Shown piece after piece: positions 1 to 48,131 of a DNA stretch of 48,131 bases (its first letter is position 1; every line of letters begins with the position of its first letter). Both the position numbers and the translations under genes were made by a program. The notes under the pieces were generated by a model, which saw only the letters and a program-made list of their open reading frames with translations, was not told where the DNA came from and ran no database searches. This stretch comes from Alphaproteobacteria bacterium. Its GTDB lineage: Bacteria > Pseudomonadota > Alphaproteobacteria > Reyranellales > Reyranellaceae. The stretch lies in assembly GCA_010032545.1 (NCBI GenBank), contig RGPT01000003.1, forward strand, positions 1 through 48,131. Reading direction: 5' to 3'.

Positions 1-435
1 CTCGTAGGTCGTGATCGCCAGTTTGATCTGCCCCAGCGGCTCCAGCAGATCCCACATCGATTCGAAATAGGCCTGACTTCGGACCAGGAAGCCGTCGCGC
101 TTACAGGTCTCCATCAGCAACTCGTAGAAGGTCTTAAGATCCTCGCGCCCGGCCTCGATATTCACCTGCACGCCCTTCTTCTCGGCCAATCGGATGTTGT
201 AGCGCCACTTCTGGTGGAAGTTCGCCATCAGTTGCTCTTCGGTCGGCTCCAGGTCCAGTTGCATAACACACTTGGGTTGAGTGCCACCAAAACCGGAGCC
301 TTGAACTTTGATGAATCCCGCCGAAATCAGGTTCTGATGGGCGAGGGGGAGCTCTTCCGGCGGATCGATCTTCAGCATGAATCCCCCGTTTTTCTTGCCC
401 CAATCTTTGAGCAGCCGGGTGACCTGCGTGGTCGA
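1..435 (-). pseudogene. FemAB/FemX-type aminoacyltransferase fragment, cut at both ends
   Basis: The minus strand is open from 435 to the window edge (145 codons) with no start codon of its own; a TGA at 436-438 closes it upstream. The translation carries the signature block of the FemABX family, KWRYNIRLAEKKGV, preceded by LKIDPP, which matches the middle of a peptidoglycan interpeptide-bridge aminoacyltransferase. The first 100 or so residues of the family, which should lie beyond 435, are absent and are replaced by unrelated plus-strand coding sequence. The base composition is visibly lower in GC than in the rest of the window, and the protein reads like a Firmicutes-type FemX. I infer a fragment joined to this contig by recombination or by assembly error. 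The family call is fairly secure; the origin is not. Confidence 0.6.
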
Positions 436-688
436 TCAGTTCGGCCCGACCGATTTCAGCCTGATCGGCGAGTCCGCCGACTACTCGATCCAATTAGTCT
501 CCGCCAAGCTCTCCGACGATGAAGAACGCGTCCCGGGCTGGCTGGGACGCGTTCTGCCCGGACTGGGTATGGCACTGGGCACCAGTCTACTCGGCTACGC
601 TGCGATGACGCTCGTCCCCCTGCCCTCAATCCGCCAGATTGCGGTCTTCGCCCTCACTGGCCTCGCTACGGCGTTCGTGACCGTCGTG
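419..688 (+). pseudogene. MMPL/RND-type predicted exporter fragment
   Basis: The plus-strand frame that opens at 377 has, at about residues 20-100, the layout of an MMPL-family predicted exporter: an SADYSIQL element (the DY motif of the membrane domain), LLGYAAMTLVPLPSIRQIAVF, and the following helix GLATAFVTVVLLGP. Such proteins are normally about 750-850 residues with paired membrane domains; only about 90 residues are present. The frame has no plausible start: the ATG at 377 lies inside the oppositely oriented FemAB coding sequence. Downstream it runs without a stop into a rhodanese-like domain. I see the exporter-like motif clearly; the boundaries are estimates. It could be debris of a real gene or a seam in an assembled contig. 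Confidence 0.5.
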
Positions 689-1039
689 TTGCTCGGCCCC
701 ACCGCGACCAGCGTCCTCCGCGGAGGTAAGGTCTCCGCCGTCTTCGGCGGGTTCGGCTTTGCGGGCAGTCCCGAGCCCGACGCGTTCGTGCCTTTCATCG
801 CACCCGATGCCGTAACGAAGGACGATCTCGTGGTCGATCTGCGCAGCCTGGAAGAAGCGCCTGTCTCGTCGTTTCCTGGCGCGCGGCGGCTGATGGTCGA
901 CGATGTCGGGAACCTGGCGAGCGAGCACCCGGCAGGCCGCATCGTGCTGGCGTGCCGCAGCGGCCAGCGCGCGCTGATGGCGGCGGACCGCCTGCGCGAA
1001 CGAGGCCTCTCGAACCTGGCGCTGGTCGCGCTGGGTTAG
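689..1039 (+). pseudogene. Rhodanese-like C-terminal domain, probably from a ThiF/MoeB-type protein
   Basis: The last 110 or so residues of the frame ending at 1039 contain DLVVDLRSLEEAPV, then an arginine-rich loop, then IVLACRSGQRALMAADRLR and NLALVALG. This is a rhodanese-like fold with the C-x-S-G-x-R loop found at the C-terminus of many ThiF/MoeB/HesA sulfur-carrier activating enzymes. The adenylation domain that should precede it is missing and an exporter-like segment takes its place. It ends tail to tail with moaE, overlapping it by 4 bases. A MoeB-like enzyme would activate MoaD, so this piece probably belongs here and marks the true start of the host chromosome. The ThiF assignment is inferred from the domain and the neighbours; a stand-alone rhodanese is the alternative. 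Confidence 0.5.
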
Positions 1040-1509
1040 GGCTTGCTGGCCCAACGCGCGGCGGCGGCGTCGTCGCCTTCGTGGGCCTCGACCCATTTTT
1101 CGCCGACTGGCGTTTCCTCGAGTTTCCAGAACGGTGCCTTGGTCTTGAGCCAATCGACCAGGAATTCGCAGGCCTCGAAGGCGGCGTCGCGATGCGGCGA
1201 GCCGACCGCCACGAGTACGATGCGGTCGCCGGCTTCGAGGCGGCCGTAGCGATGCACGATCAGTGTTGCCTCCAGCGTCCAGCGCCGCCTAGCCTCGGCC
1301 TCGATCTCCTCGAGCGCCTTCTCGGTCATGCCCGGATAGTGTTCGAGCGTGAGAGCTTCGATGCGCTCGCGGTGCAGGCCGTCGCGCGTGTGCATCTCGC
1401 GGACCAAGCCCACGAACACCGCCAGCCCGCCGATCCGCCGGTTGCCGTTGGTCAGGCGGTCGAGCTCGGCGCCGATGTCGAAGTCGGCTTCCTGGACGCG
1501 TACGGTCAT
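1036..1509 (-). CDS. moaE: Molybdopterin synthase catalytic subunit MoaE
   Basis: 157 residues, the usual length. MoaE forms the heterotetrameric molybdopterin synthase with MoaD and transfers MoaD-bound sulfur to precursor Z (cPMP) in molybdenum-cofactor synthesis in the cytoplasm. Visible family features are GGLAVFVGLVR near residue 27, TLEHYPGM, the IVHRYGRLEAGD block, and the C-terminal VAVGSPHR...KAPFWK..ETPVGEKWVEA region, which holds the conserved lysines of the active site. The ATG at 1507-1509 sits 17 bases after the moaD stop, so the two are probably co-transcribed from upstream pgsA. It supplies cofactor relevant to the molybdenum hydroxylase at 17973-21508. The 3' end overlaps a damaged plus-strand gene. 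Assignment is secure. Confidence 0.95.
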   Translation of the reverse strand: MTVRVQEADFDIGAELDRLTNGNRRIGGLAVFVGLVREMHTRDGLHRERIEALTLEHYPGMTEKALEEIEAEARRRWTLEATLIVHRYGRLEAGDRIVLVAVGSPHRDAAFEACEFLVDWLKTKAPFWKLEETPVGEKWVEAHEGDDAAAARWASKP

Positions 1510-1526
1510 TGCAGTGCCATTGGGCG

Positions 1527-1778
1527 CTAGCCGCCGGTGAAGGGAGGAAAGAACGCAACTTCCTTGGCGTCGGCAAGAAGGACGTCGAACGTCGCGGTGC
1601 GCTGGTCGACGGCGGCGCCGAAAGCAGCGCCAGCGGCGAGCGCCTCGGCGTGGCCGCCGCTGCGGGCGCGCAGCCATTCCACCAGTTCGCCCACCGTGCG
1701 GACATGGGCGGGCAGAATCACCTCTTCCTCCGCCACGCCGACGGTGCGCTTCATCCAGGCGAAATAGCGCACTTTCAC
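1527..1778 (-). CDS. moaD: Molybdopterin synthase sulfur carrier subunit MoaD
   Basis: 83 residues of ubiquitin-like beta-grasp type. It starts MKVRYFAWMKRTVG and ends in the obligatory Gly-Gly (FFPPFTGG), whose terminal glycine is adenylated by MoeB/ThiF and then thiocarboxylated to hand sulfur to MoaE. The start is GTG at 1776-1778, which overlaps the TGA of pgsA as GTGA, indicating translational coupling. Expression therefore follows pgsA. The length and the exposed C-terminus fit MoaD exactly; ThiS is less likely because moaE is immediately downstream. Confidence 0.93.
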   Translation of the reverse strand: MKVRYFAWMKRTVGVAEEEVILPAHVRTVGELVEWLRARSGGHAEALAAGAAFGAAVDQRTATFDVLLADAKEVAFFPPFTGG

Positions 1779-2350
1779 TTGTCACTGCCCGGCGTTGGAG
1801 AATCCTCGGCCATGTGCTTGAGGCCAGTGCGAAGATAGTCGTAACCGGTGATCAGGGTCAGCGCGGCGGCAATCCAGATCATGACGATTCCAGCCTCGGT
1901 GACATAGGGCGAGGCAGCGTCACCCACGAGCAGGGCGGCAATCGCCACCATCTGTACCGCGGTCTTCCACTTGGCGAGCGCGCTCACCGGCAGGCCGACC
2001 CTGAGCTCGGCCAGGAACTCGCGCAGGCCGGACACCAGGATCTCGCGGGCCAGGATGATCATTGCTGCGAGCACGTTCACGCCGCGCAGCGTGCCGCTGT
2101 CGACCAGCATCACCAGCGCGGCGGCGACCAGCAGCTTGTCGGCGATCGGATCCAGGAAGCGACCGAGGCGGGAGATTTGGTGGTAGCGGCGCGCGAAGTA
2201 ACCGTCGAACCAGTCGGTCACCGCGGCGATTACGAACAGGATCATGGACAGCCACTGCGCCCAGCCACGATCGAGCCAGAAGCAAGCGACGACCAGCGGG
2301 ATCGCCACGATCCGCGACAGGGTCAGCAGATTGGGAAGGTTGAACAACAT
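1775..2350 (-). CDS. pgsA: CDP-diacylglycerol--glycerol-3-phosphate 3-phosphatidyltransferase PgsA
   Basis: 191 residues, an integral inner-membrane enzyme making phosphatidylglycerol phosphate from CDP-diacylglycerol and glycerol 3-phosphate. It starts MLFNLPNLLTLSRIVAIP, typical of PgsA. The CDP-alcohol phosphotransferase motif D-x2-D-G-x2-A-R-x8-G-x3-D-x3-D is fully conserved near residues 43-66 (DWFDGYFAR ... GRFLDPIAD). Several hydrophobic segments flank it. It lies 22 bases after uvrC, an order common in alphaproteobacteria, and its stop overlaps the moaD start. A larger frame extends upstream into uvrC in another reading frame, but the family N-terminus fixes this start. Confidence 0.95.
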   Translation of the reverse strand: MLFNLPNLLTLSRIVAIPLVVACFWLDRGWAQWLSMILFVIAAVTDWFDGYFARRYHQISRLGRFLDPIADKLLVAAALVMLVDSGTLRGVNVLAAMIILAREILVSGLREFLAELRVGLPVSALAKWKTAVQMVAIAALLVGDAASPYVTEAGIVMIWIAAALTLITGYDYLRTGLKHMAEDSPTPGSDK

Positions 2351-2372
2351 CGATGAGGCCTGTGGGGTCACC

Positions 2373-4264
2373 TTAGCGACCGCCCCTGAAGTGGTCATGG
2401 ATTTTCTGGGCGGTCGCGCCGGAGATACCCGGCACCGATTTGATGTCTTCGAGGGTGGCCACGGCCACGGCGCGGGCGCTACCGAAGTGGTTGAGCAGGG
2501 CGCGCTTGCGGCCGGCGCCGATGCCCGGCACCTCGTCGAGCGCCGAGCGCGTGAGATCGGCTGCACGGCGCGTGCGATGGGTGCCGATCGCGAAGCGATG
2601 CGCCTCGTCGCGCAGCCGCTGGAGGAAATAGAGCACGGGATCGCGCGGCTCGAGCGAGAAGGGCGCCCGCCCAGGCATGAAGAAGCGCTCGCGTCCCGCA
2701 TTGCGGTCCGGGCCCTTGGCGATGCCGACCATGACGATGTCTTCCAAACCGAGTTCGGTGGCGACCTGGCGGGCCGCATCGAGCTGGCCCTGGCCGCCGT
2801 CGATCAGCACCAGGTCGGGCCAGTGCTCCTCGTCGCGCTCGGGATTTTCCTTGAGCGCCCGACCGAAGCGGCGGCTCATGACTTCGCGCATCATGGCGAA
2901 ATCGTCGCCCGCCGCGCCCTCGGTCTTGATGTTGAACTTGCGGTAGGCGTTCTTCATGAAGCCTTCGGGACCCGCGACGATCATGGCGCCGATCGGTGCC
3001 GTGCCCTGAATGTGGCTGTTGTCGTAAACCTCTATCCGCTCGGGCGGTGCATCCAGTCCGAACAGGCGTGCCATGCCTTCGAGCAGCGTGCGTTGCGTGC
3101 CGCGCTCGGCCAGCCGCCGCGCCAGCGCCTCGCGTGCGTTCGAGACTGCCTGGTCGAGCGCATCCTTCTGGTCGCCGCGTTTGGGGTGGCGAATCTCGAC
3201 CTTGTGTCCGGCACCGATGGCGAGCGCACTTTCCAGCAACTCGCGCTCGGCGACGTCGTGGCTCGTCAGGATCAGCCTGGGTGCCGGCCGTGCCTCGTAG
3301 AACTGGCCGATGAAGGCCGACAGCACCGCGGCCTCGTCGAGTTCGCGCGCATGGCTCGGGAAATAGGCCCGGTTGCCGAGATTCTGGCCGGCGCGCAGGA
3401 AGAACACTTGTATGCACACCTGGCCGCCGTCGGCGTGGGCGGCAAAGATGTCGGCTTCCTCGATCGACGGCAGGCTGATCGACTGATGCGACTGGATCTG
3501 CGTCAGCGCGCGAATGCGGTCACGCAATACCGCGGCGCCTTCGAACTCCAGACTGGCGGATGCCTGCTCCATACGCTTCGACAACGCCTGCTGAATCTCG
3601 CGGTTGCGCCCGCCCAGGAAGCCGCGCACCTCGTCGACGATCGACGTGTACTCGTCCTTCTCGATGCGCCCCACGCATGGCGCCGTGCAGCGCTTGATCT
3701 GGTACTGAAGGCACGGTCGGGTGCGCGTCGTGAATACCCCATCGGAGCAGGAACGCAGCGGAAAAGCGCGCTGTAGGGCGTAGAGCGTGCGGTTTACCGC
3801 GGTAGCAGAGGCGAAGGGTCCGAAGTACTCGTTGCCAGCCTCGCGCGTGCCCCGGTGTTTGGCGAGCTGCGGCCACTCGGTGTCGCGACGGATGACGATA
3901 TAGGGAAACGACTTGTCGTCGCGCAGCAGTACGTTGAAGCGCGGCCGGAAGCGCTTGATCAGGTTGTTCTCAAGCAGCAGCGCTTCGGCTTCGCTGTCGG
4001 TGACCGAGAACTCCATGGTCGTGGTCGCCGACACCATGCGCATCAGGCGTGTCGCGAGGCGCGTCGGTTGTGTGTAGGCGGCGACCCGGCTGCGCAGCGA
4101 CTTCGCCTTGCCGACGTAGAGGACCTCTCCATCGGCCGCGATCATGCGATAGACGCCGGGTTTGCGCGGCAGGGTACGCACGAACTCGGCGATGATCCGC
4201 ATGCCGTCGGCAAGCGATCCTTCGCTCGGTTTCTGATCGGTTTCGGACTCGGTTTCGGTGCTCA
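2373..4264 (-). CDS. uvrC: Excinuclease ABC subunit C, UvrC
   Basis: About 630 residues. UvrC makes both incisions around UvrAB-marked DNA lesions. Domains in order: GIY-YIG nuclease (KPGVYRMIAADGEVLYVGKA), the cysteine cluster RPCLQYQIKRCTAPCVG, the UvrB-interacting UVR motif (LEFEGAAVLRDRIRAL), the RNase-H-like nuclease domain (RIEVYDNSHIQGT ... DLVLIDGGQGQL), and two helix-hairpin-helix motifs at the end (VPGIGAGRKRALLNHFGS and VPGISGATAQKIHDHF). The longest frame opens with TTG at 4340. I chose the GTG at 4262-4264, because the family normally has only 15-25 residues before the GIY-YIG domain; an ATG lies 20 codons further in. No convincing Shine-Dalgarno sequence was seen for any of them. 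Heads the uvrC-pgsA-moaD-moaE run. Confidence 0.95.
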
Positions 4265-4515
4265 CGGGGCGTGATCGGCTGGAGGCCGGACGGTAGGCCG
4301 GATGGGCGCGCACAATGGGTCGGCAGGTGCCCGACGACAAGACGATACGGGCATGTGGGAAAGTCTGTGAAGAAATCCGGCGTCAGCCCGGCGTTACGTC
4401 AATGTCACTGTATTGACTCAATCAAAACATGGTGGCAATCGGCTGTGTCGAGAGGTTTAATTTATTGATATATATAAGATATTTGTGTGATGGCGGGCTT
4501 GCCAATTTTCTTGGT

Positions 4516-4555
4516 CGCGGTGGATGTTCCTGATTCAGTCCCATCGTCCACCGCG
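4516..4555. repeat. Inverted repeat in the phoH-uvrC gap
   Basis: A perfect 9-base inverted repeat (CGCGGTGGA at 4516-4524 and TCCACCGCG at 4547-4555) encloses a 22-base loop that itself contains the palindrome CTGATTCAG. It lies 28 bases after the phoH stop, in a 319-base stretch (4265-4583) that otherwise holds only an unusually AT-rich patch near 4458-4490. It may act as a bidirectional transcription terminator for phoH, although no T-run follows directly, or as a protein-binding site. No gene was seen in this stretch. Confidence 0.4.
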
Positions 4556-4583
4556 CTTCGATTTGTGGATAAGTTCGGTCGCA

Positions 4584-5309
4584 TCAAAGCACTGACAGCA
4601 TCCGGCCGACCAGCGGGTGGCGAACCACATCCTGGTCGGTGAGATGGACGACTGCCACGTCGTCGAGACCGTCCAGTTTCCGCCCGATGGAAGCCAGGCC
4701 CGAGAGTTCCGGCAGCAGGTCGGTCTGGTCGGGGTCTCCGGTCATGACCATGGTCGAATGCCAGCCCAGACGCGTCAGCAACATCTTGAGCTGGCCATAG
4801 GTGCAGTTCTGCGCCTCGTCGATCAGCACGAAGCTGTTGTTGAGCGTGCGCCCGCGCATGAAGGCGACGGGCGCGATCTCGATCGTGCCGTCGTCGAGGT
4901 GCTGGCGCAGCCGCTTGGCGCCCAGCCGGTCGTTCAGCGCGTCCCATAGTGGGCGCAGGTAGGGATCGAGCTTTTCGCGCATGTCGCCCGGCAGGAAGCC
5001 GAGATTCTCGCCGGCCTCGACTGCCGGCCGCGACAGCACGATGCGCGAGACGGAGCCTGACTCCAGCGCCTCGACGGCGGCACAGATCGCCAGGTAGGTC
5101 TTGCCGGTGCCGGCGGGGCCGAGGGCGACGGTGAGCGGTTTGGCCTCTATGGCCTCCATCAATAAGCGTTGATTGTCGCTGCGCGGTCGGACTTTTCGGA
5201 GGTAGCTCTGATCCCTGTCGTTGGCCGGAGACTTGTCGAAGACGAGGTTGTGAACACGGGCGCTATCGATGGCGTGCAGCTTCGCGCGGCGTGTGGCTCG
5301 TTTTGCCAT
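4584..5309 (-). CDS. PhoH-family ATPase
   Basis: 241 residues. PhoH proteins are cytoplasmic P-loop ATPases related to helicase domains, linked to phosphate-starvation and RNA metabolism; the precise role is unsettled. The Walker A motif GPAGTGKT lies near residue 64, Walker B VLIDEAQN near 165, and the sensor-like MTGDPDQTDL follows. Two ATGs compete. The one at 5307-5309 (MAKRATRR) has GGAG 7 bases upstream; the one at 5313-5315 has GGAG almost touching it, so I prefer the inner start. It lacks the PIN domain of longer relatives and resembles the short PhoH that sits apart from the ybeZ-ybeY cluster. A terminator-like hairpin lies just upstream, so attenuation of this gene is possible. Confidence 0.88.
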   Translation of the reverse strand: MAKRATRRAKLHAIDSARVHNLVFDKSPANDRDQSYLRKVRPRSDNQRLLMEAIEAKPLTVALGPAGTGKTYLAICAAVEALESGSVSRIVLSRPAVEAGENLGFLPGDMREKLDPYLRPLWDALNDRLGAKRLRQHLDDGTIEIAPVAFMRGRTLNNSFVLIDEAQNCTYGQLKMLLTRLGWHSTMVMTGDPDQTDLLPELSGLASIGRKLDGLDDVAVVHLTDQDVVRHPLVGRMLSVL

Positions 5310-5353
5310 TTGCATACTCCGGGGGCTGGGACAGAGGGACGGAGCCGATCGCC

Positions 5354-5384
5354 GAAAAACAAAAAAGCCCCCGCAAGCGGGGGC
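5354..5384 (-). terminator. Rho-independent terminator or attenuator ahead of phoH
   Basis: On the minus strand a stem GCCCCCG/CGGGGGC with a CAAG loop is followed directly by a 12-base T-rich run (complement of 5355-5366). It lies 45 bases upstream of the phoH start, and the nearest upstream gene, guaD, ends at 5573. It either ends a short transcript beginning around 5400-5570 or acts as an attenuator in the phoH leader. Confidence 0.75.
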
Positions 5385-5500
5385 ATCGACGATCGGCAGT
5401 ACGGAAGGTGCGGTTCAGAAGGCACTCGGCGGACAATCCGCCGGTGATCCAGACTCCGTCGGGGCGCAAGGTCCTTGGACGGATAGGCAACCTCCTTCAG
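5385..5500 (-). other. Structured leader or small transcript upstream of phoH
   Basis: Reading on the minus strand there is a strong AAGGAGG sequence (complement of 5491-5497) touching a TTG codon at 5488-5490. A perfect 7-bp hairpin CGGCGGA-TTG-TCCGCCG (5427-5443) and the intrinsic terminator at 5354-5384 follow. The TTG frame has no recognisable product and runs through the terminator into phoH DNA. The Shine-Dalgarno match, hairpin and terminator together suggest a leader peptide, attenuator or small RNA. I do not recognise an RNA family. Confidence 0.4.
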
Positions 5501-5572
5501 CTACTGGTAAAATCGTACCCTGAACGATGCAGGCCGGCCACCACATTTATGGGCTGCCATCGAAATTTCACA

Positions 5573-6919
5573 CTAGGGAGAGCGGTTAGCATCCGTTTTC
5601 CGAACATAGGCCGGCCGGCCGGCGACGTAGGTCGCCTGCACCGCCCGGTCGTCTCCCAGGGTCATCTGGACAAAGAGCTGCTCGGCGAAGGTCCCGGCCT
5701 CGTTCATGCGGAAGTCGATCAGCGGCGTCGACCGCATGTCGAGCACCACGAGATCGGCTTCCATGCCGGCGGCGAGGCTACCGATCCTGTCGTCGAGATA
5801 CATCGCCCGGGCGGAGCCGCGTGTGCCGAGATAGTAGGCGTGCCCGGCCGACAGGGAGTGGCCGTTTAGCTGGCTCGCCTTATAGGCGGCACCCAGCGTC
5901 GCCAGAATCGAAAACGATGTGCCGGCGCCAATGTCGGTTCCCAGACCGACCCTCACCGGCCGGTCCGTCCGGATGGCGCGGGCAAGATCGAAGGCGCCGC
6001 TGCCGAGAAAGAAATTCGACGTCGGGCAATGGGCGATCGACGCCCCGCTGGCGTGCAGGCGCTGCATCTCGGGTTCGTCGAGCCAGATGCCGTGGCCGAA
6101 GATGGCGCGCGCGTCGCACAGGCCGTGATGGTCGTAGACGTCGAGATAGCTCTGCTGGTCCGGGAACAGTTCCTTGATCAAGGCAACCTCCCGGCGCGAT
6201 TCGGCAAGATGCGTCTGCAGCAGGCAGTCGCGGTGCTGCTGCCACAAAGCGCCGGCCGCTGCGAGCTGCGCGGGGGTGCTGGTGACGGCGAACCGCGGCG
6301 TGATCGCATAGAGCAGTCGGCCGCGGCCATGCCATTTGGTGATCAGCGCCTGCGATTCGTCGTACCCCGACTGTGCCGTGTCGAGGAGCGTCGCGGGCGC
6401 GTTGCGGTCCATCAGGACCTTGCCGGCGGCCAGGCGCAAGCCGAGCCGTTCGGCCTCCTCGAACAGGGCATCGACCGATTGCGGATGAACCGTGCAGTAG
6501 ACGCAGCTCGTGGTGATTCCGTTGCGAAGATTTTCCTGCAGGAACAGCCTCGCGACGGCGCGCGCATGTGCCTTGTCGGCGAACTTGAGCTCGGTCGGGA
6601 AAGTGTATTTGTTCAGCCAGTCGAGAAGCTGGGCGCCGTGACTGGCGATCATCGGCGTCTGCGGATAATGGACGTGGGTGTCGATGAAGCCCGCCGAAAT
6701 GAGCGCGTCCCGGCCGTAGTCGACAACCTCGGTGCCTGCCGGCAGCAACGGCGCGATGCGGCCCGCCGGCCCGAAGTGGGCAATCTTGCCGTCGGCCATG
6801 GCCACGATGGCGTCGGGCTCGTGAACCATCGTGGCGTCGAGGCCGTCGCTGAAGGGATCGCCGGTGAAGGTGAGCGCCGGGCCGCGCACGGCCGTCATTC
6901 GAGCGGGAGGAGCGATCAT
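5573..6919 (-). CDS. guaD: Guanine deaminase
   Basis: 448 residues, the normal length. It hydrolyses guanine to xanthine and ammonia using one zinc ion. It belongs to the amidohydrolase superfamily: the metal-binding FIDTHVHYPQT (H-x-H), then LQTHLAES, FGHGIWLDEPE, a PTSNFFLGSG block and the catalytic aspartate in GLGTDIGAGTSFS, all in family order. The C-terminal ADLVVLDMRSTP closes the composite beta domain. The ATG at 6917-6919 (MIAPPARMTAVRGPALTF) has AGGAGAT-like spacing in a purine-rich region; the longer open frame to 7066 lacks family similarity. It would feed a xanthine-degrading pathway; no other purine gene is adjacent, although a xanthine-dehydrogenase-like enzyme lies 11 kb away in another operon. 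Confidence 0.92.
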   Translation of the reverse strand: MIAPPARMTAVRGPALTFTGDPFSDGLDATMVHEPDAIVAMADGKIAHFGPAGRIAPLLPAGTEVVDYGRDALISAGFIDTHVHYPQTPMIASHGAQLLDWLNKYTFPTELKFADKAHARAVARLFLQENLRNGITTSCVYCTVHPQSVDALFEEAERLGLRLAAGKVLMDRNAPATLLDTAQSGYDESQALITKWHGRGRLLYAITPRFAVTSTPAQLAAAGALWQQHRDCLLQTHLAESRREVALIKELFPDQQSYLDVYDHHGLCDARAIFGHGIWLDEPEMQRLHASGASIAHCPTSNFFLGSGAFDLARAIRTDRPVRVGLGTDIGAGTSFSILATLGAAYKASQLNGHSLSAGHAYYLGTRGSARAMYLDDRIGSLAAGMEADLVVLDMRSTPLIDFRMNEAGTFAEQLFVQMTLGDDRAVQATYVAGRPAYVRKTDANRSP

Positions 6920-7566
6920 TTCAGATTCTTTGAACTCTCGTGCTGCCGACGCCGTGCCCGGACGGCGAACCACGTTCGCATCGAAAGCCGCCGGGGGGAA
7001 GGCGCCGCGGAAGCTTTGCGGATCGACGCCGCAGTCTGCTGGCAGTGCCAGCACCAATACGACCAAATTCCCTGGACTTTAAGGAGCAGGTTCGCAGGCA
7101 TCGTGGAATGTTTCTGCCGAGCTGATGCTCGTCATGTGAATACTGGCGCCGGCCTTTTCATTCCGGCAAAGGCCTGCCCGCGCCCTCTGGATTCCGCAAG
7201 AGGGGCCGCGGGTTCGCGTCCAGAACGCAAGGTCGCCGCCCTGAGCCCTGACCCATCGAGAGGCAAAAGAACAAGCCCGCCTTCCCGACGGCCGTCGCGA
7301 AGGCAACAATGTCGCCGGCCCACCGGCGCGCCGCGCACGCTCGACCCGATGGCCGCAACGAAGGAAAGAAACGACGTCTGTCTTGTGAACGACGGACAGG
7401 TCCGGGCCCAGCTCGAGGCCCAACACACCAAGCGTTCAGGTGGGCCCGAGGGGTCTGCCAAAAGGCTGGATCTGCAGGCTCTTCGGCGGTCGGAGAGCCC
7501 GATTTCGACATCTAGTTTGGGGCCTTTCCGCACAGTTGGGCCCAATGGTTGGCTGTCGCCACGACA
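6920..7566. other. 647-base stretch without a recognisable gene
   Basis: Open frames cross this stretch on both strands, but all are arginine/proline-rich, none has a family motif, and none has a good Shine-Dalgarno sequence. It contains the presumed guaD promoter close to 6920. The part near 7138-7260 resembles debris of dispersed intergenic sequence rather than coding DNA. I see no RNA gene or transposon end in it. Confidence 0.35.
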
Positions 7567-7830
7567 CTAGCGGGCGCAGATGGCCGGCAGTTTGGAGATA
7601 AACTCGATCGAGCAGGTCGCTTCCGGGAACAGGGCCCAGACGGCGGCCAGCGCGAAGGCAACGAGCAGTACCGGCCGCAAGACGCCCAGGACGGCGGGGA
7701 TCAGGACGCGCAGAGCCCAGTAGGCGAAGGCCAGGCCCACGGCGACCGCCAGAATCCGATAGGCCGGCGACCATGCTTCCCAGGTGGCGATCAGATTGGC
7801 CCGCCCGGCCAGTTCCTTCAGGTAGTCCAC
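7567..7830 (-). CDS. Small hypothetical membrane protein
   Basis: 87 residues, GTG start at 7828-7830. Two adjacent hydrophobic segments are visible (YRILAVAVGLAFAYWALRVL and VLGVLRPVLLVAFALAAVWA), followed by a short tail with two cysteines. There is no motif I recognise. It lies 73 bases downstream of the metallophosphoesterase gene on the same strand and may share its transcript. The hydrophobic pattern and minus-strand context make it more credible than the overlapping frames, but its function is unknown. Confidence 0.5.
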   Translation of the reverse strand: MDYLKELAGRANLIATWEAWSPAYRILAVAVGLAFAYWALRVLIPAVLGVLRPVLLVAFALAAVWALFPEATCSIEFISKLPAICAR

Positions 7831-7903
7831 GCAACCGCTTCCATGTCATCGACCTCTATAGGGCTCTTTGTGGGATCGCCAGAGTGTCCGGCGGCCGGGC
7901 GTG

Positions 7904-9499
7904 TCACTCGAGGGCACAGATCGAGCGCCCCTCGCCGAGCCTCGGCCAGGCCGAATCGCACGTCGCCAGTGTGCGTCCAGCCGGGCTGAACAACACGCTT
8001 GTCCAGGCGCCGGCCGCACCCGGGGTGATAACCATGGCGCCGAACTCTTCGAGGCCAACCACCCATGCGTCGACGCCGTCGAGATTGGGCACGGCGACCG
8101 GCCGCTTGGGATGCTCGGCGGAAGGACGGGGATGCACCTGCGACAGCTCCATGCCGCCATTGCCGACGACGATCTGCGGCGGTCGGTGGCCGCCAAATCC
8201 AATGGCCTGAAAGCGATGCATGTGGCCAGACAGGATCGCCGTCACGTTCGCTGGCAGGCCGGACCAGAACACCGCGGCGACCGCTGCTTGCTGGGTGATG
8301 TTGACGAAGCCATAGGGCGCGTCGCCGGCGCCGCCGCCCTTGGAACGTTTCACGACTCCCCAGATCGGCCGGTGGGTGACGAGCCATGTCGGAGTGCCGT
8401 CGCCGATCATGTCCGCCACGGTGCGATACTGCGGGATGTAGAGCCCGGTATTGTAGAGAACCGCATCGGCAGCATTGGACGAATCGACCGCCACGATGTT
8501 GAGCCCACCGAGGCGCAGCCGGTATGGCTCGCCGGGCGCGGTCGGGAAGGGTTCGCGGTCGAATGGCCGGGCGGGCGGCCCCGGCCAGGCGCCCGCCCGC
8601 CAGTTGGCCGGGGTCTGGGGCGGGCAAGCGCCCTGCTGGCGACCCGGCCCCAGCAGCGGCGAGTCTGGATCGAGCAGGTAGAACCAGCCCGGTCCGGCGC
8701 GGCTACAAAGCTCGTGGTTGCCGCGGCTGAAAATCCACGGCGCCCTCGGCAACAGGCCGGCGGCGGGGGCAAAAAAATCGTCGCGCCATGCCGCCCATCC
8801 ATCGGGGACGGGACTGCCCTGCACGTTCTGGCTCCAGTAGGTGGCACCGATGCTGACCTGCGGCTCGTCGTCGTCGTCCAGATCGCCGGTGTCGTAGACC
8901 GTGACCTTGAGATCGTCGCGGTAGCCGGTGGCGCGTGCTGGCAGGACGAAGGATGCAGGCGTGCCGCGATAATTGTAGTCGCCGACATGGATGATCAGGT
9001 CGGGCGCAGGCTCTGCGTTGCCGGGGGCGATCCTGGCGAAGGGCCAGGCATCGCCGTAACCGCCGCCACTGCAGGATTGCGGCTTTTGCCGCGCGTCTCC
9101 GCGGCAGCCGGTGTCGCCGATCAGCAGGACCCGTCGGGGAGTGTCGAGAGAGATCGTCGGCAACTCGATCCGCCTGCCACCGATGAATACGCTTGCGGCC
9201 TCGCCCGTCGGATAGCGGGCCTCGCACACCAGCACGTCCTCGAAGCCGCCTCCCGCCGGTCGCCGGCGCGGCGTCATTGGCGATGGCGTCTTGCCTGAGG
9301 CGAACTGCAGATCCGGACAAGTGGTGGCCGCTTCCACGACCGTCCTCACCATGGGGACCGGATTGCCATCGCTGCCCTCGCCCAGGAGCACGAAAGCGGA
9401 GGCCACGCCCGATGGGATCGTCGGCGAGGGCTGGGCATGAGCCGCGACTGCAATTTGCAGCAAGGCAAGGCAAAGCAGGCTGAGGCGCGCGGGAATCAT
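7904..9499 (-). CDS. Secreted calcineurin-like metallophosphoesterase
   Basis: 531 residues. A signal peptide is plain: MIPARLSLLCLALLQIAVAA, then AHA-Q. The five metallophosphoesterase blocks occur in order: LIGDTG (first metal ligand), IIHVGDYNYRG (resembling the GDxxY block of purple acid phosphatases), SRGNHEL (Asn-His-Glu), WLVTHRP, and LSGHMHRF (the G-H-x-H metal ligands). It is therefore a periplasmic or exported two-metal phosphoesterase. The substrate cannot be read from the sequence; phosphate monoesters or diesters are both possible. A short acidic DLDDDDEPQ loop sits between blocks 2 and 3. Its ATG overlaps the stop of the HlyD-type gene by 4 bases, so it is translationally coupled to a membrane adaptor, an uncommon partnership. 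Confidence 0.88.
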   Translation of the reverse strand: MIPARLSLLCLALLQIAVAAHAQPSPTIPSGVASAFVLLGEGSDGNPVPMVRTVVEAATTCPDLQFASGKTPSPMTPRRRPAGGGFEDVLVCEARYPTGEAASVFIGGRRIELPTISLDTPRRVLLIGDTGCRGDARQKPQSCSGGGYGDAWPFARIAPGNAEPAPDLIIHVGDYNYRGTPASFVLPARATGYRDDLKVTVYDTGDLDDDDEPQVSIGATYWSQNVQGSPVPDGWAAWRDDFFAPAAGLLPRAPWIFSRGNHELCSRAGPGWFYLLDPDSPLLGPGRQQGACPPQTPANWRAGAWPGPPARPFDREPFPTAPGEPYRLRLGGLNIVAVDSSNAADAVLYNTGLYIPQYRTVADMIGDGTPTWLVTHRPIWGVVKRSKGGGAGDAPYGFVNITQQAAVAAVFWSGLPANVTAILSGHMHRFQAIGFGGHRPPQIVVGNGGMELSQVHPRPSAEHPKRPVAVPNLDGVDAWVVGLEEFGAMVITPGAAGAWTSVLFSPAGRTLATCDSAWPRLGEGRSICALE

Positions 9500-10521
9500 A
9501 GAAACGTGACGCGCGCCTCCCGGGTCAGCACCTGGGGAGCGCCGGTCGTCTCGTCGAGCTCGATTTCGACCTCGACCAGGTTGACGTTGCCTTCGCCCAT
9601 ATCGGCCTGGCTTCGCTTCAGACGCCTCACGACCGGCACGATGCGCGATATCTTGCCTGTATAGATTCGGGAGTCGCCGCGGAACGTGACCTCGACCTTG
9701 CCGCCGAGCGATACGCGGCTGAAATGCAGATCGTCGATGTCGGTGATGACACGCATCTGGCTCAGGTCGACGATCTTGGCGATCCCGGCGGCGGAAACGC
9801 GCTCGCCCTGGCGGGTGTAGATTTGCACGACAATGCCGTTTAGCGGTGAGCGCACCAGGGCGTCCTCTCGGGTTGCCAGCGCATTGTCGAGCTTGGTCTG
9901 CATGATGGTGATTTCGGTCTCTATCTGCTCAAGGTCGGTCGCCAGAGTCTCCTTCGTGACGCGGAGCTTGGCCTTCTGCTGCTCGAGCTTCTGCTGCGAG
10001 ATGTTGACCTCGAGTTGCTTCTGGTCGGGCGGCCCGTCCGTCCGTTGCATCTGGACTATCTTGAGTTTGGTTTCTTCCTGCGCTGTACGGACTTCGACTT
10101 CCTGCATCGCTACTTCGGAAGTGCGAAAGCCCGAGACCATCGCATCGCGCTGCTGTTTGGTCTTTGCCAGGCCAGACTCTGCTTCGTGCACCAACACGTC
10201 GGCCGTCGGATAGTTGGACAGCACGGCGATGATGTCGCCCTTCTTGACCTTCTGACCGTCGGTGATGCGCAGCTCCAAGAGCACGCTGCCGCCGGCTTCC
10301 GGGTTGCCCGCGACCACAACGGTGCCGGCCGGCGCTTCCGTGTAGCCGCGTGAGATGAGGGGGCCGGTCGCGACGATGCCGTCGCGCCCCCTGTTGGACT
10401 GGCGATGCGAGGCCATACTCGACAGGACCACCATCAAGATGGCCAGCGCCACGGCGGCTGCGACAGCTATTGCAAGTTTTCTGGTTCCCGCCATTCGCGA
10501 TCGCTCTGAATTTGAGCCCAT
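9496..10521 (-). CDS. HlyD-family periplasmic adaptor (membrane fusion protein)
   Basis: 341 residues. One N-terminal membrane anchor (LAIAVAAAVALAILMVVLSS), a biotinyl-lipoyl-like half motif (GSVLLELRITDGQKVKKGD), a long charged coiled-coil hairpin at about residues 105-215, the second lipoyl half (ALVRSPLNGIVVQIYTRQGE), and a beta-barrel region. This is the arrangement of adaptors that link inner-membrane transporters to an outer-membrane channel. No transporter or channel gene is adjacent; downstream is a secreted phosphoesterase, which it overlaps by 4 bases. The first ATG (10519-10521) has GGAAGG 5 bases upstream, favouring it over the ATG at 10492-10494. Its transporter partner is presumably elsewhere; the DevB type is possible. 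Confidence 0.82.
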   Translation of the reverse strand: MGSNSERSRMAGTRKLAIAVAAAVALAILMVVLSSMASHRQSNRGRDGIVATGPLISRGYTEAPAGTVVVAGNPEAGGSVLLELRITDGQKVKKGDIIAVLSNYPTADVLVHEAESGLAKTKQQRDAMVSGFRTSEVAMQEVEVRTAQEETKLKIVQMQRTDGPPDQKQLEVNISQQKLEQQKAKLRVTKETLATDLEQIETEITIMQTKLDNALATREDALVRSPLNGIVVQIYTRQGERVSAAGIAKIVDLSQMRVITDIDDLHFSRVSLGGKVEVTFRGDSRIYTGKISRIVPVVRRLKRSQADMGEGNVNLVEVEIELDETTGAPQVLTREARVTFL

Positions 10522-10582
10522 GTTGCCTTCCCAAGACTATGCCAAGGACCTCCAGGTCAAGACAGCCCTGTGGTCGACATCG

Positions 10583-10617
10583 GTTCAGGCCAAAAAATCC
10601 GTTCAGGCCAAAAATCG
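10583..10617. repeat. Tandem 18/17-bp repeat beside the tRNA terminator
   Basis: GTTCAGGCCAAAAAATCC (10583-10600) is followed directly by GTTCAGGCCAAAAATCG (10601-10617). On the minus strand each unit supplies a T-run, so the tRNA terminator is followed by two T-tracts in series. This is probably a small tandem duplication. Confidence 0.8.
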
Positions 10618-10649
10618 AAGGGCCCAACCGTTTCCGGCTGGGCCCTTGA
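10609..10649 (-). terminator. Rho-independent terminator of the tRNA-Ala gene
   Basis: On the minus strand the stem GGGCCCAGCCGG/CCGGTTGGGCCC type hairpin (10618-10647, loop AAA, one G-T pair) is followed by CGATTTTT. It begins 9 bases after the encoded CCA end of the tRNA. Confidence 0.88.
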
Positions 10650-10655
10650 TTTAGT

Positions 10656-10731
10656 TGGTGGAGCCAAACGGGATCGAACCGTTGACCTCTACAATGCCAT
10701 CGTAGCGCTCTCCCAGCTGAGCTATGGCCCC
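10656..10731 (-). tRNA. tRNA-Ala (anticodon GGC)
   Basis: A 76-base cloverleaf read on the minus strand, with the CCA end encoded. The acceptor stem is GGGGCCA paired with TGGCTCC (one G-T), the D arm is GCTC-AGCTGGGA-GAGC, the anticodon stem is CTACG/TGTAG, the loop ATGGCAT gives anticodon GGC (reads GCC), and the T arm is AACGG-TTCGATC-CCGTT. Followed by an intrinsic terminator. Confidence 0.97.
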
Positions 10732-10787
10732 GAAATCCTGGGTCGCGGCGCGAGGTATAATTGCTGCCCCGTGGACTGGCAATAGCC

Positions 10788-11156
10788 CTAGCGGTCGCCT
10801 TCGCCCTTGTCGTCCTCGACCTCCACCTCGACTTCGATGTCGTCCGTCTCGTCGGCGAGATCGTCCGCCTCCAGCGCGTCGTCGCCCTCGACATCGGGCA
10901 ATTCATCGCCAGCCAGGCCCGCGTCGTCGGCCTTCTTCTTGGCCGCGGCCTTGATCAGCGCCGCAGCGGCAGTCGCCGCTGCGGCTGTCGCCGCCGCCGC
11001 CGCCGCCGCACCGCGACCACGGCGCACCTTCACGAAGTCCTCGCGATCATGCTCCCGTCCGCACTTGGGGCATTTGATCGGGCTCTTGTTCAGGTCGTAG
11101 AAGCGCGCTGCACAGCTCTGGCAGGTGCGCTTGGTACCCCAGGTCGCCTTGACCAC
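10788..11156 (-). CDS. FYDLN-acid protein (TIGR02300 family)
   Basis: 122 residues. Alphaproteobacterial family of unknown function. The N-terminus VVKATWGTKRTCQSCAARF leads into FYDLNKSPIKCPKCGRE, so two CxxC pairs form a zinc-ribbon-like knuckle. A polyalanine stretch (about residues 50-75) and a strongly acidic Glu/Asp tail follow, as in the family. I chose the GTG at 11154-11156, because the family starts about there and GGGAGA lies 9 bases upstream; the longer frame to 11219 has no family match. It lies divergent from aroA and next to tRNA-Ala, a familiar order. Confidence 0.88.
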   Translation of the reverse strand: MVKATWGTKRTCQSCAARFYDLNKSPIKCPKCGREHDREDFVKVRRGRGAAAAAAATAAAATAAAALIKAAAKKKADDAGLAGDELPDVEGDDALEADDLADETDDIEVEVEVEDDKGEGDR

Positions 11157-11291
11157 GCTGAATCTCCCGGAATTCCGCTGAATTCGGCCGAATCGGCCGC
11201 GAGGGAGCGCGTATGTCATGCGTCTTTCACCCTGTCAAAACCAAATTCCGGCATGCTAGGAGGGCGCCACGCCTCATTCGCGTCATCCTTC

Positions 11292-12647
11292 ATGGAGAGT
11301 GCCCTGTCCGGGACAGCCAAAACGGCCAAGCTGGTCGCCCATCCCGTCGCCCGATTGAACGGTCGGGTCCGGGCGCCCGGGGACAAGTCGATTTCGCACC
11401 GCTCCCTGATGTTCGGGGCCATGGCGCTTGGCGAAACCAATGTCAGCGGTCTGCTGGAGGGCGAAGACGTTCTGGCAACGGCTGCGGCCTTGCGGGCACT
11501 CGGCGCCCAGGTCGAGCATGTCGGCGCGGGTCTGTGGCGGATCCGGGGCTTCGGCGTCGGCGGCGGTCGCGAGCCGGACAATGTGCTCGACCTCGGCAAC
11601 TCAGGGACGTCTGCCCGGCTACTGTCGGGCGTTCTGGCCAGCCACCCCTTCACAAGCTTCATGACGGGCGATGCCTCGCTCAGGTCGCGACCGATGCAGC
11701 GCGTCATCGAGCCGCTTTCGCGCATGGGCGCGCGCTTTCAAGGGCGCGACGGCGGGCGCATGCCGCTTGCCGTGATTGGAACCGACGAACTGGTGCCGAT
11801 CGAATACCGCCTGCCCGTGGCCTCGGCGCAGGTGAAGAGCGCCATCCTGCTGGCGGGCCTCAATACCGCCGGCGAGACCACGGTGATCGAGCCCGAGGCA
11901 ACGCGCGACCATACCGAACGGATGTTGCGCCATTTCGGCGCTGAGGTGCGGGTGAGCCCAGCCGAGGGCGGCGGCAAACGCATTACCGTTGTCGGCTGGC
12001 CGGAACTTGCCGGCCGCGACATCATCGTGCCGGGTGATCCGTCGTCGGCGGCTTTTGCCGTCGTCGCGGCGGCGATCCGGCCGGGCAGCGACGTGACGGT
12101 CGAGAATGTCGGGGTCAACCCGCTGCGGGCGGGCCTCTACGAGTGCCTGCGCGAGATGGGTGCCGATATAGCCTTCGAAAACCTGCGCGAAGTCGGCGGT
12201 GAGCCGGTGGCCGATCTGCACGTCAAAGGTGGCGGGCTGAAAGGAATCGAGGTGCCGGCCGAGCGGGCGCCGACGATGATCGACGAATATCCCATCCTGG
12301 CGATGGCGGCATCCTGCGCCGCGGGCGCAACGCACATGCTGGGTCTGGCCGAACTGCGTGCGAAGGAAAGCGACCGCCTGTCGAGCGTTGCCGCAGGCCT
12401 GGCGGCAAATGGAATCCGCCACGAAGCGGGCGTCGACAGCCTCGTCGTCCATGGCACCGGGGCACCCCCGGAGGGCGGGGGCCTGGTCAGAACGCACCTC
12501 GATCATCGCATCGCAATGTCCTTCCTCGTGCTGGGGCTTGCGACGCGCCAGCCGGTAGCCGTCGACGACGGCTCGCCGATCGACACCAGCTTTCCGGGGT
12601 TCGCAGGCCTCATGAATGGGCTCGGCGCCAAGATCGAGTCCGCGTAA
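11292..12647 (+). CDS. aroA: 3-phosphoshikimate 1-carboxyvinyltransferase (EPSP synthase)
   Basis: 451 residues, close to the usual 445-450 of the alphaproteobacterial type. It joins shikimate 3-phosphate with phosphoenolpyruvate to give EPSP, the sixth step of the shikimate pathway in the cytoplasm. Visible motifs are RAPGDKSISHRSLMFGA (substrate-binding Lys/Ser near residue 28), LDLGNSGTSARLL, PVASAQVKSAILLAGL, the C-terminal LAELRAKESDRL and DHRIAMSFLVLGL. The ATG at 11292 gives the family-length N-terminus; an in-frame ATG lies a little upstream, and no strong Shine-Dalgarno decides between them. It is followed by cmk after 10 bases, so aroA-cmk-rpsA is likely one transcript. The glyphosate-sensitivity class was not judged. 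Confidence 0.96.
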   Translation: MESALSGTAKTAKLVAHPVARLNGRVRAPGDKSISHRSLMFGAMALGETNVSGLLEGEDVLATAAALRALGAQVEHVGAGLWRIRGFGVGGGREPDNVLDLGNSGTSARLLSGVLASHPFTSFMTGDASLRSRPMQRVIEPLSRMGARFQGRDGGRMPLAVIGTDELVPIEYRLPVASAQVKSAILLAGLNTAGETTVIEPEATRDHTERMLRHFGAEVRVSPAEGGGKRITVVGWPELAGRDIIVPGDPSSAAFAVVAAAIRPGSDVTVENVGVNPLRAGLYECLREMGADIAFENLREVGGEPVADLHVKGGGLKGIEVPAERAPTMIDEYPILAMAASCAAGATHMLGLAELRAKESDRLSSVAAGLAANGIRHEAGVDSLVVHGTGAPPEGGGLVRTHLDHRIAMSFLVLGLATRQPVAVDDGSPIDTSFPGFAGLMNGLGAKIESA

Positions 12648-12657
12648 GGCGGCGGGC

Positions 12658-13290
12658 GTGAGCAACCGGCTGATCATTGCAATCGACGGGCCTTCAGCGT
12701 CGGGCAAGGGGACTCTCGCACGCCGCCTGGCGGCTCATTTTGGCCTCCCCCACCTCGATACCGGCCTGCTCTACCGGGCAGTCGGCTTGAAATCCCACCA
12801 GACCGGCCGAACGCCTATCGAAACCGCGGCAAACCTCCAGACATCCGACCTGGCCAACCCGGAGCTGCGCACAGACAGCGCCGGCCAACAGGCCTCCAAG
12901 GTCGCGGCAATCCCGGAGGTGCGCGATAAACTATTGAATTTGCAGAGGAAATTCGCACATCAGCCTTCTGGTGCCGTTCTCGACGGGCGCGACATCGGCA
13001 CGGTCATCTGCCCTGACGCACCGGTGAAGCTGTTCGTGACCGCCAGCCCGGAAGCCCGTGCCGAGCGTCGGTACCGGGAGTTGCGCGAGCGCGGGGGCAA
13101 CACTATAAAACCGCGCGTTCTTGCCGAGATGGCAGAGCGGGACCGTCGCGACAGCGAACGGGCGGCAGCACCTCTTGTGGCCGCACCCGATGCTTTCCTT
13201 CTCGATACCAGCGACATGGATGCCGACGCAGCGTTTGCTGCCGCGTTGGCGTTCATCGAGCGCAAGGGCTTTCGATCCTCCGGGCCGTAA
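12658..13290 (+). CDS. cmk: Cytidylate kinase
   Basis: 210 residues. It phosphorylates CMP and dCMP with ATP. The P-loop GPSASGKGT is at about residues 10-18, followed by LDTGLLYRAVG (nucleotide-binding), the VLDGRDIGTVICPDA block with the catalytic region near residue 105, and the LID-like RYRELRERG. It starts with GTG at 12658-12660, ten bases after the aroA stop; the longer frame from 12616 overlaps aroA and lacks family similarity. aroA-cmk-rpsA order is conserved across proteobacteria. At 210 residues it is slightly short but complete. Confidence 0.95.
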   Translation: MSNRLIIAIDGPSASGKGTLARRLAAHFGLPHLDTGLLYRAVGLKSHQTGRTPIETAANLQTSDLANPELRTDSAGQQASKVAAIPEVRDKLLNLQRKFAHQPSGAVLDGRDIGTVICPDAPVKLFVTASPEARAERRYRELRERGGNTIKPRVLAEMAERDRRDSERAAAPLVAAPDAFLLDTSDMDADAAFAAALAFIERKGFRSSGP

Positions 13291-13440
13291 GTCGCCGCCG
13301 GCGGATCGAAGACAACGAGCGGCGATTGCGAACGGGCGCGTCGTCCGGGCGTCGGTGTTTCAAAGGCAGTGGATCCGCCGGACTTAACCGGTTGGCCGAC
13401 GGGCGCTGTGCCGCCCGGGATCGATGAAGGAGACAACTAT

Positions 13441-15174
13441 ATGCCCAAGGGCAGCGCCCTGCGTAAGCCTGCGAACGACACGTCCAGCGACGAGTTCGCA
13501 GCACTCCTCGACGAATCGCTCGGCGGTTCGACGAGCTTCGAAGGATCGGTCGTCAAGGGCCGTGTCATTCGCATCGCCAACGATTTCGTCACCATCGATG
13601 TCGGCCTCAAGTCCGAAGGTCGCGTCGCTCTGCGCGAGTTCGCCAACGGGACGGGCGCGCCGGAGATCAAGGAAGGCGACCTGATCGACATCTTCGTCGA
13701 TCGCATGGAAAACAAGGAAGGTGAGGCCGTCCTGTCGCGCGACAAGGCGCGCCGCGAGGAAGCCTGGACCGTTCTCGAGAAGGCCTTCACCGACCAGGAA
13801 CGTGTCATGGGCACGATCTTCGGTCGCGTCAAAGGCGGCTTCACCGTCGATCTGAGCGGCGCCGTGGCGTTCCTGCCGGGCAGCCAGGTCGATGTCCGAC
13901 CGGTGCGCGACGTTGGCCCGCTGATGGGGCAGGCCCAACAGTTCCAGATCCTCAAGATGGACCGCCGCCGGGGCAACATCGTCGTGTCGCGCCGTGCCGT
14001 CATGGAAGAGACGCGCGCCGAGGACCGTACGCGCCTGATGGGGGCGCTGTCGGAGGGCCAGGTGCTCGACGGCATCGTCAAGAACATCACCGACTACGGC
14101 GCGTTCGTCGATCTGGGTGGCGTCGATGGCCTGTTGCACGTCACCGATATCGCGTGGAAGCGGATCAACCATCCGTCCGAAGCGCTGACGATCGGCCAGC
14201 AGGTCAAGGTCCAGGTCATCCGCTTCAACGCCGAGACGCAGCGTATCTCGCTCGGCATGAAGCAGCTGATGAGCGATCCCTGGGATGGCGCCGGTGCCAA
14301 GTATCCCGTGGCCTTCAAGCTCAAGGGTCGTGTTACCAACATCACCGACTACGGTGCGTTTGTCGAACTCGAACCTGGTGTCGAGGGGCTGGTCCACGTC
14401 AGCGAGATGAGCTGGACGAAGAAGAACGTGCATCCGGGCAAGATCGTTTCGACCTCGCAGGAAGTCGAAGTGATGGTGCTGGACGTCGACATGTCCAAGC
14501 GCCGCATCTCGCTCGGCCTCAAGCAGTGCATGGCCAATCCGTGGGAGAGCTTCGCCGAGAAGTTCACGGCAGGTACCGAGCTCGAAGGCGAGGTTCGCAA
14601 CATCACGGAGTTCGGTCTGTTCGTCGGTCTGCCCGGCGACATCGACGGCATGGTCCATCTCAGCGACCTGTCGTGGGACAAGGCCGGCGACGAGGCGATC
14701 CGCGACTTCAAGAAGGGCGACCAGGTCAAGGTCAAGGTCCTGGACGTCGACATCGACAAGGAGCGCATTTCGCTCGGCATCAAGCAACTCGCCAACGATC
14801 CGTTCGAGAAGGTGGGCGGGGTTGCCAAGAAGGGCGATGTGGTCACCGTCATCGTGGCCGGTATTCAGGACAACGGCATCGACGTCACGGTGCAGGACGG
14901 CATTCCGGGCTTCATCCGGAAATCCGAACTCAGCCGCGACCGTTCCGAACAGCGTCCGGACCGCTACGCCATCGGCGACAAGCTCGACGCCAAGATCACC
15001 AACATCGACAAGGCCTCGCGTCGGGTCGTGCTGTCGGTCAAGGCCCGCGAGATGGACGAAGAGAAGAAGGCGATGGCCGATTTCGGTTCTTCCGACTCGG
15101 GCGCCAGCTTGGGCGACATCCTTGGAGCCGCGCTTAGCCGGGCCCAGAAGAAGGGTGAGGACGACGAAAAATAG
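13441..15174 (+). CDS. rpsA: 30S ribosomal protein S1
   Basis: 577 residues with six S1 RNA-binding domains. The first two, more divergent, bind the ribosome (region starting FEGSVVKGRVIRIANDFVTI); four canonical domains follow, each with the ITDYGAFVDLGG- or ITEFGLFVGLPG-type strand and a GLLHVTDIAWKR / GLVHVSEMSWTK / GMVHLSDLSWDK block. The protein brings mRNA to the 30S subunit. AAGGAGAC lies 7 bases before the ATG at 13441, a strong Shine-Dalgarno. The 150 bases after cmk hold a GGGCG/CGCCC hairpin just ahead of this site, which might permit feedback, though that is speculation. Downstream is a good terminator. Confidence 0.97.
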   Translation: MPKGSALRKPANDTSSDEFAALLDESLGGSTSFEGSVVKGRVIRIANDFVTIDVGLKSEGRVALREFANGTGAPEIKEGDLIDIFVDRMENKEGEAVLSRDKARREEAWTVLEKAFTDQERVMGTIFGRVKGGFTVDLSGAVAFLPGSQVDVRPVRDVGPLMGQAQQFQILKMDRRRGNIVVSRRAVMEETRAEDRTRLMGALSEGQVLDGIVKNITDYGAFVDLGGVDGLLHVTDIAWKRINHPSEALTIGQQVKVQVIRFNAETQRISLGMKQLMSDPWDGAGAKYPVAFKLKGRVTNITDYGAFVELEPGVEGLVHVSEMSWTKKNVHPGKIVSTSQEVEVMVLDVDMSKRRISLGLKQCMANPWESFAEKFTAGTELEGEVRNITEFGLFVGLPGDIDGMVHLSDLSWDKAGDEAIRDFKKGDQVKVKVLDVDIDKERISLGIKQLANDPFEKVGGVAKKGDVVTVIVAGIQDNGIDVTVQDGIPGFIRKSELSRDRSEQRPDRYAIGDKLDAKITNIDKASRRVVLSVKAREMDEEKKAMADFGSSDSGASLGDILGAALSRAQKKGEDDEK

Positions 15175-15195
15175 GCCAATCCGGCCGACCGACGG

Positions 15196-15224
15196 AAAGG
15201 CCGACCCGCAAGGGTCGGCCTTTT
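15196..15224 (+). terminator. Rho-independent terminator after rpsA
   Basis: An 11-12 bp stem AAAGGCCGACCC / GGGTCGGCCTTT with a GCAA tetraloop (15196-15223), followed by TTCATTT. It lies 21 bases after the rpsA stop and separates rpsA from ihfB. Confidence 0.93.
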
Positions 15225-15247
15225 CATTTGCTTTCAAGGGCTTAGGC

Positions 15248-15285
15248 TTGACGACGCCGTTATTTAGTTTAATATCAAAGACTTA
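15248..15285 (+). promoter_or_regulatory. Candidate ihfB promoter with overlapping IHF site
   Basis: TTGACG at 15248-15253 and TAATAT at 15270-15275 are spaced by 16 bases and read as -35 and -10 elements 53 bases ahead of the ihfB start. Overlapping the -10, TATCAAAGACTTA at 15273-15285 matches every fixed position of the E. coli IHF consensus WATCAANNNNTTR. The patch is AT-rich in a GC-rich genome. Binding of IHF here would be expected to block RNA polymerase, giving negative autoregulation. Confidence 0.6.
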
Positions 15286-15328
15286 AATCCTTGATCTCGG
15301 GGCCTTTCCGCCCTGCCATGGAACCGCG

Positions 15329-15661
15329 ATGACCAAGTCCGAGCTGATTGCCCGCCTGGCGGCCCGGAATCCGCATCTCTACCAAAGGGATGTCGAGAGG
15401 ATTGTCGCTACAGTCTTCGATGAAATATCCAAAGCACTGGCCTCGGGCCATCGGGTCGAGCTGCGTGGATTTGGTGCCTTTTCGGTCAAGAAACGCGACC
15501 CACGCACTGGCCGCAATCCGCGGACTGGCGAGCAGGTCGCGGTGGCGTCCAAGCGGGTGCCTTACTTCAAGACAGGCAAGGACCTGCGCGACCGCTTGAA
15601 CAAGGAAGCGGCACGGGCGGCAGGCCTGCTGCCACCCGAGACCGCGACCGACAAGAAATAG
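15329..15661 (+). CDS. ihfB: Integration host factor subunit beta
   Basis: 110 residues. IHF-beta pairs with IHF-alpha to bend DNA sharply at specific sites. It starts [17 protein letters not shown], has the dimer-core helix [14 protein letters not shown], and the diagnostic DNA-binding arm [20 protein letters not shown] with the conserved proline that intercalates (NPRTGE). The ending [11 protein letters not shown] plus an alanine-rich tail is typical of alphaproteobacterial IHF-beta, somewhat longer than the 94-residue E. coli protein. Preceded by its own promoter candidate with an IHF box; followed after 84 bases by lapA. Confidence 0.95.
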
Positions 15662-15745
15662 CTGTATCGGCGACGGTCGCGGCGCCGCTCCTCCGCTTCT
15701 GTCTGCTCGCATCGACAGGGCGCGCCGTGCCATGCTGGGTGCCGC

Positions 15746-16147
15746 ATGAAAATTCTCTCCCGCGCTCTGTTCCTGCTCTTCGTCCTGGCTGTTGTCCTGA
15801 TTGGTGTCAGCAATACTCAGGCGGTGCAGCTTGCCCTATGGCCGCTGCCGCACGTCGTCGTGCTCCCACTGTATCTGCTGGTCGTGGGCCTGCTTCTGGT
15901 AGGAGTGCTGGCGGGTTTGGGGATCGGCTGGTGGGCGGCTCGCCACCACCGTCGACGCGGGCGTGAGGCGAGCAGCCAGGCCGCGCGGCTGGAGCGCGAG
16001 GTCTCCCGCCTGCGCGACATCGCAGGGCAACAGCCCCCAATGCCCACCACAGGCGTGGTAACGCCCGGCCTGAAGGCGATCGAGCGTCAAAGGGCGCTGG
16101 TAGCCCCGGACCTCTCCTCGCCCGGGAGCCGAGGTCCGCTGTCCTGA
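15746..16147 (+). CDS. lapA: LapA-domain (DUF1049) membrane protein
   Basis: 133 residues. Two N-terminal membrane helices (ALFLLFVLAVVLIGVSN and a second around residues 38-65 ending IGWWAARHHRRRG) are followed by a basic stretch and a coiled coil (QAARLEREVSRLRDI), then a proline-rich disordered tail. NTQAVQLALWPLP between the helices is the typical LapA-domain loop. In enterobacteria LapA/YciS works with LapB in controlling lipopolysaccharide assembly. The position after ihfB is conserved. The gene symbol rests on domain and context, and the function in this organism is not shown. Confidence 0.8.
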   Translation: MKILSRALFLLFVLAVVLIGVSNTQAVQLALWPLPHVVVLPLYLLVVGLLLVGVLAGLGIGWWAARHHRRRGREASSQAARLEREVSRLRDIAGQQPPMPTTGVVTPGLKAIERQRALVAPDLSSPGSRGPLS

Positions 16148-16167
16148 AGCCGAGCGGCACCTGATCG

Positions 16168-17234
16168 TCAGTCGGGTTCGATCAAGGCACCCCCTGCCTT
16201 CAGGGCATCGATGTCGGCTTCGCCGATCCCTGCTTCGGCCAGGATGGCCCGCGAATCCGCTCCCAGGAGCGGTGCCATCGACCGGATCGCAGGGGGCGTC
16301 CGGCTCATCCGCATCGGGGGCTCGACCATCAAGATCTCGCCTTCGCTCGGGTGAGGATATCGACCATCGAATACATGTCCGAGATGTTCATGGATCGGGC
16401 ATTCAGCGTCGAATAGCGTGGGTCCTTGAGTACCTCGGGCCGACCGACGATGTCGAAGAAGCTGCGCCAATGCTTGTCGTTGTAGGGCAGTATCGCCATC
16501 CAGCCATCCAGGGTCCGGAAGGGTTTGCGGGTGCGGGCGAGCAGCCGGGAGTAGCCGACCTCGCCATCGTCGCTGAAAGTGCGCTCCCAAAGATGCTCGA
16601 CCATAAGCCAGGCGGCCATGGTCTCGAACATCGGAACCTCGACGAACTGGCCTTCGCCCGTGCGCTGCCGATGCATGAGCGCCGACAGCGTCGAGAAGGC
16701 AAAGGTCAGTCCCACGGTCTTGTCGGCAAGGATCGTCGGCGGATAGCGCGGCACGTCGTCGCCAGCGGCGCGGCCCATCAGGTCGGCGATGCCGAAGCGG
16801 GCCTGGATCGCATCATCGTAGGCCGGCAGTTTTCCGTAAGGACCGTCGGCTGAAAAGCCGTAGGCGCCGACATAAACGATGTCGGGCTTCACTTTCCGGA
16901 TGTCCTCGTAGCCCAGCCCGAGACCCTCGATCGCCTGTGGCCGCAGTGCGTGGACGAAGGCATCGGCCGTCGCCACGACCTTGAGAAGCGCCGTTCGCGC
17001 CGCCGCGTTCTTGAGGTCGAGGCAGAGCGAGCGCTTGTTGCGGTTCACGTACAAATAGGTCGGGCCCATCCCCGGGGTCTTGCCCGGCTTGCCGATGTGA
17101 CGGACGGCGTCGCCTTCAGGTGCCTCGACCTTGATCACTTCGGCCCCCTGGTCCGCGAGCAACATTGTTCCATAGGGGCCGAGGATGACATTGGTGAGGT
17201 CGATGATTTTGATGCCTTCGAGAGCGCCGGGCAT
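16168..17234 (-). pseudogene. CaiB/BaiF-type CoA-transferase, frameshifted with an internal deletion
   Basis: The first 290 or so residues (from the ATG at 17232) are a good class III CoA-transferase: LEGIKIIDLTNVILGPYGTM, ADQGAEVIKVEAPEGD, NRNKRSLCLDLKN, and LADKTVGLTFAFSTLSALMHR. The frame then ends abruptly at 16329 after YSMVDILTRAKARS. The true C-terminus continues in another frame: HPSEGEILMVEPPMRMS, then APLLGADSRAILAEAGI down to a stop at 16168. Compared with the usual length, about 45-50 residues are missing at the junction near 16350, including the region that normally closes the small domain. An enzyme of this kind would move CoA between a carboxylic acid and an acyl-CoA. It is divergent from marR and may have been part of the regulated pathway. 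Confidence 0.85.
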
Positions 17235-17440
17235 TGAGTTGTCCTGTGAGTGTGGAGGCGGGTGACACTGCCATTGCCTCTGGGTCTCGTCACGAGGTTA
17301 CCGTCGATCGATGCGCGCGCTGCCGCGCCCGCGCGAACGAGTCAAGAGGCCGCAATCAATCACCGCCACAGGCGAGTGTTATGTGACCGTTGTGCGACGC
17401 GCGCGGTCGGTGTAGCCAAGGAACAACAAAGGCGGGGGCG

Positions 17441-17914
17441 ATGCGGGGCAACGTCGCAAAAAAACTTCAAGAGCCAAAGTCGGCATCAAGTCCGACGTCG
17501 CGGTCTTACCGCATCGAAGAGCAAGTGGGCTATCTGCTGCGTCGCGCCCATCAACGCGCCAGCGCCATTTTTCAGGTCGGCATCGGCGATCCCAACATCA
17601 CGCCGACCCAGTACTCGAGCATGGTGAAGCTGAACGAGTACACCGAGCTGTCGCAGAACCTGCTCGGCCGTCTGGTTGGCATGGATAAGGCCACGATGCA
17701 GGGCGTCGTGCGGAGACTGAAGGAGCGCGGCCTTGTCGATTCACGGCCCGATCCTGGCGATGCGCGGCGCACGTTGCTCAGCCTGACGACGGAAGGTCAG
17801 CGGCTGGTGAACAAGCTTCTGATCAACGGCCCTGCGGTGTCGCGCGAAACGATGAAGCCGCTTACCGTCCAGGAGCAACGGCAGCTTCTTGAACTTCTGT
17901 CCAAGATCGTCTGA
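17441..17914 (+). CDS. MarR-family transcriptional regulator
   Basis: 157 residues. Winged helix-turn-helix core: RIEEQVGYLLRRAHQRASAIF, NITPTQYSSMVKLNEYTELS, the recognition helix region LVGMDKATMQGVVRRLKERG and the wing DSRPDPGDARRTLLSLT. MarR proteins bind as dimers to palindromes and usually release DNA on binding a small phenolic or carboxylic ligand. It is divergent from the damaged CoA-transferase and 58 bases upstream of the molybdenum-hydroxylase genes, so it is the natural local regulator of the island. The frame opens earlier with TTG at 17390, but the ATG at 17441 has GGCGGGGG upstream. I found no clear operator palindrome in 17235-17440. Confidence 0.85.
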   Translation: MRGNVAKKLQEPKSASSPTSRSYRIEEQVGYLLRRAHQRASAIFQVGIGDPNITPTQYSSMVKLNEYTELSQNLLGRLVGMDKATMQGVVRRLKERGLVDSRPDPGDARRTLLSLTTEGQRLVNKLLINGPAVSRETMKPLTVQEQRQLLELLSKIV

Positions 17915-17972
17915 CCGCACCCGATCGTTTGACTCGCGTGGGCCGTCTGGCCATCGTACGTGCACGAACGAA

Positions 17973-18803
17973 ATGGGTGAATACATCCGTCCCTCGCGCC
18001 TGGAAGAGGCATTGTCGGCCCTCGCACGGCCGCACACGGTGCTGGCTGGAGGCACCGACTTCTATCCGGCCCGGGTCGGCCGGACGATCGACGAAGACAT
18101 CGTCGACGTCACTGCCATCGATGCTCTGCGCGGCATCTCGGCGACCGCCGCAGGGTGGCGGCTGGGCGCCACAACGAGCTGGCGTGCGCTTATCGAAGCC
18201 GACCTGCCACCCTTGTTCGACGGCCTGAAGCAGGCCGCGCGCGAGGTCGGTGGCCGCCAGATCCAGAATTCAGGCACGCTGGCAGGCAACCTCTGTAATG
18301 CGTCGCCAGCCGCCGATGGCGTGCCGGGCTTGCTGGCGCTGGGCGCCGAGGTTGAGATCGCCAGTCGTGAAGTTATCCGTCGCGTGCCGCTCGAGCGTTT
18401 CATCACCGGCCTTCGCCGTACCGACTTGCGCCCTGGCGAACTCGTGGTTGCTCTCCACGTTGCCAGACCCACCCATCCGGCGCGAAGCGCATTCCTGAAG
18501 CTCGGCGCCCGGCGTTATCTCGTGATCTCGATCGCCATGGCTGCCGCCACGCTGGAAGTCGCCGAAGGCCGGGTTGCCGCCGCCCGAGTCGCTGTCGGCG
18601 CCTGCTCGGCCGTCGCCCAGCGCCTTGTCGCGCTCGAGGCGGCTCTGGTGGGCGCACCGCTCGACCGATCTCTGGCCGACCGGGTCGATCCGACCCATCT
18701 CGGGCCTCTGGCGCCCATCGACGATTTGCGTGGCAGTGCGGATTATCGGCGTCAGTCGGTCCTCGTCCTGTTGCGCCGCCTGTTGGCCGGGCTCGCGCCA
18801 TGA
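17973..18803 (+). CDS. Molybdenum hydroxylase FAD-binding (medium) subunit
   Basis: 276 residues, CoxM/XdhB type. This subunit passes electrons from the iron-sulfur centres to an acceptor through FAD. It shows the ADP-binding VLAGGTDFYPAR near residue 27, and IQNSGTLAGNLCNASPAAD near residue 105, the paired FAD-binding motifs of the vanillyl-alcohol-oxidase-like fold, followed by the CO-dehydrogenase flavoprotein C-terminal domain (KLGARRYLVISIAMAAA). The ATG at 17973 gives the family N-terminus (MGEYIRPSRLEEALSAL). The stop overlaps the next gene's ATG by 4 bases, so the subunits are co-translated. Confidence 0.9.
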   Translation: MGEYIRPSRLEEALSALARPHTVLAGGTDFYPARVGRTIDEDIVDVTAIDALRGISATAAGWRLGATTSWRALIEADLPPLFDGLKQAAREVGGRQIQNSGTLAGNLCNASPAADGVPGLLALGAEVEIASREVIRRVPLERFITGLRRTDLRPGELVVALHVARPTHPARSAFLKLGARRYLVISIAMAAATLEVAEGRVAAARVAVGACSAVAQRLVALEAALVGAPLDRSLADRVDPTHLGPLAPIDDLRGSADYRRQSVLVLLRRLLAGLAP

Positions 18804-21508
18804 CAGTGTCATTCATGCTGAACGGAACCGCGGCGACGTGGATGGGGCCGCCGGTCACACGGCTCTCCGCCGCCCTGCGCGATGATCTGGGCCTTACCGG
18901 CACCAAAGTCGGGTGTGAAGCCGGCGACTGCGGTGCCTGCACCGTCCTGCTCGACGGTCGGCAGGTCTGTTCTTGCCTGGTTGCAATGGGCCAGGTCGAG
19001 GGCTGCGCCGTCGAAACAGTTGAAGGCCTGGCGGCAGACGACGGCACCCTCGCCCGACTGCAGAAGTCTTTCCTCGCCCACGGTGCAGCTCAGTGCGGCA
19101 TCTGCACGCCCGGCATGCTGATGGCGGCCGAAGAACTGTTGCGCAAGGTTTCGCGACCCGGTCGCGGCGAGGTCGAGGATGCCCTGGGTGGCGTGCTCTG
19201 CCGCTGCACCGGCTATGCCAAGATCGTTGATGCCGTTGTGGCTGCAGCCGACCCGACGGCGATCGTGACGCCGTCTGCAGGCGCCGCCGTGGGAGCCCGT
19301 CTGGTCCGCGTCGATGGGCACGCCAAGGTTACTGGTCTCGACGTGTTCGGCGCCGATGGTGTTCCGCCCGATGCGCTGTGGATCCGCGTGGTGCGCGCGC
19401 CACACGCGCGGGGCCGGTTCACGCTGGGCGATATGACGCCTTTGCGTCGCCGGCTGGCGGCCGTCCTGACCGCCGCCGACGTGCCGTTCAATGGCTTCGG
19501 CATTTATCCCGACATCAAGGACCAGCCCGTGCTGGCCGACGGGATCGTGCGCTATCGCGGCGAGGCGGTTGTGGCGCTGGTTGGCGAGCATGCGACCGTG
19601 CTATCCATCCGTGACGACGAAGTACCGATCGACTGGGCGCCCGAACCGCCTGTGATGGGCATCGATGCGGCAACGGCAGCGGATGCGCCGCTGATCCAGG
19701 CCGACAAGCCGAAGAACCTGCTGCTGGAGGGCGGCGTGCGGCACGGCGATGCGACGGCGGCCTTCGCCGGCTGCGCTGCCGTGGCCGAGGGCGTCTTCGA
19801 GACGGTATTCGTCGAGCACGCCTACATCGAGCCCGAGGCCGGCTGGGCCCAGCGTGTGGGCGACCGCATCGAAATCCATGTCACGACCCAGACGCCCTAC
19901 ATGGACCGTGACGAAATCGCCAATGTGATGCAGCTCAAGCCGGAGAATGTGCGCATCGTGCCCACCGCCTGCGGTGGCGGCTTCGGCGGCAAGCTCGATC
20001 TCTCGGTCCAGCCGCTGGTCGCCGTGGCGGCATGGCTGCTGAAGCGTACCGTGGCCTGCGTCTACACCCGGCCCGAAAGCATGGCCGCCTCCACCAAGCG
20101 TCACCCGGCACGGATTTCGGCGAAGTTCGGCTGCGACGCCACGGGCAGGCTGCTCGCCTGCGATGTGACGGCGACGTTCGATACCGGCGCCTATGCATCG
20201 TGGGGCCCGACCGTCGCCAACCGGGTGCCGGTCCATGCCATGGGCCCCTATGTCGTGCCCCACGTACGGACCAGGGGCGAGGCTTACTTTACCAACGGCC
20301 CGCCAGCCGGTGCTTTTCGCGGATTTGGCGTGCCGCAGGCCGCCATCGCTCACGAGGCGATGATGGACGAGCTTGCCGACAAGCTCGGCATCGACCGGTT
20401 GGAATTCCGTCATCGGAACGCGCTCAGGACTGGGGACACCACGGCAACAGGACAGGTGCTGGCCCATTCCGCCGGCCTCGCCCAATGCCTGGAGGCCTTG
20501 CGGCCGCATTGGCGGCGGACTCAGGACGAGGTCGTGGCGTTCAATGAAAACGGTGGCATGAGGCGCCGCGGCGTCGGCATCGGCTGCATGTGGTACGGCA
20601 TCGGCAACACGTCGATGTCCAATCCCTCGTGCATCAGGATCGGCCTGTCACCGGACGGCACGCTCACACTCTACAACGGTGCGGTCGATATCGGGCAGGG
20701 CAGCAACACCATCCTGACGCAGATCGCCGCCGATGCGCTGGGCCTGCCGGCGGCGCAGTTTGCCCTCGTCTCGGGCGACACTGATCTTACCGCCGACGCC
20801 GGCAAGACGTCGGCTTCGCGCCAGACCTTCGTGTCGGGCCGCGCAGCCGAGGGGGCAGGCCGTGACCTTCGCCAGCAGATCCTGCGGCTGGCCAATGCCG
20901 GGCCCGATGCCGAGCTGTCGCTCGACGGCGCCAGGCTCACGGTGCACGAAGCTGGCGAGGTGCGCGTGATTGACCTCGCGACGATTGGCTCGCTGACGGG
21001 AGAGGGCCGCTTCGATCCGCCGACCACGCCGCTCGACGCCAACGGCCAAGGTATTCCCTACGCGACCTACGCCTTTGCCGCGCAAATGGCTGAGGTCGAG
21101 GTCGACATCGAACTCGGCACCGTCAGGGTTTTGCGCATCGTGGCCGCCCACGACGTCGGCCGGGCGATCAACCCTACTCTGGTCGAAGGCCAGATCGAGG
21201 GCGGCATCGCCCAAGGGTTGGGCCTCGCCTTGATGGAAGAGTTCCTGCCCGGCCGGACCGAGAACCTGCACGACTACCTGATTCCGACCTTCGGGGATGT
21301 TCCGGAAATCGAGTGCATCCTGATCGAAGACCGAGAGCCGCTGGGCCCTTCCGGGGCCAAGGGCGTGGGTGAGCCCGGGCTTGTTGCAACGGCGCCGGCG
21401 ATCCTGGGTGCCATCCATCACGCGACCGGCGTGCGGGCTCGCCGCGTTCCCTTGTTGCCGCATCGCCTGCGCGAGGCCATCGTTGGTCTGAAGGGAACAG
21501 GGGCATGA
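18800..21508 (+). CDS. Fused 2Fe-2S / molybdopterin-binding hydroxylase subunit (xanthine dehydrogenase family)
   Basis: 902 residues joining two normally separate subunits. Residues 1-155 are the 2Fe-2S part: Cys39, 44, 47 and 59 for the plant-ferredoxin-type cluster (CEAGDCGAC), then Cys99, 102, 134 and 136 (CGICTPGM, CRCTGY). Residues 165-902 are the molybdenum domain: KVTGLDVFGAD, the cofactor-binding ACGGGFGGK, AFRGFGVPQ, GQGSNTILTQIAADALG, and the catalytic glutamate Glu858 in GVGEPGL. These enzymes hydroxylate a carbon next to a ring nitrogen, or an aldehyde, with water as oxygen source. The substrate is unpredictable from sequence; the coupled 6-hydroxynicotinate-reductase-like gene points to an N-heterocycle. 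Both ends overlap neighbours by 4 bases. Confidence 0.9.
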   Translation: MTVSFMLNGTAATWMGPPVTRLSAALRDDLGLTGTKVGCEAGDCGACTVLLDGRQVCSCLVAMGQVEGCAVETVEGLAADDGTLARLQKSFLAHGAAQCGICTPGMLMAAEELLRKVSRPGRGEVEDALGGVLCRCTGYAKIVDAVVAAADPTAIVTPSAGAAVGARLVRVDGHAKVTGLDVFGADGVPPDALWIRVVRAPHARGRFTLGDMTPLRRRLAAVLTAADVPFNGFGIYPDIKDQPVLADGIVRYRGEAVVALVGEHATVLSIRDDEVPIDWAPEPPVMGIDAATAADAPLIQADKPKNLLLEGGVRHGDATAAFAGCAAVAEGVFETVFVEHAYIEPEAGWAQRVGDRIEIHVTTQTPYMDRDEIANVMQLKPENVRIVPTACGGGFGGKLDLSVQPLVAVAAWLLKRTVACVYTRPESMAASTKRHPARISAKFGCDATGRLLACDVTATFDTGAYASWGPTVANRVPVHAMGPYVVPHVRTRGEAYFTNGPPAGAFRGFGVPQAAIAHEAMMDELADKLGIDRLEFRHRNALRTGDTTATGQVLAHSAGLAQCLEALRPHWRRTQDEVVAFNENGGMRRRGVGIGCMWYGIGNTSMSNPSCIRIGLSPDGTLTLYNGAVDIGQGSNTILTQIAADALGLPAAQFALVSGDTDLTADAGKTSASRQTFVSGRAAEGAGRDLRQQILRLANAGPDAELSLDGARLTVHEAGEVRVIDLATIGSLTGEGRFDPPTTPLDANGQGIPYATYAFAAQMAEVEVDIELGTVRVLRIVAAHDVGRAINPTLVEGQIEGGIAQGLGLALMEEFLPGRTENLHDYLIPTFGDVPEIECILIEDREPLGPSGAKGVGEPGLVATAPAILGAIHHATGVRARRVPLLPHRLREAIVGLKGTGA

Positions 21509-22965
21509 GCGACGACATTTCGCTCACCGAAGCCGAGCGCACTGCCGGTATCGTGCGTTGCGACGCCTGTCCGGTGCTGTGCCGCATCCGGCCGGGGCGT
21601 GCCGGCGCCTGCGACCGCTATGCCAACGATGAAGGCAGGCTGGTGAGAGTCGACCCCCTGGTGTTGTTGGCGAAGCCCGATGTGGCGCGCGTTGCCTTCG
21701 TCGAGGGCAGCGATGGCTGGCGCGGCGAATTGGGCAAGGGCGAGGGCGCCTTCGTCACCGGTATCGGCGCTACCACGACCTATCCAGACTACAAGCCGGC
21801 CCCCTTCATCGTCTCTTCCAGGCACGACGGCGTCGACATGGTCACCGTCGTCACCGAGGGCATCTTCAGCTACTGCGGCGTAAAAGTGAAGATCGACACC
21901 GACCGCTATCTCGGACCCGAGCAGGCGGCGGTGCGGGTGAAGGGCGAGGCGGTGGGCCACGTCACCACGGCGGAATACGGCTCCCAGATGCTGTCGCTGG
22001 GCGGCGTGCATCACTTGACCGGCGGTAGCAAGAAAGAAGGTGTCATTACGTGTGATGCATTGCTGGCGCTTTGCAATCGCGAAGCCGTGGAGCTCTCGAT
22101 CGACGGGGGCTCAACGGTCGTCGTCCAGGCCGATAAACCCCCGATCGTGAACGGGGTCGTCGAGGAACGCATGCGGGTGGGCTGTGGCTCGGCGGCCATC
22201 GGCATGTTCGCGCCGCAATGGCATGGCCATGTCGACGAGGTGATCGTGGTCGACGATCACATCACCGGCGTGCTTAGCGAGCATCAGGGCGGCGCCTTTC
22301 TCGACATGAAGCCTGCCGGGATCCGTGTGCGCGGCCGACGCTCGACGCCCGGCCGCTATTTTCAGGTGGCTGAACCCGGGCTGGGCTGGGGCGGTACCGA
22401 TGTCAGCGATCCGCTAGAGATCATCGACCGGATCGACCCCAAGCAGGCCTGGTCTGGCCTCCGGTTGCTGATGGTCTCGACTACGGGCGAGCATTCTGCG
22501 TGGTTCGAACTCGACAATGACCTCAAGCCGCAACCGATGCCGATGCCGGCCCCCGTCCGCCTCGTGGTCGAGCGGATCGCCGAGAATTGCGAACCCGCGC
22601 TCTGCACGGTGCTGTTCATGGCCGGTGCCGGCGGGTCGTTGCGCGCCGGTGTCACGGAAAACCCCGTGCGCCTCACGCGTTCGGTGCGCGATGCGCTGAC
22701 CAAGGTGACTCTGGGAGGTGTGTCGGCCTATGTCTGGCCGGGCGGCGGTATCACCCTGATGGTCGATGTGGCACGCATGCCGAAGAATTCCTTTGGCTAT
22801 GTGCCGACGCCGGCGCTGGTGGCGCCGATCGAGTTCACGCTGCGTGCCGACGACTATGCCGCCCTGGGCGGTTACGCCTCGCGCGCCATCACCTTGGAGG
22901 ATGCCGTTGCCCGCGCCGGTCATGTCCGGGTCGATCAGGCGCGCCTCGACGAGGATAAGCGTTGA
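21505..22965 (+). CDS. 6-hydroxynicotinate-reductase-like protein
   Basis: 486 residues. I recognise the family annotated as 6-hydroxynicotinate reductase, known from nicotinate fermentation in Eubacterium barkeri, where it reduces 6-hydroxynicotinate to tetrahydro-6-oxonicotinate with ferredoxin. An N-terminal cysteine cluster (Cys19, 22, 26, 36 in RCDACPVLCRIRPGRAGAC) suggests a metal or iron-sulfur site. A glycine-rich TGIGATTTYPDY at residues 85-96 contains a GAT triplet resembling acceptor sites for covalent flavin. No signal peptide or membrane segment was seen. Coupled by 4-base overlaps to the molybdenum hydroxylase upstream and the UPF0280 gene downstream. The reaction in an aerobic alphaproteobacterium is inferred, not known; ring reduction of a hydroxylated heterocycle is the simplest guess. 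Confidence 0.78.
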   Translation: MSDDISLTEAERTAGIVRCDACPVLCRIRPGRAGACDRYANDEGRLVRVDPLVLLAKPDVARVAFVEGSDGWRGELGKGEGAFVTGIGATTTYPDYKPAPFIVSSRHDGVDMVTVVTEGIFSYCGVKVKIDTDRYLGPEQAAVRVKGEAVGHVTTAEYGSQMLSLGGVHHLTGGSKKEGVITCDALLALCNREAVELSIDGGSTVVVQADKPPIVNGVVEERMRVGCGSAAIGMFAPQWHGHVDEVIVVDDHITGVLSEHQGGAFLDMKPAGIRVRGRRSTPGRYFQVAEPGLGWGGTDVSDPLEIIDRIDPKQAWSGLRLLMVSTTGEHSAWFELDNDLKPQPMPMPAPVRLVVERIAENCEPALCTVLFMAGAGGSLRAGVTENPVRLTRSVRDALTKVTLGGVSAYVWPGGGITLMVDVARMPKNSFGYVPTPALVAPIEFTLRADDYAALGGYASRAITLEDAVARAGHVRVDQARLDEDKR

Positions 22966-23822
22966 GCGGCGCGATCGTGGCGCGGCTCCCCGACGGCCGA
23001 CTGCATCTGCAGGAGGGGCCGATTGACCTCGTCATAGAGGCCTTCGGCGCCGTCATCGAAGTCGAGCGCGCTTATGCTCAGGCTGTCGAGTGCTTTGGGG
23101 GTGTCTTGTCCGATCTGGTGCGCGAACTTCCGACGTTGCGTCGACCGGTCGGTGAGGCCGCGCCGCAGCTTCAGGGGCCGGTGGCACGGCGCATGGCCGA
23201 GGCGGTGTGGCCTCATCGTGCGGTCTTCATCACGCCGATGGCGGCTGTCGCCGGCGCCGTTGCGGACGAGGTCCTGCAGGCCCTGGTGCGCGACCGCACG
23301 CTTGAGAAGGCCTACGTCAACGACGGCGGCGATATCGCGATCCATCTGGCGCCGGGCCAGCAACTGCGGGCAGGCATCGTCGGCGATCTTCACGCACCGC
23401 AGCTTTCAGGGTTTGCGACCCTGCATCATAACCGGCCGGTCCGTGGCATTGCCACGTCGGGCCGCGGCGGTCGGTCCTTTTCGCGTGGCATCGCCGATTC
23501 GGCTACAGTTCTGGCGGCAACCGCCGCTGTCGCCGATGCCGCGGCGACCCTGATCGCCAACGCCGTGAACGTGGACACGCCCGCCATCCGCCGTCAGCCG
23601 GCGTGCGAGATCGACCCCGACAGCGACCTCGGCGGGCTGCCGGTGACGGTCGCTGTGGGCGAGCTGTCGCCCGCGCTGGTCGCTGAGGCCCTGGATCGCG
23701 GCGTGCTCGAAGCCCGGCGGCTGAGACTCTGCGGCATCATCGACAGCGCCGCCCTGTCATTGAAAGGGCACTGGCGTATCGAAGCCGATGACAAGGCGAT
23801 TGCCGAGGCGAGGATGGGATGA
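22962..23822 (+). CDS. UPF0280-family protein (ApbE-like)
   Basis: 286 residues. The pattern KAYVNDGGDIAIHLAPGQQ near residue 120 and RGIATSGRGGRSFSRGIAD near residue 160 resembles ApbE, the FAD:protein FMN transferase that attaches FMN to a threonine of its target. UPF0280 is a divergent relative of undefined function. It starts with TTG at 22962-22964, overlapping the previous stop as TTGA, so its translation depends on the reductase-like gene. The weak start codon and the coupling imply a sub-stoichiometric helper such as a maturase. An alternative is a carbohydrate- or acid-processing role unrelated to flavin. Confidence 0.75.
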   Translation: MSGAIVARLPDGRLHLQEGPIDLVIEAFGAVIEVERAYAQAVECFGGVLSDLVRELPTLRRPVGEAAPQLQGPVARRMAEAVWPHRAVFITPMAAVAGAVADEVLQALVRDRTLEKAYVNDGGDIAIHLAPGQQLRAGIVGDLHAPQLSGFATLHHNRPVRGIATSGRGGRSFSRGIADSATVLAATAAVADAAATLIANAVNVDTPAIRRQPACEIDPDSDLGGLPVTVAVGELSPALVAEALDRGVLEARRLRLCGIIDSAALSLKGHWRIEADDKAIAEARMG

Positions 23823-24406
23823 GCGATCCGGTGAAACTCCGCAAATACGTCGCGACGGTTGAGGAGACGCATCACGATGGCGGCCCGGTTCTGGTACGGC
23901 CGGTGACAAAGGCCGTTGTCGGCGGCGTCATCGCCAACCCTTACGCAGGCCGGCACGTTGCCGACATCCAGCCGTTGATGAAGTCGCTGGAATCACTTGC
24001 CGTCGACCTTACCGAGCGCGTCCTGAAGATTCTGGGTGCCAAGGGGGCGGATCTCGAAGCCTACGGAAAAGGCGCCATAGTCGGTCTCGCCGGCGAGCTG
24101 GAGCATGCGGCGCTATGGCACCAGCCCTCCGGCTTCGGTATCCGACACGCCATGGGTGGCGCCAAGTCGATCGTGCCCTCGACAGTGAAGGTGGCAACGG
24201 CCGGCACGCGTATCGACATTCCCCTGCATCACGTGACGGCCGCCTACGTGCGCAGTCATTTCGACGCTATCGAATTTTGTGTGCCGGACGGCCCCAAGCC
24301 CGATGAAATCGTATTCATCGTTGCGGCTTCGATCGGCGGCCGCCCGCATGCGCGCGTTGGGGGACTGACGCCGGCGGATATCAAGCTCGGAGACGGCCAG
24401 CGATGA
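23819..24406 (+). CDS. AA_synth-family (DUF1185) protein
   Basis: 195 residues. It matches the family labelled amino acid synthesis (PF06684), a name that does not rest on a demonstrated reaction. Visible features are KLRKYVATVEETHHDGG, NPYAGRHVADIQPLM, the GKGAIVGLAGELEHAALWHQ block with a conserved histidine pair, and RHAMGGAKSIVPS. Proteins of this kind are small, soluble and often encoded beside UPF0280 and reductase-like genes in soil proteobacteria, as I remember. It may handle an amino-acid-like or oxo-acid intermediate. ATGA overlaps on both sides place it in the coupled operon. Confidence 0.72.
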   Translation: MSDPVKLRKYVATVEETHHDGGPVLVRPVTKAVVGGVIANPYAGRHVADIQPLMKSLESLAVDLTERVLKILGAKGADLEAYGKGAIVGLAGELEHAALWHQPSGFGIRHAMGGAKSIVPSTVKVATAGTRIDIPLHHVTAAYVRSHFDAIEFCVPDGPKPDEIVFIVAASIGGRPHARVGGLTPADIKLGDGQR

Positions 24407-24780
24407 GCGATCCTCTGATGACGGCGATGGGTGTTCTTGACGACTACATGGCGGCACTTAACCGTGGAGACGAACCTGGCGTCAACGCAGCCTGCAATTT
24501 CCCGCATGTGCGGCTGGCCGGCGGCAAGGTCGTCGTCTGGCCGAACCACGGCGACTACAAGCTCCAGGACTTTGTCGCTCGGGCCGGCGACGGCTGGGAC
24601 CACAGCAACTGGGATGAGCGCGTACCGATTCATGTCGGCGACAAGAAAGTCCATCTGAAGGTGAAGTTCAGTCGCTGGAAGAAGGACGGCTCGCTGATCG
24701 GTCGCTTCGAGACGATCTACATCGTGACCTATCAGGACGGTCACTGGGGCATACAGGCGCGGTCGAGTTTTGCCGACTGA
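24403..24780 (+). CDS. Small NTF2/SnoaL-like protein
   Basis: 125 residues with a pattern suggesting a cone-shaped NTF2-like fold: an N-terminal helix VLDDYMAALNRGDEPGV, NFPHVRLAGGKVVVW, and antiparallel strands VHLKVKFSRWKKDGSLIGRF and TIYIVTYQDGHWGIQARSSF. There is no catalytic signature that names a reaction. It is the last gene of the run coupled by 4-base overlaps that begins at 17973, so it is likely to act on, or bind, an intermediate of that pathway. Confidence 0.6.
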   Translation: MSDPLMTAMGVLDDYMAALNRGDEPGVNAACNFPHVRLAGGKVVVWPNHGDYKLQDFVARAGDGWDHSNWDERVPIHVGDKKVHLKVKFSRWKKDGSLIGRFETIYIVTYQDGHWGIQARSSFAD

Positions 24781-24855
24781 GAGCTTGTGGGGTACGGGTC
24801 GGGCTCGCTACGCTTGGCCTAGGGAGCGTTTCACGGTTTTTCGGAGGGGGATGTC

Positions 24856-26061
24856 ATGCTGACCCGCAATCACTTGCTTGCCGGCACTGCTGCGCTCGTC
24901 GCATTGTCGCTGTTCGGGACGGCCGGCGCACAGACGCCGATCAAGATCGGCGAACTCAACAGCTACAAGGTCTTTCCCGCCTTCCTCGAGCCCTACAAGA
25001 AGGGCATCGAGCTGGCGGTGGAGGAAGTGAACGCGGCGGGCGGCGCGCTCGGCCGAAAGATCGAAGTCGTGAGCCGTGACGACAACGGCAATCCCGGCGA
25101 CGCCGTCCGCGTCGCCGAGGAGTTGTTGAGCCGCGAAGGCGCATCGTTCCTGATCGGCACCTTCCCGTCCAATGTCGGCCTCGCGGTCGCCGATTTCGCC
25201 AAGCAGCGAAAGGTGCTGTTCATCGCCGCAGAGCCGCTCACGGACAAGATCGTGTGGGACTCCGGGAACGCCTATACATTCCGGCTGCGGACCTCGACCT
25301 ACATGCAGACGGCGATGCTTATCCCCGACGCCGCCAAGCTCAACAAGAAGCGCTGGGCGATCGTCTATCCGAACTATGAGTATGGCCAGTCGGCGACAGC
25401 TGCATTCAAGAAGCTTCTCAAGGAGAAGCAGCCCGACGTCGAGTTCGTGGTCGAGCAAGCGCCGCCGCTGGGCAAGATCGACGCCGGGGCTGTGGCCCAG
25501 GCATTGGCCGACGCCAAGCCCGACGCGATCTTCTCGTCGTTGTTTGGTGCCGACCTGGCGAAGTTCGTGCGCGAGGGGCAGACACGCGGCCTGTTCAAGG
25601 GCGTGGAAGTGTTCAACCTGCTGGCTGGTGAGCCTGAATATCTCGATCCGCTGAAGGAAGAGGCACCCGAGGGCTGGTACGTGACAGGTTACCCCTGGAG
25701 CGAGATCAAGACTCCTGAGCACACCAAGTTCCTCAACGCCTACCAGGCCAAGTTCAAGGACTACCCGCGGCTGGGGTCGGTGGTGGGCTATGCCACAGTG
25801 ATGTCGGCCGTCGAGGCGATCAAGAAGGCGGGCTCGCTTGATCAGGATAAGCTGATCGCCGCAGCGAGCGGGCTCAAGCTGATGACTCCGTTCGGCATGG
25901 TCGAATACCGGCCGATCGATCATCAATCGACGATGGGCGCCTATGTCGGCCGTATCGGCGTCAAGGACGGCAAGGGCTACATGAAGGACTGGCGCTTCGT
26001 CGACGGCAAGGATGCGCTGCCGAGCGATGCCGAGGTCCTGAAGATGAGGCCGAAGAATTGA
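24856..26061 (+). CDS. ABC transporter substrate-binding protein, branched-chain amino acid type
   Basis: 401 residues. A signal peptide of about 25 residues (MLTRNHLLAGTAALVALSLF, then GTAGA) precedes QTPIKIGELNSYK. The Peripla_BP_6 features follow: GIELAVEEVNAAGGALGRKIE, a DDNGNPGDAVRVAEELLSRE hinge region, and KKRWAIVYPNYEYGQSATAA. This is the periplasmic receptor of the importer encoded directly downstream. The ligand cannot be read; this class also takes amides, urea and aromatic acids. GGAGGGGG lies 5 bases before the ATG. It is first in the transport operon and separated from the permease gene by a stable hairpin. Confidence 0.88.
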   Translation: MLTRNHLLAGTAALVALSLFGTAGAQTPIKIGELNSYKVFPAFLEPYKKGIELAVEEVNAAGGALGRKIEVVSRDDNGNPGDAVRVAEELLSREGASFLIGTFPSNVGLAVADFAKQRKVLFIAAEPLTDKIVWDSGNAYTFRLRTSTYMQTAMLIPDAAKLNKKRWAIVYPNYEYGQSATAAFKKLLKEKQPDVEFVVEQAPPLGKIDAGAVAQALADAKPDAIFSSLFGADLAKFVREGQTRGLFKGVEVFNLLAGEPEYLDPLKEEAPEGWYVTGYPWSEIKTPEHTKFLNAYQAKFKDYPRLGSVVGYATVMSAVEAIKKAGSLDQDKLIAAASGLKLMTPFGMVEYRPIDHQSTMGAYVGRIGVKDGKGYMKDWRFVDGKDALPSDAEVLKMRPKN

Positions 26062-26069
26062 GTCACGGT

Positions 26070-26098
26070 GGGCCGCGGATTCCGCGGGTTCGCGGCCC
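26070..26098 (+). promoter_or_regulatory. GC-rich hairpin between receptor and permease genes
   Basis: A perfect 8-bp inverted repeat GGGCCGCG (26070-26077) and CGCGGCCC (26091-26098) with a 13-base loop fills the 49-base gap after the receptor gene. There is no T-run, so it is more likely an mRNA stabiliser or partial attenuator that raises receptor level over permease level than a full terminator. Confidence 0.55.
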
Positions 26099-26110
26099 CT
26101 ATGATCTGAC

Positions 26111-27988
26111 GTGAGCTTCGCCTCCATCATTATCCAGCTCCTCAACGGGCTGGCCGCCGCGTCGTCCCTGTTTCTGGTGTCGGCCGGCCTGTCGCTGATC
26201 TTTGGCGTGACTCGGATCGTGAACTTCGCGCACGGTTCGCTCTACATGCTGGGGCTCTACGGCGCCTATTCGCTGATTGAGGCATTGGGCCGGACGCCAC
26301 TTGGATTCTGGAGCGCCGTTGTCGTGGCTGCGCTTGCTGTTGGGCTTGCGGGCGTGCTGATCGAGATGCTGGTTCTACGCCGCATCTACCGGGCCCCCGA
26401 ACTGTTCCAGCTGCTGGCGACTTTCGCTGTCGTACTGGTGATCAAGGACATCGCGCTGTTCGTCTGGGGTGCCGAGGATCTGGTGGGCCCGCGCGCTCCC
26501 GGTCTTTCCATGGCCGTGGAGATCCTTGGCAAACGTATCCCGGCCTACGACCTGCTGCTGATCGCCATCGGTCCCGTGGTGCTGGGCGTGCTGTGGCTGC
26601 TGCTGACGCGCACGCGCTGGGGTGCGCTGGTGCGGGCCGCCACCCAGGACCGCGAGATGGTGGGCGCGCTGGGTGTTGACCAGGCAAAGCTCTTCACCTC
26701 CGTGTTCTTCGTCGGATCGGTGCTGGCGGGATTGGGCGGCGCTCTGCAAATTCCGCGCGAGCCAGCCAATCTCGATCTCGACCTTTCGGTCATCGCCGAT
26801 GCCTTCGTCATCACCGTAGTGGGTGGGTTGGGCAGCATCGGCGGCGCGTTCCTGGCGGCGATCATCATCGGTGTTGCCAAGGCCTTCTGCATTGGCATCG
26901 GCACCGTCACCTGGTTCGGCCTGGAGATCTCGTTCTCCAAGCTCACGCTCGTCGTCGAGTTCCTGATCATGGCGCTGGTGCTGGTGGCGCGGCCCTACGG
27001 CTTGCTCGGCAAGCCACAAGCGGTACAGCGCGTTGCCGCCGATCCGGTGCCGCCGCTCACGGCGCCGTCGTGGTCCATGGCACTGGTCTGGGTGATGCTG
27101 CTCGTTGGTGTGCCGCTGGTTGCCGACCGCTACGTCACAATCCTGTTGACCGACATCGTTTGCTTCGCGCTGTTCGCGGTCAGCCTGCATTTCATCATGG
27201 GACCGGCCGGCATGGTGTCGTTCGGCCATGCCGCCTATTTTGGCCTGGGCGCCTATGCCGCCGGCCTCCTGTTCAAGCGCGCCGGCTTGCCGATGGAGGC
27301 GGCGCTCCTGGTGGCGCCGCTCTGCGCCGGTGCCTTCGCTGTCGTCTACGGCTGGTTTTGTGTCCGCCTGTCGGGCGTCTATCTTGCCATGCTCACGCTC
27401 GCCTTTGCGCAGATCAGCTGGTCGATCGTCTTTCAGTGGGATTCCGTCACCGGCGGCAGCAACGGCGTCTTCGGCATCTGGCCATCGGCCTGGCTCGCCG
27501 ACAAGACCACCTACTACTACCTGGCGCTCGCCTGCTGTGGGACGGGCATCGCGTTCCTGTGGCGGGTGTTGTTCTCGCCCTTCGGATTCGCGCTCCGTGC
27601 CGGCCGCGACTCGCCGTTGCGCGCCGAAGCGATCGGCATCGATCTGCGCGGCTTCCAGTGGGCGGCCTTCGTGCTGGTGGGCACGCTCGCGGGCCTTGCC
27701 GGCTCGGTCTATGCCTTCTCCAAGGGCAGCATCTCGCCGTCAACGATCTCGATTGGCCAGTCGACCGACGGCCTGATCATGGTGCTGCTGGGCGGAGTCG
27801 AGACGCTGACAGGTCCGGTGGTGGGCGCCGCGATCTATACCTGGTTGCGCGACGTCGTCGCCCGCCACACCGAGTTCTGGCGCGCCGTCATGGGCGGCGT
27901 GATCCTGCTGATCGTGCTGTTGTTTCCCCAGGGGTTGGTCGGCGGGTTGAAGGCGCTGGTGTTTCGCTGGCAGGAGCGGCAGGCATGA
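26111..27988 (+). CDS. Fused LivH-LivM type ABC permease
   Basis: 625 residues, GTG start. Residues 1-300 correspond to LivH (LFLVSAGLSLIFGVTRIVNF, then GSLYMLGLYGAYSL; VDQAKLFTSVFFVGSVLAGL; GGLGSIGGAFLAAIIIG). Residues 315-625 correspond to LivM (LLTDIVCFALFAVSLHFIMG, then PAGMVSFGHAAYFGLGAYAA; SGVYLAMLTLAFAQISW; the EAA-like loop near AEAIGIDLRGFQWAAF). The two permeases are usually separate proteins that form a heterodimer; fusion fixes the stoichiometry. The final ATGA overlaps the first ATPase gene. No frameshift is needed to join the halves, so the fusion is real in this sequence. Confidence 0.88.
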   Translation: MSFASIIIQLLNGLAAASSLFLVSAGLSLIFGVTRIVNFAHGSLYMLGLYGAYSLIEALGRTPLGFWSAVVVAALAVGLAGVLIEMLVLRRIYRAPELFQLLATFAVVLVIKDIALFVWGAEDLVGPRAPGLSMAVEILGKRIPAYDLLLIAIGPVVLGVLWLLLTRTRWGALVRAATQDREMVGALGVDQAKLFTSVFFVGSVLAGLGGALQIPREPANLDLDLSVIADAFVITVVGGLGSIGGAFLAAIIIGVAKAFCIGIGTVTWFGLEISFSKLTLVVEFLIMALVLVARPYGLLGKPQAVQRVAADPVPPLTAPSWSMALVWVMLLVGVPLVADRYVTILLTDIVCFALFAVSLHFIMGPAGMVSFGHAAYFGLGAYAAGLLFKRAGLPMEAALLVAPLCAGAFAVVYGWFCVRLSGVYLAMLTLAFAQISWSIVFQWDSVTGGSNGVFGIWPSAWLADKTTYYYLALACCGTGIAFLWRVLFSPFGFALRAGRDSPLRAEAIGIDLRGFQWAAFVLVGTLAGLAGSVYAFSKGSISPSTISIGQSTDGLIMVLLGGVETLTGPVVGAAIYTWLRDVVARHTEFWRAVMGGVILLIVLLFPQGLVGGLKALVFRWQERQA

Positions 27989-28734
27989 GCGACGCCGTCC
28001 TCCAGGTCGAGGGATTGCACAAGGCCTTCGGCGGCGTGCGGGCGGTGGCCGACGTCTCCTTTGCCATCACCGCGGGCGAAATGCTGGCGCTGATCGGCCC
28101 CAACGGCGCCGGCAAGAGCACCTGCTTCAACATGCTGAACGGCCAGCTCACGCCCGACGCCGGCATCGTGCGGCTGGCCGGCCGCGACATCGTGGGGCTG
28201 CGTCCGCGCGCCGTCTGGCGGCTGGGCGTGGGCCGGACGTTCCAGATCACGGCCACGTTCGTGTCGCTCAGCGTGCGCGAGAACGTGCAGATGGCGCTTT
28301 ACTCCCACGCTGGCCGGCTGCGCTCGCTGTTGCAGCGTTTCGGCGCGGCGTTCCGCCCTGAAGCCGACGCGCTGCTGGCCCAGGTCGGCATGCTCGACCA
28401 GGCGGAGCGGCCCTGTGGTGTACTGGCCTATGGCGACCTCAAGCGCGTGGAGCTCGCTATGGCGCTCGCCAACGCGCCCAGGCTGCTGCTGATGGATGAG
28501 CCGACCGCCGGCATGGCACCCAAGGAACGGGTGGCACTCATGGAACTCACGGCTGGGCTGGCGCGCGCGCGCAACATCGCCGTTCTGTTCACCGAGCACG
28601 ACATGGACGTCGTGTTCAGTCAGGCCGACCGGATCATCGTGCTCGACCGCGGCCAGTTGATCGCCGGTGGCACGCCCGCGGAAGTGCGGGCCAACGCCAA
28701 CGTGCGCGCCGTCTATCTCGGGAGCGCGCACTGA
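27985..28734 (+). CDS. ABC transporter ATP-binding protein, LivG type
   Basis: 249 residues. Walker A GPNGAGKST at residues 38-46, Walker B LLLMDEPTAG, switch histidine in FTEHDMDVVF. The signature region reads VLAYGDLKRVELAMAL, which corresponds to the LSYG-x-x-R form of LivG proteins. It starts by ATGA overlap with the permease gene and ends overlapping the second ATPase start by one base. It energises the importer together with the protein at 28734. Confidence 0.9.
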   Translation: MSDAVLQVEGLHKAFGGVRAVADVSFAITAGEMLALIGPNGAGKSTCFNMLNGQLTPDAGIVRLAGRDIVGLRPRAVWRLGVGRTFQITATFVSLSVRENVQMALYSHAGRLRSLLQRFGAAFRPEADALLAQVGMLDQAERPCGVLAYGDLKRVELAMALANAPRLLLMDEPTAGMAPKERVALMELTAGLARARNIAVLFTEHDMDVVFSQADRIIVLDRGQLIAGGTPAEVRANANVRAVYLGSAH

Positions 28735-29435
28735 TGCTCTCTGTGAAGGGCCTGCATGCCTTCTATGGCCGCGCCCATATCCTGCAGGGCGTATCGCTCG
28801 AGGCGCGCGCCGGCGAGGTTGTGGCGCTGCTCGGCCGCAACGGCGCCGGCAAGTCGACGGCCCTGAAGTCGATCATGGGGCTGGTGCCGGCCGCCCGGGG
28901 CGAGGTGACGTTCGAGGGGAGGCGCATCGAGCGTCTGCTGCCCTACCGCATCGCGCGGCTGGGTCTGGGATACGTGCCCGAGGAGCGTCGCATCTTCACC
29001 GATCTCACGGTGATGGAGAATCTGGAGGTTGGCCGTCAGAGTGCTCGCGGTGACGCCCCCGTCTGGACGGAGGAAAGGCTCTTCGCCCTGTTCCCCAACC
29101 TCGCCGGCATGCGTGACCGGCCGGGCGGCCGCATGTCGGGCGGCGAGCAGCAAATGCTCACCATCGCCCGCACCCTCATGGGCAATCCGCGATGCGTCCT
29201 GCTCGACGAGCCGTCGGAGGGCCTGGCCCCCATCATCGTGGAACAGATGGCGCACTCGATCCGGACGCTGAAGGGCGAAGGGCTGTCGGTATTGCTGTGC
29301 GAGCAGAACCTGCATTTCTCGCAGGCTGTGGCCGACCGCGCCTATATCGTCGAAAAGGGCCAGATCCGCTTCGGCGGAACGATGGCCGAACTCGCCTCGG
29401 ACTCTTCCCTGCGTGAACAGTATCTTTCAGTGTGA
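28734..29435 (+). CDS. ABC transporter ATP-binding protein, LivF type
   Basis: 233 residues. Walker A GRNGAGKST at residues 34-42, LGYVPEERRIFTDLTVMENL typical of LivF, signature MSGGEQQMLTIARTL, Walker B LLDEPSEGLAP, and the final SDSSLREQYLSV. It is the second ATPase of the importer. Its stop overlaps the GTG start of the hydantoinase-type gene, tying transport to the enzyme genes in one translated run. Confidence 0.92.
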   Translation: MLSVKGLHAFYGRAHILQGVSLEARAGEVVALLGRNGAGKSTALKSIMGLVPAARGEVTFEGRRIERLLPYRIARLGLGYVPEERRIFTDLTVMENLEVGRQSARGDAPVWTEERLFALFPNLAGMRDRPGGRMSGGEQQMLTIARTLMGNPRCVLLDEPSEGLAPIIVEQMAHSIRTLKGEGLSVLLCEQNLHFSQAVADRAYIVEKGQIRFGGTMAELASDSSLREQYLSV

Positions 29436-31510
29436 TCATGGCCCCACAGCGCTCCCTCACGGTCGGCATCGATGTCGGCGGCACATTTACCGATCTGCTG
29501 GCCATCGATTCGGTCTCGGGCGCGGTCAAGCTCGCCAAGGTGCCGACGACGGGCAACAACCAGGCCATCGGCTTCATGGCGGCGCTGGCCGAGGCTGGCG
29601 CCGATCCGGCAACTCTCCAGGCCGTGGTGCACGGCACGACCACCACGACCAATGCGCTGCTGGAACGCAAGATCGCGAGGGTCGGCCTCATCACTACCCG
29701 GGGCTTCCGCGACGTGCTGGAACTCGGCCGCCGCACTCGGCCGCAGCCCTACGGCCTGCGGGGCACCTTCAGGCCGCTGATTGAGCGCGAATTCCGGCTC
29801 GAAGTACTGGAGCGCATGGACGCCGACGGCAAGGTGCTTGTGCCGCTCGACGAGGCGGCTGTGGCCGACGTCACGAAGAAGCTGCTGACGCTGGGCTGCG
29901 AGGCCGTCGTCATCCATTTCCTGCACAGCTATATCAATCCGGCGCATGAGCGGCGGGCGGCGGAGATCGTGCGCGGCCTGTGGCCCAATCCCTATGTCAC
30001 GGCCGGCCACGCCATTCTGTCGGAATATCGCGAGTACGAGCGCGGCGTGACGGCGGCGGTGAATGCCTCGGTTCAGCCGGTGCTCGACCGTTACCTCACG
30101 CGTTTGCGCACCGAACTCTCGGCCAAGGGTTTCGACCGTGACCTGCTGGTGATGCAGGGCAACGGGGGCACGATCTCCTCGCAGTTGATCGCCCACGCCG
30201 CGGTCAATACCGTGATGTCGGGCCCTGCTTCGGGGGTGATGGCGGCGGCCTACACCGGCCGCGCCTCGGGTCATCCAAACCTCATCACCTACGACATGGG
30301 AGGCACGTCGACGGACGTCGGGCTGATCGAGAACGCCGTGCCGCAGGTCTCGGGTGAACTCGAACTCGAATATGCCATGCCCATCCATGTGCCCATGGTC
30401 GACGTGCACACGATCGGCGCCGGCGGTGGCTCGATCGCGAGCGTGGATTCGGCGGGCATGCTGCGCGTAGGACCGGAAAGCGCTGGCGCCCGGCCGGGCC
30501 CGATCTGCTACGGGCGCGGCGGCACCGAAGCCACCATCACCGACGCGAACCTGATCCTGGGTCGGCTCAATCCCGACCGGCTGCTGGGTGTCGACCATCC
30601 GGTCACGCTCGACCATGTGCGAGCCATCATTCTCGACAAGGTCGGCAACCGTCTCGGCCTCGACGCCGAAGCGGCGGCCGCCGCCATCCTGCGCATCGCC
30701 AACGACCGCATGGCAGGCGCCATCCGCCTGGTGTCGCTGTCGCGTGGCCACGACCCGCGCGACTTCGCTCTCTTCGCGTTCGGCGGCGCGGGCCCACTGC
30801 ACGCGACAGCCCTCGCCCGCGAACTCGCCATCCCCACCGTGCTGGTGCCGGCACGGCCCGGCATCACCAATGCCCTGGGCTGCGTCGTGGCCGACCTGCG
30901 CCACGACTACGTGCGCACCGTGAACAAGCCACTCTCCGTCCTCGACGATGCCACGGTGGCGCGCATCTATGCCGAGCAGTCGGCCGAGGGCGAGGCCACG
31001 ATCGGGCGCGAGGGCGTGCCGGTGCGCGAGCTGCGCCGCGTCCACACCGCCGACATGCAGTTCCAGGGCCAGAGCCACATCCTCTCGGTCGGTGTCGACC
31101 GGCCCGACATCGGCGTCGCGGGCCTGCACAAGGCCTTTGCCGCCGCCTACTTCCGCCGCTTCGGCATCGAACTGGCGGAGATTCCGCCGGTCCTCGTCAA
31201 TCTCCACACTGCGGTGATCGGCGTGCGGCCGGAGATTTCGCTGTCGGCGCTTGCCGCGACCGAGCGCGCGCCGACCTTGAAGGCGGCGCAGGTCGGAGAG
31301 CGTCGCGTCTGGTTCACCGACGGCTGGCGCCAGACTCCCGTTTATGCGCGCGAAAAGCTGCCGCGGGATTCCATGTTCGAAGGACCGGCGATTCTCGATC
31401 AGCTCGATTGCACCACCGTCGTCGAGCCCGGCGACAAGGTCCGGCAGGACAAGCTCGGCAATTTGCTGATAACACTCGCCCAACAGGAATCCGGAGGAAG
31501 CGAACGATGA
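29432..31510 (+). CDS. Hydantoinase/oxoprolinase subunit A (HyuA family)
   Basis: 692 residues. It begins SLTVGIDVGGTFTDLLAIDS, the ASKHA-type nucleotide-binding motif of the family, and continues with VVHGTTTTTNALLERK, GLITTRGFRDVLELGRRTRP, MQGNGGTISSQL, MSGPASGVMAAAY, TYDMGGTSTDVGLIE and HTIGAGGGSIASVD. Family members hydrolyse five-membered cyclic amides (hydantoins, 5-oxoproline) with ATP, normally together with a HyuB subunit of about 550-600 residues. No HyuB gene is present anywhere in the window; an enolase-superfamily gene overlaps its stop instead. The GTG start overlaps the livF-type stop; an ATG lies two codons later. A role in opening a lactam-like intermediate is inferred. Confidence 0.85.
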   Translation: MIMAPQRSLTVGIDVGGTFTDLLAIDSVSGAVKLAKVPTTGNNQAIGFMAALAEAGADPATLQAVVHGTTTTTNALLERKIARVGLITTRGFRDVLELGRRTRPQPYGLRGTFRPLIEREFRLEVLERMDADGKVLVPLDEAAVADVTKKLLTLGCEAVVIHFLHSYINPAHERRAAEIVRGLWPNPYVTAGHAILSEYREYERGVTAAVNASVQPVLDRYLTRLRTELSAKGFDRDLLVMQGNGGTISSQLIAHAAVNTVMSGPASGVMAAAYTGRASGHPNLITYDMGGTSTDVGLIENAVPQVSGELELEYAMPIHVPMVDVHTIGAGGGSIASVDSAGMLRVGPESAGARPGPICYGRGGTEATITDANLILGRLNPDRLLGVDHPVTLDHVRAIILDKVGNRLGLDAEAAAAAILRIANDRMAGAIRLVSLSRGHDPRDFALFAFGGAGPLHATALARELAIPTVLVPARPGITNALGCVVADLRHDYVRTVNKPLSVLDDATVARIYAEQSAEGEATIGREGVPVRELRRVHTADMQFQGQSHILSVGVDRPDIGVAGLHKAFAAAYFRRFGIELAEIPPVLVNLHTAVIGVRPEISLSALAATERAPTLKAAQVGERRVWFTDGWRQTPVYAREKLPRDSMFEGPAILDQLDCTTVVEPGDKVRQDKLGNLLITLAQQESGGSER

Positions 31511-32646
31511 AGGTGACGGATGTCGTCTGCCACATCCTGCAATGCAAGGTCGACAAGCCGTTCGTGTCGGCGCGCGGCTGGGTCTACGGCACGCGCTCGA
31601 CCTGCCTGGTCGAGATCTCGACCGACGAGGGCATCACCGGCTGGGGCGAATGCTACGGTCCTGCTGCCGTCGCCAAGACCTTCGTCGAGACGCAGTACAA
31701 GGCGCGTGTGATCGGCCGCGATCCGTTCGACGTCGAGGCGATCTGGGAAGACCTCTACAACAGGATCAAGGATTACGGCACGACCGGCATGGCGATCTCG
31801 GCCATCTCCGGCATCGACATCGCGCTGTGGGACATCATGGGCCGCGCCGTCAACAAGCCGGTGCACAAGCTGATCGGCGGTGCCTACCGAACCGAAGTGA
31901 TTCCCTACGCGACAGGCCTCTACTTCATCGACATGAACCGGCTGGTCGAGGAGGCCGTGGAAGAAGCGCTGGAGTTCAAGAATGACGGATTTCGCGCCAT
32001 AAAGATGAAGATCGGCCTGGGCGACTTGAAGCTCGATGCCAAGCGTGTCGGCGCGGTGCGCAAGGCGATCGGCCCCGACGTGAAGCTGGCGGTCGACGCC
32101 AATCACTGCTTCTCGGTGCCCAATGCCATAAAACTCGGCCGCATGCTGGAAGAGCACGACATCCTGTGGTTCGAGGAGCCGATCAGCCCCGAGGACCATG
32201 ACGGCTACATCGAGGTGACGCGCGCCCTCGACATGGCGGTGGCCGGCGGCGAGAACGACTTCACCCGCTGGGGCTTCCGCGACGTGATCGCCAAGAAGGC
32301 AATGGACATCGTGCAGCCCGACCTCTGCGCCGCCGGCGGCTTCTCCGAGTGCCGCAAGATCGCGACCTTGGCCTCGGCCTTCGGCGTCGAATGCGTCCCG
32401 CATGCCTGGGGTTCGGTCATCGGCCTCGCCGCCACGGTGCAGTTCCTCGCGGCATTGCCGGACCAGCCACCGGCCTTCCGGCCGATGCCGCCGATGCTGG
32501 AATTCGAACAGACGCCCAATCCCTTGCGCGACACGCTGGCGAAAGAGCCGATCGAGCAGAAGAAGGGCATCGTGAAAGTCCCGACCGGTCCCGGCCTCGG
32601 CATCGACATCGATCGCGAGATCCTGAAGAAATACAAAGTGGCTTAG
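31507..32646 (+). CDS. Mandelate racemase/muconate lactonizing enzyme family protein (first paralogue)
   Basis: 379 residues, enolase superfamily. The capping domain is followed by a beta-barrel with Lys166 and Lys168 (IKMKIG), metal ligands Asp197 (VDANHC), Glu223 (WFEEP) and Glu249 (GGENDF), then Asp272 (QPDLCAAGG) and His299 (PHAWGS). The Lys-x-Lys pair and the His place it in the mandelate racemase-like subgroup, which abstracts a proton alpha to a carboxylate and racemises or dehydrates hydroxy acids. The substrate is not predictable. ATGA overlap with the hydantoinase gene makes it part of the same run. Confidence 0.87.
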   Translation: MKVTDVVCHILQCKVDKPFVSARGWVYGTRSTCLVEISTDEGITGWGECYGPAAVAKTFVETQYKARVIGRDPFDVEAIWEDLYNRIKDYGTTGMAISAISGIDIALWDIMGRAVNKPVHKLIGGAYRTEVIPYATGLYFIDMNRLVEEAVEEALEFKNDGFRAIKMKIGLGDLKLDAKRVGAVRKAIGPDVKLAVDANHCFSVPNAIKLGRMLEEHDILWFEEPISPEDHDGYIEVTRALDMAVAGGENDFTRWGFRDVIAKKAMDIVQPDLCAAGGFSECRKIATLASAFGVECVPHAWGSVIGLAATVQFLAALPDQPPAFRPMPPMLEFEQTPNPLRDTLAKEPIEQKKGIVKVPTGPGLGIDIDREILKKYKVA

Positions 32647-32650
32647 CATC

Positions 32651-32741
32651 TGTCGTCCTGAGCGTAGCGAAGGACCTAACGCTAACCACACGGGCCGTGT
32701 CTGGTCGTTCTGCGAGATCCTTCGCTACGCTCAGGATGACA
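32651..32741. repeat. Palindromic intergenic element with 27-bp inverted ends
   Basis: A left arm at 32651-32677 starting TGTCGTCCTGAGCGTAGCGA and a right arm at 32715-32741 are near-perfect inverted copies (about three differences) around a 37-base centre. The arm with GAGCGTAGCGAAGGA is a form I have often seen dispersed in intergenic regions of many bacterial genomes. It carries no gene and has no clear target duplication. It can form a long hairpin in the transcript between the two enolase-superfamily genes. Confidence 0.75.
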
Positions 32742-32770
32742 GAGGCGTTGTGGTCGACAGGGGAGTTCAA

Positions 32771-33910
32771 ATGAAGATCGTCGACGTAAAGGCCTATCCA
32801 ACCAGCTACCGCGTGCCGAAGGAGCTGCAAGTGTCGCTCGGCATCGGCACCATGACCAAGCGCGACTGCGTCATGGTCAAGGTCACGACAGAGGACGGCA
32901 TCGTCGGCTGGGGCGAAAGCCACCATGCGCGCTCGCCCGGCAGCATCGGCCACCTGATCAACACGACGCTGAAAGGCTTCGTGGTCGGCATGGATGCCAC
33001 CGACACGGTCGGCATCTGGGCCAAGATCTACAAGTTCCAGCTGGGCTCCCACGGCATGGGTGCTGCCACCGCGATGGCGATGAGCGGGCTCGACCAGGCG
33101 CTGTGGGATATCAAAGGCAAGGCGGTGGGCTGGCCGCTCTACAAGCTGCTGGGCGGCTCCAACAAACCCGTGCCGGCCTATGCCGGCGGCATTTCGCTTG
33201 GCTACCAGGCACCCGATTCATTGGCCGCCGAGGCCGTGCCCATGGTCGAGGCGGGCTACAAGGCGCTGAAACTGCGCGTCGGCGACAATGTGAAGTCCGA
33301 CATCGCGCGCATGACTGCCGTTCGCAAACGTTTCGGCGACGACATGGTGCTGCTGACCGACGCCAACACCGGCTACACGGTCGAGGATGTGCGCCGCGTC
33401 ATGCCGGCGATGGACGAGCTGGGCATCGCCTGGCTGGAGGAGCCGTTCCCGGCGCACGACCACCGCTCCTACGCCATGGCCAAGGGCTGGGGCGTGACGC
33501 CGCTGGCGGCCGGCGAGAACCATTACACGCGCTTCGAGTTCCACCGGATCATCGAGGACGGCAACATCACCATCCTGCAGCCTGACCTTTCCAAGTCTGG
33601 CGGCATCACCGAGGTCCAGCGCATCGCCGCGGCGGCCTCGATGTGGAAGCTGCCGATCCATCCGCACAGTTCGATGACCGGCCTAAACCACGCCGTTTCG
33701 ATCCATTTCCTGGCCTCGATCGACAATGGCGGCTACTTCGAAGCCGACCTTTCCGTGGCCAACAAGTTCCGTGACGAACTCGGCAGCGAACCGTGGCAGA
33801 TCGGAAAGGACGGCTGTGTCCGTCCGCTCGACAAGCCTGGCATCGGCGTCGAGATCGACGAGAAGTTCCTGATCGCCCACCCGGTGATCGAGGGGCCTGG
33901 ATACGTCTGA
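32771..33910 (+). CDS. Mandelate racemase/muconate lactonizing enzyme family protein (second paralogue)
   Basis: 379 residues, exactly the length of the preceding paralogue, with the active-site positions aligned without gaps: Lys167 and Arg169 (LKLRVG, so Lys-x-Arg rather than Lys-x-Lys), Asp197, Glu223, Glu249, Asp272, His297/His299 (IHPHSS). The altered second basic residue suggests a different acid/base set and so a different substrate or stereochemistry. GGGGAG precedes the ATG at 32771. It is separated from the first copy by a palindromic repeat and ends 3 bases before the convergent GMC gene. Confidence 0.87.
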   Translation: MKIVDVKAYPTSYRVPKELQVSLGIGTMTKRDCVMVKVTTEDGIVGWGESHHARSPGSIGHLINTTLKGFVVGMDATDTVGIWAKIYKFQLGSHGMGAATAMAMSGLDQALWDIKGKAVGWPLYKLLGGSNKPVPAYAGGISLGYQAPDSLAAEAVPMVEAGYKALKLRVGDNVKSDIARMTAVRKRFGDDMVLLTDANTGYTVEDVRRVMPAMDELGIAWLEEPFPAHDHRSYAMAKGWGVTPLAAGENHYTRFEFHRIIEDGNITILQPDLSKSGGITEVQRIAAAASMWKLPIHPHSSMTGLNHAVSIHFLASIDNGGYFEADLSVANKFRDELGSEPWQIGKDGCVRPLDKPGIGVEIDEKFLIAHPVIEGPGYV

Positions 33911-33913
33911 GCG

Positions 33914-35512
33914 TCAGGTCTGAGCGATGAGGTCGGCGCCCCTCTCCGCGATCACATTGGTCGCGGCGTAGGTATTGCCGGACACCATCGTGGGCATGCA
34001 CGAGGCATCGGCAACGCGCAGACCCTGCAGACCCAGCACGCGCATGCTGAGCGGATCGACCACGGCCCTTGGATCGGTGCCGAGCTTGGCGGTACCGACC
34101 GGGTGATAGGTCGTCGAGCCGGTGGCGCGGGCATGGGCCATCCATTGGGCGTCGGTCTGCACGTCGGGGCCGGGGAAGTTCTCGCGGATCACGTAGTTCG
34201 AGAGAGGCGGCGTCGCCAAGAGCTTGCGCAGGTATTTCATCGCCGCCAGCAGCGCGTCACGGTCGATCTGATCGGCCAGGTAATTCGGCTGGATCTCGGG
34301 CTTGGCCGCCGGATCGGCGCTGAGCGCCTTCACATGGCCGATGCTCTCGGGGCGAAGCTGCGCGGCGCCTAAGGTCATGCCGGGCACGGTGTCGAGTTCG
34401 GTGGTGCCGTAGCGCCCACCGCCATAGCTTGCCGGCGCGAAATAGAGCTGCATGTCGGGCGTGGCCAGGCCCGGTCGCGTCTTGAGGTAGCCGCCGGCGT
34501 GGCTCGGCGCCGTGGTCAGCAGGCCCTTGCGGCTGATCGCGTAGCGCAGGACTTCACCTACAAGTCGCAGGCCGCGGCTCTTCTCGTTGAGCGACGGGGC
34601 GCCCTTCACCAGGGCCGAGACGCGGATGGCGTAGTGGTCGCGGAAGTTGTGGCCGACGCCGGGGAGCGCATGCTTCACCGCCACGCCGATCGCGGCGAGA
34701 TCGTCGGGATGACCGATGCCGGAAATCTGCAGGAGCTGCGGCGTGTTGATGGCGCCGCCTGCCAGGATGACGTCGCGCCGCGCCTTGATCGAATGCGACT
34801 GTCCGTTCTGGCGATAGGTGACGCCGGTGGCCCGCTTGCCGTCGAGGTCGATCCGCTCGGCCAGCGCGCGGGTGATCACGCGCACGTTGCCGCGCTTCAT
34901 CGCCGGCTTCAGGTAAGCGTCGACCGGGCTCCAGCGCCGGCCGTTCCGCATCATGTTCTGGTAGAGCAGCGTGCCTTCCTGGTCGCCGCAATTGTAGTCG
35001 GGCGTGCGTTTCAGCCCGAGCGCCTCGTTGGCTGCCATGTAGGCGTCGCTCAGCACATGCGGGTCGCGCTGATCCTCGATGACGAGGGGACCCGAACGGC
35101 CGCGCACGGCATCGTCGCCGCCCGTGCGGCTCTCGGCGCGCTTGAAGTAGGGGACCAGGTCGTCCCACGACCAGCCGCGGCAGCCGAGCTGCGCCCAGGT
35201 GTCGTAGTCGGCGGCCTGGCCACGCACATAGAGATGGCCGTTGATCGAGCCGGAGCCGCCCAGCACTTTGCCGCGCGGGAATTTGATCCTGCGGCCATCG
35301 ATGTGCGGGCCGGGCGCCGTCTCGTAGCCCCAGTTGAGGCTCTCGTTGTAGACCGTCTTGTTGAAGCCGGCCGGTACCTTGATCCAGATGTGGTTGTCGT
35401 TGCCGCCGGCCTCGATCACCGCGACGCTGTTCTTGCCGTCGGCCGACAGCCGGTTGGCCAGCACGCACCCCGCCGCCCCAGCGCCCACGATGACGTAGTC
35501 GAATTCTTCCAT
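33914..35512 (-). CDS. GMC-family (choline-dehydrogenase-like) oxidoreductase
   Basis: 532 residues. N-terminal FAD-binding DYVIVGAGAAGCVLANRLS, then VIEAGG, the GMC signature 1 region PRGKVLGGSGSINGHLYVRG, signature 2 GGAINTPQLLQISGIG, and the C-terminal active-site pair in TYHPVGTAKLG (His) and MVSGNTYAATNVIAERGADL (Asn). It oxidises an alcohol with FAD. It is last of the minus-strand set amidase, aspartate-dehydrogenase remnant, GMC oxidoreductase, and probably works on an alcohol intermediate of the same pathway. No membrane anchor was seen. Confidence 0.9.
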   Translation of the reverse strand: MEEFDYVIVGAGAAGCVLANRLSADGKNSVAVIEAGGNDNHIWIKVPAGFNKTVYNESLNWGYETAPGPHIDGRRIKFPRGKVLGGSGSINGHLYVRGQAADYDTWAQLGCRGWSWDDLVPYFKRAESRTGGDDAVRGRSGPLVIEDQRDPHVLSDAYMAANEALGLKRTPDYNCGDQEGTLLYQNMMRNGRRWSPVDAYLKPAMKRGNVRVITRALAERIDLDGKRATGVTYRQNGQSHSIKARRDVILAGGAINTPQLLQISGIGHPDDLAAIGVAVKHALPGVGHNFRDHYAIRVSALVKGAPSLNEKSRGLRLVGEVLRYAISRKGLLTTAPSHAGGYLKTRPGLATPDMQLYFAPASYGGGRYGTTELDTVPGMTLGAAQLRPESIGHVKALSADPAAKPEIQPNYLADQIDRDALLAAMKYLRKLLATPPLSNYVIRENFPGPDVQTDAQWMAHARATGSTTYHPVGTAKLGTDPRAVVDPLSMRVLGLQGLRVADASCMPTMVSGNTYAATNVIAERGADLIAQT

Positions 35513-35531
35513 CGGACGTTTCCTTTTTCTC

Positions 35532-36101
35532 TTAGGCCGCCACCACCAGCGTCGAGGCGAGTTGGCGCACCGACTTCACCATGGCCATGGCGACCAGCTT
35601 GCCGGTCTTGCGGTTCTCTTCGCTGACGGCCACGTCTTCCATGAAGGTGAAGCGGCCGAAGGCTCCCTTTGCCTCCAGCTCGACGATGTGCGTCGTGAGG
35701 GTGGGATCGGCCACGATCACCACGCGCGTGCGGTCGAGGCCGATGCCGGCGATGGCGGCGGCTGCGGAGATGTTGACGTTCTGCGGGTAGAGCCTGGCGC
35801 CCTCGCGCACAGGGCCGTCGAACACAGTGTGCGGCGCCGTGAGCGCGTCGAGATCGACCAGCGTCTCGGCGATCGTGCCCTTCCAGGCCGAGGGGTCCTT
35901 GCGCACCGTGACGGTGACGCTGTCGAGGCCGCCGACTGCGGCGCTGCTCAGGATATCGAGCGCGCCGATGCCGGCCGAGGGCAGGATCAGCCGCTTGCCG
36001 TTCGCCCTGGCTGCCGCCAGCAGCCGGTCGAACAGGGCGGTGTCGCCCGCCGCTTCGACATGCTTGCCGATCGCACCGTAGCCGATCAGGCCCAACCTCA
36101 C
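35532..36101 (-). pseudogene. Aspartate dehydrogenase with an in-frame deletion of the NAD-binding domain
   Basis: 189 residues against about 265 in the family. The start VRLGLIGYGAIGK is the first Rossmann strand and glycine loop; immediately after it comes HVEAAGDTALFDRLLAAAR, which normally lies some 75 residues later. The rest is intact: LILPSAGIGALDILSSAAVG, VRKDPSAWKGTIAET, EGARLYPQNVNISAAAAIAG and the ending SEENRKTGKLVAMAMV. The loss removes most of the dinucleotide-binding domain, so the product is unlikely to be an active L-aspartate:NAD oxidoreductase, although the frame is kept. The GTG start at 36099-36101 overlaps the amidase stop as GTGA. A genuine deletion and an assembly collapse are both possible. 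Confidence 0.8.
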
Positions 36102-37372
36102 GAGAGCCGGGCCTCCACCCAGCGCGCCCAGGCGATGAGCTGGTCGTCGCGGCGCAACGGGGCGATCAGCTGCACCGACAGCGGCAGACCGAATGGTCCC
36201 GCATTGAAGGGCAGCGCCACGCAGGGCGTGCCGAGCAGGGTCCAGAAGCGATTGAAGATGGGATCGCCGGTGTAGCCGAGACCCGCCGGCGCTTCGCCGC
36301 GGGCAGTAGGCGCCAGCAGGAAGTCGAACTGTTCCCACACCTGGGCGAGGTCGGCCAACGCCCGGCGTTTGCGCTTCTTCGCATCGGCGAGCTGGGCGCC
36401 GGTAACCTTGTCGCCGACCTCCAGCGACGCCGTCAGGCTGGGCGACAGCAGATGCGGGAAGCGGGCGCGTTCCGGCCCGTAGTGCTGCGTCGCTTCCCTG
36501 GTCATCACCCGGTTGTGCGCCTCGATGAGCGCGCTCCAGCTCCCGGGCATTTCCCACGCGCGCACCTTGGCGCCGCCGGCGCGCAAGGCGCGCGCGGCAA
36601 CCTCGATGTTCTTCCTGTTGTAGGGCTCGGCCTGGTCCCACCACAGGGTGCGGCAGAAGCCGATGCGCGGCGCGTGCTGCGGCGGATCGGCCGGGGCATG
36701 GCCGTAGGCGGCGCGGATCAGCGCCAGGTCATTGGCCGTTCTGGTGAAGAAGCCCAACGTGTCGAGGCTTCTCGCATAGGTCTTGATGCCGGTGGTGTCG
36801 GCCCAGCCGTAGGTGCCCTTGTAGGCGACGATGCCGTTGAAGGCGCCGGGACGGATCACCGAACCCGAGGTCTGCGTGCCGTAGCCGATGGGCACCATGC
36901 AGTCGGCGACCGCCGCCGCCGAGCCCGACGAGGAGCCGGCCGGCGTGTGACGGATGTTGTGCGGATTGTGCGTCTTGCCGGCATGACCGCCGGCGAATTC
37001 GGTCGTCACCGATTTTCCCAGCACGATGGCGCCGGCTTTCACGAGCTGCGTCACGCAGGCGGCGTCCTTGCCCACGACATGGTCACGGTAGATCGGCGAG
37101 CCGCAGGTGGTGGGCATCGTCCGGGTCGAGATGATGTCCTTTACCGCCAGCGGAATGCCGTGCAGCGGTCCCACCGGCTTGGCGCGCTTGTCGAGCATGT
37201 CGGCGCGTTTGAGCGCGCCTTCGGCGTCGAGCGCCTCCCAGGCATGGACCTGCCCCTCGCGATGCTCGATGCGGTCGAGGCAGGCTTCGACGAGGTCGCG
37301 CGCCTTCAGCCGCTTCTGGGCCATGCGCAGGACGGCCTCGCTGGCCGAGAGTTTGTTGGGCGATTTCGCCAT
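36098..37372 (-). CDS. Amidase-signature family hydrolase
   Basis: 424 residues. The Ser-cisSer-Lys triad is present: Lys78 in LAVKDIIST, the cis-serine in TPAGSSSGSAAA near residue 148, and the nucleophile Ser171 in GTQTSGSVIRPG. The enzyme hydrolyses a carboxamide to acid and ammonia; the substrate is not evident. I prefer the ATG at 37370-37372 (MAKSPNK), because GGGGGGAAG lies 7 bases upstream, over an earlier ATG-like start at 37405. First gene of the minus-strand set and divergent from the VOC gene. A ring-opened lactam or primary amide made by the plus-strand genes would be a fitting substrate, which is inference. Confidence 0.9.
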   Translation of the reverse strand: MAKSPNKLSASEAVLRMAQKRLKARDLVEACLDRIEHREGQVHAWEALDAEGALKRADMLDKRAKPVGPLHGIPLAVKDIISTRTMPTTCGSPIYRDHVVGKDAACVTQLVKAGAIVLGKSVTTEFAGGHAGKTHNPHNIRHTPAGSSSGSAAAVADCMVPIGYGTQTSGSVIRPGAFNGIVAYKGTYGWADTTGIKTYARSLDTLGFFTRTANDLALIRAAYGHAPADPPQHAPRIGFCRTLWWDQAEPYNRKNIEVAARALRAGGAKVRAWEMPGSWSALIEAHNRVMTREATQHYGPERARFPHLLSPSLTASLEVGDKVTGAQLADAKKRKRRALADLAQVWEQFDFLLAPTARGEAPAGLGYTGDPIFNRFWTLLGTPCVALPFNAGPFGLPLSVQLIAPLRRDDQLIAWARWVEARLS

Positions 37373-37450
37373 GGCCGCTTCCCCCCGATGTGTCGTCGGG
37401 GGCATGATGACGGAGCCTCACGCGAAAGAATAGGGCAGGAAAGGCGGGCC

Positions 37451-38008
37451 ATGAGCATACCCTTCGCTATTCGCAAGATCGGCCATGCGGTCGTCTATGT
37501 GAGAGATCTCGACCGTTCCAGGCGCTTCTACACCGAGGTGCTGGGCTTCCTGGTGTCGGACATCTATCCCGGCACGATGATGCCGGGCGGCATGGTGTTC
37601 CTGCGCTGCAACGGCGACCATCATTGCCTGGCCCTGGTCGGCGACCGCGCCCCCGATGCCGGCCCCGACAAGAGCCTGCACCATCTCGCTTTCGAACTCG
37701 CAACGCTCGACGAGGTCTTTCGCGCCCGCGATCACTTGAAGCGCCACGGCACCGAGTTCGTCTTCGAGGGCCGCCGCCGTGCGGGCTGCCAGGTCTCGGT
37801 CGAATTCCTCGATCCCGACGGCCACCATCTCGAACTCTACTGGGGCGTCGACCAGATCGGCTCCGACGGCCGCGTGCGGCCGTCGGAGGAATGGCGCCAG
37901 ACCATGAGCCTGGAAGATGCCGTGCGCATCGCACCGCCGGGCCAGGACACGACGCTGCACGACGCGGCGCTGCGCGCGCGGCTCGAGGCGGGAACGGATC
38001 GACCCTAG
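37451..38008 (+). CDS. VOC-superfamily (glyoxalase/extradiol dioxygenase-like) protein
   Basis: 185 residues. One VOC module: IGHAVVYVRDLDRSRRFYTE (first metal histidine), LHHLAFELATLDEV (second histidine), and VEFLDPDGHHLELYW (the closing glutamate). The C-terminal 45 residues resemble extensions found in catechol-2,3-dioxygenase-like proteins. It may act as a small dioxygenase, isomerase or lyase. AGGAAAGGCGGG precedes the ATG at 37451. Starts a plus-strand pair with the gene at 38019. Confidence 0.82.
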   Translation: MSIPFAIRKIGHAVVYVRDLDRSRRFYTEVLGFLVSDIYPGTMMPGGMVFLRCNGDHHCLALVGDRAPDAGPDKSLHHLAFELATLDEVFRARDHLKRHGTEFVFEGRRRAGCQVSVEFLDPDGHHLELYWGVDQIGSDGRVRPSEEWRQTMSLEDAVRIAPPGQDTTLHDAALRARLEAGTDRP

Positions 38009-38018
38009 GGGGAGTCTC

Positions 38019-38630
38019 ATGACCGCAAGCGTGATGTTCCATGACGGCAACCGTCGCCTGCAGGACGACTTCGACAGCCGCCGCATCGCCGACCGCCTCG
38101 AGGAGAAGCTCACCCGCTTCGAATTCACCGACGGCGACCGCGCTTTCATCGAAGGCGCGATGTTCTTCTTCCTGGCGACGGCCGACGCCGAAGGCAGGCC
38201 GGACTGCTCCTTCAAGGGTGGTACGCCGGGCTTCGTGCGGATCGTCGGCACTGACGAACTCGCCTTTCCCGACTACGACGGCAACGGCATGTTCAAGAGT
38301 CTGGGCAATGTCGTGGTCAATCCGGCGGTCGGGCTGCTGTTCATCGACATGGGCGAGAAGCCCCGGAGGCTCCGGGTCAACGGCACCGCGCGCGTGGTTC
38401 GCGACGATCCGCTGATGCAGCGCTTCGCCGGTGCCCAGCTCCTGGTGCGGGTCAAGGCGCGGGTGATCTTCCCGAACTGCCCGCGCTACATCGTGATGCC
38501 GGGCACGGCGGATCCCTCGAAATACGCGCCGCGTCCCGGCCACGAACCGCCGGAGCCCGCCTGGAAGGGGTTTGACGACTTCAAAGGTTATATCCATCCC
38601 AGGCAGAAGACGCCTGACGGATCGGACTGA
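38019..38630 (+). CDS. Pyridoxamine 5'-phosphate oxidase-related flavin protein
   Basis: 203 residues. The split beta-barrel of FMN-binding PNPOx-like proteins is suggested by AFIEGAMFFFLATADAEGRPD, VRIVGTDELAFPDYDGNGMF, NVVVNPAVGLLFIDMGEKPR and LRVNGTARVV. Such proteins reduce flavins, deazaflavin substrates or haem. GGGGGAG lies 4-5 bases before the ATG at 38019, ten bases after the VOC gene. With the VOC protein it could provide an oxygenase/reductase pair, but this is only context. Confidence 0.8.
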   Translation: MTASVMFHDGNRRLQDDFDSRRIADRLEEKLTRFEFTDGDRAFIEGAMFFFLATADAEGRPDCSFKGGTPGFVRIVGTDELAFPDYDGNGMFKSLGNVVVNPAVGLLFIDMGEKPRRLRVNGTARVVRDDPLMQRFAGAQLLVRVKARVIFPNCPRYIVMPGTADPSKYAPRPGHEPPEPAWKGFDDFKGYIHPRQKTPDGSD

Positions 38631-38733
38631 ACCAAGGCTATCCGCACCATCGCCGGGAGTGCCAGCACTGCAAGCATCCGATCGCGCGGATATGACTGCA
38701 GGATTGGGACGGGGTGAATGCCCCCGGAACATT

Positions 38734-38756
38734 GGCTCTCCGGGCTGCGGAGAGCC
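38734..38756. terminator. Possible bidirectional hairpin between convergent genes
   Basis: A perfect 8-bp inverted repeat GGCTCTCC / GGAGAGCC with a 7-base loop, three bases beyond the RND gene stop and in the 129-base gap to the flavin-protein gene. It has no T-run on either strand, so termination strength is uncertain. The remainder of the gap holds nothing I recognise. Confidence 0.45.
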
Positions 38757-38759
38757 GAT

Positions 38760-41700
38760 TCAGTGCGTTGGCTCCGCCGGCTTGGCGGTGGGAGCTGGCG
38801 GCTGGCCCAGCATGCCCTTGATCTTCTCGCGTCCTCTCTGGAAGGCGACGTAAAGGCCGGGGATGACGAAGATGCCGAGGAAGGATGCCGCGATCATGCC
38901 GCCGAACACCGCGGTGCCGACGGCGCGCTGGGTGGCGGCCCCCGCACCGGTCGCGATCACCAGCGGCACCAGGCCCAGGATGAAGGCGAAGGAGGTCATC
39001 ATGACGGCGCGGAAGCGCAGCGCCGCGGCCGTGGTGGCCGCCGTCACGACGTCCTTGCCCTTGGCGCGTTCCTCCATGGCGAACTCGATGATCAGGATGG
39101 CGTTCTTGGCCGCCAGCGCGATCAGCACGACGATACCGATCTGGGCGTAGATGTTGTTGTCGAGGCCGCTCAGGAACAGGGCCGCCATCGCGCCGAACAG
39201 GCCCACCGTCACCGACAGCAGGGCGGCCACCGGGATGGCGGTGCTCTCGTAGAGGCCGACCAGGAAGAGATAGGCGAACACGACGGCGAGCCCGAGGATG
39301 AACCCGGTTTGCCCGGCCGCGGCCTTTTCCTGCAGGGCCGTGCCGGTCCATTCGTAGACGTAGCCAGCGGGCAGCGTCTCCTTGGCCAGCTTCTCCATCG
39401 CCGCCAGCGCCTCGCCCGAGGAATAGCCGGGAGCCGGGGCGCCGTTGATGGTGACCGAGCGCAGGTTGTTGTAGCGGATGATCGATGAGGGCGCGGTAAT
39501 CAGCTCGACGTCGGCCACCGCCTGCAGCGGCACGAGCTCGCCGCTCGACGAGCGCACGCGAACGCGGAACACGTCGTTCACGGTCTTGCGGTCGGCGGCC
39601 TCGGCCTGGACTTTCACCTGCCAGGTCCGACCGAACAGGTTGAAGTCGTTGGTATAGCTGCCGCCCATCGCCGTCTGCAGGGCAGAGAAGATGTCGGCGA
39701 TGTTGACGCCCAGCGCCTGGGCGCGCTCTCGGTCGAGCTTGAGGTTGATCTGCGGCGTTGAGGCGCCGTAGGTCGTGAACACGCCGGCAAGCTGCGGCAC
39801 CTGCTGGGCCGCCACCATCAGGCCGCGCGCCACCGCCGCGAGATCGGCCGGCGACGCCCCGGAGAGGCTTTCGAGCTGGAACTCGAATCCCGAGGAGTTC
39901 CCAAGGCCCATGATCGGCGGCAGGTTGAAGGCGAAGACGTTGGCGGCCGCAACCTGGCTGAAGGCGGCATTGAGTTCCTCGAGCGCGCGGAAGACCGACA
40001 GCTTCGGGTCCTTGCGCTCTGCGAACGGCTTCAGGGCGACGACGACCAGGGCCCGGTTCGGCAAGGCGAGGCCATCGAGCAGGCTGTAGCCGCTGACCGA
40101 GAAGATGTTCTGAAGCCACGGCCGGCCGGCCACCATGCCCTCGACCTCCTCGACCGCCGCCAGTGTGCGGTTGGTCGAGGCGGCATCGGGCAGCTGCAAT
40201 TCGGCCATGAAGGCGCCCTGGTCCTCGTCGGGCAGGAACCCCGAGGGGACCAGGCTGCCGATGCCGCCGGTCGCCACCACGAATCCGGCGACCAGCAGCA
40301 GGGAGATGATGCCGCGCCGGGCGAGCGGCGTCACGATCCGGACGTAGCCGTCGCGCGTCTTGTCGATGCCGTTCTGCAGCCAGGCATTGATGCCGGTCGG
40401 CTTCTTCTTGTGGCGCAGGATCAACGAGCACAGCGCCGGCGACAGCGTGAGCGCGTTGATCGCCGAGATCACCATCGACACCGAAACGGCGACGGCGAAC
40501 TGCTTGTAGAGCTCGCCGGTGATGCCGGGAATGAAGGCGGTCGGGATGAAGACCGACAGCAGCACCAGGGTAATGGCGATGATCGGCCCGGTGACCTGCT
40601 CCATCGCCTTCTCGGTCGCCTGGGCGGGCGTCAGGTGCGGTTCATGCTCGAGGATATGTTCGACCGCCTCGACCACGACGATGGCATCGTCGACCACGAT
40701 GCCGATGGCCAGGACCAGCGCCAGGAGCGAGATGGTGTTGGCCGAGAAACCCAGCGCCAGCATGATGGCGAAGGTGCCGACCAGCGCCACCGGGACCGCA
40801 ACGATGGGAATGATCGTGGCGCGCAGGTTCCCGAGGAAAATCAGCACGACCAGGGCCACGAGGACGAAGGCCTCGATCAGCGTGTGGATCACGCTCTCGA
40901 TGGTGGCTTCGACGAATACCGTGGTGTCGTACATCACGTCGTAGGCCACGTCGTCGGGCAGTCGCGGCTCGAGGTCCTTCAGGGCCTTGCGGACGCCGTT
41001 GGCGGTGGCCAGTGCATTGGCGCCCGGCAGCTGGGCGATCTGGATGCCCGACGCCGGCTTGCCGTTGTAGCGGGCCGCCGAATCGCTTGTCTTGGACCCC
41101 AGCTCGACGCGGGCGATGTCCTTGATCCGGACCAGCGCGCCGTCGGACGTGGCCCGCACGACGATATTCTCGAACTCCTCGACCGTCGTCAGCCGGCCCT
41201 GGGTAGTGATGTTGAGCTGGAAGTCGACATCGGGCATCAGGGGGGCAGCGCCGACCAGGCCGACCGCAGCCTGGACGTTCTGCGCCTGGACGGCCTTGAC
41301 CACGTCGTTCGGCGTGATGTCGAGGCTCGACATGCGGTCGAGGTTGAGCCACACGCGCATGGCGTAGTCGAGCGCACCGAACAGCGATGCGTCGCCGACG
41401 CCGGGGACGCGGCGCAAGGTGTCGAGCATGCTGATGGTGGCGAAATTCGACAGGAACAGGGCGTCGCGGGTGCCCTTGGGCGAGTAGACCGCCACCACCT
41501 GCAAAAGCGCCGAGGACTGCTTCTTGGTCGTGACGCCGTTGCGCTGCACCTCGGGCGGCAGCAGTGCCAGAGCCTGGTTGACGCGGTTGGTGACGTTCAC
41601 GGTGTTGAGGTCGGGGTTGGAACCGACCTCGAAACTGACGGTGAGCTGATAGCTGCCATCGCCGCCCGACGTCGATTTCATGTAGATCATGCGCTCGACG

Positions 41701-41918
41701 CCGTTGACCTGCGCCTCGATGACCTGTGCCACGCTTTCCTCGACCGCCTGGGCTGAGGCACCGGGGTAGACGGTCGCCACCCGGACCTGGGGCGGCACGA
41801 TGTCGGGGAACTGCGCCACCGGTATCGCCGTCATGGCGATCACACCGGCGATTGAAATCACCGTCGAGATGACGAAAGCCAGCCGCGGGCGGCGGATGAA
41901 CAGCGACGAAATTGTCAT
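38760..41918 (-). CDS. RND efflux transporter, HAE1 (AcrB/MexB) family
   Basis: 1052 residues, the standard length. The N-terminus SSLFIRRPRLAFVISTVISI, the porter domains (YPGASAQAVEESVAQVIEAQ; NVTNRVNQALALLP), the proton-relay aspartates in GIVVDDAIVVVE, the conserved lysine in LIALAAKNAILIIEF, and twelve expected membrane helices are all present. As a trimer it exports lipophilic compounds, taking them from the periplasm. It is encoded 4 bases after its adaptor. No outer-membrane TolC-type channel gene is present, so an unlinked one must serve. Confidence 0.95.
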   Translation of the reverse strand: MTISSLFIRRPRLAFVISTVISIAGVIAMTAIPVAQFPDIVPPQVRVATVYPGASAQAVEESVAQVIEAQVNGVERMIYMKSTSGGDGSYQLTVSFEVGSNPDLNTVNVTNRVNQALALLPPEVQRNGVTTKKQSSALLQVVAVYSPKGTRDALFLSNFATISMLDTLRRVPGVGDASLFGALDYAMRVWLNLDRMSSLDITPNDVVKAVQAQNVQAAVGLVGAAPLMPDVDFQLNITTQGRLTTVEEFENIVVRATSDGALVRIKDIARVELGSKTSDSAARYNGKPASGIQIAQLPGANALATANGVRKALKDLEPRLPDDVAYDVMYDTTVFVEATIESVIHTLIEAFVLVALVVLIFLGNLRATIIPIVAVPVALVGTFAIMLALGFSANTISLLALVLAIGIVVDDAIVVVEAVEHILEHEPHLTPAQATEKAMEQVTGPIIAITLVLLSVFIPTAFIPGITGELYKQFAVAVSVSMVISAINALTLSPALCSLILRHKKKPTGINAWLQNGIDKTRDGYVRIVTPLARRGIISLLLVAGFVVATGGIGSLVPSGFLPDEDQGAFMAELQLPDAASTNRTLAAVEEVEGMVAGRPWLQNIFSVSGYSLLDGLALPNRALVVVALKPFAERKDPKLSVFRALEELNAAFSQVAAANVFAFNLPPIMGLGNSSGFEFQLESLSGASPADLAAVARGLMVAAQQVPQLAGVFTTYGASTPQINLKLDRERAQALGVNIADIFSALQTAMGGSYTNDFNLFGRTWQVKVQAEAADRKTVNDVFRVRVRSSSGELVPLQAVADVELITAPSSIIRYNNLRSVTINGAPAPGYSSGEALAAMEKLAKETLPAGYVYEWTGTALQEKAAAGQTGFILGLAVVFAYLFLVGLYESTAIPVAALLSVTVGLFGAMAALFLSGLDNNIYAQIGIVVLIALAAKNAILIIEFAMEERAKGKDVVTAATTAAALRFRAVMMTSFAFILGLVPLVIATGAGAATQRAVGTAVFGGMIAASFLGIFVIPGLYVAFQRGREKIKGMLGQPPAPTAKPAEPTH

Positions 41919-41922
41919 GGAG

Positions 41923-43056
41923 TTATTGCTTCTTCGCGGAAGCCGCGGGCGGCGCCTGTGTCGGTGTCACCGTCATGCCGGGGCGCACGCGTTGCTGCCC
42001 CTGGATGATCACTTTCTCGCCTGCCTTCAGGCCCTCGGTGATGGAAACCAGCCCGTCGCGTGAAACGCCGGTCTTGACCCGGCGCTGCTCGGCAACATTC
42101 TTGTCGTTGACGACGAACAGGTAGGAGCCGCTCTGGTCCTGGGCGATCGCGGCCTGCGGCACCGCGACGACGGTCGGGACCTTCTCGCCCTCGACGATCA
42201 CGCGCACCGTCTGGCCGTCGGTCAGCAGACCTTCCTTGTTATCGAAAACCGCTCGCACCATCTGACCGTCCGTCTTGGCATCGGCGGTGACGTCGATGAA
42301 GTCGAGCTTGCCCTTGTTCTTGTAAATGCTGCCGTCGGCCAGCCGCAGACGGACGACGAGGGCATCGCCCGACGTCGTGTCGCGTCGGGCATCGAGCAAT
42401 TCTCGTTGGGTGATGGAAAACAGCACGCGGATCGGGTTTTCGCTGACCACTGTGGCAAGCACGCCCGAGTCGGGGCCGACGATGTTTCCCGGCGAGACCG
42501 CGGCACGACCGACGCGGCCGTCGATCGGCGACTTGATTTCGGTGTAGGAGAGCTGGATCTCCGCATCGCGCAGTTGCGCGGAGGCATCCTCGAGCTGTGC
42601 CTTGGCCTGGAGCTGTTCCGACAGCCGCTGGTCGTAGGTCACCTGGGTGCCGGTCTTGCTGCGTAGCAATTCCTCGGCGCGGTTGAGTTGCAACTCGGCG
42701 TTGGTCAAGGCGGCTTTCGCGGCATCGCGCTGGGCGACCTTTTGGGCGACCGCGGCCTGGTAAGGTTCGGGTTCGATGGTGAACAGGACTTGGCCTCCCT
42801 TGACCGCGTCGCCATCGTTGAACTTGCGCGGCCCGAGGAAGCCTTTGACCCGGGCCCGCAGCTCGACCTTGTCGACCGCGGCGGCACGACCGATGAACTC
42901 GGACTGGTCGGCGATTGGCGTCAGCTCGGCCGGCTGGACCAGAACGGCGGGCGGGGCGGCACCCTGCTGGGCTCCTGCCGGGCTGCCAGGAAGCGTCGCC
43001 ATCAGGCCGGCTCCCAGAAGCGCCAGTATCCGCAAACGCCGCTCTTGCATTGTCAT
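41923..43056 (-). CDS. RND efflux periplasmic adaptor (AcrA family)
   Basis: 377 residues. It begins MTMQERRLRILALLGAGLMA with a signal peptide ending near AGA-Q; unlike AcrA no lipobox cysteine is visible. Lipoyl halves (VELRARVKGFLGPRKFNDGD and YTEIKSPIDGRVGRAAVSPG) flank a coiled-coil hairpin rich in alanine and glutamine. The C-terminal GLKAGEKVIIQGQQRVRPGM and a short disordered tail follow. I took the ATG at 43054-43056, with AGGGA just upstream, over an earlier start at 43086. Operon with the transporter gene. Confidence 0.93.
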   Translation of the reverse strand: MTMQERRLRILALLGAGLMATLPGSPAGAQQGAAPPAVLVQPAELTPIADQSEFIGRAAAVDKVELRARVKGFLGPRKFNDGDAVKGGQVLFTIEPEPYQAAVAQKVAQRDAAKAALTNAELQLNRAEELLRSKTGTQVTYDQRLSEQLQAKAQLEDASAQLRDAEIQLSYTEIKSPIDGRVGRAAVSPGNIVGPDSGVLATVVSENPIRVLFSITQRELLDARRDTTSGDALVVRLRLADGSIYKNKGKLDFIDVTADAKTDGQMVRAVFDNKEGLLTDGQTVRVIVEGEKVPTVVAVPQAAIAQDQSGSYLFVVNDKNVAEQRRVKTGVSRDGLVSITEGLKAGEKVIIQGQQRVRPGMTVTPTQAPPAASAKKQ

Positions 43057-43140
43057 TTTCCCTGCTCGCCCATAACGTCCGGACACTGCCTTAATTCGAC
43101 AAAACGGTCACTGTAAATTCTGGCGGAGAAGGAGGGTGTA

Positions 43141-44559
43141 ATGGCGGCGATGCGTTGGCTTGGCCTCGTTCTGTCGCTGGCCTTCGCCCTTGCGGTTTCC
43201 GACATCGCGGCACAGACGCGGAACAGTTTCTCAAATCCGGCTGAGTACGATTCCTACATGGCCGCCCTGAACACGCGCGATGCAGCCAAGCGCGCCACGG
43301 CAATGGAAGTCTTCGTGGCCTGGTATCCCGGCAGCGTACTCAAGACCGAAGCTCTCGAACAGGCAATCGCTGCCTGGCAAGCAGCCAACCAGCCTGCCAA
43401 GGCCGATGTCATCGCCCAGCGCCTTTTGCAGGTCGATCCCGACAACGTCCGCGCGCTTGCTGAGCGCGCCTATGGCGGGCGCACGCGCGCCGCAGCGGGC
43501 GATGCTGCGGCCCTGCCCCCGGCGATCGCGGCGGCCGAGCGCGGATTGCTCGTCCTGCCCAGGTGGCCGAAGCCGGTGTCGCTTACCGACGCCGCCTTTG
43601 CGCGGGTCAAGGAGCAGATGGCAGGCGTCTTCAACGGCACGTTGGGTTTTGCCGCGCTCTAGGCCAAGGATTATGACACTGCGCGGCGCTTCTACCGCCT
43701 CTCGGTCTCGGCCGAGTCGGACAATCTGCAGGACGTTTACCAGCTCGCCGTGGCACAGCTCGAGGGCACGCCGCTCGACCCCCTTGGCTTCTGGTACGCA
43801 GCGCGCTCCATCGCACTTGCGCGCGCGGCCAGGAACGAAGCGGCAGCCGCCGACATCGATCGCTACGCGCGCTCGCGCTATCGCGTTTATCGCGGCAGCG
43901 AGGAAGGCTGGAAGGAGCTGATCGCGCGGGTTGCCGCCGGCGAGCGTGCGCCGCCGGAAAGTTTCGCCAAGTCGATTCCGCGCTTGCTGACGCCGCCTGA
44001 GGCGGCATTGGTGCTCGTGGAGGAGAACGATCCCGCCAAGCTCAGCTTCGCCGATTGGGCGTTGGTTTTACGCCATCGCGACGCGACGCCTGCCAACAAG
44101 GCGGCGGCAGACAAAGTCTGGCAGGCGATCGCCGCCAGGCAGCAGGGTGGCGGCGCGCGGCTCAAGATTCCGGTGAAGGTGATCTCGGCCACGCCCGACC
44201 GGATCGAGGCGGCGATCACCGACGAGAACAAGGCAGCGAATGTCGTCGATCTCGTCGTGCTGATGGCCCGGCCGCTCAGCCCGCTGCCCGCCGTCGGCGC
44301 TGCCATCGCCGTTGTGGGCACGCTGAGCGATTACCGCGCCCAACCTTTCACGTTCCTCATGACGCGGAGCGAGCTCGCGCCCGAATCGCTGCCGGTCGCC
44401 GGCGGACCCTGCGCCGACCCCCGGCCACAGATGTGTACCCGAGACTATCGTCCGGCCTGCGGCGTCCACCGTGATGGCAGCCGCAAGACTTATGGCAACG
44501 CCTGCAGCGCTTGCGCCGACCCCGAGGTCGTGAAGCAGGACGCGGGCGCCTGTCCTTGA
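43141..44559 (+). pseudogene. Secreted repeat protein with a C-terminal Kazal domain, interrupted by an amber codon
   Basis: One 473-codon frame is split by a TAG at 43660-43662; reading continues in the same frame directly after it (AKDYDTARRFYRLSVSAES). A CAG-to-TAG change would explain it. GGAGAAGGAGGG before the ATG and a signal peptide (WLGLVLSLAFALAVSDIAAQ) show it was meant to be exported. The middle is alpha-helical with TPR-like character. The last 50 residues are a Kazal-type inhibitor motif: six cysteines spaced as C-x7-C (CTRDYRPAC), TYGNACSAC and a final GAC. Kazal domains inhibit serine proteases and are uncommon in bacteria. A downstream ATG at 43750 could restart a shorter cytoplasmic product. 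A sequencing error is possible. Confidence 0.8.
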
Positions 44560-44563
44560 GTCG

Positions 44564-45394
44564 TTAGTGCGCCATCAGCAGGGGCACGCGGCAGGACGAG
44601 ATCACCTTGCCGGTGGCGCCACCGAGGCCCAGGAAACTCATGACCTGGCCGCGGCCGTAGGCGCCCATGACCAGGAGGTCGGCGCCCTTGCCGTGCGTGT
44701 AGTCGAGCAGGGCGCGGCCGCGGGCGCGGCCTGAGACGATGCCGGGATCGATGGCATCGATCGCGGTGGCGATGCCGTGCCGTGCGAGATTGCGTGCCAG
44801 ATACGAGGCGCCGACATCGTCGGGCGTGCTGCCAGCCACCAGGAGGGTGATCTTCGACGCCGCCTTCAGGAACGGCAGCGCATATCCGACGGCGCGTGCG
44901 GCCTGGAAGCTGCCGTTCCACGCCACGACCACCGATCCGAACGCACCCGTTCCAACTGTGGGCGGCGCGATCATGACGGCGCGCGCGCACTCGTAGATGG
45001 CGGCCTCGACGGTGGCGGGCGCCACGTTCTCGGGATCCGCGCCCGGCCGGCCGAGCACCAAAATGTCGGAGCAGCGGCCCATCGCCACCAGCGTATCGAG
45101 CGTGGCGGTCTTGGCCGCCGTGTAGGTGGCGCCCTTGATCGGCGACACGATCTCTTTGTAGGCGCGCTCGGATTCCTTGGCGCGCGCCTCCAGTCGCTTG
45201 TCGTCGATGTCGATCAGGAGTGGCATCGCCTCGCCGCTCATCGCAAGACCGCCGACGATGCCGCCCGCGGGGCCGACCGGCAGATGAAGGGCGTCCACAG
45301 TGCCGTCGAACGCGGCTGCCGCGCGCGCAGCCAGGCGGAACGACATGGCGGCGTCGGGACCACCTTCGGACACGGCCAAAACGGACTTGATCAT
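44564..45394 (-). CDS. Universal stress protein with two Usp domains
   Basis: 276 residues, twice the single-domain size. The first domain starts MIKSVLAVSEGGPDAAMSF; the second starts GSVVVAWNGSFQAARAVGYA near residue 152 and ends with GAYGRGQVMSFLGLGGATGK, an approximate form of the ATP-binding G-x2-G-x9-G-(S/T) motif. Such proteins act in the cytoplasm in general stress responses. GAGGAGAAA precedes the ATG. It ends 4 bases from the convergent Kazal-domain gene. Confidence 0.88.
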   Translation of the reverse strand: MIKSVLAVSEGGPDAAMSFRLAARAAAAFDGTVDALHLPVGPAGGIVGGLAMSGEAMPLLIDIDDKRLEARAKESERAYKEIVSPIKGATYTAAKTATLDTLVAMGRCSDILVLGRPGADPENVAPATVEAAIYECARAVMIAPPTVGTGAFGSVVVAWNGSFQAARAVGYALPFLKAASKITLLVAGSTPDDVGASYLARNLARHGIATAIDAIDPGIVSGRARGRALLDYTHGKGADLLVMGAYGRGQVMSFLGLGGATGKVISSCRVPLLMAH

Positions 45395-45504
45395 CGCGTG
45401 GTTTCTCCTCGTACCAACTGGATGTTCGATTAAGAAGCGCTGGCGTTACGTGTGCAAGCCGAGACTTCTTTTTGTGTGGGGCGGCTTTCCGTCGTGCGCG
45501 GCCC

Positions 45505-45948
45505 TCAGGCCCGCGCGGCTTTGGCCAGCGCCATCATGGTCTCACCGACGGGCTCGAGATTCTGGCCAGCCTGCATGGCTGCCGCCAGCACATCCTCCAG
45601 CGACCGCCCCGATGCGATCGAGGCCGCCCCCCACAGCAGGGCCGAGCGCATGCCGCTCTTGCAGAAGGCCACGACCGGTCCGGGCTGGCCACTCAGCAGG
45701 TCTACGAAGGCGCGCACCTGCTCGGGCGTGGCGCGGGGGCCGGAGAAGGGCAGGTCGAGAAACACAAGCCCGGCCGCTTCGGCGGCTGCCCGAAGGTCAG
45801 CGGTGCGCGGCTGGCCGAACATGGCCTCGCCTTCGGGCCTGTTGTTCACCACCGCCACGTAACCCGCGGCGGCGATCCCGGCCATGTCGCCAGGCTGGAG
45901 CTGGCCGGCGACGGCGACGCGGGCATCGAGCGGCAACAGTGACGGCAT
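45505..45948 (-). CDS. DUF442/TIGR01244-family protein (sulfurtransferase or phosphatase-like)
   Basis: 147 residues. It has the cysteine-loop phosphatase-like motif VVAFCKSGMRSALLW (C-x5-R) near residue 94, preceded by VAVVNNRPEGEAMFGQP and LDLPFSGPRATPEQVRAFV, both typical of the family. Related domains form the N-terminus of beta-lactamase-hydrolase-like (Blh) proteins connected with sulfide handling. It lies 6 bases downstream of the transporter gene on the same strand. The enzymatic activity is not established for the family. Confidence 0.82.
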   Translation of the reverse strand: MPSLLPLDARVAVAGQLQPGDMAGIAAAGYVAVVNNRPEGEAMFGQPRTADLRAAAEAAGLVFLDLPFSGPRATPEQVRAFVDLLSGQPGPVVAFCKSGMRSALLWGAASIASGRSLEDVLAAAMQAGQNLEPVGETMMALAKAARA

Positions 45949-45954
45949 GCGGCC

Positions 45955-46533
45955 TTACTCCACGATTGTCCGGAGGGCGATCTCGCGCTTGCGGACCCAG
46001 TGAATGAAGGGCAGTGCCAGCAGCACCATCCACAATTTGCCGACGATCTGGCCGGCGACGTAGTCGAGACTGCCAAAGGCCAGCCACAGGAAAAGCACGC
46101 TGTCGATGACCAGACCCACGACGCTGCTGGCCAGCACGGCCAGCACCAGGCCGCGCGATTGCAGGGGGGTGTAGACCGCGAAGTCAGCCAGCTCCGAGAG
46201 CAGGAAGGCGGTCGCAGACGCCACGATCAACTGGGGCGGCGCGACGGCCCCCGACAGCGCAGCACCGGCCACGATCGCCGCGATGGTAACCGAGCGGCCG
46301 AGCCGGCGCTGAACCATGTCGCGCAGAACCAGCGCGAGGCCGATCATAAGGACGCCGGACGGCGCCATCAGCGGATGACCGCCAGGACCCCAGGGCAACA
46401 CCGGTACCAGGCATGGACCGTTGGGCACGCAGACGGCGCCGACATGGCCGATCATCCAGTTGGCGGTGGGAATGCAGGCGATGAACGCCAGGAAGTAGGC
46501 GAGGGCTTCGCCCTTTTGTCGCAAGGTTTTCAT
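45955..46533 (-). CDS. VUT-family transporter, probable queuosine-precursor transporter
   Basis: 192 residues with about six membrane helices. The visible family elements are ALAYFLAFIACIPTANWMIG, a GVLMIGLALVLRDMVQRRLG loop and LSELADFAVYTPLQSRGLV, as in YhhQ-like carriers of preQ0/preQ1. The ATG at 46531-46533 has TAGGAG upstream; a longer open frame to 47592 is not coding. queC, an enzyme of the same preQ0 pathway, lies 530 bases away on the same strand, which supports the substrate, though making and importing the same base would be redundant. A long cytosine-rich loop VCVPNGPCLVPVLPWGPGG between helices 1 and 2 is unusual. Confidence 0.8.
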   Translation of the reverse strand: MKTLRQKGEALAYFLAFIACIPTANWMIGHVGAVCVPNGPCLVPVLPWGPGGHPLMAPSGVLMIGLALVLRDMVQRRLGRSVTIAAIVAGAALSGAVAPPQLIVASATAFLLSELADFAVYTPLQSRGLVLAVLASSVVGLVIDSVLFLWLAFGSLDYVAGQIVGKLWMVLLALPFIHWVRKREIALRTIVE

Positions 46534-46584
46534 GTCCGGCGCTCCTAGCAGGTCTTTCGCCGACCGGGAAACGTCTCGGCCGCC

Positions 46585-47067
46585 GTGGTCTCGAATGCTC
46601 ATGCGGTCGACGCCCTCCCTGATGCCCGGTTCGTCGGTTGGGCCCAGACCTTCAACGATTACGAAATCGCCGCGGGGCGCATTGCGCTCGCGAGGTCGGG
46701 AAACGAGATCATGCGCGGATACGCGACCCGCATGATCGCCGAGCACAGCGAAGCGGCCGAACTGCTGCAGAAGGCGCGCTCCGAGGCAGGCGTGTCGTAT
46801 GCGCCGGATCCCGCGAACCCGCCCAACACGGCCGCCGTGCTGCAGCGCCTCAATGCGCTTCAGGGACCGGAGTTCGACACCGCCTACGCCAACGCCGAAC
46901 TCGCGAGCCATAGCAATGCTGTCGACCAGCTCGGCGCCTATTCGCAGAACGGCGACAATGGCGCTCTGCGCCGTAATGGCGCTCTGCGCCGTTACGCCCA
47001 GGCGATGTTCCCAAAGGCCAAGGAGCAGCTCGAAATGGCACAGCGCATGGCCGGCGGCCGCTCCTAG
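46585..47067 (+). CDS. DUF4142-domain protein, apparently without a full signal peptide
   Basis: 160 residues from a GTG at 46585. The DUF4142 pattern is clear: [59 protein letters not shown] and [15 protein letters not shown], a ferritin-like helical bundle of unknown role. Members are usually exported, but here only the residues SNAHA precede the domain and a TAG lies 12 codons before the GTG, with no hydrophobic helix. The 5' end may be lost or the start misread. An 18-bp tandem duplication (NGALRR twice) lies near the C-terminus. It overlaps the queC end by 4 bases, tail to tail. Confidence 0.7.
46957..46992. repeat. 18-bp tandem duplication inside the DUF4142 gene
   Basis: AATGGCGCTCTGCGCCGT occurs twice without a gap (46957-46974 and 46975-46992). 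The reading frame is kept and six residues (NGALRR) are duplicated in what should be a helix, where the family has one copy by comparison with the surrounding pattern. This suggests a recent slippage event. Confidence 0.9.
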
Positions 47068-47789
47068 GCGACCTTCCGGCCCTCGCGCCACGCGATGTAG
47101 CCCCGCTTGCGCAAGGCGCAGGCGGGGCACACGCCGCAGCCGTGACCCCACGCCTCGCGCGGGCCCCGTTCGCTCTGGTAGCAGGTGTGGGTGTGCTCGA
47201 GGACGATGTCGACAAACGCATCGCCGCCCAGCTCGCGCGCCAGTCCCCAGGTCTCGGCCTTGTCGAGCCACATCAGCGGGGTGTGCAGCACGAAGCTTCG
47301 GTCCATGCCGAGGTTGAGCGTGACCTGCAGTGCCTTGATGGTGTTGTCGCGACAGTCGGGGTAGCCGGAGAAATCCGTCTCGCACATGCCGCCGACGAGG
47401 TTGCGGATGCCACGCCGCCAGGCCACCGCGGCGGCGAAAGTGAAGAACAGGAGGTTGCGGCCCGGGACGAAGGTGTTTGGCAGGCCATCCTTCTCCATCT
47501 CGAAGGCGACGTTGCGGGTGAGCGACGTCTCGCTGATCTGGCCCAGCACACCCATGTCGATGAAATGGTCTTCTCCCAGGCGGTCTGCCCACTGCGGGAA
47601 GTGTCGCCGGACTTCGTCCAACACCACAAGTCGTTGATCCAGCTCGATTCGGTGCCGCTGGCGGTAGTCAAAAGCGACGGTCTCGACATGCGTAAATCGT
47701 TCTAGCGCCCAGGCCAGACAAGTGGTGGAATCCTGTCCACCGGAGAACAGGACGAGAGCCGCCGCCGAGTTGATTGGGGCATCGTTCAT
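47064..47789 (-). CDS. queC: 7-cyano-7-deazaguanine synthase QueC
   Basis: 241 residues. It makes preQ0 from 7-carboxy-7-deazaguanine with ATP and ammonia, in the path to queuosine in tRNA. The PP-loop [18 protein letters not shown] is near residue 12, followed by [28 protein letters not shown], and the zinc-binding end HTCYQSERG ... [20 protein letters not shown] at 47787-47789; longer frames to 48068 read into the divergent CBS gene. No queD or queE is in the window; the carrier gene at 45955 fits the same pathway. Confidence 0.95.
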
Positions 47790-47871
47790 GAGAGCTTTAT
47801 GGCCTGTCGCTTTTCTCCGCGCCACTGCGTCGCTGCGCTTACCAGGCCATTCACCAGAAGGAGGAGGAACC

Positions 47872-48131
47872 ATGTTCGTCTCCGACATTCTCTCCCAGAA
47901 GGGCGGAAGTGTCTTCACGGTGAGCCCCGAGACATCGGTGGCCCAGGTGTCCCAGCAGTTGAGTGTCCGTCGCATCGGATCGGTGCTGGTGCTGGACGGT
48001 GAAGGCGGGGTCGCCGGCATCGTCTCCGAACGAGATCTCGTTCGCGCCCTGGCCAGCCATGGTGCCAAGGCGCTCGAGCTGGAGGCCAGGCAGGTGATGA
48101 CCCGCGACGTCGTGACCTGCGACCCCGACGA
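47872..48131 (+). CDS. CBS-domain protein, cut by the window end
   Basis: The first 86 codons are present. AAGGAGGAGG lies just before the ATG at 47872. The translation begins [20 protein letters not shown] and goes on with [20 protein letters not shown] and [16 protein letters not shown], the first CBS module; [11 protein letters not shown] opens the second. Two-CBS proteins of this type usually bind adenine nucleotides or regulate a partner. It is divergent from queC with an 82-base gap that should hold both promoters. Confidence 0.85.

Follow-up and report, generated by a model that had tools for sequence, protein, structure and literature searches.

The window analysed here, a stretch of DNA of 48,131 nucleotides, carries a conserved, real gene of Reyranella in which a TPR-like helical body is joined to a C-terminal Kazal domain, and in this one genome the gene is split by an in-frame TAG. 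The reading that we favour, and regard as probable, is that the gene specifies an exported TPR-Kazal protein, a predicted Kazal inhibitor of the trypsin type, which this genome would have lost through the TAG. The features of the gene are as follows.

43141–44559, plus strand: the entire TPR-Kazal gene, with 472 codons, the TAG included, followed by TGA.
43129–43135, plus strand: a Shine-Dalgarno-like AAGGAGG; close relatives have similar purine-rich sites 5' of the start.
43141–43215, plus strand: a signal-peptide-like N-terminus, residues 1–25, recognized by eye and modelled as a low-confidence helix.
43237–43935, plus strand: a TPR-like helical solenoid, about residues 33–265, from the AlphaFold model, VIA-align and Pfam TPR_2.
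43660–43662, plus strand: the in-frame TAG, codon 174, within a TPR helix.
43750–43752, plus strand: GTG, the earliest in-frame start-type codon 3' of the TAG.
44161–44376, plus strand: a strand-rich module, about residues 341–412, from the model at lower confidence.
44410–44553, plus strand: the Kazal domain, residues 424–471, C-x7-C-x7-C-x14-C-x2-C-x12-C.
44440–44442, plus strand: the predicted P1 residue, Arg434, from the alignment to ovomucoid.

The frame starts at ATG 43141, is interrupted at codon 174, continues through 298 open codons and ends with TGA at 44557–44559. The TAG is its single break and the sole in-frame stop before the TGA, as the sequence-only reading had described, and the strong Shine-Dalgarno site of that reading is likewise present. 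The protein had also been called secreted. A signal-peptide-like start is visible by eye, and the orthologues have similarly hydrophobic N-termini in an alignment of 30 loci (A1); secretion beyond that goes further than the signal carries, and the periplasm is the conservative reading. A1 takes in 30 of 31 loci; the one left out, L031, duplicates the window's own stretch, and A1 also omits those matches of a 61-genome search that came without a locus.

The six-cysteine Kazal motif reported at the end of the protein was borne out. The last 49 residues hold cysteines 424, 432, 440, 455, 458 and 471 (spacing 7-7-14-2-12), and all six are kept in 30/30 rows of A1. In a set of 54 named loci, which overlaps with the genome-search sets so that the counts are not independent, all six lie within the local alignment in 49; in the other five the alignment ends just before Cys6 (two loci) or well before the domain (three). 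The curated cut-off of Pfam Kazal_1 (PF00050) is 21 bits. The tail by itself reached 26.1 bits and the genome search gave 24.2 bits, while the post-stop half (20.8 bits) and the whole read-through protein (19.9 bits) fell just short. The same model matched 30/30 A1 members at E ≤ 0.01. Kazal_2 (PF07648) gave 0 matches in the window's genome and also 0 in all 14 control genomes, and no NCBIfam model matched the protein or its tail. A chance pattern of cysteines is ruled out by the conservation together with the Kazal_1 matches.

Kazal inhibitors are a classical animal family (MEROPS family I1 for the classical members), with disulfide pairs 1-5, 2-4 and 3-6. When the tail was compared with solved structures, ovomucoid inhibitor domains ranked first (E 2.3e-05), and its CTRDYRPAC aligned with the CTREYRPLC of ovomucoid. 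Besides the order of the six cysteines, the tail has in common with the ovomucoid third domain and other classical Kazal inhibitors the CTxxYRPxCG loop, the TY-x-N motif and a basic P1. However, the Reyranella protein differs from ovomucoid in having four extra residues between Cys3 and Cys4 and an exported TPR body, in being bacterial, and in that its inhibitory activity is a prediction. Near the predicted reactive site, Y436, R437, P438 and N453 are invariant (30/30), and residue 433 is T in 29 rows and S in one. Residue 434, which we take to be P1 from the ovomucoid numbering, is R in 18, K in nine and Q in three rows of A1 (n = 30). Over the 54 named loci it is R in 34, K in 11, Q in five and H in one, with three not reaching the column. 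As to structure, a strand-strand-helix-strand order was predicted for the tail with a local pLDDT of 75–82. Modelled alone, the C-terminal 137 residues gave a poor model (mean pLDDT 56.5), with which no Foldseek match to a Kazal structure was significant (best E 2.8).

The variation at the predicted P1 (R, K, Q and one H) speaks against the inhibitor reading. It is consistent instead with the Kazal-type tail being a disulfide-bonded binding or structural module, the role that such modules have in follistatin and agrin, and the Gln or His found there in some species, the longer Cys3–Cys4 stretch and the fusion to a large TPR body all lean that way. Conversely, the surroundings of the predicted reactive loop are strongly conserved and match those of ovomucoid inhibitors, and 45 of the 51 named loci whose alignment extends to the predicted P1 have a basic residue there (34 R, 11 K). 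We consider a purely structural or binding role unlikely, and a trypsin-type inhibitor remains the preferred reading of the tail.

The helical body of the sequence-only reading also holds, with helices in the model to about residue 335, but is better specified as a TPR solenoid. The AlphaFold model (30 sequences; mean pLDDT 78.6, pTM 0.58) is helical up to that point, followed by the strand-rich module and then the Kazal tail, and pLDDT in blocks of ten is 79–95 across residues 31–270. By Foldseek and VIA-align, residues about 21–282 resemble TPR proteins (best E 3.2e-04, best Z 15.4). Because a Z of this size is common for helical repeats, more weight is given to Pfam TPR_2, which matches 29/30 members at E ≤ 0.01, a limit that the window's own protein misses. 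On the model and these matches, the body is assigned as a TPR solenoid. PilF/PilW and MamA have a similar solenoid (Z about 13–14), although their identity to the body is about 9–15% and the common fold shows no common function. For the strand-rich module at 341–412, remodelled together with the tail, a fold search found no significant match.

A profile search of the order's 76 genomes gave matches in 62, namely 59 of 65 Reyranella genomes (the window's own included), three of ten from other genera of the family, where the match covers the Kazal part only, and 0/1 from another family. Intact orthologues thus exist, whereas the lack of any orthologue with the domain had been named in the sequence-only reading as an argument for a chance pattern. 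Of the 61 genomes in the other search, 36 have the gene and 35 of these are of the same genus, again counting the window's; no second copy was found in the window's genome. Reyranella massiliensis, R. soli, R. aquatilis and Enhydrobacter aerosaccus appear among the titles of the named loci, along with many metagenome genomes with broader labels. By kinship, the window's genome belongs to Reyranella.

Outside the genus the picture is one of isolated Kazal domains. In the class profile search (289 genomes, up to five candidates scored in each), no full-length relative outside Reyranella was present among the matches listed; there were at least five weak matches to the Kazal part (within residues 423–473) and at least three weak matches to short stretches of the body (E 7.4e-4 to 0.009). 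The frames inspected outside Reyranella, at some of the loci, have a Kazal domain at the end and, judged by eye, nothing resembling a TPR body. Short Kazal proteins that match Pfam are encoded in three genomes of another Reyranellaceae genus (L105–L107). Like these, proteins of other Alphaproteobacteria (L086, L087 and L091) resemble the Reyranella protein in their terminal Kazal domain and in an export signal seen by eye, and the Kazal domains of L105–L107 align to the A1 profile and have the same longer Cys3–Cys4 stretch. The stand-alone proteins differ in being short (83–84 residues in L105–L107), in having a lipobox by eye and in having no TPR body. In L106 (2118–3279) and L107 (288–1432) the small Kazal lipoprotein gene adjoins, in the same direction, a gene whose product carries a murein transglycosylase domain (SLT_2). 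At L105 (2008–2522) one genome has a tandem pair, a Kazal protein and a second, candidate one.

On present evidence, the sequences searched suggest that the TPR-Kazal fusion is confined to Reyranella, and its Kazal domain was perhaps borrowed from a short family lipoprotein like those of L105–L107. Kazal domains had been called rare in bacteria, and the counts agree: Kazal_1 was found in 10/289 genomes across the class, three of them Reyranella, and in 17/398 across the phylum, two of them Reyranella. Bacterial Kazal domains are nevertheless known, if mostly unstudied, and the same family has stand-alone ones in another genus. It is the genus-wide TPR-Kazal fusion that appears to be new; in the literature searched no paper pairs Reyranella with Kazal, and among the titles listed, including those on periplasmic Kazal inhibitors, none is on a bacterial TPR-Kazal protein.

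The gene occupies a fixed place between three neighbours, all on the opposite strand.

38760–41918, minus strand: an RND efflux transporter of the AcrB family, adjoining the HlyD gene.
41923–43086, minus strand: the HlyD/MFP subunit of the RND pump, the divergent neighbour, with its true start probably near 43050.
44564–45394, minus strand: a universal stress protein (Usp), the convergent neighbour.

The Kazal gene adjoins and diverges from the HlyD-AcrB genes in 50/54 named loci. Among the four exceptions, the contig ends inside the gene in L074 and L085, and L067 and L070 have no pump there. The Usp gene lies downstream in 46/54, and in seven of the other eight loci the flank there is short. 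Nothing adjoining the Kazal gene looks like a target protease.

The locus is also informative where the gene is missing. Two near-complete Reyranella genomes (G005 and G023) keep the pump and Usp genes in position but have a glutathione S-transferase gene in the gap, and the Kazal gene was not found in either. The transferase of G005 was identified by Pfam, and that of G023 shares 87% identity with it across 211 residues; the replacing genes lie at L183 959–1594 and L184 1367–1999. Since it is absent from the same locus in two near-complete genomes, the Kazal gene is dispensable. The remaining four genus genomes that lack a match give a less clear picture: G334 (78% complete) carries the Usp gene, and in G331, G346 and G353 both neighbours are represented by distant relatives only.

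The TAG itself is confined to this genome. The codon 174 column is Gln in 29/29 aligned relatives of A1 and in 49 of the 54 named loci (another residue in four, not reached in one), none of the 54 has a stop in the matched frame, and in the order profile search the window's match alone has an internal stop. A single substitution in a Gln codon, CAG to TAG, explains the break, as had been proposed. Private substitutions were counted against three close relatives only. This lineage has 14 non-synonymous (N) and 26 synonymous (S) changes before the stop, and N 20 and S 44 after it; the nearest relative has N 7 and S 11 before the corresponding position, and N 3 and S 23 after it, so that post-stop non-synonymous change is higher in this lineage in both number and share. 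When the post-stop changes were placed at random, the mean N was 41.4 of 64 and no trial came down to the observed 20 (0/2000); for the Kazal part by itself, 10/2000 trials reached its N 3, S 10. An old pseudogene is therefore rejected, the post-stop non-synonymous changes being far under neutral placement. The nearest relative is 88% identical and the lineage correspondingly long, so the constraint shows just that most of that lineage had passed before the stop arose. The stop is thus either of very recent origin or an artefact of the assembly, of the strain or of a minority allele.

That the TAG is real and recent, the strain having just lost its putative inhibitor, has in our estimate an even chance of being right. 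One substitution is enough, and the absence of the gene from the same locus in G005 and G023 indicates that its loss is tolerated. The lack of relaxed constraint after the stop works against this to the extent that the mutation must then be young, and an error would leave the same pattern. A sequencing, assembly or minority-strain error, with the gene intact in the organism, is a serious possibility to which we give a little less credence. The assembly is fragmented (4.59 Mb in 567 contigs, with 3.84% contamination), the stop is the sole one among all matched relatives, and purifying selection is seen throughout the post-stop part; the nearby AcrB, HlyD and Usp frames of the window are open and align across nearly their full length. 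However, a recent true mutation predicts an identical pattern, and the two genomes without the gene count against an error just as they count towards a tolerated loss.

The constraint on the post-stop codons would also fit readthrough or suppression of the TAG, with full-length protein still being made, and TAG codons are readily decoded with Gln. Against this, no tRNA with a CTA anticodon was present among 38 tRNA matches (an incomplete set, in which Gln, Tyr and Ile tRNAs are also missing), TAG terminates other frames of the window, and no relative carries the stop; readthrough is accordingly very improbable. TAG ends 5/25 window frames (hand-picked, some possibly not genes), and a code change in which TAG is sense throughout was rejected on this ground. 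A downstream restart was likewise rejected, as the first candidate, the GTG at 43750, is without a clear ribosome-binding site and the product would lack the signal peptide. The genome also has a tRNA-Sec (anticodon TCA; L144 103–199), and selenocysteine at UGA is possible.

From the domain order and the alignments, the intact protein would most likely serve in the periplasm as a trypsin-type protease inhibitor carried by a TPR scaffold. We infer the export, the inhibition, the target, the role of the TPR body and the effect of the stop from these features. The protein would be exported, most likely to the periplasm, with the signal peptide followed by the TPR solenoid, the strand-rich module and the C-terminal Kazal domain. 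By the standard Kazal mechanism, the exposed loop would most likely offer a trypsin-like serine protease its P1 residue (Arg, Lys or Gln) and stay bound, while the TPR body may bind another envelope protein, thereby tethering or positioning the inhibitor. The TAG at codon 174 would leave an exported fragment of 173 residues without the Kazal domain, and the inhibitor would be lost.

A comparison for the proposed place and purpose is ecotin, a serine protease inhibitor of Gram-negative bacteria, the fold of which is unrelated to Kazal. As described in PMC9904509, ecotin resembles the proposed inhibitor as a periplasmic guard against outside serine proteases, but works as a dimer, unlike the proposal here. 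Two further reports place Reyranella in amoeba co-culture and protist microbiomes (PMC12108058, PMC9074860). By analogy with the action against host proteases proposed for ecotin (PMC9904509), a shield against the proteases of predators is a fair hypothesis. A more elaborate version, which we regard as improbable, would have the pump expel toxins while the Kazal tail blocks the trypsin-like digestive proteases of predatory protists, the two perhaps co-regulated and P1 (R, K, Q or H) tuned to the enemy at hand locally.

There is nothing unusual about the stop, which marks a recent loss or an error in a single genome, and the gene and its domain are of more interest. With a Kazal-TPR fusion throughout the genus, a fixed place beside an efflux pump and a clear P1 prediction, Reyranella offers a testable case of a bacterial inhibitor.
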